Of a stretch of 64,000 nucleotides of DNA, positions 1-64,000 are shown piece by piece. Numbering within the stretch: the first letter of the stretch is position 1; each line of letters opens with the position of its first letter. A program made the position numbers and the translations under genes. The stretch spans positions 1-64,000 of the forward strand of contig CAKZSH010000174.1 of NCBI GenBank assembly GCA_937918905.1. Reading direction: 5' to 3'. The DNA is from an uncultured Saprospiraceae bacterium (lineage in GTDB: Bacteria > Bacteroidota > Bacteroidia > Chitinophagales > Saprospiraceae). A model generated the notes under the pieces. It was not told where the DNA came from, did no database searches, and worked only from the letters and a program-made list of their open reading frames with translations.

Positions 1-3000
1 GTAAATGTATTACCCATGCCTACTTGATTTCCCATATCATCTTGCCAAATCAATTCGAAACCAGCTCCCGTATCAGAGTTTCCACCATCAAGCGTAGCAG
101 AATTATTATCGCAATCAATAACTGCATCGGGGCCTGCATCTGCATTTGGAGGAGTCGTGTTTTCTGTAACATTTACCATATCCGAATCGGAACATCCAGT
201 TGTCGTATTGGTAACGATAAGGGTGTAAGTACCTTCATCAGAGGTAGTATGCATAGTACCTTGTCCTACTTGATTTCCCATATCATCAAGCCAAACGAGT
301 TGGAAACCAGAGCCATTATCAGAGAATCCACCATTTAGAATAACTGAAGAATTGTTACAATCTATTGTCATATCAAAACCTGCATCAACTAGAGGTTGGT
401 CTGTATTTTCTGTAACCACCACATCATCCGAAGCAACACAATTATTATCAGTATTGGTTACTAATAAAGTATAAGTACCTTCATCGGAAGTCGTGAATGT
501 TGTTCCCATACCTACGACTGAGCCATTAGCATCAAGCCAAGTCAAGGTGATATTATTTCCAGAACTAGAACTACTTCCATCCAAAGTAACCGTCAAATTA
601 TTACAATCAATAAGTGCATCATCTCCTGCATTTGCAACGGGCACATCACTACTTCCCGAAATCATTGCAACGTCTGAAGCAAAACATCCAGTAGTCGTAT
701 TGGTAACAATTAAAGTATAAGTTCCAGTATTGGAAGATGTAAATGTATTACCCATACCGACTTGATTTCCCATATCATCGAGCCAAACGAGTTGAAATCC
801 AGGGCCATTATCAGAGAATCCACCATTAAGTGTAGCGGTAGGATTATTACAATCTATTATTCCATCAGGGCCAGCTTCAGCAAATGGAGGAGTAGTGTTA
901 TCAATTACATTTGCCATATCAGAATCTGAACATCCTGTTGTGGTATTGGTAACGATGAGGGTGTAAGTACCTACATCAGAAGTGGTTAGCATTGTGCCTT
1001 GTCCTACTTGATTTCCCATATCATTAAGCCAAACGAGTTGAAACCCAGGGCCATTATCAGAGAATCCACCATTTAAAGTAACCGAAGAATTATTACAATC
1101 TATTGTTTCATCAGGGCCTGCATTGACAAATGGAAGGGTCGTGTTTTCTGTAACTACTACGTCATCAGTATCAACACAATTATTAGCAGTATTGGATACG
1201 ACTAAGGTATAAGTACCTTCATCGGAAGTCGTGAATGTCGTTCCCATTCCTACGACCATACCATTAGAATTGAGCCAAGTTAAGGTGATATTATTTCCAG
1301 AACTAGAACCACTTCCATCTAAAATAACAAAGGTATTGTTACAAGTAATAATGGCATCGGCACCTGCATTTGCTGTTGGAGTAACATTATCTCCAGTAAC
1401 GATGGCATCATCAGTAGAAGAACATCCTGTTGTATTATTGGTTACGACTAGGGTATAAGTTCCTTCATTCATAGTGGTAAAGGTGATGCCATTTCCAACT
1501 GTATTTCCATTAGCATCTTGCCAAGTAAGTGTGAAACCAGTTCCCGTAGAAGAGTTGCCACCATTTAAAGTTGCAGAAGTATTGTTACAATCAATGACAG
1601 CATCATCACCTGCGTCTGCAGTAGGTGCAGGACTTCCCGTAACTTCTACATTATCATTTGCAAAACAATCATTGGAAGTATCAAATACTAAAAGGGTATA
1701 GGTTCCCGCTTCGCAAACTTCTGGATTTTGTAAAGTACTAGAAAAGTTATTTGGACCACTCCAAAGATAGTTGATCGTGGGCCCCATAGATGAATTTGTT
1801 CCATTGAGAAAAGTACAACCTGTGGTACAATCAAGTACTTGATTAGGTCCCGCATCAGCAATAATGGTAACTTGATTATTGAGAACGGTAATGGTTTGGA
1901 ATGAAACACAAGGCGGAGCATTCCCAACAGTTTGAGTTACGGTAAGGGTATAATTTCCTTCACAATCTACTTCAACAGTATTTGTCCCCCATCCACTAAC
2001 AATACATGGCCCAGCCCAACTATAAGTTATTCCAGGGCCTGAAGAAGAAAAACTCCCATCTAAAGTTACAGTTGTATTTGTACAATCAAGCGTAGGAACT
2101 GGATTTTGAAGAATAAAGGCTTGCGGATCGAGTACTTGCAAATTTAATGTAACAATACTATCACATGACAATGCACTTTGTCCTTGAAGGGTAACATTAA
2201 AGGTTCCTGAATTACAAAACATATCAGTTCCAACGGTGATACATGTGCCTTCGCAAACAACTTCATTTAAAGTTTCAGTAGCATTTGGAATAACGGTAAG
2301 ATTAGTCGTAGTTGTACTTTGGCAACCATTGGCAAGTGGAACATTGTCAGTATAAACTCCCGTGGTTGTTTGATTAGCTCCACCTGCAAAGTAGGATTCG
2401 CCTTCACAAATCGTTACATCCACAATTTGTTCAGTCCCTCCAAAATATGGATCTGGTTCAAATGGACAAATGGATTGGTTATTATTAGCTCCACCTGTAG
2501 ATGCAGTTGTACCCCAATATGCCATATTTCCACCATTCAAAGAATTGGTTGAAATATCATAATTACCACTTAAAACAAGTACATTATCAAAATAAACTTC
2601 GTAATCAAAGGTGACTCCGTTCCATTTTATTTTTACTGGAAAATCTTGACCAGTTTCAATATTGCCACCATTAAGAGCAATTGGCCCAGCAATAATACTG
2701 GTATTATCTCCATTGACAAAAACGGCAGCATGATCTTCTGGAATATCTCCAACCCCAACACCATTATTCCATGTGTCAAATTCAAAGAAAAGAGAGTTTG
2801 GAATACTATTGGCTCCAATTCCTCCTCCTCCAATTCCACAAGCAGAAGACCCTGCAGGTGAATTTTGAAAAGCTAAAGTGATTCCATCTGCTCCACCATT
2901 ATTGGTTCCAAAATTAAGTACCACGTTTTTTTCAAAAACTTGACTCATATCATCTTGAGTCGAATTCCATGCGCATCCTAATTGATTATTAATTGTAGTT

Positions 3001-3545
3001 GTCAATTGGATACATCCTCCAGCACTATTATTTGCAGTTCCCACTAGAGCATCTAATTCAAGAGGAGAAGCAGGTGGAGGATTGGCAGAAGAAACTCGGA
3101 TGTCAAATGTACCATTTGGAGCACCACCTACAGCCCAAACTCGAATATAATAGGTAGTCCCGGGAGTCAATCCACTTCCTTCATATATTGCAGAAGATTG
3201 ATTTCCACAAAAATCTTCAGCAGAACATCCTTCTAGGTTTAAATTATTACAAGTACCCGTGTAAATCGCCATGGCAGGGTCGATCATTGTCCCCGGCAAA
3301 ATCACAATACTTAAAAAACCACTAGGAGGCACGGTGGTAGAAAACCAAAAATCGGCAGAAGTATAATTTCCGCAAGGTGGAGCAGGTACTCCAGAGTTGG
3401 TATTTCCAATATTACTGTGTGTCTCAAATGCAGTCATTTGATTGGAAATAGAAGTAGCATTGCCACAATTATTGCCAGCCCACGATACATTTTTTATAAT
3501 AAAAAATAATAGAATCGTGAATAGGAGTTTAAGTGTTGGTCTCAT
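1..3545 (-). CDS. Giant secreted adhesin, 5' part only: signal peptide, PPC-like region, L-type lectin-like domain, then tandem ~82-aa PKD/Ig-like repeats; continues beyond window start
   Basis: Reverse-strand translation from ATG at 3545: MRPTLKLLFTILLFFIIKNVSWAGNNCGNATS..., lectin-like GANSIPNSLFFEFDTWNN...HAAVFVNGDN, repeats of type DAGPDxxIDCNNxxxTLNGGFSDNGPGFQLVWLDDMGNQVGxGTxxTTSDEGTYTLIVTNTTTGC. Open at the edge. Confidence 0.85.
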   Translation of the reverse strand, partial: MRPTLKLLFTILLFFIIKNVSWAGNNCGNATSISNQMTAFETHSNIGNTNSGVPAPPCGNYTSADFWFSTTVPPSGFLSIVILPGTMIDPAMAIYTGTCNNLNLEGCSAEDFCGNQSSAIYEGSGLTPGTTYYIRVWAVGGAPNGTFDIRVSSANPPPASPLELDALVGTANNSAGGCIQLTTTINNQLGCAWNSTQDDMSQVFEKNVVLNFGTNNGGADGITLAFQNSPAGSSACGIGGGGIGANSIPNSLFFEFDTWNNGVGVGDIPEDHAAVFVNGDNTSIIAGPIALNGGNIETGQDFPVKIKWNGVTFDYEVYFDNVLVLSGNYDISTNSLNGGNMAYWGTTASTGGANNNQSICPFEPDPYFGGTEQIVDVTICEGESYFAGGANQTTTGVYTDNVPLANGCQSTTTTNLTVIPNATETLNEVVCEGTCITVGTDMFCNSGTFNVTLQGQSALSCDSIVTLNLQVLDPQAFILQNPVPTLDCTNTTVTLDGSFSSSGPGITYSWAGPCIVSGWGTNTVEVDCEGNYTLTVTQTVGNAPPCVSFQTITVLNNQVTIIADAGPNQVLDCTTGCTFLNGTNSSMGPTINYLWSGPNNFSSTLQNPEVCEAGTYTLLVFDTSNDCFANDNVEVTGSPAPTADAGDDAVIDCNNTSATLNGGNSSTGTGFTLTWQDANGNTVGNGITFTTMNEGTYTLVVTNNTTGCSSTDDAIVTGDNVTPTANAGADAIITCNNTFVILDGSGSSSGNNITLTWLNSNGMVVGMGTTFTTSDEGTYTLVVSNTANNCVDTDDVVVTENTTLPFVNAGPDETIDCNNSSVTLNGGFSDNGPGFQLVWLNDMGNQVGQGTMLTTSDVGTYTLIVTNTTTGCSDSDMANVIDNTTPPFAEAGPDGIIDCNNPTATLNGGFSDNGPGFQLVWLDDMGNQVGMGNTFTSSNTGTYTLIVTNTTTGCFASDVAMISGSSDVPVANAGDDALIDCNNLTVTLDGSSSSSGNNITLTWLDANGSVVGMGTTFTTSDEGTYTLLVTNTDNNCVASDDVVVTENTDQPLVDAGFDMTIDCNNSSVILNGGFSDNGSGFQLVWLDDMGNQVGQGTMHTTSDEGTYTLIVTNTTTGCSDSDMVNVTENTTPPNADAGPDAVIDCDNNSATLDGGNSDTGAGFELIWQDDMGNQVGMGNTF

Positions 3546-3942
3546 CGAAAAGGGAAGGTTAATTTAAGGAAGAGCCTCTATGAAAATAAAAAATTTTGCT
3601 TTCTATTTTGATTTTAACTATTCCCAAGTTTTGTTGAAAAAAAAGGTGCTTTTTCCAAATACTAAAGTACGAAAATATTTTTTTAGGATGTATATAAGAA
3701 AAAAATCATGTTATACAAAGAGAATGATTCAAGGCAGATTTATAGAACTTGCCCCCCAAAAGCCTTGATTTTAGTACATTTTGCTCAAATATTCACCCTT
3801 GATACCATAGTATTCACCATTATGAGTCTATTGTCCACCATTTCGCTTCCAAAACACTTTATAAAAAAGGAATATTCGAGCATATTTGCAATGTGTCAAA
3901 TATCAAAACAATTCGTCAAAACTTAAAACCCAAAATGTTATT

Positions 3943-4956
3943 ATGACTAAATTAAGCCTAGTTAGAAATAGAACGATTGAAAAAGGAGCTTATCGAAATG
4001 TTACAAAAGCTATTGGAAATACCCCTCTTATCAAACTTCGACATTTGAGCGAAGACCTCCACACTAATATTTATGTAAAATTAGAGAGTTTTAATCCTGG
4101 ACAATCGGCCAAAGATCGGATTGCTGCTTATATGATTGAGCAAGCTGAGCGAAATGGGGAATTGGAACCTGGTGGAACTGTGATTGATGCAACCTCGGGA
4201 AATACAGGTTTGGCATTAGCAATGATTGCTGGAATCAAAGGGTATCGATGTGTACTGGCAGTTGCAGACAAAGCTTCTAAGGAAAAAATTAATGCTTTGA
4301 AGGCGATGGGAGCAGAGGTGATTTTATGTCCCTCTAAGGTAAAACCTGAAGATCCACGGTCGTACTATTCAAAAGCAATTAGTTTGTCAAAAGAAATACC
4401 TGGCGCATGGTATGCAAATCAAAATTTTAATCCAAATAATAATTTAGCACATTACCATTCGACTGGACCAGAGATTTGGGCACAAACTGAGGGTAAAATC
4501 ACCCACTTAGTTGCAGCAGTAGGAACAGGTGGAACAATGTGCGGAACAGCAACTTATCTAAAAGAACAAAATCCAAATATTGAAGCGGTAGGTGTAGATG
4601 CTCACGGCTCCGTATTAAAAAAATACCATGAAACGGGTGTATTCGATGATAGTGAAATTCATCCATACAAAATTGAAGGTTTAGGAAAAAGTATTATTCC
4701 TGGCAATGTGAAATTTGATATTATTGATTATTTCATCAGAGTTAATGATAAAGATTCGGCTCATATGGCTCGATCGTGTGCTAAAAGGGAAGGACTTTGT
4801 GTAGGATATTCATCAGGTGCAGCCATGCAGGCGGTACATCAAAAGAAGGATTGGAAAGAAAATGATGTGGTTGTAGTAATCGTTTCAGATCATGGTAGTA
4901 AATACTTAAGTTCTATTTACAATGATGAATGGATGAAGGAGCAGGGGTTTTTATAG
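3943..4956 (+). CDS. PLP-dependent cysteine synthase / cystathionine beta-synthase family protein
   Basis: NTPLIKL, KLESFNPGQSAKDRIA, TSGNTG, VGTGGTMCG motifs; start set at internal Met of ORF 3886..4956. Confidence 0.9.
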   Translation: MTKLSLVRNRTIEKGAYRNVTKAIGNTPLIKLRHLSEDLHTNIYVKLESFNPGQSAKDRIAAYMIEQAERNGELEPGGTVIDATSGNTGLALAMIAGIKGYRCVLAVADKASKEKINALKAMGAEVILCPSKVKPEDPRSYYSKAISLSKEIPGAWYANQNFNPNNNLAHYHSTGPEIWAQTEGKITHLVAAVGTGGTMCGTATYLKEQNPNIEAVGVDAHGSVLKKYHETGVFDDSEIHPYKIEGLGKSIIPGNVKFDIIDYFIRVNDKDSAHMARSCAKREGLCVGYSSGAAMQAVHQKKDWKENDVVVVIVSDHGSKYLSSIYNDEWMKEQGFL

Positions 4957-4981
4957 CGAAAATATTTTTATTTTTTGATAA

Positions 4982-5020
4982 AATAGCCAAGCACTTATAA
5001 CGTGTTTGGCTATTCTTGTT
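4982..5020 (+). terminator. Intrinsic terminator-like hairpin
   Basis: AATAGCCAAGCAC-ttataac-GTGTTTGGCTATT followed by T-rich tract, directly after the CBS/CysK CDS. Confidence 0.75.
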
Positions 5021-5086
5021 TTAGGTGAAAAAATGGTAATTTGTTCTTTCTATAATTTATTAAATTCGGTATTACCTAATCATACT

Positions 5087-6007
5087 ATGAGTAAAATAAC
5101 AAGAGATTTACTATGGAAATCAATCATTGAAGATTTGTTTGAACCTTTTCTTTATTTCTTTTTTAATGAATTCGTGAATCAAATTGATTTTTCAAGAGAA
5201 TTTGATTTTTTAGATAAAGAGTTACAAACCCTTTCCATCGAGTCTGATTCTAAAAATAGAAGAGCTGATAAACTTGTAAAAGTTTGGTTAAAAAATGGAG
5301 AAGAAAAATGGATTTTGATTCATACCGAAGTACAAGGGTATTCAGAAGAAGAATTTAGTTTACGGGTTTATAATATGTACACACGAATTCGAGATAAATA
5401 TGGAAGACCTGTAGCGGTTCTGATTATTTATACTGATGATAATTCTAATTTCCATCCAAAAGAATTTAGAGAAAAGTGTTTTGGAACAACTAATATCCTA
5501 AAGTTTCAAACTTTCAAAGTATTGGAAAATCCTCCAGAATTTTTTTCTAATTCAGAAAATATTTTTGCTCAAATTATGGAAATTGTTTGGTATGAATTGA
5601 AGAAAAATAAACTTTCGGATGAAAATTATCTTAACGTAGGCAAAAAAATCGTTTGGGGTTTAGCAAGAAAGGGTTTAGATAATAGAACTATTTTTAATGT
5701 TTTTGAATTTATTAGGCATTATGTAACCTTTGAAAAATCAGAAATTTTTAATAAATTTAGTGAGGAAATTAATTCAGTTTTAAAAATTCAAGAAGGTATG
5801 GGTATTTACGAATTATTAAAAAAACATAAGGAAGAGGAGATTTTAGAGCAAGGACGTGAGCAAGGACGTGAGCAAGGACTTGAACAAGGACTTGAGCTTG
5901 TCTTTAAAGTTTCGCAATTATATAAAAATGGGATTTCAGCAGAAGAAATTGCCAAGCAACTAGAAGTTAAACTTCAAATAATCAACAAGATTATTCAAAA
6001 ATTGTAA
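5087..6007 (+). CDS. Rpn / PD-(D/E)XK nuclease family protein with C-terminal EQGREQG repeats
   Basis: SKNRRADKLVKV...EEKWILIHTEVQGY nuclease-like core; EQGREQGREQGLEQGLE tail; start at internal Met MSKITRDLLWKSI. Confidence 0.8.
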   Translation: MSKITRDLLWKSIIEDLFEPFLYFFFNEFVNQIDFSREFDFLDKELQTLSIESDSKNRRADKLVKVWLKNGEEKWILIHTEVQGYSEEEFSLRVYNMYTRIRDKYGRPVAVLIIYTDDNSNFHPKEFREKCFGTTNILKFQTFKVLENPPEFFSNSENIFAQIMEIVWYELKKNKLSDENYLNVGKKIVWGLARKGLDNRTIFNVFEFIRHYVTFEKSEIFNKFSEEINSVLKIQEGMGIYELLKKHKEEEILEQGREQGREQGLEQGLELVFKVSQLYKNGISAEEIAKQLEVKLQIINKIIQKL

Positions 6008-6120
6008 TAACGTAGGCTATGCAATGATTTTTTTGAAAAAACTGACGAAAAAATTCCCTCGTCAAAATTCTGCATTTATTAATTTTCCATTCCTAAGAAA
6101 AGAACTTACTCAAAATAAAA

Positions 6121-6160
6121 AAAGAGTTTTCACAACCCGTGAAAACTCTTTTCTTATTTT
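6121..6160. terminator. Bidirectional terminator hairpin
   Basis: AAAGAGTTTTCAC-aaccc-GTGAAAACTCTTTT between convergent rpn-like and hpf genes. Confidence 0.8.
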
Positions 6161-6177
6161 CGATAAGTGCTTTAAGC

Positions 6178-6477
6178 CTATCTACTTGATTTTCTTTCTT
6201 TATATTTAATCAATTGGCGTTTTAAAGTGGCAGTTGCGCCGTCAATAGAAGCCTCGAATGTTTTATTGGATTCTTTGACATATAAAACACTTCCTGGAAG
6301 TGTTATTTTTACTTCAGCAATTTTGTCTTTGACTTGTCCTGAGTTTTCTAATTTTAAGATAACATCAGCATCAATTATTCGATCAAAAAGCTGTGTAAGT
6401 TTACCTAATTTTTTTTCAATAAATTCTAGTAATTTTCTATCTGCTGAGAAATGGAGTGCCTGAGTGTGTACTTTCAT
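6178..6477 (-). CDS. hpf: Ribosome hibernation-promoting factor / RaiA family
   Basis: MKVHTQALHFSADRKLLEFIEKKLGKL...VKESNKTFEASIDGATATLKRQL. Confidence 0.88.
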   Translation of the reverse strand: MKVHTQALHFSADRKLLEFIEKKLGKLTQLFDRIIDADVILKLENSGQVKDKIAEVKITLPGSVLYVKESNKTFEASIDGATATLKRQLIKYKERKSSR

Positions 6478-6819
6478 AAATAGTATAATTTTAAAAAGTT
6501 AAAAAATAGGTAAGTTAAACTTGCGGGATTTGCTACATAGGCATTTAGGTTATAATTGTTAGGTAATATCGATAATATGATACCAATCTAAGTTATTTAT
6601 TTCGAAAAACAAACACTCGACCATATTTATGTGATATAAAACATATCTATCGAAGATATTATTTCATAATATGTTATTTTAACAAATAATGATATATTAA
6701 AATACATTTAAATTGTTACGCCTTTATTTTCCTACATTTTAGAAGAAAATAGAGTTATGTTCGATTCAATATAATCGAATTTACCCTCAAAAAAATTGTG
6801 ACATTTTTTCGATGAAAAT

Positions 6820-7719
6820 TTATTCAGATTTTTTTTTCGCTTTTGGATGAGCTTGTTGATAAACTTTTTTCAATTTTTCAATTGAATTATGAGTATAAAC
6901 TTGAGTGGCAGCGAGGCTACTATGGCCCAATAATTCTTTGATAGCATTGAGATCAGCACCTGCATTGGAAAGGTGAGTGGCAAAGGAATGACGTAGAACG
7001 TGCGGGCTTCTTTGCTCTACTGTGGTTACTTGTGAAAGGTATTTTTTTACAATATTATAGACTTTTTTAGGATAAAGTTTATTTCCTTTTTTTGTTAAAA
7101 ATAAAGGGGCATTTTCTCCCATCGAAAATTCATCAGCCCGAACATCAATGTAATTTTTAAGTCGATCAGCTAATGGTTTTGCAAAAGGAATCAGTCTTTC
7201 TTTATTTCCTTTCCCTAATACTTTGATTTGTTGGTTAAAAAAATCAATATGATTAGGAGTCAATTGAATCAATTCTGACCGACGCATACCTGAAGCGTAC
7301 AATAATTCCATAATCATTTCGTCCCTGACCGCAGCATATCCTTCTCCAAAGTTTATTTTTTCAAAGAGATCTCCTAGTTCTACTTCTTTGACCACTACTG
7401 GTAAGCGTTTTCCTACTTTTGGAGCAATTACTTTGAGCATTGGGCTCTCCTTAATTTCTTTTCTTTTCTTTAAAAATTTAAAGTAAGTCTTTAAAGTGGA
7501 GAGTTTTCGATTGATGGAGCGAGGGGTAATTTTATGTTCCATGAGTTGAACTACCCATGAGCGGATATGAAAATGCCTTACTTCCTGCACGGAAGTAAGG
7601 CTATAAGTTTCTTCTATATATTGGAATAATTGCTCCAAATCATTTTTGTAAGCAATTACCGTATGCGGTGAAAATCGTTTTTCTAGCTCTAGGTATTTTA
7701 TAAAAACAGTAATATCCAT
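6820..7719 (-). CDS. Tyrosine recombinase XerC/XerD type
   Basis: LLYASGMRRSELIQL, HVLRHSFATHL, LGHSSLAATQVYTH catalytic motifs. Confidence 0.93.
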   Translation of the reverse strand: MDITVFIKYLELEKRFSPHTVIAYKNDLEQLFQYIEETYSLTSVQEVRHFHIRSWVVQLMEHKITPRSINRKLSTLKTYFKFLKKRKEIKESPMLKVIAPKVGKRLPVVVKEVELGDLFEKINFGEGYAAVRDEMIMELLYASGMRRSELIQLTPNHIDFFNQQIKVLGKGNKERLIPFAKPLADRLKNYIDVRADEFSMGENAPLFLTKKGNKLYPKKVYNIVKKYLSQVTTVEQRSPHVLRHSFATHLSNAGADLNAIKELLGHSSLAATQVYTHNSIEKLKKVYQQAHPKAKKKSE

Positions 7720-7792
7720 TCTAATTATTTGTAAGTGTTTCTTGAATGCTTACTCAAATTAGAAAAATACCTATTCAATAGCAAAGATTAGA

Positions 7793-7978
7793 TTATTCTC
7801 CGTAATTTTTTTGCTTGTAAGCCGCTTTCAACATCTCAGCTCTTCTTCTTACAGATGGCTTAGTGAACTCTTTACGACGACGCAATTCTTTCAAAATACC
7901 AGTTTTGATAAATTTTCTTTTGTACACTTTTAATGCTCTGTCGATTGAGTCGCTATCTTTTACATCAATAATTAACAT
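7793..7978 (-). CDS. rpsU: 30S ribosomal protein S21
   Basis: MLIIDVKDSDSIDRALKVYKRKFIKTGILKELRRRKEFTKPS. Confidence 0.95.
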   Translation of the reverse strand: MLIIDVKDSDSIDRALKVYKRKFIKTGILKELRRRKEFTKPSVRRRAEMLKAAYKQKNYGE

Positions 7979-8118
7979 AAATTACTTTTTTTATTAATTT
8001 TTTAAAATTGGACTGCAAAGATAAGTACTTTTTTAAAAAAATGTCGCATTTTAACTGTTGATTTTAAAATAGTTTGGAACGTATTTTTCACTAAAACCTT
8101 TAAAAAAGAGCTAATTCC

Positions 8119-8577
8119 ATGCAAAAAGAGAAAAAAGGAAAGCATTTTATTAAAAACCCTATCTATGAGGGAGGTTTGAAGGCTATGCGGGCATTTATTT
8201 CCAAACATAAAAAATACCCTAAAACAGCATTAAAAGAGAAAATAGAAGGGACAGTCTATATAAAATATACCATTGATTATAAAGGAAAGGTGATTGATGC
8301 GAAGGTTTTGAAAAGCCTTGGACATGGTTGTGATGAGGAGGCTGTTCGAGTAGTGAAATTATTAAAATTCCATGTTCCTAAGAATCGAGGAGTCAAAGTG
8401 AAGTTTTTTAAAAATATTCAAATTCATTTTAGAGTACCTAAGGTAAAAGCTAAGCCACAACCAAAATCTCAACCTCAACAACAGATTAGTTATACCATTA
8501 CCTCTACTCAACCTAAAAAGAATACTCCTCAAGAAAGGAAGGGCGGTGGAGGTTATACTATCAAGATTAATTATTAG
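8119..8577 (+). CDS. TonB C-terminal-like domain protein (energy transducer TonB-like)
   Basis: YPKTALKEKIEGTVYIKYTIDYKGKVIDAKVLKSLGHGCDEEAVRVVKLLKF. Confidence 0.75.
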   Translation: MQKEKKGKHFIKNPIYEGGLKAMRAFISKHKKYPKTALKEKIEGTVYIKYTIDYKGKVIDAKVLKSLGHGCDEEAVRVVKLLKFHVPKNRGVKVKFFKNIQIHFRVPKVKAKPQPKSQPQQQISYTITSTQPKKNTPQERKGGGGYTIKINY

Positions 8578-8579
8578 GG

Positions 8580-8724
8580 GATTTTGAATATCGAACGCTG
8601 CGCTAATAGAACAAGGATGTAAGATTTGAGAAGTTTTGACGAATATATTTTGAACCAATACAAGAAGGTTCGTCAAAACTTCTCAAATCTTACATCCTTG
8701 TTCTATTGTTCGATATTCAAAATC
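8580..8724. repeat. Long intergenic hairpin (family B-like arms; apex word TTTTGACGAATA)
   Basis: GAACAAGGATGTAAGATTTGAGAAGTTTTGACGAA ... TTCGTCAAAACTTCTCAAATCTTACATCCTTGTTC; outer GATTTTGAATATCGAAC / GTTCGATATTCAAAATC. Confidence 0.95.
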
Positions 8725-8729
8725 ACAAT

Positions 8730-8768
8730 AAAAAAAGGCTGCTTTTCATTGAAAAGCAGCCTTTTTTT
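8730..8768. terminator. Intrinsic terminator
   Basis: AAAAAAAGGCTGCTTTTC-att-GAAAAGCAGCCTTTTTTT. Confidence 0.85.
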
Positions 8769-8783
8769 ATGGGTAATATATGT

Positions 8784-9128
8784 TTAAGGTCTTTTTACAT
8801 TCAATCGTTGTGTAGCGATGATTTTGTTATCATGACCTAATAATTGCACTAAATACATACCTTTTGGAAATCTATCCACGTAATATTTTTTCTCATTATC
8901 CACTTCAAAAGATTTTACCTTTTTTCCAACGATATTATAAATATTGATTTGACTTACTGATTCACTTTCGTCTTTTAATTGAAAATATTCAACAGCTGGA
9001 TTTGGGTACACCTTAAAGGTAGGTTTGTGAAAACGGAAGGAAGGCGCCTCAGAGGTATTCTGAGCCAATTGGGCAGAAGCCGCAAAAGAGATAAAAAATA
9101 AAAAAGTTAAAAGTATAATTTTCTTCAT
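8784..9128 (-). CDS. Small secreted protein made almost only of signal peptide + T9SS type A sorting domain
   Basis: FKVYPNPAVEYFQLKDESESVSQINIYNIVGKKVKSFEVDNEKKYYVDRFPKGMYLVQLLGHDNKIIATQRLNVKRP. Confidence 0.85.
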   Translation of the reverse strand: MKKIILLTFLFFISFAASAQLAQNTSEAPSFRFHKPTFKVYPNPAVEYFQLKDESESVSQINIYNIVGKKVKSFEVDNEKKYYVDRFPKGMYLVQLLGHDNKIIATQRLNVKRP

Positions 9129-9417
9129 TCCGTCGATTTTAATTGTGATTACTACAAAATAAGCGAAACATTTGGATAAAACAAGTACGCTTAGGTAGCT
9201 TTATAAAAAAATTAACACTTTTTGGATAATAAACTCGAGGTAAGATTCATTATGTTTAATTCAAAAATTAATCCAATTCAGTTTATCCTTCCAAATTATG
9301 TACGAAATAAGCTATCATTTAGATTTTTTCTTTTCGCAAAAATATAACTGTTCAAACTATCTTTTGTTCAAGTAAGACGATGGGGAGATATGGGTTGGTT
9401 GGGGTAAAGACATTTTC

Positions 9418-9548
9418 TTTTGAATAACGAATAACGAATATCGAACAAGGAACAAGGATTTGAGAAGTTTGACGAATAATTTTGAAAGGTAGAATCACGT
9501 TATTCGACGAACTTCTTAAATCCTTGTTCGATATTCGTTATTCAAAAT
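9418..9548. repeat. Long intergenic hairpin (family B: CGAATATCGAACAAGGAACAAGGA)
   Basis: GAATAACGAATATCGAACAAGGA...TTTGAGAAGTTTGACGAATAA / TTATTCGACGAACTTCTTAAATCCTTGTTCGATATTCGTTATTC. Confidence 0.95.
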
Positions 9549-9557
9549 CCATCTATC

Positions 9558-9600
9558 AAAAAAGACTCGTCAAAATTAATTTGACGAGTCTTTTTTTTTT
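9558..9600. terminator. Intrinsic terminator of the 9614 gene
   Basis: AAAAAAGACTCGTCAAA-attaa-TTTGACGAGTCTTTTTT. Confidence 0.85.
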
Positions 9601-9613
9601 AGAAAAATTAATT

Positions 9614-10051
9614 TTACTGAGGCGAAACATGAAATTCAATGGTTGACATGGTTTCATTTTTCCCCTCTTCCTCTGCCCATGCTTTAGCTTCTAAAATCCA
9701 GTTTTCATTAGGGGGAATGTTATTTAATGAAAAATCATCATGGTATTCATAAACTCCATTCGATTGATGAATGTGAGCTTCAACTGGTTTATCATAAATG
9801 ATATTAGTAGCATCATCCTTTTGATAAATTTTCACATTGATATGATGGATGGTGTTAGCATTTCTTTCATTAAAATTAACATGAAGGTGAATATTATCAC
9901 CTACTTTTTTATCTACCGCATCAGGAGACATTATTTCTACTTGATATTCTAATTCTAAATCAAGATTGTTGTTGCCGTCGTCGTCATCTTTACAAGAGGT
10001 AACAAAAGATAGTCCCACCAATAGGAATGCCACAAGCCATAAGTTTTTCAT
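9614..10051 (-). CDS. Putative lipoprotein
   Basis: Signal peptide with lipobox LSFVTSC followed by KDDDDGNN; unknown domain. Confidence 0.7.
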   Translation of the reverse strand: MKNLWLVAFLLVGLSFVTSCKDDDDGNNNLDLELEYQVEIMSPDAVDKKVGDNIHLHVNFNERNANTIHHINVKIYQKDDATNIIYDKPVEAHIHQSNGVYEYHDDFSLNNIPPNENWILEAKAWAEEEGKNETMSTIEFHVSPQ

Positions 10052-10203
10052 AGAGGATTTGATTTTGATTTTTTAAATAAGGTAAAAGTGATTTGTAATT
10101 GTTTTGTTATTAGTCGTTAAATCAATCACATTTTTTATCAAAAATAAGGGAAAGGAAATACGGAAAAAGTTAATATTTAAGAAATGACATTTTAAATACA
10201 AAT

Positions 10204-10989
10204 TTAAAATAACTCCAACATCCATCTAAAAAATCCAAACATATTGAGAATTGCTCCAATCACTACCACAATCAAAACTCGGTATGCCCAAACATCTGCT
10301 TGAGGATAATTAGATGCAAAGTTAGCCGTCCACCATCCACCAGCAGTTTGTCCAATTGCCATCAGTCCGCCTATTTTCCAATCAATTAATCCTTGCCAAT
10401 GAAAAATACCTAAGGCTACAATAGTGTAAAGTGCAACTACAAATGACTTTAAAACATTGGCATCAATAATATTGTAACGGGCTATCAAAACCATAACGAT
10501 CAAAAACATAACGCCCATTCCCATTTGGATAAAACCACCATAAAATCCGAGTGCTAAAAAAAGCGGAATAGCAATCCATGGATTCACTTTTTTATCAGGA
10601 TCAGTTTTTTGTAACCAACGTTTGGGTTTGATTAAAATGGCAAATAACATAAAGACCATCATAAATCGAAATACCTGTTTGAATTGTTCATTGCTCACCC
10701 AAACTGCTAAAAAGATTCCAGCAATCGCACCCAATGAAATAAAAAATATCGGTTGCCAACTTCGTTTGATATCGAGTTTTCCATTTTTATAAAATGCCCA
10801 AGTACTTGCTGATGTTTGAAAGGTGATTCCTACTCGGTTAGTGGCATTGGCAATGGTGCCAGGAAGTCCTACGATCTCTGTTAAAATGGATAAGGTAATT
10901 GCAGAACCGTTACCTGCAAGAGTATTGATAAATCCTGCAACGGCAGAACCGATAATGATGATGGCGTAATGGTAAAATTCGAGTTCCAA
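10204..10989 (-). CDS. Sulfite exporter TauE/SafE family permease
   Basis: AGFINTLAGNGSAITLSILTEIVGLPGTIANATNRVG; multiple TM segments. Confidence 0.85.
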   Translation of the reverse strand: MELEFYHYAIIIIGSAVAGFINTLAGNGSAITLSILTEIVGLPGTIANATNRVGITFQTSASTWAFYKNGKLDIKRSWQPIFFISLGAIAGIFLAVWVSNEQFKQVFRFMMVFMLFAILIKPKRWLQKTDPDKKVNPWIAIPLFLALGFYGGFIQMGMGVMFLIVMVLIARYNIIDANVLKSFVVALYTIVALGIFHWQGLIDWKIGGLMAIGQTAGGWWTANFASNYPQADVWAYRVLIVVVIGAILNMFGFFRWMLELF

Positions 10990-11070
10990 TTGTTTTGTTT
11001 TTTAGTTGAAAAGCTATTAAACGTTTAACGTCCAGCGTAAAACGATTTTTTCAACTCTTGATTCACATTG

Positions 11071-11472
11071 TTATTTAATCTCTTGACAAAGCTCAACCAA
11101 AACACCATTAGCAGTTTTGGGATGTACAAAGCAAACTAATTTATTATCAGCACCACGTTTGGGTTCTTTGTTGAGTAGGATAAATCCTTCTCTTTCAAGG
11201 CGTTTCATTTCTTTTCGAATGTCTTTAACTGCATATGCGATATGATGAATTCCTTCGCCTCTCTTTTCAATAAATTTTGCAATCGGGCTTGAAGGGTCAG
11301 TAGCTTCAAGTAATTCAATTTTATTTGGACCAACTTTAAAAAAAGAAGTTTTTACATTTTCCGATTTTACTTCTTCGATTTTGTAGTGTGATTTTCCAAG
11401 GAGTCTTTTATAGACTTCATTTCCAGCATCAAGGTCTTTGACTGCAATTCCGATGTGTTCGATTTTTTTCAT
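11071..11472 (-). CDS. mce: Methylmalonyl-CoA epimerase
   Basis: MKKIEHIGIAVKDLDAGNEVYKRLLG...GEGIHHIAYAVKDI...FVHPKTANGVLVELCQ. Confidence 0.92.
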   Translation of the reverse strand: MKKIEHIGIAVKDLDAGNEVYKRLLGKSHYKIEEVKSENVKTSFFKVGPNKIELLEATDPSSPIAKFIEKRGEGIHHIAYAVKDIRKEMKRLEREGFILLNKEPKRGADNKLVCFVHPKTANGVLVELCQEIK

Positions 11473-11651
11473 TAATGAAAATTTTTAATTGAAAAACTTT
11501 GCAAAAGTAATTTATTCTAAAACCTTTCTAAGGTTCAAAGGAGGTTTAATTTCTGAATTGTTGAATCATGTGGTTGTGTTGTAAGGAAAATGTTTTTAGT
11601 AAAACATAGGGTTTATCTGAGAACTAATTTTACGCACAAAACATATTGAGG

Positions 11652-11867
11652 ATTGAACGCGGAGTCGCAGAGACACAGAGTTTGTCGAATAATGTATAGA
11701 GCACGCAGAGAATTTTATTAAAATAAAAATGAGTAGAGATGCAGATGTTTAAAGTGTTTTTTGATAGAAAGACTTTGCGGCCTCTGTTGCTATTTTTCAA
11801 AGAAAAATACTCTGCGACCTCAATAAGTTATTCGGCAAACTCCGTGTCTCAGCGACTCCGCGTTCAA
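11652..11867. repeat. Long-loop intergenic inverted repeat in a divergent gap
   Basis: ATTGAACGCGGAGTCGCAGAGACACAGAGTTTGTCGAATAA ... TTATTCGGCAAACTCCGTGTCTCAGCGACTCCGCGTTCAAT. Confidence 0.93.
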
Positions 11868-12053
11868 TAATCAATATCAATACTCAATATATTTTTTGCG
11901 GAACATCAGCTATTATGTTAAAGAAATATTAAGAAACGATTTTAATTTAAACCCTGCTCCAACCTGCAAGTCCAATCCACCAAATTCGCTAATCAATAAA
12001 GTTAGCCATCTATTTAAAATCAATTTTATTAACTTATCAAAAACCTTTTTAAC

Positions 12054-12374
12054 ATGAAAATCAAAATGCTTATTATCGGAATGTTTCTATTTGGATTTGC
12101 TTTTACTACTCAAGCTCAAACTACTCAAAAGAATGTTGTAAAAACTCAAGTAAAACAGCATCAACGAATTAAACATGGAGTGAAAAATGGAGAGTTAACA
12201 AGAGCTGAAGCAACTCGACTAAAAAAACAACAAGTGAATATCCAACGTACAAAAAAAGCAGCTAAAGCTGATGGTGTAGTCACTCGAAAAGAGAGAGCAA
12301 TCATTAAAAAGAAGCAAGCGAAGGCGAGTAAAAATATTTACAGAAAGAAGCATAATACTCGAGATCGAAACTAA
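12054..12374 (+). CDS. Small secreted Lys/Arg-rich hypothetical protein
   Basis: Signal peptide MKIKMLIIGMFLFGFAFTTQAQ then basic GELTRAEATRLKKQQ...ADGVVTRKERAIIKKKQAKAS. Confidence 0.75.
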   Translation: MKIKMLIIGMFLFGFAFTTQAQTTQKNVVKTQVKQHQRIKHGVKNGELTRAEATRLKKQQVNIQRTKKAAKADGVVTRKERAIIKKKQAKASKNIYRKKHNTRDRN

Positions 12375-12377
12375 ATA

Positions 12378-12462
12378 ATTGAAAATGAAAAATTGAAAAT
12401 TTCAATAGCACGGTGAATACACGGTTTTCGAAATTTTCAATTTTCAATTTTTCATTTTCAAT
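12378..12462. repeat. Long hairpin exactly filling a convergent gap
   Basis: ATTGAAAATGAAAAATTGAAAATTTC-aatagcacggtgaatacacggttttc-GAAATTTTCAATTTTCAATTTTTCATTTTCAAT. Confidence 0.93.
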
Positions 12463-12968
12463 CAATATCCTAGTTGCATGTTTTTGTTGAAACTTAAATC
12501 CAAAACTCTCAATTTTCTTCTCTTTCCAATTCTATATTTTTTGATATAAAATATTCTTCGAATTAAAAAACCGAGACCAACTGAGGAAGCAGGAACTTTC
12601 CAAGCCAAGTCATTTAAAGGGACATCATCTAACGTACCCAATAATGAAAATCCCAACCAAGATGCTGCAAAAGTATACAAACTGCCTTCTGCAATTCTAG
12701 CTCCTCTTCTGTATTTTTTTAACATAGTGATATCTGAAACTTTTACAAAACGTTCGGAGAAAACGATAATATTTTCTTCTGCTTTGATATCAATCATAAT
12801 GTCTTTATACCATCCTTTACTTCCTTTGAGTTTAAAAATTATTTCTTCACCGAGGTAGAATTTTTTGGTTTTTACTTTACCTCTTTTTTCCATTTGTAAA
12901 ACTTTTTGAGCGGATACAGGTATGGCAGTAAAAAGAAAAAGGGCTAGAAAAATGTAGATAAATTTCAT
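12462..12968 (-). CDS. Hypothetical exported protein
   Basis: Signal peptide MKFIYIFLALFLFTAIPVSAQ; uninterrupted ORF. Confidence 0.65.
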   Translation of the reverse strand: MKFIYIFLALFLFTAIPVSAQKVLQMEKRGKVKTKKFYLGEEIIFKLKGSKGWYKDIMIDIKAEENIIVFSERFVKVSDITMLKKYRRGARIAEGSLYTFAASWLGFSLLGTLDDVPLNDLAWKVPASSVGLGFLIRRIFYIKKYRIGKRRKLRVLDLSFNKNMQLGY

Positions 12969-13036
12969 AAATCTGATTTTGTTTTTTTTTGTAAAAAACG
13001 AAAAGAGAAGGAGGGTGGTTGGAAAGACATAAAGAT

Positions 13037-13192
13037 ATATTGAGAAGAGAACGCAGATAAAACGGAAGCGGCGGATTTTTTTGGATTTTTTTCTTAGGAC
13101 ATAATAAAATTCAAAAATGTCCTAAGAAAAAAATCTGTTTCAATCCGCTGAATTCATTTCATTTGCGTTCCCATCTCAATATTTTTTTGACA
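13037..13192. repeat. Long intergenic hairpin (family E: GCGGCGGATTT)
   Basis: ATATTGAGAAGAGAACGCAGATAAAACGGAAGCGGCGGATTTTTTT...TTCTTAGGACA / TGTCCTAAGAA...AATCCGCTG...TTTGCGTTCCCATCTCAATAT. Confidence 0.9.
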
Positions 13193-13200
13193 AAAATATT

Positions 13201-13983
13201 TTACACAAAATCATCATTATTTGTATTCGGTTTTTCAGGTATAGGAGCATTTTCATCTTTTAAAAAGACACCACCTTTTTCCTTAAACATAAAACCTATG
13301 ATTACTCCAAATACAAAACCTCCAATGTGAGCCCAATATGCTACTCCTCCTCCTGCTGCTTTTCCCATAGATGAAAAACCACTAAACAATTCATTGGCAA
13401 TCCACATTCCTAAAAAGATAAATGCAGGGACTTTAAAAGATTGGAAAAATACCAAGACCATCACTTTAATTTGTGATTTTGGGAACATTACAAGGTACGC
13501 CCCTAAGACTGCTGCAATCGCTCCACTTGCTCCTACAGTTGGGACAGAACCCGCACATATATTAGTTACTTCTCCGACACATTTGATACCTTGATCGTTT
13601 CCACACGGGAAACAACATCCTATTTGATCTGTTCCCATTCCAAAATAAATATGTGCAATTGAAGCAGCCACTCCGCCAGCTAGATAAAACAAAACAAACT
13701 TAAAACTACCTACAGTAGCTTCAATATTATCTGCAAATATCCATAGCATCAACATATTACCAATAATATGCATCAACCCGCCATGCATAAACATACTGGT
13801 CAGTAAAGTGAAATAATTTTTTCCATTTAGAATATCTTGGGGAATCGAGCCGTAATTGCAAATTAGCAAATCGGGGTCTTGCATCTGAAGAACAAAAGCG
13901 ATGACATTTAGCGCAATAAATCCATATGCAAAAAGTGGGAAATGACCACCTTTAACTTGGTCGTCACCTATAGGAATAAACAT
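13201..13983 (-). CDS. Rhomboid family intramembrane serine protease
   Basis: MHGGLMHIIGNMLMLWIFADNIE, VGASGAIAAVLGAYLV, AHIGGFVFG; start trimmed to MFIPIGDDQ. Confidence 0.92.
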   Translation of the reverse strand: MFIPIGDDQVKGGHFPLFAYGFIALNVIAFVLQMQDPDLLICNYGSIPQDILNGKNYFTLLTSMFMHGGLMHIIGNMLMLWIFADNIEATVGSFKFVLFYLAGGVAASIAHIYFGMGTDQIGCCFPCGNDQGIKCVGEVTNICAGSVPTVGASGAIAAVLGAYLVMFPKSQIKVMVLVFFQSFKVPAFIFLGMWIANELFSGFSSMGKAAGGGVAYWAHIGGFVFGVIIGFMFKEKGGVFLKDENAPIPEKPNTNNDDFV

Positions 13984-14035
13984 AATTTTGGTATTTGATT
14001 CGAGGGGCAAAGTACGGCTTTTTTTATAAAATTTT

Positions 14036-14143
14036 GTTCTTTGATGAATTCTGTGGTTAGGGAAAAGTGGAAAACAAAACGACCAAAGGAAGAGTTGCTT
14101 TCTACTTTTCCCTGACTCAAAAACACGGAATTTGTCAAAGAAC
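14036..14143. repeat. Long hairpin in divergent gap upstream of rhomboid gene (family F)
   Basis: GTTCTTTGATGAATTCTGTGGTTAGGGAAAAGT ... ACTTTTCCCTGACTCAAAAACACGGAATTTGTCAAAGAAC. Confidence 0.88.
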
Positions 14144-14230
14144 CCCAAATTAATGTTGGAATCTTATTAGACGGATAGCCGTGTAGCTACTATTTCTCTA
14201 CTTAGTGTGCATTTGCGTACAAAAAATCTG

Positions 14231-14312
14231 AATCTAGTTTGTTAGATTTGAATCACAAACTAGATTATCATTAAAGTCAATCTAAAACATAGATGACAAA
14301 TCACTATGTTTT
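14231..14312. repeat. Two tandem short hairpins upstream of CHU_C-type adhesin gene
   Basis: AATCTAGTTTGT-n12-ACAAACTAGATT (14231-14266) and AAAACATAG-n11-CTATGTTTT (14284-14312). Confidence 0.75.
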
Positions 14313-14384
14313 TAATGTCAAATGATAACTACTAGGAAAATTTTTACTACTTTGTTTTTAACTATATAAAATCAAATTATACAA

Positions 14385-16307
14385 TTGCTTACACGAATCC
14401 TTGTCATATTAAATAGCGTTTTACTGTGTTGCTCTCTTTTTCAATGGAGAACCTCATCCAATTATTTTTCTTCAAAGGAAAATATTAATACTCCTTCTAT
14501 TTTATCCTCAAGTCCTGATATGTTTTGTGATGGAACATTAGGTGAAAATATTTTTACAGATGGTGATTTTGGTTCAGGACCTGAAACCAATTTAAGCTCT
14601 GATGTCAACGGCTATGCCCCAGGGTATGATTATCAACCCAGTCCTCCACCCAATGATGGATTTTATACCATAACCAGCAACACTACTTTTTGGGGAAGTT
14701 TTGCCAATTCAAGTTGGGTTAATACTGGAGACAATAGTAATGATCCAAATGGTTACATGATGGTAATTAATGCAAGTTTTTCACCTGGGATTTTTTATGA
14801 AAATACAGTTGATAATCTTTGTGAAAATACGACTTATCAATTTACGGCAGATGTGATTAACTTGATAAAACCTGGTTTGAATATGATAAAACCTAATTTG
14901 GAATTTTTGATTGATGATGTTGTTCTATATTCTACGGGGATAATTGTTGAAGATGGTTCTTGGAATACCTATGGTTTTACTTTTGTCTCTGCACCGGGAA
15001 TCAATGAATTAAAATTAACTGTAAGAAATAGTGCGCCAGGAGGGAATGGAAATGACCTTGCTTTAGATAATATTGAATTTAGAGCTTGTGGACCTGAGAT
15101 AATTGTTAACACTTCTATCGAGTTTATTTGTGATGGAGAAACAGCTTCATTGGAAGCTGATATTATTGGAACCCAATACGATACTCCTTACTTTCAATGG
15201 CAATTGAGTACTGATGGAGGTTTGAATTGGAATGATGTTGCTGGTGCAAATAATGAGGAATTATTCATAGGGGTTCCTGTTGATGGTGATGAGTACCGAC
15301 TTTTGGTTTCGAACTCTTCTGCTACTATTGATAATCCAAAATGTCGAGTTATTTCTAATGTCAAAGAAATTGAAATTACCCCTATTTATTTTACACATTT
15401 CGATACGATTTGTCAAGGATTGACATTTGAAGTAGGGACTTCAACTTACGATGCAAGTGGTGTTTATTTGGATAGTTTGATCGCAACCTATAATTGTGAT
15501 AGTATTGTTACAACACATTTGACTGTTGCTCCTGATCTTGGAATTACTGCTGATTTGGAGATAATGAATCCTTTTTGTCCAAGTGATGGTAATGGAAGTA
15601 TTACGGTAAATAATGTTCAAAATGGTTCAGGGCAATATGTGTTTTCAATAGACGGCGATCCTTATCAGGCGATTCCTGTTTTTGAATTTTTACAAACGGG
15701 CAATTATTCCATTTCTATTTTAGATCATTATGGTTGTGAAAATACTTTGGAAGCAGAATTGATTGATCCCAATCCCTTGATGGTAAATTTAGGAGAAGAT
15801 CAAGTCATTTCTTTGGGATATGAATACATCATTCCAACCCAAGTGAATCTTCCCATTGATAATATTATTTGGACTCCTGAGGCAGGTTTGAGTTGTTCAG
15901 ATTGTTTGAATCCAGTTGCTTCACCAGGAGAAACAACGACTTATCAAGTTACTGTAATTGATACCAAAGGTTGTGTTACCAATTCGTCGATTACCATTTC
16001 GGTTGACAATACTCGTAAGGTTTTTATTCCAAATGCCTTTTCACCTGATGGTGATGGATACAATGATTATTTTACTATTAATGCAGGTCTTGATGTGGAA
16101 TCCATAATTAGTTTTGAAGTTTATAACCGTTGGGGCGCAGTTGTTTTTTCTATGAAAAATTTTCAACCTAATGATGATAACTTTGGTTGGGATGGATATT
16201 TGAAGGGAAAAAAAATGGATAGTGGTGTGTATGTTTATAATGCTGAAATTCTATTTAAGGATGGTTTGACAGAAAGGTTTACAGGGGATGTGACGGTGGT
16301 GGAGTGA
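14385..16307 (+). CDS. Secreted adhesin-like protein with SprB-like repeat and C-terminal gliding motility-associated (CHU_C) domain
   Basis: C-term KVFIPNAFSPDGDGYNDYFTINAGLD...FEVYNRWGAVVFS...GWDGYLKGKKMDSGVYVYNAEI; SDGNGSITVNNVQNGSGQYVFSIDG. Confidence 0.85.
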   Translation: MLTRILVILNSVLLCCSLFQWRTSSNYFSSKENINTPSILSSSPDMFCDGTLGENIFTDGDFGSGPETNLSSDVNGYAPGYDYQPSPPPNDGFYTITSNTTFWGSFANSSWVNTGDNSNDPNGYMMVINASFSPGIFYENTVDNLCENTTYQFTADVINLIKPGLNMIKPNLEFLIDDVVLYSTGIIVEDGSWNTYGFTFVSAPGINELKLTVRNSAPGGNGNDLALDNIEFRACGPEIIVNTSIEFICDGETASLEADIIGTQYDTPYFQWQLSTDGGLNWNDVAGANNEELFIGVPVDGDEYRLLVSNSSATIDNPKCRVISNVKEIEITPIYFTHFDTICQGLTFEVGTSTYDASGVYLDSLIATYNCDSIVTTHLTVAPDLGITADLEIMNPFCPSDGNGSITVNNVQNGSGQYVFSIDGDPYQAIPVFEFLQTGNYSISILDHYGCENTLEAELIDPNPLMVNLGEDQVISLGYEYIIPTQVNLPIDNIIWTPEAGLSCSDCLNPVASPGETTTYQVTVIDTKGCVTNSSITISVDNTRKVFIPNAFSPDGDGYNDYFTINAGLDVESIISFEVYNRWGAVVFSMKNFQPNDDNFGWDGYLKGKKMDSGVYVYNAEILFKDGLTERFTGDVTVVE

Positions 16308-16314
16308 TATTTCA

Positions 16315-16436
16315 TGAAGAAGGGAAAAAGGGAAGACGGATTTACGATTTGAGAAGTTTGACGAACTAGCGTGTTCTAAGGTATTCGACAAAAACTTCTC
16401 AAATCGTAAATCCATCTTCCCTTTTTTCCCTTTTTC
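16315..16436. repeat. Long intergenic hairpin (family A: GGGAAGACGGATTTACGATTTGAGAAGT)
   Basis: TGAAGAAGGGAAAAAGGGAAGACGGATTTACGATTTGAGAAGTTTGACGAA / TATTCGACAAAAACTTCTCAAATCGTAAATCCATCTTCCCTTTTTTCCCTTTTTC. Confidence 0.96.
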
Positions 16437-16699
16437 AAAACAAAAATTCCCCTAACTAAAATAAGATAGGGGAATAGTGCTGTTGAATAGTTTTAGTAAA
16501 AAATCATAGCTTACTATCAAAAGTCAAATCGAGTGTTCTTTAGTTTTGATGGCTTTATACATTTATAGACACGGATTAATTTTAAAAAGGTTGGGTGCTT
16601 TGCAAAAAAAAATCCTCCACCAAGTTTTAAGTTGATGGAGGTGGAAATTTAACTCGAATGTAGTAGTAAGGTTTTTATCAAAATCAAAACATAGGGGTT

Positions 16700-17140
16700 T
16701 CAATACTGATTTTCTGATTTTGATATTTTTATTTCAAAAATATAATCTTTTAGTTCAATCATTTCGTCGATTTGATTTTCAGGAATCACGCTTTCCAATT
16801 CAATAATATATTCTCCATAAATCAAAGGTGTATTTTTACCAAATCGAAACATCAATTCTTTATTCACCATCTGTCCTTCAATTGTAATTTCTACTTCAGT
16901 TCTGACTTGACCATTCCAAAAACAATTGGCACGATCATTCATTGGACATCGAGAATCTTCGATAACATCAATGATTTTTATTTGAAAAGACTCCAAAGTT
17001 AGATTGGCTTCTTGTTGGAATTCAAGCGTAAATGTTTCGTTAATGCTGACTGACTTGGTATTGAGCATGTCGTCTGATATACAACTTTCTATGCTTAAAA
17101 AGCTAGTCAGGATGATAGCTAAGGTTTGTAGGTTTTTCAT
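16700..17140 (-). CDS. Putative lipoprotein, unknown function
   Basis: Signal peptide with FLSIESC lipobox-like motif; RCPMNDRANCFWNGQVRTEVEI. Confidence 0.65.
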   Translation of the reverse strand: MKNLQTLAIILTSFLSIESCISDDMLNTKSVSINETFTLEFQQEANLTLESFQIKIIDVIEDSRCPMNDRANCFWNGQVRTEVEITIEGQMVNKELMFRFGKNTPLIYGEYIIELESVIPENQIDEMIELKDYIFEIKISKSENQY

Positions 17141-17240
17141 AAGCTCAAGGATTTTAGTTGACGTTTATACTTGGGAAGACGAAGGACGAAAAGAGGAGGT
17201 TGGGAGATGGCGGGGTCTTAATATTTTTTTAACGTTTTTA

Positions 17241-17270
17241 TGTAACCGCCAATTGAAATTGGCGGTTACA
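17241..17270. repeat. Perfect short palindrome abutting a stop codon
   Basis: TGTAACCGCCAATT-GA-AATTGGCGGTTACA; next gene stop at 17271. Confidence 0.85.
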
Positions 17271-19733
17271 TCACAAATACGCTTTCAAAAACAAACACTC
17301 TTCAATAGCTTCTTTATAAAATTCAGTATCATTAAATTCAGTATTAAATCTCAAATAATACTTATTATAAGTTTCGGGTAAAATTGGGATTTCATTGTTA
17401 TAAGGATTGTAACGAGTATTCTTATCCATATAAAAATCATTCAAATCACACTTAGCCAACATAAAACAAGTACGGGCAGCCAACTCTTTATCTCTTGCCA
17501 ATTCCAATGCCGTTTCATAATATTTTCTTGCCTTATCCATTTTCATGTTTTCGATATTTCCAAGCTCAGATGCTGTGGTGAAATATCTATTTTCAGGATT
17601 GGCATATTGCCAATTAGCACCACTTCGAAACATATCAGCTGCTCTCCAAGAATCCCCAAAGTAAGTCATATTATAATACGCATTTCCTAACTGATAAAAT
17701 GCAGAAGCACCCGTTTCCAAATGTGCTCGACCCTGATATTCTAATTTTAGAATTTCGTCTAAAATACCAACCCGATCATATACCAATGTATCCGCCAAAG
17801 GGCAATGAACACAATCAATAATGTGCTCATGGAAAGGATTTAATTTAGGATCATTGTCACGGTCGTTGCGAGGTATTTTTCGAAAAGTTTCCAATGCTGC
17901 TTCAATTTTATCATTATTGAACATCTCGATTCCTTTGAGCGTCAACAAGTCACTTTTGATAGTTGTAAGTCCATCTTTTTTTACAAAAACCTCTTCAAGA
18001 TTACTCTTGATATCTTTATCACAAATCTTTAGGAGGTCTTCTATTATCTCCAAATCAGGATTCATTTTCAAAGCCTCTAAAGGATGTTTTAATCGAAAAG
18101 CCTTTCCCTTTTGTTTAGATTTTAAAAATACATCTCCCAACTTATCATTCAAGTAATCTGGAAAATCTTTGTAATCCCAGTAGTAAGGATTTTCCTTAAT
18201 GATATTTCCAATTTCATTTTCATCACTCAATCCCAAATCATCATCAAGCTGTGCAATTTTTAAAGCCAATTGAGCAACTTCCAATTGTTCTTTGAGTTCC
18301 TTTTTATCCGTAGGTAGATTGTTAGCAATTTTTTTAAAAGTAAGATCGGCCTCATAATAATCACCTCCTAAAAATGTCAAATACCCATCTGCCACTTTCC
18401 ATAAATCTAAATTGTTGACCTCTTTTTCATTGATACATTTTTTTACAAATTTCTTCAACTTTGTTAAATATATTCCAGCATCTTTTCTAGGAAATTTAAA
18501 ATTTCGTTGATTCCTTTTTTTGTTATCATTAAAATCAATTCCCAATAAATCTCTTTCAAGTTTAGTGATTTCTTTTACCAATAATAATTCTAGATTTTCA
18601 TTGGTAGGTTCGAGCCGATAGATTTGTTCCATTTCTTCTACGGCACGACTATCATCCGTATTGGCTCGAATGGTAAATAATGTAGCCCTTTCTTTATCAC
18701 TTTTACACAACAACATCAGCTCTTTCCATTGCTCATTATTTTTGATATAAAAACTTTGAAACGCAGATTGTCTTTTACTTGGACAGTTTTCAAAAATCAA
18801 AGAATACAAATAAGAGGCCTCAACATTTCTTCCCAATTTTCGCAATGCACCTGCCTTGTGTCCCATGATCCAATAGTCAATTAAGCTAGGATTGGCATGT
18901 ACTTTTCTGACCAATTCATCATGCAATTTTAAAGTGGCTTTATAACCTTTTGCATAATGTGCCAACCGAATTATTTGATACGCATATCGAAGCCGAACGT
19001 AGTGTGATTCTGTTTTGTAAAATGCTTTTTTTCCACGAGCGACCATTTTTTGCATAGCTTCGATATCTCGTTTTGGAGTACTCCAGCCATCCTCTGCTAC
19101 CACATGTGGTTCGCATTGTTTTGCAAAAATTAAATAGTTGATGACTTCCAAACATTTTTCATCACGAAGGTGATCGGCAAACGCATTTCCATTGAGCCGA
19201 ACAGGGAGTGTGGCTTTTTTATCCTTGACCGCATTGCGCAGTCTTTTGATGTCGTTAGCGGTTGCTTTGTAAATTACAGTTTTCAGTTCTTTGGGAGTGT
19301 ACATTTTACAAAATCGTTCGCTCCATTCTCGGATATTCTCATCTTGTTGAATAATTTGCAGGGAGTCGTAGGTAGGAATCAAATCATTGAACCGCAAAAA
19401 ATATTGAGCGTAGGTGGCATTAGTATTTACAATTTTTGGATTGAGAAAAGAGTAGCCTTCGAATTTTAATTCGAAGGGGCCGCAGCCCTTAGAAATTTGA
19501 TAAGGTAATGCTAAAAACAGAAGTATAAATAAAATAGAAAAGGGGAGGACGGATTTACGATTTGAGAATTGAGAAGTTTGTCGAATAATTTTGATAGCAC
19601 CATCACCGATATTCGACAAACTTCTCAAATCGTAAATCGTAAATCCGTTTTCCCTTTTTCTGTTTTTATTAGGAAGTATTTGTAGGAAATTAATCTCCTT
19701 TAAAAGCCTGAATAATATCTTGAAGATTCTCAT
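17271..19733 (-). CDS. Large hypothetical exported protein with TPR-like helical repeats; annotated N-terminus runs through a hairpin repeat
   Basis: Long ORF; hydrophobic segment ILFILLFLALPYQISKGCGPFELKF preceded by hairpin-encoded residues; true start uncertain. Confidence 0.65.
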   Translation of the reverse strand: MRIFKILFRLLKEINFLQILPNKNRKRENGFTIYDLRSLSNIGDGAIKIIRQTSQFSNRKSVLPFSILFILLFLALPYQISKGCGPFELKFEGYSFLNPKIVNTNATYAQYFLRFNDLIPTYDSLQIIQQDENIREWSERFCKMYTPKELKTVIYKATANDIKRLRNAVKDKKATLPVRLNGNAFADHLRDEKCLEVINYLIFAKQCEPHVVAEDGWSTPKRDIEAMQKMVARGKKAFYKTESHYVRLRYAYQIIRLAHYAKGYKATLKLHDELVRKVHANPSLIDYWIMGHKAGALRKLGRNVEASYLYSLIFENCPSKRQSAFQSFYIKNNEQWKELMLLCKSDKERATLFTIRANTDDSRAVEEMEQIYRLEPTNENLELLLVKEITKLERDLLGIDFNDNKKRNQRNFKFPRKDAGIYLTKLKKFVKKCINEKEVNNLDLWKVADGYLTFLGGDYYEADLTFKKIANNLPTDKKELKEQLEVAQLALKIAQLDDDLGLSDENEIGNIIKENPYYWDYKDFPDYLNDKLGDVFLKSKQKGKAFRLKHPLEALKMNPDLEIIEDLLKICDKDIKSNLEEVFVKKDGLTTIKSDLLTLKGIEMFNNDKIEAALETFRKIPRNDRDNDPKLNPFHEHIIDCVHCPLADTLVYDRVGILDEILKLEYQGRAHLETGASAFYQLGNAYYNMTYFGDSWRAADMFRSGANWQYANPENRYFTTASELGNIENMKMDKARKYYETALELARDKELAARTCFMLAKCDLNDFYMDKNTRYNPYNNEIPILPETYNKYYLRFNTEFNDTEFYKEAIEECLFLKAYL
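19537..19660. repeat. Long hairpin (family A) inside the 5' end of ORF 17271..19733
   Basis: ACGGATTTACGATTTGAGAATTGAGAAGTTTGTCGAATA / TATTCGACAAACTTCTCAAATCGTAAATCGTAAATCCGT. Confidence 0.95.
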
Positions 19734-20838
19734 AGGGGTGATTTTTAATCGTCGTTGTATCTAAATGATAAAAGCTGAGTGTGAGTTCTGAATTTGAAAT
19801 TTGTGGTTGCAATAATTTGGCAGTTTGCACCAAGGTATTTTGTGAAATGGTTTCCAAACGAATCACATCATCTTCATACAAATATCTCCCATTAAGATAC
19901 GTACTTTTTTTTATCTGAAAATGCGTTTTATCTTTTTGTAAAAAAAAGTTAGTATCAGCCATATCCTCAGCTTGAAGATGTGCCATTAATTTAATCATTT
20001 TACCACCTCGAAATAAAACGCCCCATGAAAAAATTGGTAAAGCGACATCCAAATTTAAAGGATATTTTTCAAAATTGTAAATATATTGTTTGGCAATTTC
20101 TAAATCAAGAATAGAATTTTTAGTTGCAGGATCTTTAACATCATCTACATTATAAAACATCAACATGCCACGATCAACTGGTGGCACTCCTGTACGTTCA
20201 AAATATTTGATTTGATGTAGTCGTATCGTCGCACTTAATTGAATTTCTTTTTGTGCAATTTCTTTTTTTATAAAATTCAATAACTGAAAATATTTTTCCT
20301 TTGTAGTTTCTGACCAATCACAATCAATTTGGATTTCGGAAATTTCTTTTTTGAGATAAAATATTTTCTCTAAAATATTTTTCCCTAAATCATTTATTTT
20401 CTCCAAAGGATAATTTTTCAAACTTCGATTGGTAATAAAAATGGTAGGAATGATTTCAACATTTTTCCAATCCGTAGAATCAAAAATAACTTCTGCCATC
20501 GGAAAAGGTTGGTTAGCTGCGGCATTCCAATCTACATCGAAAAATTTGACATAGAGTTTTTGAATAGGAAATTCTTGTAGGTAATCCTTTTCGGATGGAG
20601 TTAAGGAAAAGTTCGTTTGCCAATGATAGAAAGCTGGAGTTATTGTTTTTTCTTTTGAAGTACAAGAGGAAGTTAGGAACAGTATGCATACGATGAAAAG
20701 ACAAAATGAATATCGAATATCGAACAAGGAACAAGGAATTAAGAAGTTTTTCGAATAACGGTGATTCACAATTATTCGACCACTTCGACATTCCTTAGCG
20801 TCAGCGTTCCTTGTTCGATATTCGATATTCATTTTCAT
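19690..20838 (-). CDS. Putative lipoprotein, possibly TIM-barrel/DUF3142-like; 5' end overlaps a hairpin repeat
   Basis: FLTSSCTSKEK lipobox; IDCDWSETTKEKYFQLL...LSATIRLHQI...DRGMLMFYNVDD. Confidence 0.6.
   Translation of the reverse strand: MKMNIEYRTRNADAKECRSGRIIVNHRYSKNFLIPCSLFDIRYSFCLFIVCILFLTSSCTSKEKTITPAFYHWQTNFSLTPSEKDYLQEFPIQKLYVKFFDVDWNAAANQPFPMAEVIFDSTDWKNVEIIPTIFITNRSLKNYPLEKINDLGKNILEKIFYLKKEISEIQIDCDWSETTKEKYFQLLNFIKKEIAQKEIQLSATIRLHQIKYFERTGVPPVDRGMLMFYNVDDVKDPATKNSILDLEIAKQYIYNFEKYPLNLDVALPIFSWGVLFRGGKMIKLMAHLQAEDMADTNFFLQKDKTHFQIKKSTYLNGRYLYEDDVIRLETISQNTLVQTAKLLQPQISNSELTLSFYHLDTTTIKNHPYENLQDIIQAFKGD
20703..20836. repeat. Long hairpin (family B) within the 5' end of ORF 19690..20838
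   Basis: AAAATGAATATCGAATATCGAACAAGGAACAAGGAATTAAGAAGTTTTTCGAATAA / TTATTCGACCACTTCGACATTCC...CCTTGTTCGATATTCGATATTCATTTT. Confidence 0.95.
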
Positions 20839-21806
20839 CAGACAAGTCCTTCTCGTAACATATCATGCAAATGAACAACACCCACATATTTTCCATCATC
20901 TTCAACAATCAATTGAGTAATACTTTTATCTCGCATCATATTTAATGCTTTCATTGCTAAGACATCTTTTCCAATCGTCATAGGATTTTTAGTCATAATA
21001 TCTTTAGCGACGAGATGCTCCACCTGTTTTTGATTTTGAAGCATTCTACGGAGATCACCATCGGTAATGATACCTTTGATATGATGATTCGAATCAACGA
21101 CAATAGTTACCCCCAATCTTTTGGAAGTCATTTCAATAATCGTATTTCGAATATTTTCGTTTTCCAAAACAAAAGGTTTTTCATTCAAAGGATAAATATC
21201 GCAAACTCGTAAATACAACTGTTTTCCCAATGCACCTCCAGGATGATACTGTGCAAAATCATTAGGCGTGAAACCTCGCAATGCTAAAAGCGAAGAAGCC
21301 AAAGCATCGCCCAAAGCCATTTGTGCAGCAGTACTTGCAGTAGGCGCAAGGTTGTTAGGATCAGCCTCTTTGTCAATAGGAGTATGTAAAATAAAATCTG
21401 CTTGTTTGGCCAAAAAGGAATTTTTATTACTCACCATCCCAATCATTTTACTTCCAAGATTTTTAACCAAAGGAACGAGGACTTTGATCTCTGGAGTTTC
21501 TCCACTTTTAGAAATACACATAACAAAATCGTTGGGTTGAATCATTCCCAAGTCTCCATGAATCGCATCTGCGGCGTGCATAAAAAGAGAAGGGGTTCCA
21601 GTCGAATTAAAAGTAGCTACCATCTTTTTAGCGATGAGTGCACTTTTTCCAATTCCTGTAACAATAAGCCTTCCATCTGACTGAAAGATACTTTTGACGC
21701 ATTGACAAAAATCAGTATTGATGCTAGCTTGCAAAGCTTGAATTGCATCAGCTTCAATCTGAATAGTTTTTAAAGCAGTTTGTAAAATGATATTATTATC
21801 TTCCAT
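20838..21806 (-). CDS. kdsD: KpsF/GutQ family arabinose-5-phosphate isomerase (SIS + CBS domains)
   Basis: GIGKSALIAKKMVATFNSTGTPSLFMHAADAIHGDLGMI, SKSGETPE, CBS pair with DGDLRR. Confidence 0.92.
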   Translation of the reverse strand: MEDNNIILQTALKTIQIEADAIQALQASINTDFCQCVKSIFQSDGRLIVTGIGKSALIAKKMVATFNSTGTPSLFMHAADAIHGDLGMIQPNDFVMCISKSGETPEIKVLVPLVKNLGSKMIGMVSNKNSFLAKQADFILHTPIDKEADPNNLAPTASTAAQMALGDALASSLLALRGFTPNDFAQYHPGGALGKQLYLRVCDIYPLNEKPFVLENENIRNTIIEMTSKRLGVTIVVDSNHHIKGIITDGDLRRMLQNQKQVEHLVAKDIMTKNPMTIGKDVLAMKALNMMRDKSITQLIVEDDGKYVGVVHLHDMLREGLV

Positions 21807-22567
21807 AAAATTATCTCGAGCTACTCCGTAGGAGACAGAGGTGTTTTTGTAACGAAAAATAAGCAATAAATAATTTTCATTAAACTGATTTTATTATTGT
21901 GTCTGATCACTTTTTTTAACAAAAAAACTAGACAAAGAATCAATTTATTTTTGTAATTTCGACGGCTTTTGAAAAGTGCCATCAAACCTGAATGAAGTAA
22001 CCTCCCTTAAACCTCAGAGGTTTTTTTAATCAAAATCAAAGTAACAATCGTAATCCATAAAATGACTGGTGTAAATTCACCTCTGATTTTAGATTTTTTT
22101 CAATTGTAAAATTTAAAACCAGGATTACGATTTTTACCAAAATCAAAAACTGATAATAAGCGTTTTTACGTATTTTTTAAATTTTTATCAACACTTGATT
22201 ATTGATTTAAAAATCGTTTGATGGATTATCTTCCTGATAATAAGAGAATTTCTACCGTTTACTCGGATATTGATACGTACCATAATTTATAATAAAAAGA
22301 ATACGTTAATAGCCCGTAATAAACGAATTATTTTCTTATATTTACTAAGTAATAGTTTAAAAATAAATTTCAATTAATTTGAACAATTACGGTAATACTG
22401 GAAGTTAACTTACACATTAATTAAAAGTATTTTTTTTAAAATTAAAAGGCACAAACAACGTCTCTGATTATACCTGAATACTTATTAAAAAAAAAATTGT
22501 TCTCTGATTATTCTGTGTTGGAAGAACACAATTATCATCCTAGGACTTATAAAAAAGAAAAGAAACA

Positions 22568-24787
22568 ATGTTACAATCAGAATTGGTTAAAACCAAACAT
22601 GACCTACACGAAGCACTTCAACAATACTTCGGATTTGACAAATTTAAAGGGACACAAGAACAGATTATTCAAAGCGTTTTAGAAGGGAAAGATACTTTCG
22701 TTATTATGCCTACAGGAGGTGGAAAATCACTTTGTTACCAACTTCCTGCATTAATGATGAAAGGTACTGCTCTGGTTATTTCTCCGCTTATTGCGTTGAT
22801 GAAAAATCAAGTAGATTCCATTCGGAGTTATTCTCAATCCGATGATGTCGCGCACTTCCTCAACTCATCACTAACGAAGGCACAAATGAGAAAGGTAAAA
22901 GAAGATATTTCTTCTGGTGTTACCAAAATCTTATTCGTCGCTCCTGAGACTTTGACTAAAGAAGAAAATATCGAGTTCTTTAAAAATTCAGACATCTCTT
23001 TTGTTGCTGTGGATGAAGCTCATTGTATCTCCGAATGGGGACATGACTTCCGACCTGAGTATCGTCGAATCAAAGAAATGATTCAACTCATTGATAATGA
23101 AATTCCAGTCATTGCTTTGACGGCTACTGCTACACCTAAAGTGCAACAAGATATTGTAAAGAACTTGGATATGAAAAATGAAAATATTTTCATTTCTTCA
23201 TTTAATCGAGATAATCTTTACTATGAAGTTCGCCCAAAAGGGAAGAAAGAAATTACCATTAAAAATATAATTCAAGCGATAAAATCAATGCCTGATGAGT
23301 CAGGTATTATTTATGTTCAAAGTAGAAAATCTACAGAGGAGATTGCTAAAATGTTGAATGTCAATGATATCAAGGCTGCACCTTACCATGCAGGTTTGGA
23401 TGCCAAGACGAGATCAAAAGCACAGGATGACTTCTTGATGGAGGAAGTAGATGTGATCGTAGCAACTATTGCTTTTGGGATGGGAATCGACAAACCAGAT
23501 GTTCGATTTGTGATTCATTATGATATTCCAAAAAGTATTGAAAATTATTATCAAGAAACTGGAAGAGCAGGGCGTGATGGACTGGACGGAAGATGTATTG
23601 CTTATTACAATTATAAAGACATTCAAAGGCTTGAAAAATTCTTGCGAGATAAACCTGTTGCGGAACGTGAAATGGGTGCTCAGTTGATGCAAGAAATTAT
23701 GGCTTATGCAGAAACGACTGCTTGTCGAAGAAAATTTTTATTGCATTATTTTGGAGAAAATTATGATGATGCGGAATGTAATAATATGTGCGATAACTGT
23801 CGCCATCCTAAAGAAAAAATAGAAGTACAGGAAGAGATGCATCAAGCTATTCAAGCAATTGATAGTTTGAATGAAAATTATGGAATCAAATCGTTGATTG
23901 ATTTTATGTTGGGAAAAACAACAAAGGAAATGGTGGATTTTAAACATGACCAATTGCCTTTGTATGGAATAGGAAAAGAAAAAGATGAGAATTTTTGGAG
24001 TTCAGTTCTTAGGCAAGGTTTGTTGAATAATTTTGTTTATAAAGACATTGAGAATTACGGTTTATTTAAATTGACAAATGAAGGTCGTGATTTTATCAAA
24101 AATCCAAAGCCTTGTAAAATTTCTTTAAATCATAATTACGATAAAGTAACGCAAGAATTTGATGATGCAGCATCGGCAGGTAGGAGTGCAGTTTTGGACA
24201 AAGTGCTGATGAGTATGTTGAAAGATTTAAGAAAGCGAATTGCAAAAGAAAAGAATGTTCCTCCATTTGTAGTTTTCCAAGATCCTTCATTGGAAGATAT
24301 GGCAACGCAATATCCTATTTCAATGGCTGATATGGCGAATATATCAGGAGTAAGTAAAGGGAAAGCGACTCGGTATGGAAAAACATTTGTAGAATTGATT
24401 AAGCAATATGTTGAGGAGAATGAAATAGAAAGACCTACTGAGATTGTTGTAAAACAAGTTGCTAATAAATCAAAAGTAAAAGTAAATATCATTCAAAGTA
24501 TTGATCGAAAAATTCCACTAAATGATATTGCTTCTTCCAATAATTTGAATATGGAAGAGTTGTTGAGTGAGTTGGATGCAATCGTAGTTTCGGGAACAAA
24601 AATTAATATTGATTATTATTTGGAAGATAATGTGGATGAGTATTCAAGAGAAGATATTTACGAATACTTTATGGAAGCCGATACGGATAGTGTAGATGAG
24701 GCATTTAAAGAAATGCAAGAGGATGATGTTACGGTAGAAGAAATTCAATTAATGCGAATTAAGTTTCTTTCAGAAATGGCGAATTAA
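22568..24787 (+). CDS. recQ: ATP-dependent DNA helicase RecQ
   Basis: MPTGGGKSLCYQLPAL, DEAHCISEWGHDFRPEY, ALTATATPKVQQDI, YQETGRAGRDG; RQC/HRDC-like C-term. Confidence 0.95.
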   Translation: MLQSELVKTKHDLHEALQQYFGFDKFKGTQEQIIQSVLEGKDTFVIMPTGGGKSLCYQLPALMMKGTALVISPLIALMKNQVDSIRSYSQSDDVAHFLNSSLTKAQMRKVKEDISSGVTKILFVAPETLTKEENIEFFKNSDISFVAVDEAHCISEWGHDFRPEYRRIKEMIQLIDNEIPVIALTATATPKVQQDIVKNLDMKNENIFISSFNRDNLYYEVRPKGKKEITIKNIIQAIKSMPDESGIIYVQSRKSTEEIAKMLNVNDIKAAPYHAGLDAKTRSKAQDDFLMEEVDVIVATIAFGMGIDKPDVRFVIHYDIPKSIENYYQETGRAGRDGLDGRCIAYYNYKDIQRLEKFLRDKPVAEREMGAQLMQEIMAYAETTACRRKFLLHYFGENYDDAECNNMCDNCRHPKEKIEVQEEMHQAIQAIDSLNENYGIKSLIDFMLGKTTKEMVDFKHDQLPLYGIGKEKDENFWSSVLRQGLLNNFVYKDIENYGLFKLTNEGRDFIKNPKPCKISLNHNYDKVTQEFDDAASAGRSAVLDKVLMSMLKDLRKRIAKEKNVPPFVVFQDPSLEDMATQYPISMADMANISGVSKGKATRYGKTFVELIKQYVEENEIERPTEIVVKQVANKSKVKVNIIQSIDRKIPLNDIASSNNLNMEELLSELDAIVVSGTKINIDYYLEDNVDEYSREDIYEYFMEADTDSVDEAFKEMQEDDVTVEEIQLMRIKFLSEMAN

Positions 24788-24818
24788 TTAAAAAATGATA
24801 ATTAAAAATTAAAAATTA

Positions 24819-24851
24819 ACGGTTCGGAGAATGATTCTTCGAACCGTTTTT
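24819..24851 (+). terminator. recQ terminator hairpin
   Basis: AACGGTTCGgagaatgattcttCGAACCGTTTTTA. Confidence 0.8.
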
Positions 24852-25008
24852 ATTTGCACGACACGAGGTCAGGGTTTGACTTGAAAAGTCAAGCCCTGAC
24901 TTATGAGAAGTCAATCGAAGTTAATGGAACTCAATCGAACTCAATGGAACTCAATCGAAGTCAAAGCCTGACTTTTAAGTCAGACCTTGACTTGGTCGGG
25001 ATAATCAG
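24852..25008. repeat. Double-hairpin insert bounded by 17-bp direct copies of the recQ terminator arm
   Basis: TTCTTCGAACCGTTTTT at 24835-24851 and 25009-25025; between them GTCAGGGTTTGACTT-gaa-AAGTCAAGCCCTGAC and GTCAAAGCCTGACTT-tt-AAGTCAGACCTTGAC separated by GGAACTCAATCGA-type direct repeats. Confidence 0.9.
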
Positions 25009-25114
25009 TTCTTCGAACCGTTTTTTTATCAAAAAAATCCTTTAACGATAGATTAAGTTATTTGATTTTTGATTTTGATTGATATATTGATTTTGATTTT
25101 TTTACTTTTGAGGT

Positions 25115-25561
25115 ATGAAAATTTTAATTTTAAATGGGCCGAATCTGAATCTTTTGGGCAGGAGAGAACCTGAAATATATGGCAGTCAATCTTTTGAAGC
25201 GTACTTTGATATTTTAGAGACAAAATATTCGGATCAACAACTTTATTATTTTCAAAGTAACCATGAAGGAAAATTGATTGATAAACTTCACGAGGTCGGC
25301 TTTTTATGGGATGGAATTGTTTTTAATGCAGGTGGATATACGCATACTTCCATTGCATTGGCAGATGCAGTTGCGGCAATCAAAACTCCAGTAACTGAAG
25401 TTCATATTTCAAATATTTACGAACGGGAACCATTTCGTCATCACTCTTATTTGAAAAATGTATGTGTAGAAAGTATTGTAGGGCAGGGATTAAAAGGATA
25501 TGATATGTGTATTGATTTTTTGATAAAAAATTATAATCAATGCAAATCAAAATCAAAATGA
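25115..25561 (+). CDS. aroQ: Type II 3-dehydroquinate dehydratase
   Basis: MKILILNGPNLNLLGRREPEIYG...SNHEGKLID...NAGGYTHTSIALADA. Confidence 0.95.
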   Translation: MKILILNGPNLNLLGRREPEIYGSQSFEAYFDILETKYSDQQLYYFQSNHEGKLIDKLHEVGFLWDGIVFNAGGYTHTSIALADAVAAIKTPVTEVHISNIYEREPFRHHSYLKNVCVESIVGQGLKGYDMCIDFLIKNYNQCKSKSK

Positions 25562-25579
25562 CAATCAAAACTTGATGTG

Positions 25580-25745
25580 AATCAGCAGTCGCTAATAATT
25601 TGTCAATTAAGTGATTAGTGATTGGTAACTGGTGATTCGTTTCTCATACTTGAAAAATACGGATTCAACAGTTTTTGATACGAATCACCAGTCACTAATA
25701 ACTAATTTGACAAAATCACGACTTACCAATCACAAACTAACAATA
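25580..25745. repeat. Long intergenic inverted repeat between aroQ and lpxH-like gene (family I)
   Basis: AGTCGCTAATAATTTGTCAATTAAGTGATTAGTGATTGGTAACTGGTGATTCGT / ACGAATCACCAGTCACTAATAACTAATTTGACAAAATCACGACTT. Confidence 0.85.
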
Positions 25746-25748
25746 CGA

Positions 25749-26528
25749 ATGCAAGAAGGAAAAAAAATTTATTTCGCTTCAGATTTTCATTTGGGGGTAA
25801 ATGCTCAATTGACAAGTTTAGAGAGAGAAAAAAAAATAGTTCGATGGTTGGATCATATTCAACATGATGCTTACGAGATTTATTTGGTAGGCGATGTGTT
25901 TGATTTTTGGTTTGAGTATTGGTCAGTTGTTCCGAAAGGCTATGTGCGTTTGTTTGGAAAATTGGCGGAGTTGCGAGATAAAGGAATTCCGATTTTTTTC
26001 TTTATTGGTAATCATGATATGTGGATGTTTGAATATTTTGAAAAAGAATTTGATATTCCAATTATTCGAAAACCCATCATCAAAGAATGGAATGGAAAGC
26101 GATTCTTTATAGGTCATGGTGATGGTTTGGGCCCAGGAGATTATGGTTATAAATTGCTCAAAAAAGTCTTTTCTAATAAAATTTGTCAATTTTTATTTGC
26201 CCGAATTCATCCAAACTTAGGAGTCGGTATTGCCAATTTTTGGTCACAAAAAAGTCGAGCGGTAAGTCCTGCTCATTTGGAATGGTTAGGTGATGAAAAT
26301 GAGTGGTTACTTTCTTTTTGCAATAAACAATTAGATAAAGATGAAGTGGATTATTTTATTTTTGGACATCGACATTTACCCATCGACTATACGCTAAAAA
26401 ATAATCACAGTCGTTATATCAATATAGGAGAGTGGATGTTTGCTTGTTCTTATGCAGTTTTTGATGGTCAAGAGGTGGCTATCCATTTCTTTGAAAATGA
26501 AAAAGGAAAAGTTTTTACAAAAAAATAA
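25749..26528 (+). CDS. lpxH: UDP-2,3-diacylglucosamine diphosphatase-like metallophosphoesterase
   Basis: MQEGKKIYFASDFHLG, LVGDVFDFWFEYW, GNHDMW, GHGDGLGPGDYGYK, FGHRH; start trimmed past hairpin-derived codons. Confidence 0.85.
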   Translation: MQEGKKIYFASDFHLGVNAQLTSLEREKKIVRWLDHIQHDAYEIYLVGDVFDFWFEYWSVVPKGYVRLFGKLAELRDKGIPIFFFIGNHDMWMFEYFEKEFDIPIIRKPIIKEWNGKRFFIGHGDGLGPGDYGYKLLKKVFSNKICQFLFARIHPNLGVGIANFWSQKSRAVSPAHLEWLGDENEWLLSFCNKQLDKDEVDYFIFGHRHLPIDYTLKNNHSRYINIGEWMFACSYAVFDGQEVAIHFFENEKGKVFTKK

Positions 26529-26532
26529 TATT

Positions 26533-27429
26533 ATGAATAACGGTGAATTTTTTACTGCTTTACAAAAAGGAATCAATAGTCTTTTTACGTCCTGTTATTC
26601 ACAGTTCACAGTTCACAGTTCAACGTTATTCCTCTTCTTTTTAGTTACCAGTTGTTCTGCGAAAATCACACCTACCGAACCTAAGGATTCTTCTGCTTAC
26701 GATTTGGTAAAGGAGATTGAAGTTGAGGCTCGACTCATTACAACAGACAAACTTCAACAACTGTATGTCGTTACTCAAAAAAATGATGTGATTAAGTTCA
26801 GTCCTGAAGGAAAAGAATTATTCCGTTTTACAAATAATACCTTGGGTGAATTGACTCATATTGATGTGACGAATCCTTTTAGTGTACTTTTATATTATCC
26901 AGATTATTTGACGGTTTATACATTGGATAGGACATTGAATAAAACTGGAGAATTTAATTTCTTAGATTTAAATCTAACCTCTGTCGAGGCGGTAGGGATG
27001 TCGAATGATAATAATGTCTGGCTTTACGATGAGGTTCTTTATAAAATAAAAAAAGTAAATCGTAGTGGAGAAGTGCTTCGGGAGAGCGAAAATTTGAGCA
27101 CTCAATTTGGCTTAGAAATTCAACCTGATTTTATTTTAGAGCGAGAGAATATTTTATATGTCAATGACCCAACTGTTGGAGTAGTCGTATTCGATATTTA
27201 TGGACAGTACATCAAAACGATTGATTTAAAAAACTTAACTTCCTTTCAAATCATTGATAATCAATTAATTTACCAAGATCAAGATCAGTTGAAATCTTTT
27301 CATTTACAATCACTTGCTACTCAAGTTATTGATTTGCCCCAAGTGATTTCAGATGAATTTAAAGTAGAAATTCGAAAAAGTAAGTTGTTTGTTATGAAAA
27401 AAAATAAAGTTGGAATTTATTCTTTTTGA
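26533..27429 (+). CDS. Putative lipoprotein, beta-propeller-like
   Basis: Signal peptide YSQFTVHSSTLFLFFLVTSCSAK; repeating strands. Confidence 0.65.
   Translation: MNNGEFFTALQKGINSLFTSCYSQFTVHSSTLFLFFLVTSCSAKITPTEPKDSSAYDLVKEIEVEARLITTDKLQQLYVVTQKNDVIKFSPEGKELFRFTNNTLGELTHIDVTNPFSVLLYYPDYLTVYTLDRTLNKTGEFNFLDLNLTSVEAVGMSNDNNVWLYDEVLYKIKKVNRSGEVLRESENLSTQFGLEIQPDFILERENILYVNDPTVGVVVFDIYGQYIKTIDLKNLTSFQIIDNQLIYQDQDQLKSFHLQSLATQVIDLPQVISDEFKVEIRKSKLFVMKKNKVGIYSF
26536..26631. repeat. Hairpin overlapping signal-peptide codons of the 26533 CDS
   Basis: GAATAACGGTGAA ... TTCACAGTTCACAGTTCACAGTTCAACGTTATTC. Confidence 0.7.
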
Positions 27430-27553
27430 CGTACGCTGCGCTTGACGAATCGAAAATATTCGATAAAAAAATGCCTTGATTTATTTAATAAATCAAGGCA
27501 TTTTTATTTGATAAAATTACGCTCTAAGTGTTGTCAAGCGCAGCGTACGTCCT
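27427..27553. repeat. Nested inverted repeat (family D) surrounding an inner bidirectional terminator
   Basis: Outer GACGTACGCTGCGCTTGAC / GTCAAGCGCAGCGTACGTC; inner AAAAATGCCTTGATTTATT-taa-AATAAATCAAGGCATTTTT. Confidence 0.95.
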
Positions 27554-28116
27554 TAAACTGTCATAATATCCTTTTCTTTGGTTTCTACTAGTTTAGCGAT
27601 TTTTTCTCCATAGTCATTCACCATTTTTTGGATATTCGCTTCATCTCGTTTTCCAGAATCTTCAGGATAACCATCTTTAACTTCTTTCTTCACCGTATCC
27701 ATAATTTTTTGTCGAGAATTTCTTACACTAATTTTAGCATCTTCGCCCAACGCTTTAGCTTGTTTTACAAACTCTCTTCGACGTTCCTCTGTCAAAGGCG
27801 GAATATTGATGATAATCATTTCTCCATTATTTTGAGGAGTAAGCCCAAGGTTGGCAGCAAAGATAGCTTGTTCCACGGGGGCAATCATGGATTTCTCCCA
27901 TGGATCAATAGTCAATGTTTTTCCATCAGTAGCGCCTATATTAGCGACTTGGCTAAGTGGAGTAGGAGAGCCATAATAATCGACTTTAATACTACTGACC
28001 ATATTTGGACTGGCCTTTCCAGTTCGAATTTTTGTTAATTCTTTTGCTAAATTTTCCAATGCGCCATCCATTTGCTCTTTGGCGATTTCAAGACCCATTT
28101 CAATTAATTCAGACAT
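27553..28116 (-). CDS. frr: Ribosome recycling factor
   Basis: LAKELTKIRTGKASPNMVSSIKVDYYGSPTPLSQVANI...GEMIIINIPPLTEERRREFVKQAK. Confidence 0.96.
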   Translation of the reverse strand: MSELIEMGLEIAKEQMDGALENLAKELTKIRTGKASPNMVSSIKVDYYGSPTPLSQVANIGATDGKTLTIDPWEKSMIAPVEQAIFAANLGLTPQNNGEMIIINIPPLTEERRREFVKQAKALGEDAKISVRNSRQKIMDTVKKEVKDGYPEDSGKRDEANIQKMVNDYGEKIAKLVETKEKDIMTV

Positions 28117-28317
28117 AGTAATTGCATTTTTATTTCAAAAACAAATTTTTCCTTAAAAAATTCACAGTATTCGAATTTTTTTAAGAGTTGTCAAATAAAA
28201 TATTTTTTTACCAAAAAAGCAAATGAGAAAGGAAAGTTTGGGTAAGTAATCGTTTTATAGTAAAACGACTATCCCTAAAATTTAAAAATGAAGAATAGCT
28301 TTTAGGCAAAAGAAGGA

Positions 28318-29064
28318 TTAAAAATTATAGGCTACAATACCATTTCTTATTTCAATTTCATCTTTATTTTCCATGATCTCAATTACATCTTCAACGGATA
28401 AAGTACCTCCTTCTACAAGTTCTTGATTATTGATATGAATATAATCTCTAAGAGAAGCCAAATTATAAGGGCGAGTCGCTACTAATTTTAATCTATCCTT
28501 AGTTTGTTGATATACTACCTCATAGCTTTTTGGTTGCTCAAAAGGAACAAATTGAATTTTTGGTTCTTCTTTAGCTCTTTCACCTAATGAGGACGATTGG
28601 TTAGATATTTCTGATTCCTCTTCAACTACTGTAATTGGAGAGGGGGTGGGCGGTGGAGTTGTTTTTCTAGGTTTAGGAATGTATTTTTTCTTTCGATCTG
28701 ATTCGCCAAGTTTAACACGTTGGCAATTGCGACGATTAGAATTGATATATGCAATCATAGGATCAAAAACATCCTCATCAGAAAGAATTGCAAATTCAAT
28801 GCTTTTATTGATTTTGCCATGCATTTTTCCAATCAAATAACAGATGTGATAATTGAGGGTAAGATTAGTATTGTTTTCTACGGGAATCCATTTGACGGCT
28901 TTGCCTAGCTTTTGTAAGTTCCTAACTAGCTCAAAAGGAATAAGGTCATCAACTGAATTGATAAGGATAAAAATCTTATCACAGACCTTTTCAAGTTTCT
29001 TGAGATTGACTCTTTGAATATTGTCAAAATCAGTAAAAATATATCTTTGTTTGGAGGAGTTCAT
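28318..29064 (-). CDS. PIN-like / NYN-type domain protein with C-terminal winged-helix-like region
   Basis: YIFTDFDNIQRVNLKKLEKVCDKIFILINSVDD...IEFAILSDEDVFDPMIAYINSNRRNCQRV. Confidence 0.65.
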   Translation of the reverse strand: MNSSKQRYIFTDFDNIQRVNLKKLEKVCDKIFILINSVDDLIPFELVRNLQKLGKAVKWIPVENNTNLTLNYHICYLIGKMHGKINKSIEFAILSDEDVFDPMIAYINSNRRNCQRVKLGESDRKKKYIPKPRKTTPPPTPSPITVVEEESEISNQSSSLGERAKEEPKIQFVPFEQPKSYEVVYQQTKDRLKLVATRPYNLASLRDYIHINNQELVEGGTLSVEDVIEIMENKDEIEIRNGIVAYNF

Positions 29065-29393
29065 AGGTTATTCAAAATCAGTAATTCAAAGTTTTTGGAT
29101 TTATTTAAAATAAGTTATTGCTCACTTTTTACAAAAGTGAAAGGGTGCAGTTAAGCCAGTTATTTAAGTATAGGGTTGGTAAAATAATTAGAAAATCTTA
29201 ATTGGTTTTCTAATTGAGAATTTTAATGATGCGGGGGTTCTTACTTTTTTATATTATAAAAGCTAAAATATGAAAAAATTTGGACTTATTATATTTTTAA
29301 TGCTTTAAAAGTTAATTATGTAATTCTCATTGCCCAAACCTCAAATTCTTTCGTCTGGTTTTAGAATTACAAAAATATAAATGAATGAAAATA

Positions 29394-29432
29394 AAAATGA
29401 CTAATCTAGCTGAATGCAAGATTAGTCATTTT
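29394..29432. terminator. Terminator-like hairpin
   Basis: AAAATGACTAATCT-n11-AGATTAGTCATTTT. Confidence 0.8.
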
Positions 29433-29454
29433 CAAAGAATTAGATATTTAAGCG

Positions 29455-30147
29455 TTATCTCCTTCGATTCGCATAGGTGAAAATCAAATATAACAACATC
29501 AAAATAGATGATAAAGCTGCGGCGACATAAGTCATAGCTGCCCATTTTAAAGCATCTTTTGCACCATCATATTCTGCACCTTCAGCGACTCCAGTTTCAT
29601 CCAACCAATTCAATGCTCGATTACTTGCATCAAATTCTACAGGCAAAGTCACAATACTAAATAATGAAGTCATTGCAAATGCAATTACGGTTATCAACAT
29701 CAATTGAGGAAATTGATTCATCATTGAAAATGCAACCAACATCAAAACCGATAAAGCTTTGGACGCCATATTCACAATTGGAACAAGAGATGAACGCATC
29801 TGCAACATCGGATAATTAGTATCATGTTGTACGGCATGTCCAACCTCATGTGCTGCAACTGCTGCTGCGGATACATGTCGTCCATTATAAACATCAGGAC
29901 TTAATGAAACGGTCTTTGTCTTTGGATTATAATGATCGGTAAGCATCCCTTTTCCTTGAACTACTCGAACACCATTGACATTGTAGTGCCTCAACATATC
30001 CTCTGCGATCTCTTTTCCTGACATTCCACTTCTTACGCCAACAGTACTATATTGGGCAAATTTTTTCTTTAAGGTATTAGAAACATAGCCTCCAATCATA
30101 GAGCCTGCTCCAATAATACCCATATAAATCATGTAATTTAAATCCAC
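29455..30147 (-). CDS. Zinc metallopeptidase, YugP-like membrane protein
   Basis: AAAVAAHEVGHAVQHDTNYPML; TM segments. Confidence 0.88.
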   Translation of the reverse strand: MDLNYMIYMGIIGAGSMIGGYVSNTLKKKFAQYSTVGVRSGMSGKEIAEDMLRHYNVNGVRVVQGKGMLTDHYNPKTKTVSLSPDVYNGRHVSAAAVAAHEVGHAVQHDTNYPMLQMRSSLVPIVNMASKALSVLMLVAFSMMNQFPQLMLITVIAFAMTSLFSIVTLPVEFDASNRALNWLDETGVAEGAEYDGAKDALKWAAMTYVAAALSSILMLLYLIFTYANRRR

Positions 30148-30237
30148 TTTTGTAATTTTTATGAAAAAATAAAAGTCATATAATTTGACAGTTAAAATAA
30201 ATCGAGGTCACGTTGTATTTATTAAAATTATCTTAAA

Positions 30238-30354
30238 TAGTTGACTAGTAAATTAGTTGATTGGGTCGAAAATACTTAGAAAGTAGATAAATTAAAGATT
30301 CTAGTTATTTTCGATCCTAATAAACCAATCAACTAATTTACCAATCTACTAACT
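30238..30354. repeat. Long hairpin downstream of and overlapping the serS stop (family H)
   Basis: TAGTTGACTAGTAAATTAGTTGATTGGGTCGAAAATA / TATTTTCGATCCTAATAAACCAATCAACTAATTTACCAATCTACTAACTA. Confidence 0.93.
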
Positions 30355-31629
30355 AATAATATCAAACTTCGTATACGGACGCAATGCTTCGGGGATTACA
30401 ATACCTTCAGGGGTTTGGTTGTTTTCCAATAATGCCGCAACGATTCTTGCTAAAGCAAGTGCACTTCCATTAAGTGAGTGAGCAAGTTTCGTTTTACCAT
30501 TCTCATCACGGTAACGCAGTTTTAGACGATTAGTTTGGAAAGTTTCAAAATTAGAAACAGAACTTACTTCCAACCATCTTTTTTGCGCGGCAGAGTATAC
30601 TTCAAAATCAAAAGTCAAAGCAGAAGTAAAACCTAAATCTCCACCACACAATCTAAGAATTCTATAAGGTAATTCTAATTTTTCTAACAATCCTTCTACG
30701 TGTTTCAACATGTCTTCCAATGCAGCATAAGATCGATCAGGATGTTCGATTCTAACAATTTCTACTTTGTCAAATTGATGTACCCGATTCAGTCCTCGCA
30801 CATGCGCACCGTAAGAACCTGCCTCTCTTCGAAAACAAGGAGTGTAGCCTGTTACTTTAATTGGGAAATCTTTTTCAGCTAAAATATCACCTCGAAACAT
30901 ATTGGTAATAGGCACTTCAGCCGTAGGTATCAAATATAAATCATCTTTGGTGGCATGATACATTTGTCCTTCTTTATCAGGTAATTGACCAGTACCTCTT
31001 GCACTATCTTCATTGACAAGGTGAGGAGGAATAATTTCTTCATAACCAGCAGCATCTGCTTCATCCAAAAAGAAATTAATCAATGCACGTTGTAGCTTCG
31101 CACCTTTTTTTCGATAAAGTGGAAAACCACTACCTGTAATTTTTACACCTAATTCTAAATCAAAAAGATCATATTTTTTAGCCAATTCCCAATGCGGTTG
31201 TGCATCATTACCCAAAACGGGAAGGTCATTTTCCCATGCCTTAAATACTTCATTATCTTCATCCGTATTTCCTGGAGGGACAGAATCATGAGGAACATTA
31301 GGAAGGTTTAATAATTCAGTTTCTAAGTCATCTTGAGCCTTATTAAGTGTAGCACTTAGTTCTGCTTGATGAGTTTTAAGTGCAGTAACCTTAGCTTTAA
31401 TAGCGTCCGCTTCCTCTCTTTTTCCTTGTTTGTACAAGTTTCCAATTTCTTTAGAAAAACGGTTGGCCTCTGCTAACGAACTATCCAAAGTAGTTTGAGT
31501 AGCTTTTCTAGTTTCGTCCAAAGCGATTATTTTATCAACAATTGCTAAGTCTTCATCCTTAAAATTTCTAGTTTTTAGACCTTTTAGTATTCGGTCTTTG
31601 TTTTCTCTAATAAAATTGACTCGTAACAT
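30349..31629 (-). CDS. serS: Serine--tRNA ligase
   Basis: TGQLPDKEGQMYH, LIPTAEVPITNM, CFRREAGSYGAHVRGLNRVHQFDKVEIV. Confidence 0.97.
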   Translation of the reverse strand: MLRVNFIRENKDRILKGLKTRNFKDEDLAIVDKIIALDETRKATQTTLDSSLAEANRFSKEIGNLYKQGKREEADAIKAKVTALKTHQAELSATLNKAQDDLETELLNLPNVPHDSVPPGNTDEDNEVFKAWENDLPVLGNDAQPHWELAKKYDLFDLELGVKITGSGFPLYRKKGAKLQRALINFFLDEADAAGYEEIIPPHLVNEDSARGTGQLPDKEGQMYHATKDDLYLIPTAEVPITNMFRGDILAEKDFPIKVTGYTPCFRREAGSYGAHVRGLNRVHQFDKVEIVRIEHPDRSYAALEDMLKHVEGLLEKLELPYRILRLCGGDLGFTSALTFDFEVYSAAQKRWLEVSSVSNFETFQTNRLKLRYRDENGKTKLAHSLNGSALALARIVAALLENNQTPEGIVIPEALRPYTKFDIIS

Positions 31630-31703
31630 TTACTTCTGTTTATATTAATTTTAATAAAAATAAATTTCCTAATAATTCAAACGTCATCTCAATATCTATT
31701 AAA

Positions 31704-32051
31704 CTAATAAAGCATTGCTTCTTCAATATTTAACTCTTCTAAAATCATATCTTTGAGCACTTCAACTTCTTTTGAGTAGTTCCTATTTTCTTCTTCGGAA
31801 TATGCTAATTCAGCTAGGATTTCAAATTTAAAATTTTCTGCGGTTAATTCATTCCAATCTTTTTGGAGATTCTTTTTTCTGTGTTTTCCAAATCTAAGCT
31901 CAGTTTGATGTCGGTTCCATTTAGATAAAATATCTTTACTGGAGTCAATCAAAACTTTTCCATTGACCGTGTTTTTGATTTGAAATACGCCCATAATTGG
32001 TTTATGTTGTTTGTACGATTCTTTTAATTGTTTTTTTGCTTCTTTTTTCAT
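31704..32051 (-). CDS. GIY-YIG nuclease family protein
   Basis: GVFQIKNTVNGKVLIDSSKDILSKWNRHQTELRFGKHRKKNLQKDWNEL. Confidence 0.7.
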   Translation of the reverse strand: MKKEAKKQLKESYKQHKPIMGVFQIKNTVNGKVLIDSSKDILSKWNRHQTELRFGKHRKKNLQKDWNELTAENFKFEILAELAYSEEENRNYSKEVEVLKDMILEELNIEEAMLY

Positions 32052-32559
32052 GTATTACTATTATTATTCATTTGAAAAGGAATCAATTTGTATTTATTTG
32101 AAACAAAAAAATCAAAATTAAATTCTTTTTTTCCTGCAAAAAAGCATCCTTTTCCTTGATTCTATCGTACATTGTGGAAAACTTTTTATAATTTTAGCAA
32201 AGATAGTATTTGAATTTAAAAATAAAATGTATTTTTGCGCTGTCAGAATTCATGCACACCTAACGGTTTACTTTCCAGATTTAAGGCAATTTTTTTCAAA
32301 TTTCACAGTTTTAAGTAAACCAGCACTTCTATCTTTATTCCCACTTCAAAAGTTGAAAATAAGTATTGAGATAGCGAAAATGAAATAGGTGTCTACACTA
32401 AAAAGTATCCCGCATTTATATAAGTCTGTAGTCTTTAGTTTTATGTTGTTTACATAAAACAACATTCAATCATAATAATCACCACAATATCTAAAACCAT
32501 ATAATTTTACTTCTACACATTAACAAATAAAATTAGATTTCACAAAATCTATTACTAAT

Positions 32560-34239
32560 ATGAAATACGACATATTGCAATTAAATGAAATGTTAGTTCC
32601 AGAGTTGAAAGACCTTGCAAAACAGTTGGGTATAAAAAATTTCAATAAGCTTAATAAACAAGATCTCATCTATAGAATATTGGATGAACAAGCTGTGAGC
32701 AAACAAGAAAACGAATCCTCCCCTTCCTCTTCACAAAAAGATGTTTCCATGGAAAAAGACGAAGAAAAAAATAAATCTAAGAAAAGGCCTCGTAAAAAGG
32801 TCAGTATCGCAGAAGTTAATAACCCTTCCAGTCCTTCTCGATTTGAGGAACCTGAAGAGGAAGATCCTGAATTGGAAGAGGCAGAGAATTATGAAGAACC
32901 AGAGGAAAATCCTGTAGAGGCAGAAGAGGAGGTGGAAGCAGCAGGCGAGGAAACTCCAGAAGAGATAAAAGAAGAAACTCCAAGAAATAGAGATCGTGAT
33001 AATAGAAATCGTGATCGTGATCACGGAGGAGATAGAGATCGTGGAAGAAATAATCATAGAGATAGAAGAAACGGAGAATCCGAGAAAGCCAACCCGAATG
33101 CTTTTAATATAGAACTGGATGGAATCATTGAGGGAGAAGGAATTCTCGAAATGATGCCTGACGGGTACGGATTCCTTCGATCAGCAGATTATAATTATTT
33201 GACTTCTCCAGATGATATTTATGTTTCGCCATCTCAAATTAAATTATTTGGATTGCGTACAGGGGATACCGTTTGTGGTGCGATTCGACCTCCAAAAGAA
33301 GGAGAGAAGTATTTTGCATTACTTAGAGTATCTCGTATCAATGGTTTAGAACCATTGGATATTCGAAGTCGAGTACCATTTGATTATTTAACACCACTTT
33401 TCCCTAGAGAAAAATTCGCTTTGACGAGTCCAAAGGCTGGAGGAAAAGATATGGGAAATCGAATGATCGATTTATTTACTCCTATTGGAAAAGGACAACG
33501 GGGACTGATTGTGGCACAACCCAAAACAGGTAAAACTTTCTTAATGAAAGATGTTGCTAATGCAATTGCTTCAAACCACCCTGAATGTTATATCATTGTA
33601 CTTTTGATTGATGAGCGTCCTGAGGAGGTAACAGATATGAAGCGAAATGTAAAAGCAGAAGTAGTAGCTTCTACTTTTGATGAGCCTGCTGATAATCATG
33701 TACGAGTTGCGAATATTGTTTTGGAAAAAGCAAAACGATTAGTTGAATCGGGGCATGATGTAGTTGTTTTATTGGATTCGATTACCCGTTTGGCTCGGGC
33801 ATATAATACGGTAGCTCCAGCAAGTGGAAAGGTACTTTCGGGTGGTGTGGAAGCGAATGCTTTGCATAAACCTAAAAAATTCTTTGGTGCGGCTCGTAAT
33901 ATTGAAAATGGTGGCTCGATGACTATCATTGCGACAGCATTAGTTGATACAGGTTCGAAAATGGACTTGGTTATCTTCGAAGAGTTTAAAGGTACTGGTA
34001 ATATGGAATTACAACTAGATCGTGGATTGGCCAACAAACGAATGTATCCTGCGATTGATTTGACTAAATCTAGTACTCGTCGTGAAGATTTATTGATGGA
34101 TAAAGAGAACTTGCAACGGATGTTTATTTTGAGAAAACACTTAGCTGATATGAAACCAGAAGAGGCTATGGATTTCTTAAGAAAAAATATGTTGCACACT
34201 CATAATAATGATGAGTTCTTAGCTTCTATGAACGGGTAA
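32560..34239 (+). CDS. rho: Transcription termination factor Rho with long N-terminal charged insertion
   Basis: [84 protein letters not shown]. Confidence 0.97.
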
Positions 34240-34358
34240 TCTTATGAATTTGGCATTTAAAATTAATTTTAAAATAATTGTCAATTTAAAAAAATAAATC
34301 TACCTTTGTGCTCCTTTAAAGGAAGTACATAATTTAAGGTAATAAAATATATATAACC

Positions 34359-34520
34359 ATGTCAAAAAGAACATTTCAACCATCAAGACGTAAGCGGGCT
34401 AACAAACATGGATTCCGTTCTAGAATGAGTACTAAAAATGGTAGAAAAGTATTGGCTCGAAGAAGAGCTAAAGGTCGATTAAAATTGACTGTTTCTGATG
34501 AACAATCAGGAAACAAGTAA
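34359..34520 (+). CDS. rpmH: 50S ribosomal protein L34
   Basis: [53 protein letters not shown]; 53 aa, absent from ORF track because short. Confidence 0.97.
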
Positions 34521-34612
34521 TGAACAATTAAGAATGAATAATGAATAATTTTCACAGTTCTGTGAATACGTTATTCGAAACTATTCATTATTCATTTTTA
34601 ATTATTCATTAA
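34521..34612. repeat. Long hairpin exactly filling the rpmH-rnpA gap (family G)
   Basis: TGAACAATTAAGAATGAATAATGAATAATTTTCACAG-tt-CTGTGAATACGTTATTCGAAACTATTCATTATTCATTTTTAATTATTCATTA. Confidence 0.93.
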
Positions 34613-35020
34613 ATGAACTTTACTTTTCGAAAAGAAGAAAGACTCAAAAGCCGAAAAACTATCGGCAAACTCTTCAAAGAAGGCCACTCTTTTATTTCAT
34701 ATCCTATTAGATTTGTTTGGGTAAAAATGGAAACACCGTTGAGTGATTTCCCTATTCAAATGTCATTGACAGTACCCAAAAGAGCTTTCTCCAAAGCTGT
34801 AGATCGCAACCGACTCCGTAGAAGAATTAGAGAAGCATATCGCCTCAACAAGCATTCCCTTTATGAAGTTTTAGAAAAAGAAGTACCCAACGAACAGCGT
34901 GGGTTGATGCTCATTTATGTAGCGAAGGAAACTATGGATTTTCATGAAATTGAAAAAGGAATGAAGAAAGGGCTTTATAAAATGGGAAGGAAGATAAAAA
35001 CGTTAGACGATGGACGTTAG
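34613..35020 (+). CDS. rnpA: Ribonuclease P protein component
   Basis: FRKEERLKSRKTIGKLFKEGHSF...VPKRAFSKAVDRNRLRRRIREAYRL. Confidence 0.95.
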   Translation: MNFTFRKEERLKSRKTIGKLFKEGHSFISYPIRFVWVKMETPLSDFPIQMSLTVPKRAFSKAVDRNRLRRRIREAYRLNKHSLYEVLEKEVPNEQRGLMLIYVAKETMDFHEIEKGMKKGLYKMGRKIKTLDDGR

Positions 35021-35067
35021 ACGTTTTACGGCCCGTAAAACGTCTAACGTTCAACGTCCAACGTTTT
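34997..35067. repeat. Palindrome carrying the 3' ends of both rnpA and batD-like CDSs (family J)
   Basis: ACGTTAGACGTTTTACGG / CCCGTAAAACGTCTAACGT core; outer AAAACGTTAGACGATGGACGTTAG / CTAACGTTCAACGTCCAACGTTTT. Confidence 0.96.
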
Positions 35068-36795
35068 CTCAATTTTTACAATCACTTCTTTTGCATTTTG
35101 ATAGGTTTCTTGCATGGCAGCAGAATTATCCATTCCAGCAAATAATGCCATTTCACAAGTTTTTATGATTTTTATAAAATCGTCAATGTATTGTTGAGTA
35201 ACATTGAGGGATTGTAATTTTTCTTGAACATTGGCTTTTGAAAGTTCGGAAAGTGGAATGTTTAATTTATCACAAACATATCCAAATGACGCTTTGGACA
35301 CTTCATCATAAAATCCTTTCGAATTATTTTCATTCATAAAAATTTCCGCTTGCGACAGTTTTTCAGTAGCGACCTTTTGCGCTTTTTGACTTTTTAATAA
35401 CGTCAAATCAATCGAACCATTTTTAAGTTGTTGGTTTCGATAAACAATTGCTCCACCCAACAATACAAATGGAAGTACTGCCAAAACCCAAAATAGGGGA
35501 GACCCAAAAAAGAATTTCCCTTGCGTACTCAAACTTGTCGTTTCCTTGATTGGATAAAATTCTGTTTTTGCTTCATCATCTTTTTTGACAATAGAAGAAG
35601 CTCTTCTTTTTCGACCTTTTTTGACATTAAGCGTAGTTGCTGGAACTGCTAAGGTGAGAAATTTAGAACTATCAATATCGTAATAAGTGAACTGAGGTTG
35701 AATGGAATATGTCCCTGCTTCAAGTGGTAAAGCTTGATATTCAAAAACCTTTCGTCCCTGAATTTCTCCTTCAAATTCAAAAGTTTTTTCCTCCAAAATA
35801 CTTGGATCGTACACATCAAATTTTTCTCCTAAATCCATCTTTGGAGATTGGATTCTTTTTAGATCACCATTGCCTTGAATTGACATCGTAATCGTCAATG
35901 CATCATCAGTAGACATGTTACGTTTGTCAATACTTGCTTGCATTTCATATCGTCCTACTGCACCACTAAAGTTTGGTGGGATGCTGTCAGCAGGGAAAGG
36001 TTTGACATTAATTTGTACCGTATCAACAGCATAAGGAAAAAATTCAACTTCATTAAAACGAAAGCTATTTCGCCTTCCAGTTGATGGTTTGCTTATACCT
36101 ATGTTTATATTATAAGGTTCAATGGTAAGTAATCCTGCTTGTTGTGGAAAAAGTGCTACTCGATTAATAATTTTAGTAGTATACATTTCTCCATTCAGTT
36201 CTTCTCGCATGGTACGATAACTAAATCTTCGAATACCTTTTGCAAAAAATCCTTTATAATCGGGATCTTCTCCTAAGTCATAACTGCTAATTGGAATTTT
36301 GGTATAAAGTTTATAATTGACTGTAATCTGTTGCCCAACTCTTGCCTCGGTGGTACTCGGTTCTGCTCTTACAAAAAATTGATCTTCGAGATTTATATTT
36401 GGGTCATTTTCTGCGGGTTTTTTCCCTTTGACCACCTCAATAGTAAAAGGCTTAGTTTTTATTTCTTTTCCATTGACGGTAGCAGTCGCAGATTTGAAAA
36501 CATACTTACCAGCCTTCTTTGTTTTGTAATTGTAAACCAATGATCTGGAGGTACTCGCCTTTCCGTTAATGATGGTGGTGCTACTTTCTTGAGCAGGATT
36601 TCCTGTTTGAATTATGCCTCTAACTTGGGGAGGTGTGAATTTCGTCCAATCTCCATTGGTGATGGTATAGGTAACTGTAAAATAATCATCTTCGACAATT
36701 CTTCTAACATCAGGCGTAGCAGTAAAGGTTACTTGCCCTAGTAATAAAATCGGAAAGCTAATTAAAAAAAATAAAAAAATTAATTGTTTCAACAC
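35044..36795 (-). CDS. batD: BatD family protein (oxygen-tolerance, Ig-like domains + TM)
   Basis: VTFTATPDVRRIVEDDYFTVTYTITNGDWTKFTPPQVRGI...; position in bat locus. Confidence 0.85.
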   Translation of the reverse strand: MLKQLIFLFFLISFPILLLGQVTFTATPDVRRIVEDDYFTVTYTITNGDWTKFTPPQVRGIIQTGNPAQESSTTIINGKASTSRSLVYNYKTKKAGKYVFKSATATVNGKEIKTKPFTIEVVKGKKPAENDPNINLEDQFFVRAEPSTTEARVGQQITVNYKLYTKIPISSYDLGEDPDYKGFFAKGIRRFSYRTMREELNGEMYTTKIINRVALFPQQAGLLTIEPYNINIGISKPSTGRRNSFRFNEVEFFPYAVDTVQINVKPFPADSIPPNFSGAVGRYEMQASIDKRNMSTDDALTITMSIQGNGDLKRIQSPKMDLGEKFDVYDPSILEEKTFEFEGEIQGRKVFEYQALPLEAGTYSIQPQFTYYDIDSSKFLTLAVPATTLNVKKGRKRRASSIVKKDDEAKTEFYPIKETTSLSTQGKFFFGSPLFWVLAVLPFVLLGGAIVYRNQQLKNGSIDLTLLKSQKAQKVATEKLSQAEIFMNENNSKGFYDEVSKASFGYVCDKLNIPLSELSKANVQEKLQSLNVTQQYIDDFIKIIKTCEMALFAGMDNSAAMQETYQNAKEVIVKIEKTLDVER

Positions 36796-36813
36796 GTTGT
36801 GATTTGATTGACG

Positions 36814-36911
36814 GATTGTTAAATTGTTTCGCTTCGCTGATGGTTAGATTGTTATCTCAAAATCTATTGACAACAATCTAACCATCAGCGAAGCGAAACA
36901 ATTTAACAATC
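36814..36911. repeat. Hairpin with perfect 40-bp stem
   Basis: GATTGTTAAATTGTTTCGCTTCGCTGATGGTTAGATTGTT (36814-36853) / exact reverse complement (36872-36911). Confidence 0.98.
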
Positions 36912-36919
36912 AAGTAACT

Positions 36920-37516
36920 TTAGATTTTATAAACTTTTCTTTTCTTCTTTGGTTTCTTCGATTTTTCCTTTTTCTCCTCTTGGTTATTTCCTCTAGGTAC
37001 TCGTTCTATTTTTGGCATATTGAAAAACTCATCCATATCTGGGAAGTTGAAAAAATCGTCAGAAGGAAATTGGAACATATCCATATTGCCCTGTGATCTT
37101 CGTTGAGGTTTTTCAATAATACCATCAGGATTTTCTAATACTATAATTTCAATCGGTTGAGTCTCCAATGTTTTTCCATCAGCATCAATAAACGCTGGTT
37201 CAACATAGAGGTTGCCAATTTCTTTTGGTTTGATATAATAAGTGTAAGAAATACTTTGAGTCGTCACGCCGTTCATCATACTGAAACTACTCGATTGATT
37301 TGGCCCACTGACAATATCAAAACCTTCAAACTTCGGAGCTTCAAATTGACTTCCACTTGAATTTTTTAAAGTAAAAGTAACTTCAATATAATTTCCCAAG
37401 AGAACGGAAGCCTGACTTACCGTTACTGAAAATTGGGGTTCTTCTTGAATTACTTCAGCCTGTGCCTGAAAAATAAAAAGCATTAAAAAACAACTGAGGT
37501 TAATTAATTTTTTCAT
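36920..37516 (-). CDS. Truncated BatD-like protein (N-terminal Ig domain only, basic C-terminal tail)
   Basis: FSVTVSQASVLLGNYIEVTFTLKNSSGSQFEAPKFEGFDIVSGPNQSSSFSMMNG...; ends KKEKSKKPKKKRKVYKI. Confidence 0.75.
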   Translation of the reverse strand: MKKLINLSCFLMLFIFQAQAEVIQEEPQFSVTVSQASVLLGNYIEVTFTLKNSSGSQFEAPKFEGFDIVSGPNQSSSFSMMNGVTTQSISYTYYIKPKEIGNLYVEPAFIDADGKTLETQPIEIIVLENPDGIIEKPQRRSQGNMDMFQFPSDDFFNFPDMDEFFNMPKIERVPRGNNQEEKKEKSKKPKKKRKVYKI

Positions 37517-37586
37517 CGTTCAAATTTTTTTAATTAAAAAATAGAGGTCAGAGGACAGTCTGTCCTCAGTCTTCTCATTAACAAAT

Positions 37587-38312
37587 TTACCAATCCTTTT
37601 CGGGTTTCTTTCCATTGCCTTTAGCTTTTCTCAATTTCTCTTGTACTTTCTTTTCTTCATCATCCATAATTTTGAGAAGTTCCATGGCTTCTTCTTTATT
37701 GAGGTCTTTGGCAGCTTCTTGTTGTTGAGGTTGTTGCTGCTGTTGTTGATCTTGATTCTCTTGAGATTGACTTTGCTGTTGTTGTTGCTGCTGTTGCTGT
37801 TCTTGTTGTTCTTGCTCCTTCTGATCTTGATTTTGTTGTTGTTGCTGCTGCTGTTGTTGCTGTTGCTGGCGTTGAAGCAAACGTTGAGTTAGGGCTAAAT
37901 TCTTTTTCGTGTCTGCATCATTTGGATTTAGACGGAGTGAATTTTTGTAGGCTTCAATGCTTTTTTCTAATCCTTCACCTTGCTCTGCTTTTGCTTTTTG
38001 AAAATGAGCATTTCCCAAATTATAATACGCATTAGATTTTATTTGATCGTCTTTTGCCATTTGGGCAGCCGAAGAAAAATGTTTGATAGCCTCATCGTAA
38101 CCATCTGTTTTGTAAGTAGCATTTCCGAGGTTAAATTTCCCCTTGATATTGGAAGGATCTTGTTCCAATGCTTTGTAATAATTTTCAGCGGCTGTTGCAA
38201 AATCTTCTTCTTCGTAAGCACTATTTCCATTCCGCAATAATTTATGTGCAGATTGGGAAAATACCAATTGTCCGATGAAAATTAAGAGTGATGTGAAAAT
38301 GATTTTTTTCAT
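37587..38312 (-). CDS. Bat-locus TPR protein (BatC-like) with poly-Gln region
   Basis: SAHKLLRNGNSAYEEEDFATAAENYYKALEQDPSNIKGKFNLGNATYKTDGYDEAIKHF; poly-Q stretch. Confidence 0.85.
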   Translation of the reverse strand: MKKIIFTSLLIFIGQLVFSQSAHKLLRNGNSAYEEEDFATAAENYYKALEQDPSNIKGKFNLGNATYKTDGYDEAIKHFSSAAQMAKDDQIKSNAYYNLGNAHFQKAKAEQGEGLEKSIEAYKNSLRLNPNDADTKKNLALTQRLLQRQQQQQQQQQQQQNQDQKEQEQQEQQQQQQQQQSQSQENQDQQQQQQPQQQEAAKDLNKEEAMELLKIMDDEEKKVQEKLRKAKGNGKKPEKDW

Positions 38313-38403
38313 AAAAGATATATTTTGATTTCCGTTTTCAAGCGATACAAATTTCGTAAATAGATTTTTTTTTAGCAATTCTTTTTTTGTTAAAATTTAT
38401 TTT

Positions 38404-38565
38404 TTGAGATCGCTTCGCTGTGAGAGGAGAGACCGTGCGCTGTGCTTACTGTCAGAGGTGAGACTACGTAAATCGTAGAAACCGAAATTCGTCAGTCTCA
38501 CAGCGAAGCGATCTCACAAGGAGCAAAGCGACTGGTCTGACCTCTGACAGCGAAGTGGTCTCAAA
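38404..38565. repeat. Complex multi-arm inverted repeat (family C: AGTCTCACAGCGAAGCGA)
   Basis: TGAGATCGCTTCGCTGTGAG / CTCACAGCGAAGCGATCTCA plus GTCAGAGGTGAGAC/GACCTCTGAC arms. Confidence 0.93.
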
Positions 38566-39727
38566 AAGAAATTCCATTGAGCAGATAAAGTAATGAAGCT
38601 ACTGCCAAGACAACTGCAACCATTATCAATCCTATTCGAAGTGGTTTATTATAAACGGGATAGATCGATTCTATATTTTCCCATTGTGCTATTGCACCTC
38701 CTAGCAAGGTACTCAAAAATGCAACACCAAAGAACAATCCATTTCCTGAAATCCAATAAATGAAGGAGGATAAAATATTTAGAGTTGCCAACATTTCAAA
38801 TGGTAAAGATGGGTTGGCCAGTTCGAAGTACGTTTGATTAAATTTTTTATTTAAAAAACTGAATTTCAAAAATGGTCGTATCCACCAAAAGATTAAAATA
38901 GGAATCATCAATAAACTAGCAATGATCCAAATTATAAAATGTGGAGTTTGTCCATCTGAAATAATAACACTTGGTATAAAAGTAATAGCACCTAAAATCA
39001 AAGTAGGTCGGAGAAGGTTCCTACTTTTCCCCATCAAAAAATTAATAAAAATATTCCACGGAGTAGTAGTACGAGTTCGTGCTTCTAACCAAAGAGCTAA
39101 CATTTCTTCGTTTTGTGGATGTAATTCAACAGCAGTTTTAAGATGCGTTTCTGCGTTGGAGAAATCTTTCTTTTTCCAATAAAGCGAGGCTTTGACAAAA
39201 TGCGCTTGTGCGTCTTCAGGGTTTAGTCGAAGTGCTTTTTCGGCCAGATTTAGGGCATTATCTTTTGAGTCATCCGTTTCTTGTTCAATCAAACTCATCA
39301 ACTTCAATGCAGCCTCATTGTTAGGATTGAGGGAAAGGCTACGGTTCAACATTCGTTTGGCAATTTTGATTTGGTTAAAACCCAAATGGCTTTTTGCGAG
39401 TTGGAAAAAATATTGACTATTATCTGGATTAATTTGAATGGCAGCTTCTAGGTATTTTCGTGCTATGGGGTATTCGTCTTTTTGATTGTAAAGTACACCA
39501 AGCGTAAAAAGAATTCCATCTGAATTGGGATTATAGGAGAGGGCAGTTTTACCAATCTCTTCGGCCTCATTATATTTTTCTAATTGAATGTTGGACAACA
39601 TCATTAAGAAAAAAGCTCGTTCATTTTCTATATCATATTGAAGTGCTTTTTGTGCCTCTTGGCAACATTGTTCGAATCGATTTAAGTTATATAATTGATT
39701 CGCTCTATTTAGATGGTAATGTATCAT
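38561..39727 (-). CDS. TPR repeat membrane protein
   Basis: Multiple TPR motifs (NPNNEAALKLM, NPEDAQAHFVKASLYWKKKDFSNAETHLKTAVEL) and C-terminal TM helices. Confidence 0.8.
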   Translation of the reverse strand: MIHYHLNRANQLYNLNRFEQCCQEAQKALQYDIENERAFFLMMLSNIQLEKYNEAEEIGKTALSYNPNSDGILFTLGVLYNQKDEYPIARKYLEAAIQINPDNSQYFFQLAKSHLGFNQIKIAKRMLNRSLSLNPNNEAALKLMSLIEQETDDSKDNALNLAEKALRLNPEDAQAHFVKASLYWKKKDFSNAETHLKTAVELHPQNEEMLALWLEARTRTTTPWNIFINFLMGKSRNLLRPTLILGAITFIPSVIISDGQTPHFIIWIIASLLMIPILIFWWIRPFLKFSFLNKKFNQTYFELANPSLPFEMLATLNILSSFIYWISGNGLFFGVAFLSTLLGGAIAQWENIESIYPVYNKPLRIGLIMVAVVLAVASLLYLLNGISF

Positions 39728-39888
39728 AGCTCCAGCTCCCGAAGCATCGGGAGAGCCTTTTTTTTATGTGCTGGCGCATATGAAAAAAAATAGATGTTAC
39801 TGGGTGTTTTCATAAAAAGGTATTTACACATAAAAGGTTTAAAAACTCATACTTTGAAGTATGTAAAAAATCATCGAATAGCAAATTT

Positions 39889-40020
39889 TGAAGAAGGGAA
39901 AAAGGGAAGACGGATTTACGATTTGAGAAGTATTGTCGAATACTGGTGAAAGGGAGATTCACCGATTTCCGAAAAACTTCTCAAATCGTAAATCCGTCTT
40001 CCCTTTTTCCCTTCTTCAAA
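39889..40020. repeat. Long hairpin (family A; 43 nt identical to 16315-16357)
   Basis: TGAAGAAGGGAAAAAGGGAAGACGGATTTACGATTTGAGAAGTATTGTCGAATACTGGTGAA / TTCACCGATTTCCGAAAAACTTCTCAAATCGTAAATCCGTCTTCCCTTTTTCCCTTCTTCAAA. Confidence 0.97.
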
Positions 40021-40069
40021 ATTCCTAAACTTTTTTCCTTGCCGAAAGGCAAAGAAAAAAAGCTCCCCT

Positions 40070-41104
40070 TTAGGGGCTGGGGGTAAACATGTCTTTCCCC
40101 TTCAAATATTTATTCTTTCGATAAGAAAGGAAAAATTCTCCAATAATAAATAACAATGCTAATGCAATAAACCATTGGAAGTAACTTTCATATTCCGTAA
40201 AGGAACGGGTTTCAAATTCTCGTTTTTCTATTTTCTCAATCCGTTCTTGAAGTGCGGTGATAATTTTGTCACCATCAGAAATATTAAAATAATCACCATC
40301 TCCTGCCGTAGCGAGATCAGCTAACATTTGTTCATTGATAGCAGTTTTTACAGCTTGACCATCTTTATCTCTTTTGTAATCTCGAAAACCTGCAATCTCT
40401 ACTGGAATCAAACTTCCCTGAGTGGTACCTACTCCGACAGTATAAATCAACATTCCATTTTGACGAACTTCCTTTGCTTTGGAAAGTGCTTCTTCATCAT
40501 GATTTTCACCATCTGAAATGATGACCATGGCTTTGTGTTGTTTGTTATCTTGTTCAAATGATTGTTCGGCAAGTTGGATGGCTTCGCTGATGGCGGTTCC
40601 TTGAGTAGGGGCCATTCGGGTATTGGTACTTTGGAGAAACATTTCAGCTGCGGCGTAATCAGTTGTCAGAGGCATTTGCAAATAAGCATTTCCTGCAAAA
40701 ATGATCGTTCCAATTCTTTCTCCTTTTAATTTTTCGACAAGGTCTTGGGCAAATCTTTTGGCACGTTCCAATCGGTTAGGAGAAATATCGGTAGCCAACA
40801 TACTTTCTGAAATATCCAAGGCAATAAATACATCGACACTTTTTCTTTTTACTTTTTCTCGTTTTGCTCCCCATTGTGGATTGGCCCATGCGATGATTAA
40901 TGCAGACAATCCTAACATTAATAATACAAATTTGATGGTATGCTTATAGCGACTCATTTGTGGAATCAATTGATCTAACAAACTAACATCCGCAAATTTT
41001 TCCATCGCTCGTTTACGGGCATACCACATCCACAAAAACACTCCAATCAATATCGGAATGAGTCCAAATGAATACAAATTTTCTATTTCTTCAAAACGAA
41101 ACAT
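40070..41104 (-). CDS. batB: BatB-like VWA domain protein
   Basis: VDVFIALDISESMLATDISPNRLERAKRFAQDLVEKLKGERIGTIIFAGNAYLQMPLTTDY. Confidence 0.9.
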   Translation of the reverse strand: MFRFEEIENLYSFGLIPILIGVFLWMWYARKRAMEKFADVSLLDQLIPQMSRYKHTIKFVLLMLGLSALIIAWANPQWGAKREKVKRKSVDVFIALDISESMLATDISPNRLERAKRFAQDLVEKLKGERIGTIIFAGNAYLQMPLTTDYAAAEMFLQSTNTRMAPTQGTAISEAIQLAEQSFEQDNKQHKAMVIISDGENHDEEALSKAKEVRQNGMLIYTVGVGTTQGSLIPVEIAGFRDYKRDKDGQAVKTAINEQMLADLATAGDGDYFNISDGDKIITALQERIEKIEKREFETRSFTEYESYFQWFIALALLFIIGEFFLSYRKNKYLKGKDMFTPSP

Positions 41105-41118
41105 AATTTAAAATTTAG

Positions 41119-41275
41119 CCCCCGACCTCTTTTTGAATATCGAATATCGAACAAGGAACAAGGAATATCGAAGTTTGACGAATACTTGTGAGTTCTCCTT
41201 ATAACCATTAGTTCGTCAAACTTCGACATTCCTTGTTCCTTATTCCTTGTTCGATATTCAAAAGGGGTAGGGGGT
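41119..41275. repeat. Long hairpin (family B) ending at the batA stop
   Basis: CCCCCGACCTCTTTTTGAATATCGAATATCGAACAAGGAACAAGGAATATCGAAGTTTGACGAATA / AGTTCGTCAAACTTCGACATTCCTTGTTCC...TTGTTCGATATTCAAAAGGGGTAGGGGG. Confidence 0.96.
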
Positions 41276-42283
41276 TTACGGAATTGTACGAAACACCGTA
41301 TACCTTAATAATATTTCTAACACTAAAAATACAATTGCTAATAATGCGAAAAAATAAAACTCTTCGCTATATCTTTTTATCGTAGTGACTTCGATTTTTG
41401 TTTTTTCTAATTGGTCAATGGTTTGGTAAATTTGTTCCAAACTCTGTTTGTCGATGGCTCTAAAATATTGTCCTCCTGTCATTTCAGACAATTGTTTTAA
41501 AAGGTCCTCATCAAATTTCACTTCAGCTAGTCCGAACACATAATCTCCATTGCTTCTTCTTCGTACAGGAGTTCTTGCACTTCCTCTTGAACCTACTCCA
41601 ATGGTATAAACTTTTACGCCTAACTCCCTTGCAATTTCGGCAGCGGTGAGTGGTTTGATGTATCCAGCATTGTTGTCACCGTCAGTTAAGAGAATGACAA
41701 TTTTACTTTTGGCTTCGCTATCTTTTAAGCGATTGATGGCAGTTGACAATCCCATTCCGATAGCCGTTCCATCTTCCAAAATTCCACATTGCAATCCCTC
41801 CAAAAATTCTTTTAAAACTCGATGGTCGGTAGTCAAAGGACATTGGGTAAATGCTTCTCCTGCAAAAACTGCCAAGCCAATTCGATCATACTCTCGTTTG
41901 TCTACGAAGTCAGAAGCGACCATTTTACTTACTTCCAAACGATCAGGATTAAAATCTTGTGCTAACATACTACTCGACAAATCCATCACTAAAACAATGT
42001 CCACACCATCAGCAGTTATCTCTTGTTCTTTAAGTGTTTTTTGAGGACGAGCTAAAGCAAAAATTAAAGCTGCCACCGTCAATGCTCGAAGGATGGGCAA
42101 AAGGATTCTTAATTTTCCTCTCCAACTACTTTCTTCAAATGCTTCAAGACTTGGAAGATTTAAGTTCGCGTATCTTTTTTCTCTTTGTAAAAAATACCAA
42201 ATGCCCATAGCTGGAATAAGGAGCAATCCTATAAACCAGTATGGATTTAAAAAACTGATATTTTCTAAAATGGAAAGTAACAT
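41276..42283 (-). CDS. batA: BatA-like VWA domain protein
   Basis: VDIVLVMDLSSSMLAQDFNPDRLEVSKMVASDFVDKREYDRIGLAVFAGEAFTQCPLTTDH. Confidence 0.9.
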   Translation of the reverse strand: MLLSILENISFLNPYWFIGLLLIPAMGIWYFLQREKRYANLNLPSLEAFEESSWRGKLRILLPILRALTVAALIFALARPQKTLKEQEITADGVDIVLVMDLSSSMLAQDFNPDRLEVSKMVASDFVDKREYDRIGLAVFAGEAFTQCPLTTDHRVLKEFLEGLQCGILEDGTAIGMGLSTAINRLKDSEAKSKIVILLTDGDNNAGYIKPLTAAEIARELGVKVYTIGVGSRGSARTPVRRRSNGDYVFGLAEVKFDEDLLKQLSEMTGGQYFRAIDKQSLEQIYQTIDQLEKTKIEVTTIKRYSEEFYFFALLAIVFLVLEILLRYTVFRTIP

Positions 42284-42289
42284 TCTATT

Positions 42290-42405
42290 AATTTGTTTAT
42301 TAGTTGATTGGTTAATTTGTTGATTAGGTTTCTATATCGTGTTAAAAAAAATCACACGGTGTTTTGACCTAATTAACAAATCCACTATTTAACCGATCAA
42401 CTTTT
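42290..42405. repeat. Long imperfect hairpin (family H)
   Basis: GTTTATTAGTTGATTGGTTAATTTGTTGATTAGGT / ACCTAATTAACAAATCCACTATTTAACCGATCAAC. Confidence 0.8.
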
Positions 42406-43968
42406 AATCACAACCTCCGTCCCCGTTCGTTCATCATATCGGACTTTACGTTGTTTGTTAGCAATCGCAGAACCGATACTCAATATGAATGAAATATCTC
42501 TTGACTTAAAAACCATTCGTCTAACGGCTTGCCATACGGAGATTTTTTGTTGAGTATTTTCTTTAAAAATTCGCATCCCTAAAATCAGTTTCCCTGGCGA
42601 ACCTCCGAATACAGGTGCATAGCCAAAAAGGAAAAAAAGGAAAACTAAAAAGCCTACAACTTGAAATATTCCTCCTACGATCATATCGTCTTTTGCAAAA
42701 CCTATGGAAGGTGGAATCGCAACTATTGCAAACCACAGGAAGACATGTAAAAAGAGAAACGGAATATCAAGCAAGATCGCATACAACCGATAATCCAAAC
42801 GTGCTAATTTATAATCTTCCTTTTGCGATGCTTCCAAGGCTTGAGCATAGGCCATTTCTTGTTCTGCTTTTTCTTGCTCAATCTGCGCAGTTGATTTTTT
42901 AGTTGATGTAACAAACTCCTCTGCCTTTGCCATAAATTGATCGTGGACATTTGCATCAGGTTCCGCTTTTGCAAATTTCACTAGATCGGCAACTTGCAAA
43001 ATGTTCTGTAAATCATTTTGCAAACTCTCTTTTAAGTTAAGTGATTTTAAATCTTGTCCAATTTGAAAAGTCGTATTTTCCAATGCATTAATGTCATAAC
43101 GATTTTCCAAATATTCTCGAATAATATAAGTTAGTTGACTTTGATATTCTTTAATATTTCCTTTTTGCCAGACTTCCTCATTTTTCAAATTTTGTAATTT
43201 ATCCATCGCAATAACACTTGCTGGAATATATTCCTTGGGAGGTTCGATGACGGCTTGAGGCTCACTTCGTTTCTTCATCACCAGATAAATCAAACCAATC
43301 AAAAGAATCAAGCCCAACAAAAACATTCCTGCTGGAATCAAAAAATCTTGAACCCAATCGAATGGTTCATCAATGATGGTTTTAAGTGGAGCAACGGTTA
43401 AAGAGTCGATAGGTTGAGTTTCTTTTTCCAAAGGAGAACCAACCAAAATTTGAATATCTCGTGCTGTCGTAGTTCGAAGCTGACCATTTTGTTCATACTC
43501 AATAATAGGAGAAAGGATTTTATGAATCCCTTCTTCCCAAAAAGTAAAAGAGAGTTCATTTTCTTTTAAAATTTGCTGACCTGTATTTTGAGTGGTCCAT
43601 TTGGCTTCACTTCCTGCCAGCATCATCGCATCTCCTGGAGCTGTCCAATTACCATAATTTTTAATTTCCATGACTTCTTTACTAAACCCTTGCGAACGAA
43701 AGTACTCTTCCAATTGCGCCATTTTTTCAGGGTTGTTAGTAAATGAAGTGTCTTGATAAAATGCTTCTTTGGTAAGTGGATCTGTTTGGATGGGCTTTAA
43801 ATCAATAGATCGAATGGTCACATTAGCAGGATGCGCCAACTTTAATCGGTAAACATTATTGTCTCCGATCTGCATGGTATCTCTATCAAACTCCACAGAA
43901 AAAGTTACCTGTGCAGTACTGATTTTTACCAAAAAAAATAAAAATATAATGAGATATATTCTTTGCAT
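42397..43968 (-). CDS. Bat-locus membrane protein with C-terminal RDD domain
   Basis: LARLDYRLYAILLDIPFLFLHVFLWF...FGGSPGKLILGMRIFKENTQQKISVWQAVRR. Confidence 0.75.
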   Translation of the reverse strand: MQRIYLIIFLFFLVKISTAQVTFSVEFDRDTMQIGDNNVYRLKLAHPANVTIRSIDLKPIQTDPLTKEAFYQDTSFTNNPEKMAQLEEYFRSQGFSKEVMEIKNYGNWTAPGDAMMLAGSEAKWTTQNTGQQILKENELSFTFWEEGIHKILSPIIEYEQNGQLRTTTARDIQILVGSPLEKETQPIDSLTVAPLKTIIDEPFDWVQDFLIPAGMFLLGLILLIGLIYLVMKKRSEPQAVIEPPKEYIPASVIAMDKLQNLKNEEVWQKGNIKEYQSQLTYIIREYLENRYDINALENTTFQIGQDLKSLNLKESLQNDLQNILQVADLVKFAKAEPDANVHDQFMAKAEEFVTSTKKSTAQIEQEKAEQEMAYAQALEASQKEDYKLARLDYRLYAILLDIPFLFLHVFLWFAIVAIPPSIGFAKDDMIVGGIFQVVGFLVFLFFLFGYAPVFGGSPGKLILGMRIFKENTQQKISVWQAVRRMVFKSRDISFILSIGSAIANKQRKVRYDERTGTEVVIKS

Positions 43969-43971
43969 TTT

Positions 43972-44358
43972 TTATACTGTAATTTCGATATGGTTTCCTT
44001 CTGGATCGAGAATAACACTTTCGTAATATCCATCACCAGTTGTTCTTGGTTCTCCAAAAATTTCAAAACCATCTGTTCTAAACAACTCCGTCATTTGATT
44101 TACTTTTTCTTTGCTGCCTACCGAGACCGCAAAGTGTGCTAATCCTTGAATCAATTCTTTCTTACCTATTTGTTTTGCAATGTCAGATCGATGCATAATT
44201 TCAAGTCTTGCACCATTTTCAAATGATAAAAAATAGGAAGTAAACTGCTTCTTTTTGTTATTATATTTTTCACCGCTTTGAGCATTGAAATATTTGTGAT
44301 AAAATTTTTTCATCACTTCTAAATCATTTACCCAAATTGCTAAGTGTTCTATTCGCAT
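43972..44358 (-). CDS. VOC family (glyoxalase-like) protein
   Basis: MRIEHLAIWVNDLEVMKKFYHKYF...GLAHFAVSVGSKEKV...SVILDPEGNHIEI. Confidence 0.88.
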   Translation of the reverse strand: MRIEHLAIWVNDLEVMKKFYHKYFNAQSGEKYNNKKKQFTSYFLSFENGARLEIMHRSDIAKQIGKKELIQGLAHFAVSVGSKEKVNQMTELFRTDGFEIFGEPRTTGDGYYESVILDPEGNHIEITV

Positions 44359-44368
44359 ATTAATTTTG

Positions 44369-44419
44369 GTTCTTTGACAAATTCCGTGTTTTAACTGACC
44401 ACGGAATTTGTCAAAGAAC
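44369..44419. repeat. Hairpin with perfect 20-bp stem (family F)
   Basis: GTTCTTTGACAAATTCCGTG-ttttaactgac-CACGGAATTTGTCAAAGAAC. Confidence 0.95.
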
Positions 44420-44499
44420 TTTAATTTTGAATGATGAATTTTGAATGAAGAAAACTCGCCGTCCTAGATCATTCACAGTTCAACATTCACAGTTCACCG

Positions 44500-45369
44500 T
44501 TACTTTGATCTTCTTTTAAAAAATTCTAACAATTTATTTACATATGATTCATTGGTGCGAATCGTCACAGAATCTGCACCAGTTTTTATAAAAGTATCTT
44601 TAAAATAATTCATGTTGTTTTGAAACCAATCGGAATATTGTTGTCGAACTTTTTTACGGCTAGAATCAATCCAACGGGTTGCACCGGTCTCTGAATCTAC
44701 TGCTCGAATCAAACCTACATTGGGTAGCACTTCTTCTCTTGGGTCGATGATATGAATACCTACCACATCGTGTCGTCGTTTAGCAATACGAAGTGGTGCT
44801 TCATAATTTTTACTTAAAAAATCAGAGAGCACAAAACAGATGCATCTTTTTTTAATCAAACTATTGAGATATTCCAAAGCGACTCCGACATTGGTTCCTT
44901 GATCTTCTGCTTCAAAATTGAGTAGCTCACGAATGATTCGAAGGACGTGCTGTTTTCCTTTTTTAGGTGGGATAAATTTTTCGACTTTATCGGAAAAAAA
45001 TATTACACCTACTTTATCATTATTATTCAATGCTGAAAATGCAAGGACTGCAGCAATCTCAATATTGATTTCATTTTTAGTTTGTTTGACACTTCCAAAA
45101 AATGAAGATCGACTTACGTCAATTAATAACATCACCGTTAGCTCTCTTTCTTCTTCAAATATTTTGACGTGGGGTGAACCTGTACGTGCGGTTACATTCC
45201 AATCAATGTTTCGAACATCATCGCCATATTGATAATCTCGAACTTCACTAAAGGACATTCCTCTACCTTTGAAAGCACTATGGTACTCTCCTGAAAAGAT
45301 ATGTTTGCTCAAGCCTTTGGTCTTGATTTCTATCTTTCGTACTTTTTTTAGTAGTTCGTTTGTATCCAT
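44500..45369 (-). CDS. DUF58 domain-containing protein of bat locus
   Basis: FSEVRDYQYGDDVRNIDWNVTARTGSPHVKIFEEERELTVMLLIDVSRSS. Confidence 0.92.
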   Translation of the reverse strand: MDTNELLKKVRKIEIKTKGLSKHIFSGEYHSAFKGRGMSFSEVRDYQYGDDVRNIDWNVTARTGSPHVKIFEEERELTVMLLIDVSRSSFFGSVKQTKNEINIEIAAVLAFSALNNNDKVGVIFFSDKVEKFIPPKKGKQHVLRIIRELLNFEAEDQGTNVGVALEYLNSLIKKRCICFVLSDFLSKNYEAPLRIAKRRHDVVGIHIIDPREEVLPNVGLIRAVDSETGATRWIDSSRKKVRQQYSDWFQNNMNYFKDTFIKTGADSVTIRTNESYVNKLLEFFKRRSK

Positions 45370-45372
45370 TAT

Positions 45373-45474
45373 GTAGCTGCGGGTTTTAACCCGCAGAATA
45401 TTTATTTAAATGTTTTTGAAAATAATTTTTTGCAAAAATTATTTTTTTTACTGCGGGTTAAAACCCGCAGCTAC
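45373..45474. repeat. Inverted repeat with self-palindromic 24-bp arms
   Basis: GTAGCTGCGGGTTTTAACCCGCAG (45373-45396) / CTGCGGGTTAAAACCCGCAGCTAC (45451-45474). Confidence 0.97.
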
Positions 45475-45494
45475 TTTGAACGTGTCGAATAATT

Positions 45495-45611
45495 TTATAA
45501 CTCTCGCACCCAGATGTTTCGATAACTTACGGGGTTGCTGTGATCTTGTAACATGATGGCCGCTTTGCCGTGGGCGATATTTTTGGGTTGACCGATGTAT
45601 TTCGTAAGTTA
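45495..45611 (-). pseudogene. C-terminal relic of a DUF1080 (3-keto-disaccharide hydrolase-like) gene
   Basis: Reverse strand reads TKYIGQPKNIAHGKAAIMLQDHSNPVSYRNIWVREL*, matching the typical DUF1080 C-terminus (IMLQDHxNPVxYRNIWIREL) from memory. Confidence 0.75.
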
Positions 45612-45706
45612 GTGACTCGTGACTCGTGACTCGTAACTTTTAATTTGTATTCGTTTAATTAAGTTTTTCGAACGAATTACAAATCACGAGTTACGAGTCA
45701 CTAATT
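45609..45706. repeat. Long hairpin (family I) overlapping the stop codon of the 45701 gene
   Basis: TTAGTGACTCGTGACTCGTGACTCGTAAC...TTTGTATTCGTT / AACGAATTACAAATCACGAGTTACGAGTCACTAA. Confidence 0.93.
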
Positions 45707-47023
45707 CCCTTTTAATGACTTTAAAAAACTTTTTTTCAAAAAAGGTTTTAACTGCTGATATGGAATTGTTATGCTTTGACGACCATACAACATATGAAAT
45801 TTTGTACTAAAACAAATTCCTTCTTGTCGAATTGTAAAATAAGAGAATTCATTTTTTTTAACCCATTTTTTAAAATCTGAATTGGAATAATATTTATGGT
45901 CTTTGATTTCTTTTTTGATATAGTTTTTAATGTATTTTTTAAAGTCTTTCTTTTTTTCAAAAATGTCCTCTAAATAAAGAGAACTGTTTTTTTCAAAATC
46001 AAAATTAAATGCGATTAATTTTTGACCAGGAGTCCAAGTGTTGCTATAAGTCATAAAACCGCTAATGATATTTTTATTAAAAAACGCAACTTCCGACCAT
46101 GCGTAACCTCTTTCGGTAGCACGTTTTTGAGGTGGGGTAGAAGTGCTTTGTTTTTTTATTTTAGTGGCATGAGTTCTGCAGGCTTGTACCCAAGCTTCTG
46201 TTTCTTCATTCATACTTTGATTGAACGCAGCATTGGTAGTTTTAGGAAAAGTAATATCGTAACCTGTCATATAATCCGCATATTCAATGCAACCAATGGT
46301 TAGTCCATCACTAGGTGTAAATTCTTTTTGATCTCCATTTTTGATAGCAATAGTCAGTTGATCCTTTTGCAAATTACCGTTGATGGTTTGAACATTTCCA
46401 CCTAATTGATCTTTGACTTTTAGTATAATATTATCTTGTTCATCAATATCACCTTTGAATGCAAATGTTTTGTTTTTTCTACTGTAAAAAATAAAACCGC
46501 TGACTTTATCAGTACTTTCTTTTTGTAAAATAATCTCTACTCGATCCTTTCCTATCGCCCCTTGGTATTTTCTAATCCACTTATTGTCACCACAGTAGGA
46601 TGGGAATTTTAATTCCTGATCGGTTTCAGTAAGCAAAAGATTTCCTCCTTTGGAATTATTATAATTACTCCAATTTCCTGAAATGGTGTTTTTTAAAAAT
46701 TTTCCTTCCAAACTTCCTGAGACCTTTTTGGAAGAATCTAATTCTTCCAGATAAATTTGACGATCTACAATTGATCCAATCAAATCAAATTGAAGATTAC
46801 TTCTCAGGTAAGTCAATCGCCCTTTGCAAGTTTCTCCATCAAAACCTAAAGTAACCGAGACATCATTCAAATCATCTATGCGTCCTTTGTAATGTTTTAT
46901 CCATTGAATCTTAGAATGATTTTTAAACAAAGATTTGACATAATCTTTAGTCTCCATTTTTTGCCCAAAAGAAAAAATAGGAACTAAGAAAATGATTAGG
47001 ATAAATTTGAAGTGATAGGACAT
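45701..47023 (-). CDS. Hypothetical exported protein (DUF3298-like C-terminus possible)
   Basis: Signal peptide; YSNTWTPGQKLIAFNFDFEKNSSLYLEDIF...EGICFSTKFHMLYGRQSITIPYQQLKPFL. Confidence 0.65.
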   Translation of the reverse strand: MSYHFKFILIIFLVPIFSFGQKMETKDYVKSLFKNHSKIQWIKHYKGRIDDLNDVSVTLGFDGETCKGRLTYLRSNLQFDLIGSIVDRQIYLEELDSSKKVSGSLEGKFLKNTISGNWSNYNNSKGGNLLLTETDQELKFPSYCGDNKWIRKYQGAIGKDRVEIILQKESTDKVSGFIFYSRKNKTFAFKGDIDEQDNIILKVKDQLGGNVQTINGNLQKDQLTIAIKNGDQKEFTPSDGLTIGCIEYADYMTGYDITFPKTTNAAFNQSMNEETEAWVQACRTHATKIKKQSTSTPPQKRATERGYAWSEVAFFNKNIISGFMTYSNTWTPGQKLIAFNFDFEKNSSLYLEDIFEKKKDFKKYIKNYIKKEIKDHKYYSNSDFKKWVKKNEFSYFTIRQEGICFSTKFHMLYGRQSITIPYQQLKPFLKKSFLKSLKGN

Positions 47024-47081
47024 TATTTGATTTTAGTTATAAAATAATTTGGATGTTTTTTAGACGGTTTACGTTGGACGT

Positions 47082-48080
47082 CTATGGCACTTCAACTGTA
47101 TTTAAAATTTCATTGATGATATCTACCTGCGAAACATTTTCTGCTTCAGCTTCATAAGTAAGCCCAATTCTATGGCGCATCACATCATGACAGATACTTC
47201 GCACATCTTCTGGAATTACGAATCCTCTTCGTTTGAGAAAAGCATGAGCTTTAGCAGCCAAAGCCAAATTGATACTTGCCCTTGGAGAACCTCCATAATT
47301 GATCAATGGTTTTAATTTAGGCAAACCATACTGGTCAGGTTGGCGAGTAGCGAAAACGATATCTAAAATATATTGTTCGATTTTTTCATCCATGTAAACT
47401 TTCTTCACCACATTTCTGGCTTTGATGATGGTCTCCGTCGTGACCACTTGGTTGACTTTTGGAAAACCACCAGGTTGAAGATTTCGACGAATAATTTCAC
47501 GTTCTTCTTCTTTATTAGGATAGTCCACCAAAACCTTGAGCATAAAACGATCGACTTGCGCCTCTGGCAAAGGATAGGTTCCTTCTTGGTCGATTGGATT
47601 TTGCGTAGCTAAAACTAGAAAAGGTTCTTCTAACTTGAAGGTATCATTTCCAATCGTTACCTGTCGCTCTTGCATGGCTTCCAGCAAGGCACTTTGAACT
47701 TTTGCAGGAGCACGGTTGATCTCATCTGCCAAAACGAAATTGGCAAAAACGGGGCCCTTACGTACGTTAAACTCATTTTTATTGGGATTGTAAATCATGG
47801 TTCCAATAATATCGGCTGGCAAAAGATCAGGGGTAAATTGGATACGACTAAATTCAGCATCAATAGCGGATGATAAGGTGTTGATCGCTAAAGTTTTGGC
47901 CAATCCTGGAAGACCTTCCAAAAGGATATGCCCTTTGGTCAATAATCCTAATAATAATCTTTCGATCATATGGTTTTGACCTACAATGACTTTAGCGGTC
48001 TCTTCATTTAATTTTTCTACAAAAGCACTTTCAATATAGATTTGTTGATTAAGCGCCTCAATGTCAACGGATGTCTGCAT
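47082..48080 (-). CDS. MoxR family AAA+ ATPase
   Basis: GHILLEGLPGLAKTLAINTLS, FVLADEINRAPAKVQSALLEAMQERQVTIG, ATQNPIDQEGTYPLPEAQVDRF. Confidence 0.95.
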   Translation of the reverse strand: MQTSVDIEALNQQIYIESAFVEKLNEETAKVIVGQNHMIERLLLGLLTKGHILLEGLPGLAKTLAINTLSSAIDAEFSRIQFTPDLLPADIIGTMIYNPNKNEFNVRKGPVFANFVLADEINRAPAKVQSALLEAMQERQVTIGNDTFKLEEPFLVLATQNPIDQEGTYPLPEAQVDRFMLKVLVDYPNKEEEREIIRRNLQPGGFPKVNQVVTTETIIKARNVVKKVYMDEKIEQYILDIVFATRQPDQYGLPKLKPLINYGGSPRASINLALAAKAHAFLKRRGFVIPEDVRSICHDVMRHRIGLTYEAEAENVSQVDIINEILNTVEVP

Positions 48081-48298
48081 ATTTATTTAGACTTAATTTT
48101 ATTGAAAATAATAACAATTATGTTATTTCAAAAAAGCCCTCAAAAATGAGAATTTTTTTGCAAAAATCGCAATAGATCTTAAAGAAGAAAAATGAGTTTA
48201 ACGGATTTTTAACGGTATGCTTTAATGGACAGTTTTTTTTAATTATGGCTGCCTTGTGAGGAAAGGAGAAATGGAGGATGTTTTATGGTTTTAGGAAT

Positions 48299-48479
48299 TT
48301 GTCGAATACTGGTGAAATGGCACACAGATGATGCGGGTGCGGCGGATTTGTATGAATCTTATTCAAAAGAGGTGTTACGATTTTTATCCAAAAAAAATCC
48401 AAATACGTTAAAAGGAGAATCCTTACAAATCCGCCGCATCTGCGTCATGTGTGTGCCATTTCAGCAGCATTCGTCAACT
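48299..48479. repeat. Long intergenic inverted repeat (family E)
   Basis: TGGCACACAGATGATGCGGGTGCGGCGGATTTGT / ACAAATCCGCCGCATCTGCGTCATGTGTGTGCCA with outer GTCGAATACTGGTGAAA. Confidence 0.95.
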
Positions 48480-48487
48480 TGTATGTT

Positions 48488-48865
48488 CTATTCTTCCTTT
48501 ATTCCATTTACCGTATCTGGAATTTCTTCGAATAAAGGCTTGATTGGAGTTGAATCTTTTGGGGTTAAAATTTCGGGAGCATTAGGTTTGATTGGAATAT
48601 CAGGTTTATCAATGTTACCAATTACCATTAATTTGGCTTCTGCCATAAGGATAGAATCTACTTTTTTTTCAGCTAGGACGAGTGCATTTTTTTTACACGT
48701 GCTCAATTTATTTTTACGGTATTGATCGAGTTTTTCAATTACGGCGGCATCAATCCTATCTTGACGATCTTCTGGACTTTCGATTGGGGTTTTGTCGCAA
48801 GCGAAAAACGTTAGTAAAATGATTCCAATCATCAAGAGATTTCTATGGCAAATGATATTTATCAT
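48488..48865 (-). CDS. Putative lipoprotein
   Basis: LTFFACDKTPIES lipobox. Confidence 0.6.
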   Translation of the reverse strand: MINIICHRNLLMIGIILLTFFACDKTPIESPEDRQDRIDAAVIEKLDQYRKNKLSTCKKNALVLAEKKVDSILMAEAKLMVIGNIDKPDIPIKPNAPEILTPKDSTPIKPLFEEIPDTVNGIKEE

Positions 48866-49179
48866 TGGTTGATTATTTTTAGTTTTTCGATTTCTTTTAA
48901 TCGGACTTGCTTGATAGAATCAATATTGCCTTGAACAAGACTATCCATTTGATTGGAACAAATACTATCCAGTTCGACAATAAATACTTTTAATTTTTTA
49001 GTGTAAACCGTATCCACCGCTTTTCGGAATGCAGCTTCCCGTTCGGGAGAGTCGTCGATGGAGAGGCAACTGATGGAACAGATACTCAAAATGATACCTG
49101 AGATAATGAGTAGTGGAAGGTATGTATTTTGTATGTTCAAATTATTATTTTCTTTTGAAGTTGATTGGTGAATTGACAT
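48862..49179 (-). CDS. Putative small membrane or lipoprotein; 4-nt overlap with 48488 gene
   Basis: Hydrophobic N-term LLIISGIILSICSISCLS; overlap suggests coupling. Confidence 0.55.
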   Translation of the reverse strand: MSIHQSTSKENNNLNIQNTYLPLLIISGIILSICSISCLSIDDSPEREAAFRKAVDTVYTKKLKVFIVELDSICSNQMDSLVQGNIDSIKQVRLKEIEKLKIINQ

Positions 49180-49232
49180 TCACGTTTGCCTGATTAACCA
49201 ATAAACTAATTTACGTTAAATGTCTTTTTCGA

Positions 49233-50228
49233 TTAAACATTATAAGTTTCTTTTTTCCTTTTCTCCAAAATATTATTAATAATTAACGCAGCATGATGCC
49301 GAGTATTTTCAATAAATAATTTGCTCGTATATTTTCCAGAATTAATCACACCAGCGATGTAGAGATTTGGAATATTGGTCTCCAAAGTTTCTTGATTATG
49401 AATAGGTGTATCATACTCATCTGCTTCGAATTGCATTCCTATTTTTCTAAAAAAATCAAAATCGGGTTCGTAGCCTGTCATGGCTAAAACGAAATCATTT
49501 GCAATAATAATTTCATCGTCAATAGTTTTGATCGTAACTTCCTGAGGTTTTATTTCTTTTAAATTACTATTGAAAAAAGCTTTGATTGAACCTTCTTTGA
49601 TACGGTTTTCGATATTGGGTTTGATCCAATATTTTACACGAGGACTGATCGTTTCTTTCCGTACTACCATAGTCACTTCAGCACCTTTATGAAATAATTC
49701 TAATGCTACATCACAAGCAGAATTTGCGGCTCCAATAACCACTACTTTTTGACCAATATAAGGATGCCAATCATCGTAATAATGTTTGACCTTCGGTAAA
49801 TTTTCCCCTGCGACACCGAGTTGTTTTGCAATGTCATAAAAACCAGTAACCACAACGACTGCCTTACTTTTAAAAGTATTTTTTGAAGTTTCTATTTTGA
49901 AGGAATGAGATGCTAACTGCTTGATATTCAGTACCTTTTCATAAAAGTTGATATTTAGTTTCCATGATTCATTTACTCTACGGAAATATTCTAAGGCTTC
50001 TCTCCTCGTAGGTTTTTCATTATGTGAAATAAAAGGAATACCTCCGATTTCTAATTTTTTAGAAGTGGAAAAAAAAGTCATATTGGTAGGGAAATGATAC
50101 AATGAATTAACAAGCACTCCTTTTTCAATAACAATATATTTAAGTCCTGCTTTTTGAGCTTCGATAGCACAAGTCATCCCAATCGGACCAGCTCCCACAA
50201 TGAGTAAATCGAAATTGTTTTCGCTCAT
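49233..50228 (-). CDS. ypdA: YpdA family putative bacillithiol disulfide reductase (FAD/NAD(P)-binding)
   Basis: FDLLIVGAGPIGMTCAIEAQKAGLKYIVIEKG; second GAANSACDVALEL motif; AMTGYEPDFDF. Confidence 0.85.
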   Translation of the reverse strand: MSENNFDLLIVGAGPIGMTCAIEAQKAGLKYIVIEKGVLVNSLYHFPTNMTFFSTSKKLEIGGIPFISHNEKPTRREALEYFRRVNESWKLNINFYEKVLNIKQLASHSFKIETSKNTFKSKAVVVVTGFYDIAKQLGVAGENLPKVKHYYDDWHPYIGQKVVVIGAANSACDVALELFHKGAEVTMVVRKETISPRVKYWIKPNIENRIKEGSIKAFFNSNLKEIKPQEVTIKTIDDEIIIANDFVLAMTGYEPDFDFFRKIGMQFEADEYDTPIHNQETLETNIPNLYIAGVINSGKYTSKLFIENTRHHAALIINNILEKRKKETYNV

Positions 50229-50244
50229 GTTAAATTTTTTGAAG

Positions 50245-50410
50245 AGACCGCTTTGCTGTCAGAGGAGAGACTGTTGCCTGTGGCAACAGAGAGATCGCTT
50301 CGCTATCAGACTGACGAAAATCGTATGAATCGAAAAATCGTTAGTCTCACAGCGAAGCGACCTCACAGTTGCCATAGGCAACGATCTGTCCTCTGACAGC
50401 AAAGCGGTCT
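50245..50410. repeat. Complex long inverted repeat (family C) upstream of ypdA-like gene
   Basis: AGACCGCTTTGCTGTCAGAGGA (50245-50266) / TCCTCTGACAGCAAAGCGGTCT (50389-50410); inner GTTGCCTGTGGCAAC and AGTCTCACAGCGAAGCGA. Confidence 0.96.
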
Positions 50411-50422
50411 GAAAATAAAATG

Positions 50423-52501
50423 CTAAGATAATACTTTAAAGATAGGTTGTCTTTTTTGAGATGTAGATTTTTGTTGTGAAGGTAATTGGACAGGTATTTT
50501 AATAATAAAAGTACTTCCTTCATTGGGAATGCTTTCCACTAAAATATCACCACCAAGTCGAGAGGAGATTTTTTTGCAAATAGATAAACCTAAACCAGAA
50601 CCTTGGGCTTCTTGGCGGCTTTGTAATCTCTTGAACATATCAAAAATCTGTAGATGATAATCAGGATCAATCCCAATTCCATTATCCTTGATTTTGATAA
50701 GGTGATGGTCATCCTTGGTTTGATAATCTACTTCAATGATAGGTGTAGGATGATTGTTATAAATAATTCCATTCTCAATTATATTTCTCATCAAAATATA
50801 AATCTGAGCTTTATTAGACCGAATAGTAGGTAAAGCTTCGCATAGAATGTGAACTGTTTTTTCTTCCATTAGAGGCTGTAAAGTAGTCATTACTTGTTGG
50901 AATGTTTTGGATAAATCAACATCTTCCACTTCTACTTTTTTATTGGAAACTTTAGAAAATTCTAAGACATCTTCAATCAAAGTATTCATCTGTTTGGCAT
51001 TGGTGACTACAAAAGATAAATATTCATTTGCAACGATATCCTCTTGATTTTTCAATCGCATTTCCAAAAGCCTAGTGAAGCTGATAATATTTCGTAAGGG
51101 TTCTTTCAAATCGTGCGAAGCGATATGGTTGAACCGTTCCATTTCTTTATTTGATTTTTTTAAGTCAGCATTGGTTTCTTCTAATTCTTGCGTTCGTCGT
51201 TGTATTTCCACAGCTAACTTGCTACTCTGAATTTGCTTTTGTTTAAATCCTTTGTATAGCAAAAATGCAATCATACAAACTGCAATTAATGCAATAACAA
51301 TTGCAGTAGATGCAAGAGTCGCTTTTTGAATTGTAAGTTTATCTTTTGTTTGTTGTGCTTTTAAGAGTTGATTTTCAGCTTCCTTATGTTCGACTTGGAA
51401 TTGAATTTTTAATTCATTAAGTTTTTGATTTTTTTCTATTACATATAAGCTATCACCGATTGCTTTAAGTTTAGTATGGTACACATATGCAACAGAAAAA
51501 TCCTCCTCAGCAGCATAGTTTTTTGCTAATATTTCATAAAAAATTGTGACTCTTTTAAGAGCACCTAATTTTTCAGCAATTTGAACCCCTTCCATGCTTT
51601 TTTCAATAGATTTGGCAAACTGACTTTGTTCGAAGTAAATTTCAGCCAATTCTTGGAGTGCAAAAACGGTCTCTTCTTGATAGTTGATTTCTGAGGAAAA
51701 GGTATATGCATTTCGATGCGCTTGAAGTGCTTTTTCAGGTTTTTCTTTCTTTGAATAAGTAATACCTAATTGGTTGAAAATGCTAGACATTCCCACTTTA
51801 TCTTTATTTTTCTTTGCAAAATCCAAAGCAATTTCAAGATGTTTGATGGCTTCATCTAGGTTGTTTTCATATCTATAACTAATTCCAATTGTTTTATGGG
51901 CATCGCAAATGAGATGGTTATCCTTGAGGGTAAGGGCAAGTTGAAGTGCTTCTTCTGCATATTTTAAAGAAGTATCCCATATTCCCTGTTCTTGCAATGC
52001 AGTAGCCATATTGAGTAAATTATCACTTGTTTGTTGGCGTAATCCAAATTGATTAGAGCACTCTGCCCCCTTTTGATAATAAGCTACCGCTTTATCAAAA
52101 GCCTCTATTTTCATATACGTTCGACCTAAGTTATTATAAGTTCTACAGATATGAATGTGGTTGTTTGTTTCTTCTGCTAGTTTTATGGATTCTTTAAAAT
52201 TTTCAATAGCCAGATCCAACTTACCTTGAATGCTGTAACCGACTGCGAGTATATTTTTGGCTTTTATAATGCCAATTGGATATTCTAATTTTTTGGAAAT
52301 TTCAAGCCCTCTTTTAGCAAAGTAGACTGTTTTTTCAGGATGGGTTCGATGATATTCCCAACTTAATTTTTCTAATGCACTAACCATGATAGTGTCTTCA
52401 TCCGTATTTTGGAGTACGACTAATAGGCTATCAATTTTGCTTTTGGAAAAAGCAACTTGAGTCAATAGACTAGTTAAAATAAGTGTAAGAATTATTCTCA
52501 T
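50423..52501 (-). CDS. TPR-containing sensor histidine kinase
   Basis: TPR array then HIASHDLKEPLRNIISF, N-box IENGIIYNN, DNGIGIDPDY, GSGLGLSICKKI. Confidence 0.93.
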   Translation of the reverse strand: MRIILTLILTSLLTQVAFSKSKIDSLLVVLQNTDEDTIMVSALEKLSWEYHRTHPEKTVYFAKRGLEISKKLEYPIGIIKAKNILAVGYSIQGKLDLAIENFKESIKLAEETNNHIHICRTYNNLGRTYMKIEAFDKAVAYYQKGAECSNQFGLRQQTSDNLLNMATALQEQGIWDTSLKYAEEALQLALTLKDNHLICDAHKTIGISYRYENNLDEAIKHLEIALDFAKKNKDKVGMSSIFNQLGITYSKKEKPEKALQAHRNAYTFSSEINYQEETVFALQELAEIYFEQSQFAKSIEKSMEGVQIAEKLGALKRVTIFYEILAKNYAAEEDFSVAYVYHTKLKAIGDSLYVIEKNQKLNELKIQFQVEHKEAENQLLKAQQTKDKLTIQKATLASTAIVIALIAVCMIAFLLYKGFKQKQIQSSKLAVEIQRRTQELEETNADLKKSNKEMERFNHIASHDLKEPLRNIISFTRLLEMRLKNQEDIVANEYLSFVVTNAKQMNTLIEDVLEFSKVSNKKVEVEDVDLSKTFQQVMTTLQPLMEEKTVHILCEALPTIRSNKAQIYILMRNIIENGIIYNNHPTPIIEVDYQTKDDHHLIKIKDNGIGIDPDYHLQIFDMFKRLQSRQEAQGSGLGLSICKKISSRLGGDILVESIPNEGSTFIIKIPVQLPSQQKSTSQKRQPIFKVLS

Positions 52502-52667
52502 CAGAAGTTTAAGGGCGTATTTCTAGTTAATTTTTTGACTGTTATTTGAAGGCAACTACTTCAGTTTATTTGTTTCATTAGTCGATATATACTATTGCAG
52601 AGTTGTTACCAAAAATAAGGCAAATGAGTTTTTTTTAGTAAGTCTTGTGACAAGGTAAATAGAGGAA

Positions 52668-52756
52668 ACGTACGCTTCGCTTGACGATTCGAATATTTTT
52701 GATTCATAATTATTCGAAACGTCAAGCGCAGCGTACGACAAGCGCAGCGTTCGTTT
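52668..52756. repeat. Long hairpin (family D)
   Basis: ACGTACGCTTCGCTTGACGATTCGAATA / TTATTCGAAACGTCAAGCGCAGCGTACG; shares GTCAAGCGCAGCGTACG with 27533-27549. Confidence 0.93.
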
Positions 52757-53273
52757 TATTGGTCTCAGAAAAGGTTTAAAACCTCGTACTTTCAGCAGGT
52801 GGTGGTTAAGTTATTCAACCGTCCTAGTTGAAAACCACCTACGACCCAAATGACTATGGCATAGGGAATTTTCTATTTTGACCAACCACATAAAATCACC
52901 TTGAGCCAAAAAAATAGATGTTCGCCTCCATCAATAATCAATTTCTCCTTCGACATATGTTCCATTGAAATCAGTTGCTTTGGCTCTTTTTTTTTAAGTA
53001 TTTTGGAATCTCTTTTTGTTTTTTGGTTGTGTTGTATTTGTGCACCAAGTAGTTGTTCCTTTTTACTTTGGTGTATTATTGTAAAAACTAAAAGAAAAAC
53101 CATTAAAATATAAACTTAAGGTTTGTTGAAAAATAAAATAAGTCTAATTTTACTCAACCATTTCCTGAGCAACTTTATTATTTGACCGTTACTAAACTTA
53201 CTCATTACAATTAAAATGATGATTAAAAAAATTACACTATTTCAAGAACTTAGCATTAACAAAACTCAAGTTT

Positions 53274-54173
53274 ATGGATTGGCAATATTACCTCGATGAA
53301 TTAGCAAAAGATCAGCTTATTATTTTTGCTGTACCTATTTTTTTAATTGCGCTGGGAATTGAAGCCTATCTTGCTAGGCATGAGCGACCTGATCTGTATC
53401 ATAAAAAAGATGCCTGGGTTTCAATTTTGATGGGACTTGCCTCGGCGGTAGTTGAGTTTTTACCAAAACTTTTAGCGTTTATTATTTTTATGTATTTGCA
53501 TAGTATTTCGCCATTGCAAGATATTGTTGGTCGTCAATGGTGGGCATGGGTGCTCTTATTTTTCTTAGATGATTTTAGTTATTATTGGTTTCATCGGATG
53601 AATCATGAAGTACGTTTTTTTTGGGCAGGACATGTTTCGCATCATTCCTCAGAGTATATGAATTTTGGGACGGCATTGCGGCAAGGAGTAGGGGAGCGGT
53701 TGCATAAATTTTTGTTTTGGTTGTGGTTGCCATTATTAGGATTTGATGCTTTGATGATATTTGTAATGATTAGTATCAATCTTTTTTATCAGTTTTGGAC
53801 GCATACTGAATTGGTAAAGAAATTACCATCATGGTACGAATTTATTTTTAATACGCCTTCTCATCATCGGGTACATCATGCTTCTAATATTCGATATTTA
53901 GATCGTAACCATGCAGGTGTTTTGATTATTTGGGATAGAATGTTTGGGACATTTTCGGAAGAAAAAGATTTTGAAAAACCAGTTTACGGCTTGACCAAAA
54001 ATATAGAATCATTCCATGCAGGTTATGTTATGACGCATGAATATCAAGCCATCTGGCGAGATGTTCGACGAGCTAAAAAATGGTCAGATAAATTAAAATA
54101 TATTTTTTACGCTCCAGGCTGGAGTCATGATGGGGAAGATTTGAGAGCGAAAACGCTGAGGAAGAAACTGTAA
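53274..54173 (+). CDS. Sterol desaturase / fatty acid hydroxylase family protein
   Basis: His boxes HRMNHE, HVSHHSSE, HRVHHASN. Confidence 0.92.
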   Translation: MDWQYYLDELAKDQLIIFAVPIFLIALGIEAYLARHERPDLYHKKDAWVSILMGLASAVVEFLPKLLAFIIFMYLHSISPLQDIVGRQWWAWVLLFFLDDFSYYWFHRMNHEVRFFWAGHVSHHSSEYMNFGTALRQGVGERLHKFLFWLWLPLLGFDALMIFVMISINLFYQFWTHTELVKKLPSWYEFIFNTPSHHRVHHASNIRYLDRNHAGVLIIWDRMFGTFSEEKDFEKPVYGLTKNIESFHAGYVMTHEYQAIWRDVRRAKKWSDKLKYIFYAPGWSHDGEDLRAKTLRKKL

Positions 54174-54201
54174 AAATTGAACTGTGAATAACAATCGAGG
54201 A

Positions 54202-54564
54202 TTATTGTATTAGAATGAATCCAATAGCAATTAACGCAGGCAATCCTTGAAGGAAAAATATTTTTTTATCTGCTGTCATTGAACCGTAAAGTCCTGCCAC
54301 AGTAACACAACCTAGAAAAAATAAAGCGATATTATCTCTCCAAGTTTCATCTTCAATTAAGAATGTCCAAATCAATCCTGTAGCTAAAAACCCATTATAC
54401 AATCCTTGATTAGCAGCCAATGCAGTTGTTTTTGGAAATAAATCTTTTGGGAAATTTCGAAAAATTTTGGGGCCACGAGTTGTCCATGCGAACATTTCAA
54501 ACCACATGATATAGAGGTGGAAAAAAGCGACGAATCCGATAAGTATTTTTATTGCGATTTCCAT
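54202..54564 (-). CDS. DUF1304 family membrane protein
   Basis: FHLYIMWFEMFAWTTRGPKIF...LAANQGLYNGFLATGLIW. Confidence 0.88.
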   Translation of the reverse strand: MEIAIKILIGFVAFFHLYIMWFEMFAWTTRGPKIFRNFPKDLFPKTTALAANQGLYNGFLATGLIWTFLIEDETWRDNIALFFLGCVTVAGLYGSMTADKKIFFLQGLPALIAIGFILIQ

Positions 54565-54618
54565 AATGAGTTGGTTTAGAAGTAAAGATAACAATGTAAT
54601 GCAAAAGATGTCTCTCCA

Positions 54619-55029
54619 TTAGTTTTTTGTGTAATCAGCTTCTAGCAAAGAAAAGTATTGAATATAATTTTTGTTAGAAAGGTTAGGAGTTTCCTCTTCT
54701 GCAACAAATCCTAATTTGGCAATTAATTTTTTAGAAGGTAAGTTTTTAACTTTAATATATGCTTCGATTTTTTTTAGTTTCATTTCCCTAAATCCAAACA
54801 AAATGATAGGGCGAATGGCTTCTAACATCAATCCTTTTTTTTGAAAATTTTTGTCTAACCCATAACTAATTTCAGCTTGTTGAATTGATTTATCCCAAGT
54901 ATGGAAACCACAATGACCGATTACCTTTTTACTTTCCTTGTCAATTAAATCCCAAAATTTAAAATCGAATTTCCAATTATTAAATCCTTTTCTTATTCGA
55001 ACTCTTAGGCGTAATCTTTCGGTTTTCAT
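54619..55029 (-). CDS. GNAT family N-acetyltransferase (RimJ/RimL-like)
   Basis: IGHCGFHTWDKSIQQAEISYGLDKNFQKKGLMLEAIRPIILFGF. Confidence 0.87.
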   Translation of the reverse strand: MKTERLRLRVRIRKGFNNWKFDFKFWDLIDKESKKVIGHCGFHTWDKSIQQAEISYGLDKNFQKKGLMLEAIRPIILFGFREMKLKKIEAYIKVKNLPSKKLIAKLGFVAEEETPNLSNKNYIQYFSLLEADYTKN

Positions 55030-55039
55030 AGTAAGATAT

Positions 55040-56311
55040 TTACATTTCCTTCGCCGCTTTCATCACTAAATAATTAGCTGCAAATCCAAAGAAGAAAATT
55101 CCCAACAAAAAGACATAGGCAAAAAATTCAAACTGAGGCAAAAACAAAAATAACAATCCTGAAACGCCCAATCCGATGCCATACAACATCAAATATTTTC
55201 TTGCTTTTGAATCTTTTTTCATTCCAAAAATTCCACCTAGCGGAATCAACATTAAAAAGAACCATGCGCCAAAGAAAATCCAAAATTCGTAACCTGTAAC
55301 AAAATAGGAAATGAAACTCAGGATAGCTCCTAGCATAAATCCACCAATAAAATTAGAAGCTAATTTTTCATCATCAGTCAAAGCTAATTTTCCTAGAGGA
55401 TGCATTCTCAAAAATAAATTAGAAACAGGTCGAGCAATCCAAGTCGAAAATGCAAAAATGACATACGCTAAAATAAAAGGATAAAATAAAGGTGCAATAC
55501 TCGGATAGGTTTCTGCCAAATAAACAATGATTTGATAAATAATAAATGCACCTATCAATAATTGCCAACGTCCTTGATTGGTCATCTTATTGGTCCATAG
55601 AAAAAATTTAAGGATTTGGCGATAAAAAATATTTTTTCCTTTGATGGCTTCCTTCAATCCAGTTTGTGCAAAATTAAATGTAGGGCTTAATCGAAGTGCT
55701 TCTCTAAAATGAGTAACGGCTTCATCATAATTATCATTTTCGATAGCTACCCAACCTTTATTCGTATGCGCAAGTGGATCTTCGGGAGACTTGTGCAAGG
55801 CATAATCAAGTGTAGAGGATGCCTCTTTTCTTCGATTGAGTTGGATCAAAGCTCGTGCTCTTAAATTGACTAGATCAACATTCTCAGCATCAAGTTCCAG
55901 ACCTTTTTCAGCATACTTCAATGCCTCCTCCCAATTATCTTGTATCAAGGCAATTGTTCCTTTGACCTGAAAAAGAGAAGGTTCATTAGGACTTAAAAGC
56001 AAGCCATTGTCAGCCGCAGCTTTGGCATCTTTGATTCGATTGGCTTGAAGATAGATATGAGCTTGAAGATAAAAAAGATAAGTATTGTTAGGTTCGAGTC
56101 CAATAGCGGTTTCAATCAATTGAACGGCTTCATTGTTTTCTTTTGATCTCGAATGGCAAAGTGCCAATAACCCCATTCCATAAGCATTGTTTGGATTTTG
56201 ACTCAACTCCAATCGCAATTCCTTTTTCGCCATGTCAATTCGGCCTTGCTGTAAGAGGATTTTTCCTCTCTCCATGTGAATACTCATGTGATATGATTTA
56301 GTGAAGGACAT
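55040..56311 (-). CDS. TPR repeat membrane protein, similar architecture to 38561..39727
   Basis: Multiple TPRs followed by TM helices. Confidence 0.82.
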   Translation of the reverse strand: MSFTKSYHMSIHMERGKILLQQGRIDMAKKELRLELSQNPNNAYGMGLLALCHSRSKENNEAVQLIETAIGLEPNNTYLFYLQAHIYLQANRIKDAKAAADNGLLLSPNEPSLFQVKGTIALIQDNWEEALKYAEKGLELDAENVDLVNLRARALIQLNRRKEASSTLDYALHKSPEDPLAHTNKGWVAIENDNYDEAVTHFREALRLSPTFNFAQTGLKEAIKGKNIFYRQILKFFLWTNKMTNQGRWQLLIGAFIIYQIIVYLAETYPSIAPLFYPFILAYVIFAFSTWIARPVSNLFLRMHPLGKLALTDDEKLASNFIGGFMLGAILSFISYFVTGYEFWIFFGAWFFLMLIPLGGIFGMKKDSKARKYLMLYGIGLGVSGLLFLFLPQFEFFAYVFLLGIFFFGFAANYLVMKAAKEM

Positions 56312-57508
56312 CGATATATTAAAAAGTTGATTAGTTAATTGGTGAGTTAGTTTATCAGGTTAACGTGAATCAAAGTATAATCAAAATTGACCAATTAACA
56401 TCTTATTGATGCTGAATAGTGTTTATTCTAAATAGTTTTGTATTGAGAATTTCAAAATCTATTAAATGCAAGGTTTTCGACACATTCAAAATTTATCATT
56501 CAGAATTAACTCTAATGAATGACAAATATAACGACAAATCAAATCAAAATGATAATCAAAATCAAAATCAAAAAATCTAAAATTGTTGATGATCTTCATT
56601 AGTTTTGATATTGGTCTAAAGGTTGAAAACATTAGAAGTTTAACGTTTAAAGTAATGTCAACTTATTTTTTGCTTCTTTTGTGACAGTATTTTTTATGGA
56701 AAAATTAATGTAACTAAGTGATAATCAGTATATTTAAATATTAAAGTGACACATATAATAAAAAATCACTTTATAAAAATACCATTTTTAGGGTAGAAAT
56801 AAATGTTAGGGTTAACCTATCTTTGCTTTACCAAGAATGAACATTATGCGCCATCTAAAAAAGTTTAGTTGGTAAAAAGCCAAAAATAAAATCCTGGAAC
56901 CAACTTAATATCCCATGAACTGCAACTAAGGCTTACGAAGCCTACTCTTCATTTATCTTTTAAGTAAAAAGTTTTTTTGGAAGTTAATTCATAAATAATT
57001 TCCCCCAATCTTCAAAAAACTTTAAAAGATAGTTTTCAATCATTTTGTATTGCAGTTTTTGTTAAAAAAAAGGATCAGTTGTTCTCAAAACTATGTAACA
57101 CTATAGAGATGTTTTGAAATCAACACCTTAAAACTATTTGTCCCCCCATTTGCACCGCAAATGATTAATTGGTATTTGCCAAGGACAAAAAAAGTTTTGG
57201 TTCCCAAAAGCCTAGAATAACCAGAACATAATATAATTGGAGTTTTTTATTTTCGAATAGAAAAAAACTTCATAGTAAAACAACGAATTGTAATCCCATG
57301 ATTAAAACGAGTGCTTAGCCCCCCAAGCTAGATGTCGATTATTTAAAATTTTGACATCCAATTTTACCAAACTTACACTATCGTTTTTTTCCCATTGGGT
57401 ATTTTTTTATGAATCAAAAAATTGGAAATAAAGGTTACGGACAAACCTTTATAAAGAAATTTCTTTTTTTGAATAATAAAATTTTTTAATCAACCAATTG
57501 TTAAAAAA

Positions 57509-58291
57509 ATGCATAAAACTCTACTTACCGTTCTTTTGGTAATCTTCTTTAGTATGTCTGCACTTTCGCAGGATCCTGTCTTAATTCTCTCATCTGCTAC
57601 AATAGATGAAAGTGAGGAATTCACAATAGACCTTACCGCAGAAAATTTTACTGACCTCATAGCAATGCAATTTACAATGAAATGGGATTCTTCTAAAGCT
57701 CAATTTTTAGAAGTATTAAATTTCAATTTGCCTGGTTTGGATGAGGGAAATTTTGGTATCGATTCTCTAAACACAAATACAGATCGAGGTTTGCTTCCAA
57801 TGTTTTGGGAAGATGAAAGTCTATTGGGAGTAAGCGAGGATGACGGGTCGATACTTTTTAGTGTAAAAATGAAAGCGACAGGGGAAGTAGGCGATACGGT
57901 ATATTTTCAATTTGTAGGTGCGCCTGCTGCAATTGAAGTAGTAAATGTTGCGCAAGAGGCAATACCTGTAACCTTAATACAAGGAGAGATTGTGATGGAA
58001 GACCTTGTGGGAATTGATGCTGCAGTTGAGAATCAAATCGAAGTAAATAATTATCCAAATCCATTCACGGATTATACATATATCAATTTTGACTTAAAAG
58101 AAACGACAGATATTACATTGACAATTACTGATATTTCAGGAAGGCAAATTTACGCAACTGAAAAAACTATGAATAACGGTTTTCATCAAATGAAAATCGA
58201 CGCTTCAGTTTTTCCCTCCTCGGGAGAATACTTTTACTATGTACAAACGAATGAATACCAATTGTTTAAAAAACTAATTTTTGTTAAATAA
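57509..58291 (+). CDS. Secreted protein: cohesin-like domain + T9SS type A sorting domain
   Basis: DPVLILSSATIDESEEFTIDLTAENFTDLIAMQFTMKWDSSKAQFLEV (cohesin-like) and NNYPNPFTDYTYINFDLKETTDITLTITDISGRQIY. Confidence 0.82.
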   Translation: MHKTLLTVLLVIFFSMSALSQDPVLILSSATIDESEEFTIDLTAENFTDLIAMQFTMKWDSSKAQFLEVLNFNLPGLDEGNFGIDSLNTNTDRGLLPMFWEDESLLGVSEDDGSILFSVKMKATGEVGDTVYFQFVGAPAAIEVVNVAQEAIPVTLIQGEIVMEDLVGIDAAVENQIEVNNYPNPFTDYTYINFDLKETTDITLTITDISGRQIYATEKTMNNGFHQMKIDASVFPSSGEYFYYVQTNEYQLFKKLIFVK

Positions 58292-58326
58292 ATTCTTTAA
58301 CATCCAACATCCCATACTAGGACATC

Positions 58327-61300
58327 ATGAAGAAATTAATTACATTTTTATCCGCGTGGATTTTAGCTTTCTCAGCTATCGGGCAAGTCGAGTTTAATAT
58401 TACTCCTTCATCCACAAGTGCCGATCCTGGCCAGACTGTCTCTGTAGACATTACCGTAGAGAATTTTGTAGATATTGTTGGTTTGGAATTCCAAGTTACT
58501 TGGGACGATGCCGTTTTACAATTTCAAAATATTATAACGTATGATAACATACTTTGTAATGTTAATAATCCTACACCGTGTTTTTTTTATTCACCAAATC
58601 CAAATCAAGGAAATATTGGACCAAATACAATTACGGATTTGTTTGCAGCTCAGTATTTGGATGACCTAGCAAGTGCTTATCCAAATACCCTAAATGATGG
58701 TGATAAAATATTAACCGTTGAATTTTTGGTGATAGGAAATGGTGGTCAAACATCTGATATTTCATTTGCAGGTAATCCACTTGTGGTCAACTCTTCATTT
58801 CAAGAGTTGTCTGTATCTAATGGAGGCCTAGTAGTTTCTGATGGTACATTTACTGTCAACGGAATGGGTTGTGCAGGAAATGGTACAGTTACATTCTCAG
58901 CATCTGATGAGTCAGGAAGTTGTGGAGACCAGCGAGTGGTTCAAGTATCAGTTGATAATTTTGAAGATATTGAAGGTTTTGGTTTTAACCTAACTTGGGA
59001 TCCAGCATTGGTTTCTTTCGATTCTGTTGGAGGTGTTTATCAAGGTAACTTACCAGGATTAACAAATCCTACAGGAGGAGGAGTTGGTAGTTTTAACAAT
59101 AATAATAATACCTTATTTGTTTCATGGCAAGATGGTAACGGTCAAACGGTTTGTGATGGAACAGTAATTTTTGAAATATATTTTACTTTAGTAGGACAAG
59201 GAAATTCTGATGTAGAGTTTACTGGAAATATTGAGGTAATAAAAAATAGTAACTTAATTAATCCTATTCTTAATGATGGTTCGGTAAATGTAACTGGAGG
59301 TGCTGGTTGTGGTGGTGGAAATACTGGAGACATTACTTTTGATGCAGGAGAAGTAAGTGGAGAGACAGGGGATCAAGTATGTGTACCATTTACGGTAACT
59401 AATTTTGATCAAGTAAGTAGTTTTCAATATGAAATATTTTGGGACGAAACAGTAATGACTTTCGCTAATGTTTTAGATGGCAATGGTCAACCACTTCCAG
59501 TTTCAACGGGTACTCCTGGCCCAACAGCAGGGAACCCACTTAATTTAATTCTTCCTGCACCACCTGCAGTTGGAAACTTTGGATTATCTAATACTGGAAA
59601 TGGAGGAATATTCGTAGCATGGAGTAATCAAGCTGGAGTAACAGTTAATGATAATGTTCCAGTTTACGAAGTATGTTTTGATATTATTGGTGCTACTGGT
59701 AGTTCATCCGATATAACTTTTGGAGGTACGATTGAAGCAGCAAATAATAACGGAATTCAAGATCTTAATTTGATTCCTGGGCAAGTGAATGTTACAGGTA
59801 CATTTAACGGTTTGGAATTAGAATGGGATTGTTGTGAAAAAGTAGAAATAGGTAGCAATGTATGTATTGATATTCGAGTAGTAGATGGTTTTACGAATAT
59901 TGGGAGTATGCAATACGGAATGGAATGGGATCAAACAGTTTTAGATTTTACTGGTTTTGCTTTTGGAAATGGTGATCCACTTATGGTTGCTAATCAAATT
60001 GGTAGTAGCCTTGTAGGTTTTCCAAACGATGGAAATGCAAAACTTTTATGGAGTAATAATATGGCGAATGGTTTAAGTCTTATGCCTGGTCAATCTCTAT
60101 ATCAAATATGCTTTGATGTAATTGGAAATGCAGGTTCGACTTCTGATCTTGATTTGGGAGCACTACCAAATGCTAATCCACCATTTGCTGTGGAGATTTC
60201 AGTTAGACCTACTGATGATGTGATTGACTTTTTAGGAAACACATGTACGACAGAGGCTGCTAACTTAGCTGCTCTTGCCTTGACAGCAACTCCAACCAAT
60301 CCTTCTTGTGTAGGATCAACTGACGGAGCCTTAGACTTAACAGTTACAGGAGGTGCTCCTGGTTATACCTTTGCATGGTCAAATTCAGTTAATACAGAAG
60401 ATCTTTCAGGATTGGGAGCAGGTAGTTATACAGTTACTGTTACTGATTGTGGAGGTGGAACAGCAGAACAAACATTTACAATTTCTGATCCTGCTCCAAT
60501 TAATGTTACTGCAAATATTACAGATGTAACTGGTGCTGGTAATGACGGTGCAATCGACATTACAGTTTCAGGAGGCGCACCTAATTACACATTTGCTTGG
60601 TCAAATGGATCAACGACTGAAGACATTAGTGGTTTGACAGTTGGTTCTTATACTGTTACAGTAACTGATTCCAATCAATGTACAGCAGAGCAAACTTTCT
60701 CTGTAGCTACAGGATGTTTACCATTTACCATTTCTGGAAACATTACACATGAAACATCTGCAGGAAATGATGGTGCTATTACAGTTACGACTACAGGAGG
60801 TACTGCACCATATAATTATTCATGGAGTCCAAATGTTGGATCAACTGCTACTGTAAATAACTTAGCTGCTGGTAACTATACAGTTACTGCAACCGATGCT
60901 AATGGATGTACTGGACAACAAACATTTACAGTTGATGCATTTAATTGCCCAACTGTTACTGTTACCGCTTCAGGTACACATGTAACTTGTGCAGGTGGAA
61001 GTGATGGAACTGCAACTGCTAATGCAACAGGAGGTACTGCACCTTATAATTATAATTGGGGCGTAAATCCCAATACACTTTCTGCTGGTACTTACACAGT
61101 AACTGCAACTGATGCTGATGGTTGTTCAGGAACAGCTACAGTAACCATCAATGATGGAATTACTATCGGAGTAAGTTTAGTGAATTCGAATAGCTTAACA
61201 TGTTTTAATAATAACACAGGTACTATTACTATAACTGGTACAAATGGAACTGCACCTTATACAGCAAGTTGGAGTAATGGTATGTCAGGATTGACAATCA

Positions 61301-64000
61301 GTAATTTAGCTGCTGGATCATACACGCCCACTATTACTGATGCAAATGGTTGTCAAGCAACTGGAAGTGCAATTACAGTTTCACAACCTAACGATATTTC
61401 TATAGTAGGAAATCCATCTAACACTTCATGTAATGGAGGAAGTGATGGTTCTATTAGTTTAAATATCTCAGGCGGAACAGGTGGATATAATGTATCATGG
61501 AGTAACGGTGCTTCTGGTCAAACGATCAATAATCTTTCTGCGGGAAGTTATACTCCAACAGTAACTGATGCAAATGGATGTACAAAAATAGGAAACGCAA
61601 TTACAGTAGGACAACCTTCTGCACTTAATGTTGTGGCTACTGTTACAGACGCTTCATGTGCAGGAAATTGTGATGGTGCTATCAGTTTAGCAATCACAGG
61701 TGGAGCAGGTGGATATTCTGTTAACTGGAGTAATGGCGATTCTGGAACTTCTGTCTCAGGATTATGTGGAGGAAATATTACAGCAACAGTAACTGATGCA
61801 AATGGATGTGCTGTTTCAGATGTTTATACCATCATCCAACCAGAAGTATTTACACTTGATTTTGTAATAACTAATGAAAGTGTTGTAGGTGATGACGGAG
61901 CTGTTGATTTAATTGTATCTCCTACTGGAAGTTATAATTACCAATGGAGTGCAAGTAACGATCCTAATTTTAATCCAATTACTGAAGACATCAATAACTT
62001 ATCAGCAGATCTTTATTCAGTAACCGTAACTGATCCTTCAACAGGATGTTTTGTTACAGGATTTGCTTCAATTACAAATAGCTTAGGTGTTCAATCAGTA
62101 GTTGAAACTGATATAACTTGTAATGGAGGAAGTGATGGTTCTATCGAATTAGTAACGGTAGGAGATGCTACACCTTATGGTTGGGTTTGGTCAGGACCAA
62201 ATAATTTTTCTGCACAAACTGAAAGTATTTTTAATGTACAAGCAGGAATATACTCTGTAACAATTACAGATGCAAATATGGTTACTTTGGTTCAAACCTA
62301 TACATTGACTGAACCTGATTCAGTAACTATGACTTTCACTATTCAAGATGAAACTGATTTCTGTGATGGAGCAATTGACTTGACTCCTGCAGGTGGTGTT
62401 GCACCATATACTTATCAATGGAGTACAGGAGCAACTAGTGAAGATGTAACTGGACTTTGTGATACGGATGATCCAGATGATGGTGGATATACGGTAACTG
62501 TAACAGATGCCAACGGATGTATTAATATTTCAAATGCGCTTCAGATTGCAGGAGAATCACCAAGTGTTGGTTCTATTGAGTTGGAACATGTAAGTTGTCC
62601 AGATGCTACTGATGGAAGTAAAACGGTTACGCTTATTGGTGGTAATCCTCCATTTACTTTAGCATGTACGCCTCTTGGAGGAAATCCAGTTACAGTAACA
62701 AGTAACTCACATACTTATACTTTTGGGTCTTTAGCTGCAGGAATTTATTTGATATCAGGTGTGGATGCAAGTGGCAATCAATTGCCTGCAACTCAAGTAG
62801 AAATTTTGGCACCAGATCCAATTCAGATTACAAATACAATCATCACAAATGCAAGTGCAGGAAACTGTGATGGAGCAATTGATATAACAGTAACAGGAGG
62901 AATGTTACCATATACTTTCCAATGGAGTAACGGTTTTAACAGTTCTGATCCTTCAGGCTTATGCCCAGGAAATTATGATGTAACTATTATTGATTCTAAA
63001 GGATGTGTATTTGTTTCAGAGGAATTTACAGTAAGCGAATTAATTCAAATTACAGGAACATTTACAAATGTAACTTGTAATGGAGATGCTGATGGTAGCT
63101 TTTGTGTAGATGTTGCAGGTGGAGTTGAACCTTATTCTTATGAATGGACGGATTGTAATGGTAATGTTATTTCAACTGAAGCAGTTGCTTGTTTAACAGG
63201 TTTATCTGGTGGATGTTACCAAGTAATGATTACTGATATGATGGGCTTCAATGTTGGAACATCTGGAGTTATTGTTGAAGCAGACGTACTTACTACCAAT
63301 GGAATAAGTGTAACACCACCAGACCTTCCAACTTGTTCAGATGGATCAATCGGATTAAGTGTTGTAGGTGGAACTCCTATTCCTGGAAATCCAGATGATT
63401 ATGAATTCCTTTGGAAAGATGAGGGTGGAAATGATATTGGAACTGGTTCAAGTATTTCAAATCTAGTTGGAGGAATGTATTTTGTAACAATAACGGATTT
63501 TAACGGATGTACAACTGAGGTAGAGGTTGACTTACCAAGCTGTGAAATTGGAGGTAGTTTAGCAATAAACCAAATCTCTTGTCCAGATGAATGTGATGCA
63601 AGTATTGGATTCACACCTGATAGTGGAACAGGACCATATTTCTACGATTGGAGCAATGGTGAAACTACTTCGACGATTACAGATTTATGTGCAGGAACTT
63701 ATTCCTTAACGGTAACAGATGATAATGGAGTAGAAACTTTTAGAACCATAGATATTGTAAGTCCGGCATCTATCGAAGTTACTGTTGAAACTTCTCCAGG
63801 AAGAGCGGAAGCAGTTGTGATAGGAGGAACGGCTCCATATACATATCAATGGGATGATGAAATTACAGAGGAATCTTTTATTGAAGAATTAAGAGGTGGA
63901 ATACATGTATTGATAGTAACTGACTCGAATAACTGTCAAGCTGTTATGAGTCAATTCGAAGTGCCTTATGGTACAGATTGCTTGACGGCAAGATCAACGA
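58327..64000 (+). CDS. Giant secreted adhesin: four cohesin-like domains followed by ~16 SprB-type repeats; continues beyond window
   Basis: ATG at 58327 MKKLITFLSAWILAFSAIGQ; cohesin-like VEFNITPSSTSADPGQTVSVDITVENFVDIVGLEFQVTWDDAVLQF; SprB-like CVGSTDGALDLTVTGGAPGYTFAWSNSVNTEDLSGLGAGSYTVTVTDCGG repeated; still in frame at 63961. Confidence 0.88.
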   Translation, partial: MKKLITFLSAWILAFSAIGQVEFNITPSSTSADPGQTVSVDITVENFVDIVGLEFQVTWDDAVLQFQNIITYDNILCNVNNPTPCFFYSPNPNQGNIGPNTITDLFAAQYLDDLASAYPNTLNDGDKILTVEFLVIGNGGQTSDISFAGNPLVVNSSFQELSVSNGGLVVSDGTFTVNGMGCAGNGTVTFSASDESGSCGDQRVVQVSVDNFEDIEGFGFNLTWDPALVSFDSVGGVYQGNLPGLTNPTGGGVGSFNNNNNTLFVSWQDGNGQTVCDGTVIFEIYFTLVGQGNSDVEFTGNIEVIKNSNLINPILNDGSVNVTGGAGCGGGNTGDITFDAGEVSGETGDQVCVPFTVTNFDQVSSFQYEIFWDETVMTFANVLDGNGQPLPVSTGTPGPTAGNPLNLILPAPPAVGNFGLSNTGNGGIFVAWSNQAGVTVNDNVPVYEVCFDIIGATGSSSDITFGGTIEAANNNGIQDLNLIPGQVNVTGTFNGLELEWDCCEKVEIGSNVCIDIRVVDGFTNIGSMQYGMEWDQTVLDFTGFAFGNGDPLMVANQIGSSLVGFPNDGNAKLLWSNNMANGLSLMPGQSLYQICFDVIGNAGSTSDLDLGALPNANPPFAVEISVRPTDDVIDFLGNTCTTEAANLAALALTATPTNPSCVGSTDGALDLTVTGGAPGYTFAWSNSVNTEDLSGLGAGSYTVTVTDCGGGTAEQTFTISDPAPINVTANITDVTGAGNDGAIDITVSGGAPNYTFAWSNGSTTEDISGLTVGSYTVTVTDSNQCTAEQTFSVATGCLPFTISGNITHETSAGNDGAITVTTTGGTAPYNYSWSPNVGSTATVNNLAAGNYTVTATDANGCTGQQTFTVDAFNCPTVTVTASGTHVTCAGGSDGTATANATGGTAPYNYNWGVNPNTLSAGTYTVTATDADGCSGTATVTINDGITIGVSLVNSNSLTCFNNNTGTITITGTNGTAPYTASWSNGMSGLTISNLAAGSYTPTITDANGCQATGSAITVSQPNDISIVGNPSNTSCNGGSDGSISLNISGGTGGYNVSWSNGASGQTINNLSAGSYTPTVTDANGCTKIGNAITVGQPSALNVVATVTDASCAGNCDGAISLAITGGAGGYSVNWSNGDSGTSVSGLCGGNITATVTDANGCAVSDVYTIIQPEVFTLDFVITNESVVGDDGAVDLIVSPTGSYNYQWSASNDPNFNPITEDINNLSADLYSVTVTDPSTGCFVTGFASITNSLGVQSVVETDITCNGGSDGSIELVTVGDATPYGWVWSGPNNFSAQTESIFNVQAGIYSVTITDANMVTLVQTYTLTEPDSVTMTFTIQDETDFCDGAIDLTPAGGVAPYTYQWSTGATSEDVTGLCDTDDPDDGGYTVTVTDANGCINISNALQIAGESPSVGSIELEHVSCPDATDGSKTVTLIGGNPPFTLACTPLGGNPVTVTSNSHTYTFGSLAAGIYLISGVDASGNQLPATQVEILAPDPIQITNTIITNASAGNCDGAIDITVTGGMLPYTFQWSNGFNSSDPSGLCPGNYDVTIIDSKGCVFVSEEFTVSELIQITGTFTNVTCNGDADGSFCVDVAGGVEPYSYEWTDCNGNVISTEAVACLTGLSGGCYQVMITDMMGFNVGTSGVIVEADVLTTNGISVTPPDLPTCSDGSIGLSVVGGTPIPGNPDDYEFLWKDEGGNDIGTGSSISNLVGGMYFVTITDFNGCTTEVEVDLPSCEIGGSLAINQISCPDECDASIGFTPDSGTGPYFYDWSNGETTSTITDLCAGTYSLTVTDDNGVETFRTIDIVSPASIEVTVETSPGRAEAVVIGGTAPYTYQWDDEITEESFIEELRGGIHVLIVTDSNNCQAVMSQFEVPYGTDCLTARST

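Follow-up and report, generated by a model that had tools for sequence, protein, structure and literature searches.

A palindromic repeat, one among hundreds of hairpins in the genome of an uncultured Saprospiraceae bacterium and itself present in many copies, sits at the start of a lipoprotein gene, directly behind the stop codon of kpsF/kdsD, and the lipoprotein reading frame stays open through it. The explanation we favor, with a probability of roughly two in three, is that the repeat inserted in frame and is translated as an extension of the signal-peptide n-region, which would then be removed by processing. Recurrence in other genes and species, with unrelated repeats, suggests that such repeats are probably translated into a leader that is cleaved off. 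The pattern is wider than the single lipoprotein case and includes in-frame insertions within GT87 and GT9 genes and a frameshifting copy in an HTTM gene. This is a real multicopy in-frame palindromic repeat of a known kind, unusually concentrated in signal peptides.

The junction of kpsF and the lipoprotein gene

The window (the whole 64-kb stretch of DNA analyzed) encodes, 5' of the lipoprotein ORF (lipo), a kpsF/kdsD ORF for which the ATG at 21806 is a likelier start than the ORF's own (Table 1). The ORF scores 319 bits against TIGR00393, above the cut-off of 203.7; its best equivalog match is KdsD, at 334 bits, below the 505 cut-off. The first-pass annotation had placed the stop of this gene over the ATG of lipo, and indeed the TGA (20840-20838) shares a base with the ATG (20838-20836). 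No Pfam or NCBIfam family was found for the lipo ORF, which is conserved across Bacteroidota.

Table 1. Positions of the window features and of the informative genes found elsewhere in the same genome
Feature	Position	Strand	Basis or remark
kpsF/kdsD ORF, SIS and CBS domains, gene 5' of lipo	20838..21866	minus	Pfam SIS, CBS; TIGR00393
TGATG stop/start overlap, TGA of kpsF and ATG of lipo	20836..20840	minus	sequence
Palindromic repeat, family B, about 130 bp, 59-bp interrupted stem	20700..20839	minus
Lipoprotein ORF (lipo), 382 aa; informative gene	19690..20838	minus	translation
In-frame TTG, codon 38 of lipo, hairpin 3' arm; nearest possible alternative start	20725..20727	minus
Signal-peptide hydrophobic core and lipobox, CLFIVCILFLTSSC	20662..20703	minus	translation; orthologs with hairpin-free lipoprotein signals
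Next exported ORF (big); informative gene, hairpin of other family	17271..19733	minus	ATG 19731-19733
Second hairpin, sequence family A, in frame inside big N-terminus	19526..19671	minus
LptC; informative gene	L106:9743		TIGR04409
OEP/TolC-like outer-membrane efflux protein; informative gene	L110:7648
Periplasmic-binding lipoprotein; informative gene	L120:2160

The hairpin finder delimited the lipo hairpin at 20703-20835, with outer arms of 30 nt; by these boundaries it starts 2 nt past the KpsF stop. Its stem of 59 pairs takes in the lipo start codon, and the predicted RNA fold of 20660-20860 reaches -80.4 kcal/mol, compared with -38.6 +/- 3.7 for shuffled sequences (z -11.4). The N-terminus of the ORF reads MKMNIEYRTRNADAKECRSGRIIVNHRYSKNFLIPCSLFDIRYSF, and the frame continues open through the hairpin into the lipoprotein signal CLFIVCILFLTSSC, so the earlier description of a family-B hairpin followed in frame by such a signal stands. 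That description also held that no in-frame ATG follows the hairpin. The first one lies 203 nt on, within the mature protein; the claim had missed the non-ATG starts, a GTG at codon 24 and the TTG at codon 38, both inside the hairpin. From the end of the hairpin to the hydrophobic core there is no start codon, non-ATG codons included.

Family B and other long hairpins of the genome

A search of the genome itself, in which 40 of 194 candidate places scored, bears out the proposal that family B is a real repeat family. It is a genus-level multicopy family of at least 40 copies. A 23-base arm word, ATATCGAACAAGGAACAAGGAAT, has 13 exact matches in the genome and none among 60 other genera of Saprospiraceae, and congeners (L009) also carry family-B hairpins whose arms match. 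The element was not found in plasmid, phage, or viral collections. Rfam returned nothing over its cut-off, only sub-threshold matches of miRNA-hairpin type, none of them at 20700-20840. When the flanks of 270 hairpins were checked for direct repeats, the clear family-B copies showed no target-site duplication; repeats of at least 6 nt flanked 11 of the 270 (shuffled mean, 2.5). We considered a RAYT/Y1 transposase as mobilizer and rejected it, as none of eight family words occurs around four Y1_Tnp loci.

Family B is one of several sequence families into which the hairpins of this genome fall. We counted 25 long hairpins within the window and 142 across 555 kb of contigs picked arbitrarily, or one per 2.6-3.9 kb, and a Markov control gave none. 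Their arms have a weak period of 7 (matches 0.36 at lag 7 versus 0.28). A congener, G004 (L230-L249), has 26 long hairpins in 398 kb, about fourfold fewer per kb.

Some other inverted repeats in this genome carry direct repeats at their ends. At 44369-44419 of the window, a short inverted repeat, GTTCTTTGACAAATTCCGTG, has a 9-nt direct repeat, TTAATTTTG, on its flanks and has the look of a genuine MITE that duplicated its target; a longer version is found at L111:14114. Hairpins at L216:4917-5069 and L145:1981-2132 have direct repeats of 8-9 nt exactly at their ends (GAAATGTTT, CTTTTGTT), and because of these, some hairpin families may transpose with target duplications.

Most hairpins lie just 3' of stop codons. 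In 43 of 80 tandem gene pairs of the arbitrary sample, the hairpin is no more than 30 nt past the preceding stop codon; the first sample contained 62 convergent gene pairs, with 34 hairpins between them, and 60 divergent ones, with 18; and in G004, 16 of the 26 are between convergent genes. The lipo hairpin fits this placement behind stop codons. All three counts favor the idea that the hairpin is mainly a structure of the kpsF 3' end, an mRNA stabilizer or leaky terminator, with the open lipo frame as a by-product. We hold this alternative to be tentative, a minority chance worth keeping in view, and it is compatible with a translated leader. However, it leaves the maintained frame unexplained, and the AT-rich arms do not resemble those of classic intrinsic terminators.

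Openness of the reading frame

Whether the open frame exceeds chance can be judged from informative genes, by which we mean genes that lack any start codon from the hairpin to the signal core or conserved protein part. In stretches totaling about 1.09 Mb of the genome, we identified five such genes for exported proteins, eligibility being partly a by-eye judgment, and each of them is open from an ATG 5' of the hairpin; their sources are the window and loci selected for family B, and the arbitrary 555-kb sample held none. Since the per-frame openness of hairpins is about 10-11% (27 of 279; 0.112 in later counts), five of five would arise by chance with a probability of about 1e-5. The signal is confined to genes that lack a start after the hairpin: for all hairpins pooled, the frame of the downstream gene is not enriched for openness (11 of 93, versus 9 and 7 in the other frames). 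In genes where the hairpin interrupts the frame, a GTG or TTG follows it (window 36814, L255:5355, L111:11720, and L126). The first of these, an exported gene with its hairpin at 36814-36911, has GTG and TTG as nearest later starts. Closed hairpins at window 13084, L255:7214, and L257:4493 were left out as stretches before an ordinary ATG.

For the family-B cases, the main rival is that the repeat supplies a new start: the TTG in its 3' arm (CCTTGTTC) would give MFDIRYSFCLFIVCILFLTSSC, leaving the remainder of the hairpin as untranslated leader. The lipo, LptC, OEP-like, and binding-protein copies each have an in-frame TTG in the 3' arm. The MacB-like gene at L110:5995, which we rejected as a read-through case because its orthologs (L270-L272) start at GTG or ATG past the hairpin position, likely starts at a GTG right after its hairpin and lends the idea further support. 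We nevertheless judge a 3'-arm start unlikely. An open frame through the remaining part of the hairpin is not needed under this view, yet it is seen in all cases. Nor can such a start serve big in this genome, where neither the 3' arm nor the sequence after it offers a start codon, or account for the internal GT87 and GT9 insertions.

Junctions in congeners and other relatives

The congeners and more distant relatives compared are Saprospiraceae MAGs, and the congener sites of lipo, big, and LptC were read without selection for openness, although some share ancestry. At the same junction, the lipo gene of L009 carries a hairpin of unrelated sequence (ACCGCAGAGTTA), and that of L011 carries a third kind (CCACCCCCCAGCC), both open to the signal peptide; upstream of the latter there is no in-frame ATG, only TTG. 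The lipo genes of L010 and L012 are hairpin-free and have an ordinary ATG. Their upstream DNA differs, and lipo itself thus has no clean empty site. For LptC, the frame is open through hairpins in L180 and L181, and L182 retains an in-frame remnant; by genome, G004 and G001 have in-frame hairpins (about -54 kcal/mol each), the G002 hairpin is decayed, and G003 has none. The kpsF-lipo junction is tight or overlapping in L034, L036, and L082.

Heptamer repeats were seen at this N-terminus in two more distant relatives. In L082, GTCAGTG tandem units right behind an overlapping ATGA form the open N-terminus of lipo, and in L017, CTTCCGC tandem heptamers are found there, with 156 open codons from an ATG.

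The next exported gene, big, has no Pfam or NCBIfam family. Its start overlaps the 3' end of lipo by 44 nt (19690-19733), an overlap common in Bacteroidota relatives. Its own-genome hairpin is of family A, and in L009 and L010 big has in-frame hairpins of family B. In-frame remnants resembling a family-B arm occur in L011 (VRYSIF) and L012 (IRYSLF).

The recurrence of unrelated hairpins at the kpsF-lipo junction (L009 and L011), the stop/start overlap, and a predicted fold (-80 kcal/mol) that pairs the start codon would also suit a regulatory device, an attenuator or coupler in which the start is locked in the stem and freed only once a ribosome reaches the KpsF stop, so that re-initiation is strictly coupled. 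We consider such a device quite improbable, given the hairpin-free congeners L010 and L012 with their ordinary ATG, and given that hairpins across the genome sit behind stops whether genes overlap or not. Coupling is, moreover, usual for overlapping genes even without a hairpin.

An artefact or decay (a misassembled hairpin or a lipoprotein pseudogene) is very hard to sustain. In its favor are a draft assembly of 372 contigs, the difficulty of assembling hairpins, and the one copy that breaks an HTTM gene, but the 382-aa lipo ORF is unbroken and shares 71-75% identity with its congeners, and the same architecture occurs in relatives that were assembled separately. The proposal that insertion kept the frame open and gave a repeat-encoded leader is well supported, as five genes of this genome and congener orthologs with different hairpins are all open in places where the hairpin has no start after it.

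Empty sites and internal insertions

Congeners that lack the insert support insertion for four genes other than lipo: the OEP efflux gene (L184-L186), the binding-protein gene (L191-L194), GT87 (L195/L197), and GT9 (L273 and L275). The inserts in GT87 (L111:9892) and GT9 (L265:6508) are internal, in variable loops, and in frame; if the two proteins are produced, the inserts must be translated with them.

Not every insertion preserves the frame. At L115:6602-6720, a family-B copy shifts the frame of an HTTM-domain gene that is readable on both sides; we had considered it as an in-frame insertion and rejected that reading on finding the frameshift. This copy appears either to have broken the gene recently or to reflect an error in the sequence.

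Proposed insertion as a cleaved-off leader

Under the favored explanation of a translated and removed n-region extension, a genus-level family-B repeat would have entered directly behind the KpsF stop, just past the lipoprotein start codon. By our reconstruction, the undisturbed gene would begin roughly ATGAAA-CTTTTC, MKLFIVCILFLTSSC. As the genes overlap, there is no room behind the stop, and a repeat that lands there falls within the following gene and has to keep its frame. With the frame kept, ribosomes starting at the overlapping ATG would read the hairpin as an n-region extension of about 44 residues. The lipoprotein signal would act from inside the longer product, and processing at Cys59 would cut off the repeat-encoded part and so leave the mature protein unchanged. 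In-frame repeats may thus be tolerated in signal peptides because the leader is cleaved off.

Because the start codon lies in the stem, some dependence on KpsF translation is plausible, and it is possible that the hairpin couples the lipoprotein to KpsF translation or attenuates it. A far-reaching version holds that n-regions are a general safe harbor for translated repeats in this lineage, in which unrelated palindromic or heptamer-word repeats time and again enter the stop/start junctions of overlapping genes and stay in frame over genus-level time, and that the start-locking stem ties the exported protein strictly to translation of the preceding gene. We regard that combination as doubtful.

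Comparison with known repeats

The closest likeness is to the Rickettsia palindromic elements (RPE), which are long stem-loops of about 105-146 bp in several families, found between genes and in frame within protein genes (PMC2229807, PMC10969869). The repeats described here, at 133-140 bp with a 59-bp stem, share the long stem-loop architecture of 100-150 bp, and they too are inserted in frame in genes (lipo, big, lptC, OEP, binding protein, GT87, and GT9, with HTTM out of frame). They differ from RPE in their host, a member of the Saprospiraceae (Bacteroidota) rather than Rickettsia, in their usual placement after stop codons, in the use of one site by several unrelated families, and in that their coding insertions are mainly in signal-peptide n-regions. 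We therefore liken them to RPE by architecture, not by sequence, as probable analogs, and do not claim membership.

Yersinia offers a second parallel. RU-2/YPAL and ERIC/RU-1 are small hairpin repeats whose ORFs are fused in frame to genes, and the signal peptide of the exported protein YPO1552 is partly repeat-made (PMC2229807, PMC2759123). There, a repeat helps to form the signal peptide of a putative new protein, whereas here, time and again and in more than one species, repeats lengthen signals that conserved genes already had; this likeness, too, is one of architecture. Correia/NEMIS elements are multicopy hairpins beside genes, with a 107-bp form that has ORF fusions (PMC2229807), but they have terminal repeats and target duplications, and family B is without target duplication.

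The resemblance to REPs and REPINs lies in high-copy palindromes outside genes. REPs are 20-40 bp long and have tag ends (PMC3733652). The present repeats measure about 100-140 bp, with no family words at Y1 transposase loci, and so differ from REPs served by RAYT. As in MITEs, there are terminal inverted repeats, the whole element being an inverted repeat, but family B lacks the target-site duplication. The hairpin arms share period-7 self-similarity with the STRR heptanucleotide repeats of cyanobacteria and other bacteria, which are tandem runs rather than hairpins (PMC4692102). In the open-access literature searched, we found no description of such repeats in the Saprospiraceae lineage.

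Significance

Palindromic repeats inserted in frame are already known from Rickettsia and a few other lineages; here they occur in Saprospiraceae and recur in a part of the protein that would be cut off. Start sites annotated downstream of hairpins may accordingly be wrong. These cases suggest a simple rule for where mobile DNA may enter coding sequence harmlessly, one that could be tested by comparison alone because several unrelated repeats are found at one junction.

Follow-up and report, generated by a model that had tools for sequence, protein, structure and literature searches.

Several described systems come close to the locus reported here. The GTAG- or CGTC-tagged REPs are short high-copy palindromes located mostly between convergent or unidirectional genes, near the 3' ends, and REPs that supply stop codons or are located at gene ends have already been published (PMC3733652). 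In Rickettsia, palindromic elements (RPE) are a case of a palindromic repeat that has turned into part of unrelated proteins (reviewed in PMC10969869). The heptameric repeats of Calothrix, Nostoc and Xanthomonas are intergenic high-copy units of 7 nt, with sites common to relatives and strong sequence variation (PMC4692102), and the bidirectional intrinsic terminators and inverted repeats beside stop codons in E. coli are gene-end hairpins with A and U tracts, common to convergent genes (PMC6060812). On heptameric or palindromic repeats in Saprospiraceae-type genomes, our literature searches found nothing relevant.

Below we report a window, i.e. the whole analysed stretch of 64,000 nucleotides from an uncultured Saprospiraceae bacterium, in which the convergent genes rnpA and batD end in one and the same palindrome. 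The features concerned are listed in Table 1. We consider it probable that a copy of a multiplied palindromic repeat, lying at an inversion seam, replaced the native ends of both genes and now serves as their shared terminator, the two protein tails being by-products. In addition, a palindrome lies on either side of rnpA, the ribosome-binding region of which is in an arm of the upstream hairpin.

Table 1. Coordinates of the features discussed, in positions of the window
Feature	Position	Strand	Details
gX	12462..12968	-	unnamed gene; immediately follows rnpA in 22 of 29 relatives, here 22 kb away
Palindrome at the other inversion breakpoint	13031..13188		different vocabulary; 72-nt arms, 76%; inner perfect 19-nt arms 13084-13135
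Inverted segment	13201..35020		runs the opposite way in two congeners; bounded by the rhomboid gene and rnpA, whose 3' ends are at the breakpoints
gY	13201..14148	-	rhomboid-family gene; faces batD in G002 and G004
Second palindrome of the same class	34518..34611		AATGAAT heptads, TTATTCGAAA apex; stops 1 nt short of the start codon of rnpA
rnpA	34613..35020	+	RNase P protein subunit; PF00825 Ribonuclease_P, 65 bits
Left arm	34997..35031	+	(ACGTTAG)-type heptads; first 24 nt are rnpA codons 129-135 and stop
Repeat-derived RnpA tail	34997..35020	+	KTLDDGR and stop
Right arm	35033..35067	-	outer 24 nt are batD codons 577-583 and stop
Repeat-derived BatD tail	35044..35067	-	KTLDVER and stop
batD-like gene	35044..36795	-	BatD homologue; PF13584 BatD, 98 bits

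The inverted repeat occupies exactly positions 34997-35067 (71 nt), with 35-nt arms paired at 32 of 35 positions (91% complementary) around a centre of 1 nt; the preliminary description, in which one palindrome encodes the C-termini of the two convergent genes, is thus correct to the base. Its edges fall between GGAAGATA and AAAACG on one side and between CGTTTT and CTCAATT on the other. Its apex is ACGTTTTACGGCCCGTAAAACGT, and the apical core CGAATAnTnnTGA, common to many members of the class, is absent. Within an arm, 19 of 28 positions match at a lag of 7, and none of 100,000 permutations reached the same periodicity. Inverted repeats with arms of at least 20 nt number 57 in 244 kb of real sequence versus none in the block-shuffled sequence, the RNA fold z-scores of the palindrome are -9.5 and -10.5, and the pattern is absent from every shuffle. 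A chance origin of the palindrome and tail pattern is excluded.

The C-terminus of RnpA is KIKTLDDGR and that of the BatD homologue KIEKTLDVER. The tail codons are AAA ACG TTA GAC GAT GGA CGT TAG for rnpA (from 34997 on the plus strand) and AAA ACG TTG GAC GTT GAA CGT TAG for batD (from 35067 on the minus strand). Each arm starts on a codon boundary of its gene and gives seven codons and TAG, both being entered at the identical repeat position and in the identical frame, which agrees with the earlier claim that both stop codons lie in the repeat and that the proteins share a KTLD(D/V)(G/E)R tail. The outer arms differ at three sites, one of them silent (TTA/TTG) and two residue-changing (D/V, G/E), and the tails are identical at five of seven residues. 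This near-identity (KTLDxxR) arises because the arms are near-complementary and are read inward in one frame. The five shared residues might also suggest selection on the tail at the protein level, for instance as a targeting or degradation tag common to both, but we find this scarcely credible, since the identity is automatic for a palindrome read in one frame, two of the three differences between the arms are non-synonymous, and these two genes alone have a KTLD tail within 736 kb of the genome.

That a repeat had replaced or extended both native ends, as also proposed in the preliminary description, is borne out by the comparison of C-termini in relatives for which it called. The KTLD tail is found in none of 29 RnpA and none of 30 BatD relatives. 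In G004 and G002, which are of the same genus and the nearest genomes with both genes comparable, the hairpin is absent, RnpA ends in ..KKGLRKLPHRL and BatD in ..VKIEEELS or ..VKIEEELN; G003 is uninformative for this comparison, its batD being cut by a contig end. In the window genome, K129 of RnpA is the first repeat codon, AAA, at the position of the relatives' stop codon, and the Pfam domain ends at residue 124. RnpA is thus the native protein plus seven residues from the old stop position onward, a tail that should be easy to tolerate because RnpA C-termini vary freely across the family. In BatD, the repeat begins after ..KIE, the last four residues EEL(S/N) being exchanged for seven. The arm edges coincide with the native stop position of RnpA and with the residue at which BatD ceases to match ..KIEEEL. 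It is also conceivable that the palindrome was first an intergenic terminator and that the native stops were lost by substitution, whereupon the frames ran in. For RnpA one base change would be enough, as codon 129, now AAA, stands where the native stop is TAA; however, BatD lost EEL(S/N) besides its stop, exactly at the arm edge, and both genes enter their arm between two codons and at the same point of the repeat, a pattern more readily explained by replacement than by substitutions that arose twice independently. We thus hold such a read-in by point mutation to be clearly unlikely. Orthologues display the earlier state of both protein ends, and the locus is a natural case in which a non-coding repeat rewrote the ends of two proteins at once, including the conserved RNase P protein subunit.

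Gene ends inside such repeats are also seen elsewhere. The batD gene of G001, another species of the genus, ends in ..EEELGRGE with GGGAAGAGGGGAATAGGGATTTGAGAAGTTTG across the stop (L165:3216-3420), and 14-mers of this repeat have up to 15 occurrences inside palindromes of the window genome; this end is an independent capping by a different repeat of the same vocabulary, and capping is recurrent. In the window genome, a histidinol-phosphate-aminotransferase-like gene (named by eye) ends in ..AMGRREQ inside a AAGGGAAGAAGGG palindrome. Of the 488 genes called mechanically, 14 have their end within a repeat of this sort, most by a few bases only. A milder form of the rnpA and batD case is seen at L131:8343-8461, where two convergent outer-membrane-like genes share an ACGGTGA-type palindrome and both end at most 6 nt from its edges. 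Annotation pipelines would list repeat-derived tails as ordinary protein sequence.

Two observations go beyond the preliminary description, namely that the junction is the breakpoint of a 22-kb inversion and that the palindrome is a member of a genome-wide class. As to the first, the block between 13.2 and 35.02 kb is inverted against G004:C36 and G002:C43, its mappable genes having reversed order and orientation. In both congeners gX follows rnpA and the rhomboid gene gY points toward batD, while in the window genome gX faces gY and rnpA faces batD. The adjacency of rnpA and gX is ancestral, the two being neighbours on the same strand at 22 of 29 rnpA loci. The second seam spans 12968-13201 and contains a long palindrome. 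With palindromes at both seams, the palindrome may itself have caused the inversion, two related inverted copies, one following rnpA and the other the rhomboid gene or batD, having recombined to leave a hybrid at each seam; in G004 and G002 an inverted-repeat-like stretch of other vocabulary, read by eye, is already present just behind the rnpA stop. However, the vocabularies of the two seam palindromes differ (ACGTTAG versus GGATTTTTTTCTTAGGACA), two palindromes at two seams are unsurprising given that palindromes occupy about 42% of convergent and about 24% of tandem gaps, and the one inversion found in the 311 kb compared is too small a sample for judging an association between palindromes and breakpoints. 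On balance we incline against this course of events, while giving it more weight than any other alternative to a repeat copy that replaced both gene ends at the seam.

The assembly is a draft of 372 contigs and the palindrome comes from a repeated class, as would suit an artefact in which unrelated ends were joined through the repeat. Such an error is nevertheless very improbable: the next best genomic copy of the palindrome has only 76% identity, the arms differ mutually at three positions, the reading frames are open into the arms on both sides, and a false join would need reciprocity at two sites with different repeats.

As to the class, the 736 kb of the window genome surveyed contain 158 inverted repeats with arms of at least 20 nt, a class that is defined by shape and also counts terminators of the ordinary kind and one or more further palindrome families (TGTAACCGCCAAATTCATTTGGC). 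The class is strongly expanded in the window genome: for repeats with arms of at least 28 nt, 311 kb of it yield 42, versus 6 and 1 in the corresponding regions of G004 (309 kb) and G002 (339 kb), respectively. Matches within arms are in excess mainly at lags 7 and 14 (class mean at lag 7 of 0.376 versus 0.291), i.e. with the 7-nt period of heptameric tandem repeats, examples of the units being ACGTTAG, GAACAAG, GTGACTC and AATGAAT. The apical core has 313 copies here, versus 7-35 in 11 other genomes and 6 for its reversed control, and is enriched 76-fold in inverted repeats. The AACGTT vocabulary is present at several further sites of the window genome. The density of inverted repeats is highest in convergent gaps (2.3 per kb), followed by tandem (1.4) and divergent ones (0.55). 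On the whole, the class behaves as REPs do, with many dispersed copies that are enriched near 3' ends and in convergent gaps and that supply stop codons. As to an insertion with target-site duplication, as in MITEs, gaps with a palindrome are a median of 56 nt longer than in G004 but show no such difference from G002, the intergenic DNA being too diverged for empty-site alignment; the positional conservation of palindromes between genomes gives small tables with a mixed outcome. The class is thus expanded in one species of the genus and nearly absent in a congener, which opens a way to study the origin of such palindromes, the maintenance of complementarity between their arms and their influence on genome order. 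Tentatively, and with more doubt than confidence, we suggest that the palindromes are repeat elements of a new kind. Their arms would consist of 7-nt words that are interchangeable and change while complementarity is kept, often around a species-specific core (CGAATAnTnnTGA); such elements may spread without a known transposase, settle at gene ends, replace native stops and terminators and provide the seams of inversions.

The members of the class vary in form. Three copies (window 27428-27551, L107:5094-5214 and L115:4799-5023) have arms that flank an apparent complete ordinary terminator hairpin instead of a short loop, and look as if the arms had formed or landed around a terminator. At 41120-41274 of the window, a GAACAAG-type palindrome is apparently nested between older complementary stretches (CCCCCGACC and GGGGTAGGGGG), and the same site in G004 and G002 has a short homologous hairpin. 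In G139, of another genus, loci L141 and L151 have pure direct (ACGTTAG)n arrays behind genes, not arranged as inverted repeats in the part seen. The reversed control pattern GCANNTTGCANNTTGCANNTTGCA has 72 matches in G119 and 176 in G195, which suggests that these genomes have a heptad vocabulary of their own. The idea that heptads stop all three frames, and would thus cap any gene safely, is rejected as a property of the class, as all frames are stopped within 36 nt for 12.9% of arm entries versus 16.3% in shuffles.

A RAYT/Y1 transposase is unsupported as the driver of the expansion. Among four Y1_Tnp genes, none is a cognate RAYT flanked by the focal repeat, while one is flanked by a different palindrome, and the Y1_Tnp counts (4 in G000, 3 in G004, 0 in G002 and 8 in G082) do not track the expansion. 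The Y1-transposase gene at L135:1150-2117 has GCGCCACCTTTTCAAGGTGGTGC palindromes on both sides, an arrangement that is REP/RAYT-like and separate from the heptad class.

The present role of the palindrome is most likely that of a shared bidirectional transcription terminator, because it is predicted to be stable on both transcripts, is followed by short U tracts and is the sole structure between the stops. Its fold energies on the two strands are -43.6 and -45.9 kcal/mol, the tracts after the hairpin are, by reading, U4 and U5 on the two exits, and the stop codons are 23 nt apart with no other terminator-like site between rnpA and batD. In G004, a classical-looking hairpin terminator is located at the batD end. 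A consensus terminator scan does not report the palindrome, the stem and loop of which fall outside the range it accepts; the stem has no high GC content and consists of A-U pairs at its base. With the stop codons inside the stem, in its 5' half, a ribosome that terminates there would sit over a portion of the hairpin. Ribosome stalling and reduced expression are reported for E. coli REPs at most 15 nt from a stop codon (as cited in PMC12306157). By analogy, the hairpin may possibly affect RnpA or BatD dosage.

The reading that we prefer starts from what is observed, namely tails that the relatives lack, an inversion and a class that has expanded. The palindrome would be one copy of a non-coding palindromic repeat class multiplied in this genome. 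The 22-kb inversion would have set the rnpA 3' end opposite the batD 3' end with the palindrome at the seam, each arm taking the place of a native gene end, so that both genes read in and stop at TAG. An RNA hairpin on either transcript would now terminate both genes, replacing the ordinary terminator of the relatives, and the tails are presumably tolerated by-products, given the free variation of RnpA ends in the family.

Compared with the known systems, the class is like REPs in being high-copy palindromes near 3' ends. However, the focal element, with its 71 nt and 35-nt arms, is not the imperfect palindrome of 20-40 bp of the GTAG/CGTC-tagged REPs, and no terminal GTAG/CGTC tag lies outside the hairpin, CGTC being present only inside the right arm and repeated along it. 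In addition, its arms are built of heptad repeats, no linked tyrosine transposase was found, and one copy closes two genes. The element is thus not filed as a REP, given its size, tag and transposase, though it is REP-like in behaviour. Unlike RPEs, which are in-frame inside genes with a conserved open frame, it is a place where both genes stop. The heptamers of PMC4692102 form direct G-rich arrays, while the heptads here form long inverted repeats, and compared with the bidirectional terminators of E. coli the stem is much longer, has low GC at its base and contains the stop codons. Stop-donating REPs and protein-forming palindromes are already known. To these, the present locus adds a single copy that ends two genes and gives them matching tails, the before-and-after comparison with orthologues, and the location of this copy at the seam of an inversion, amid an expansion of heptad palindromes at the species level.
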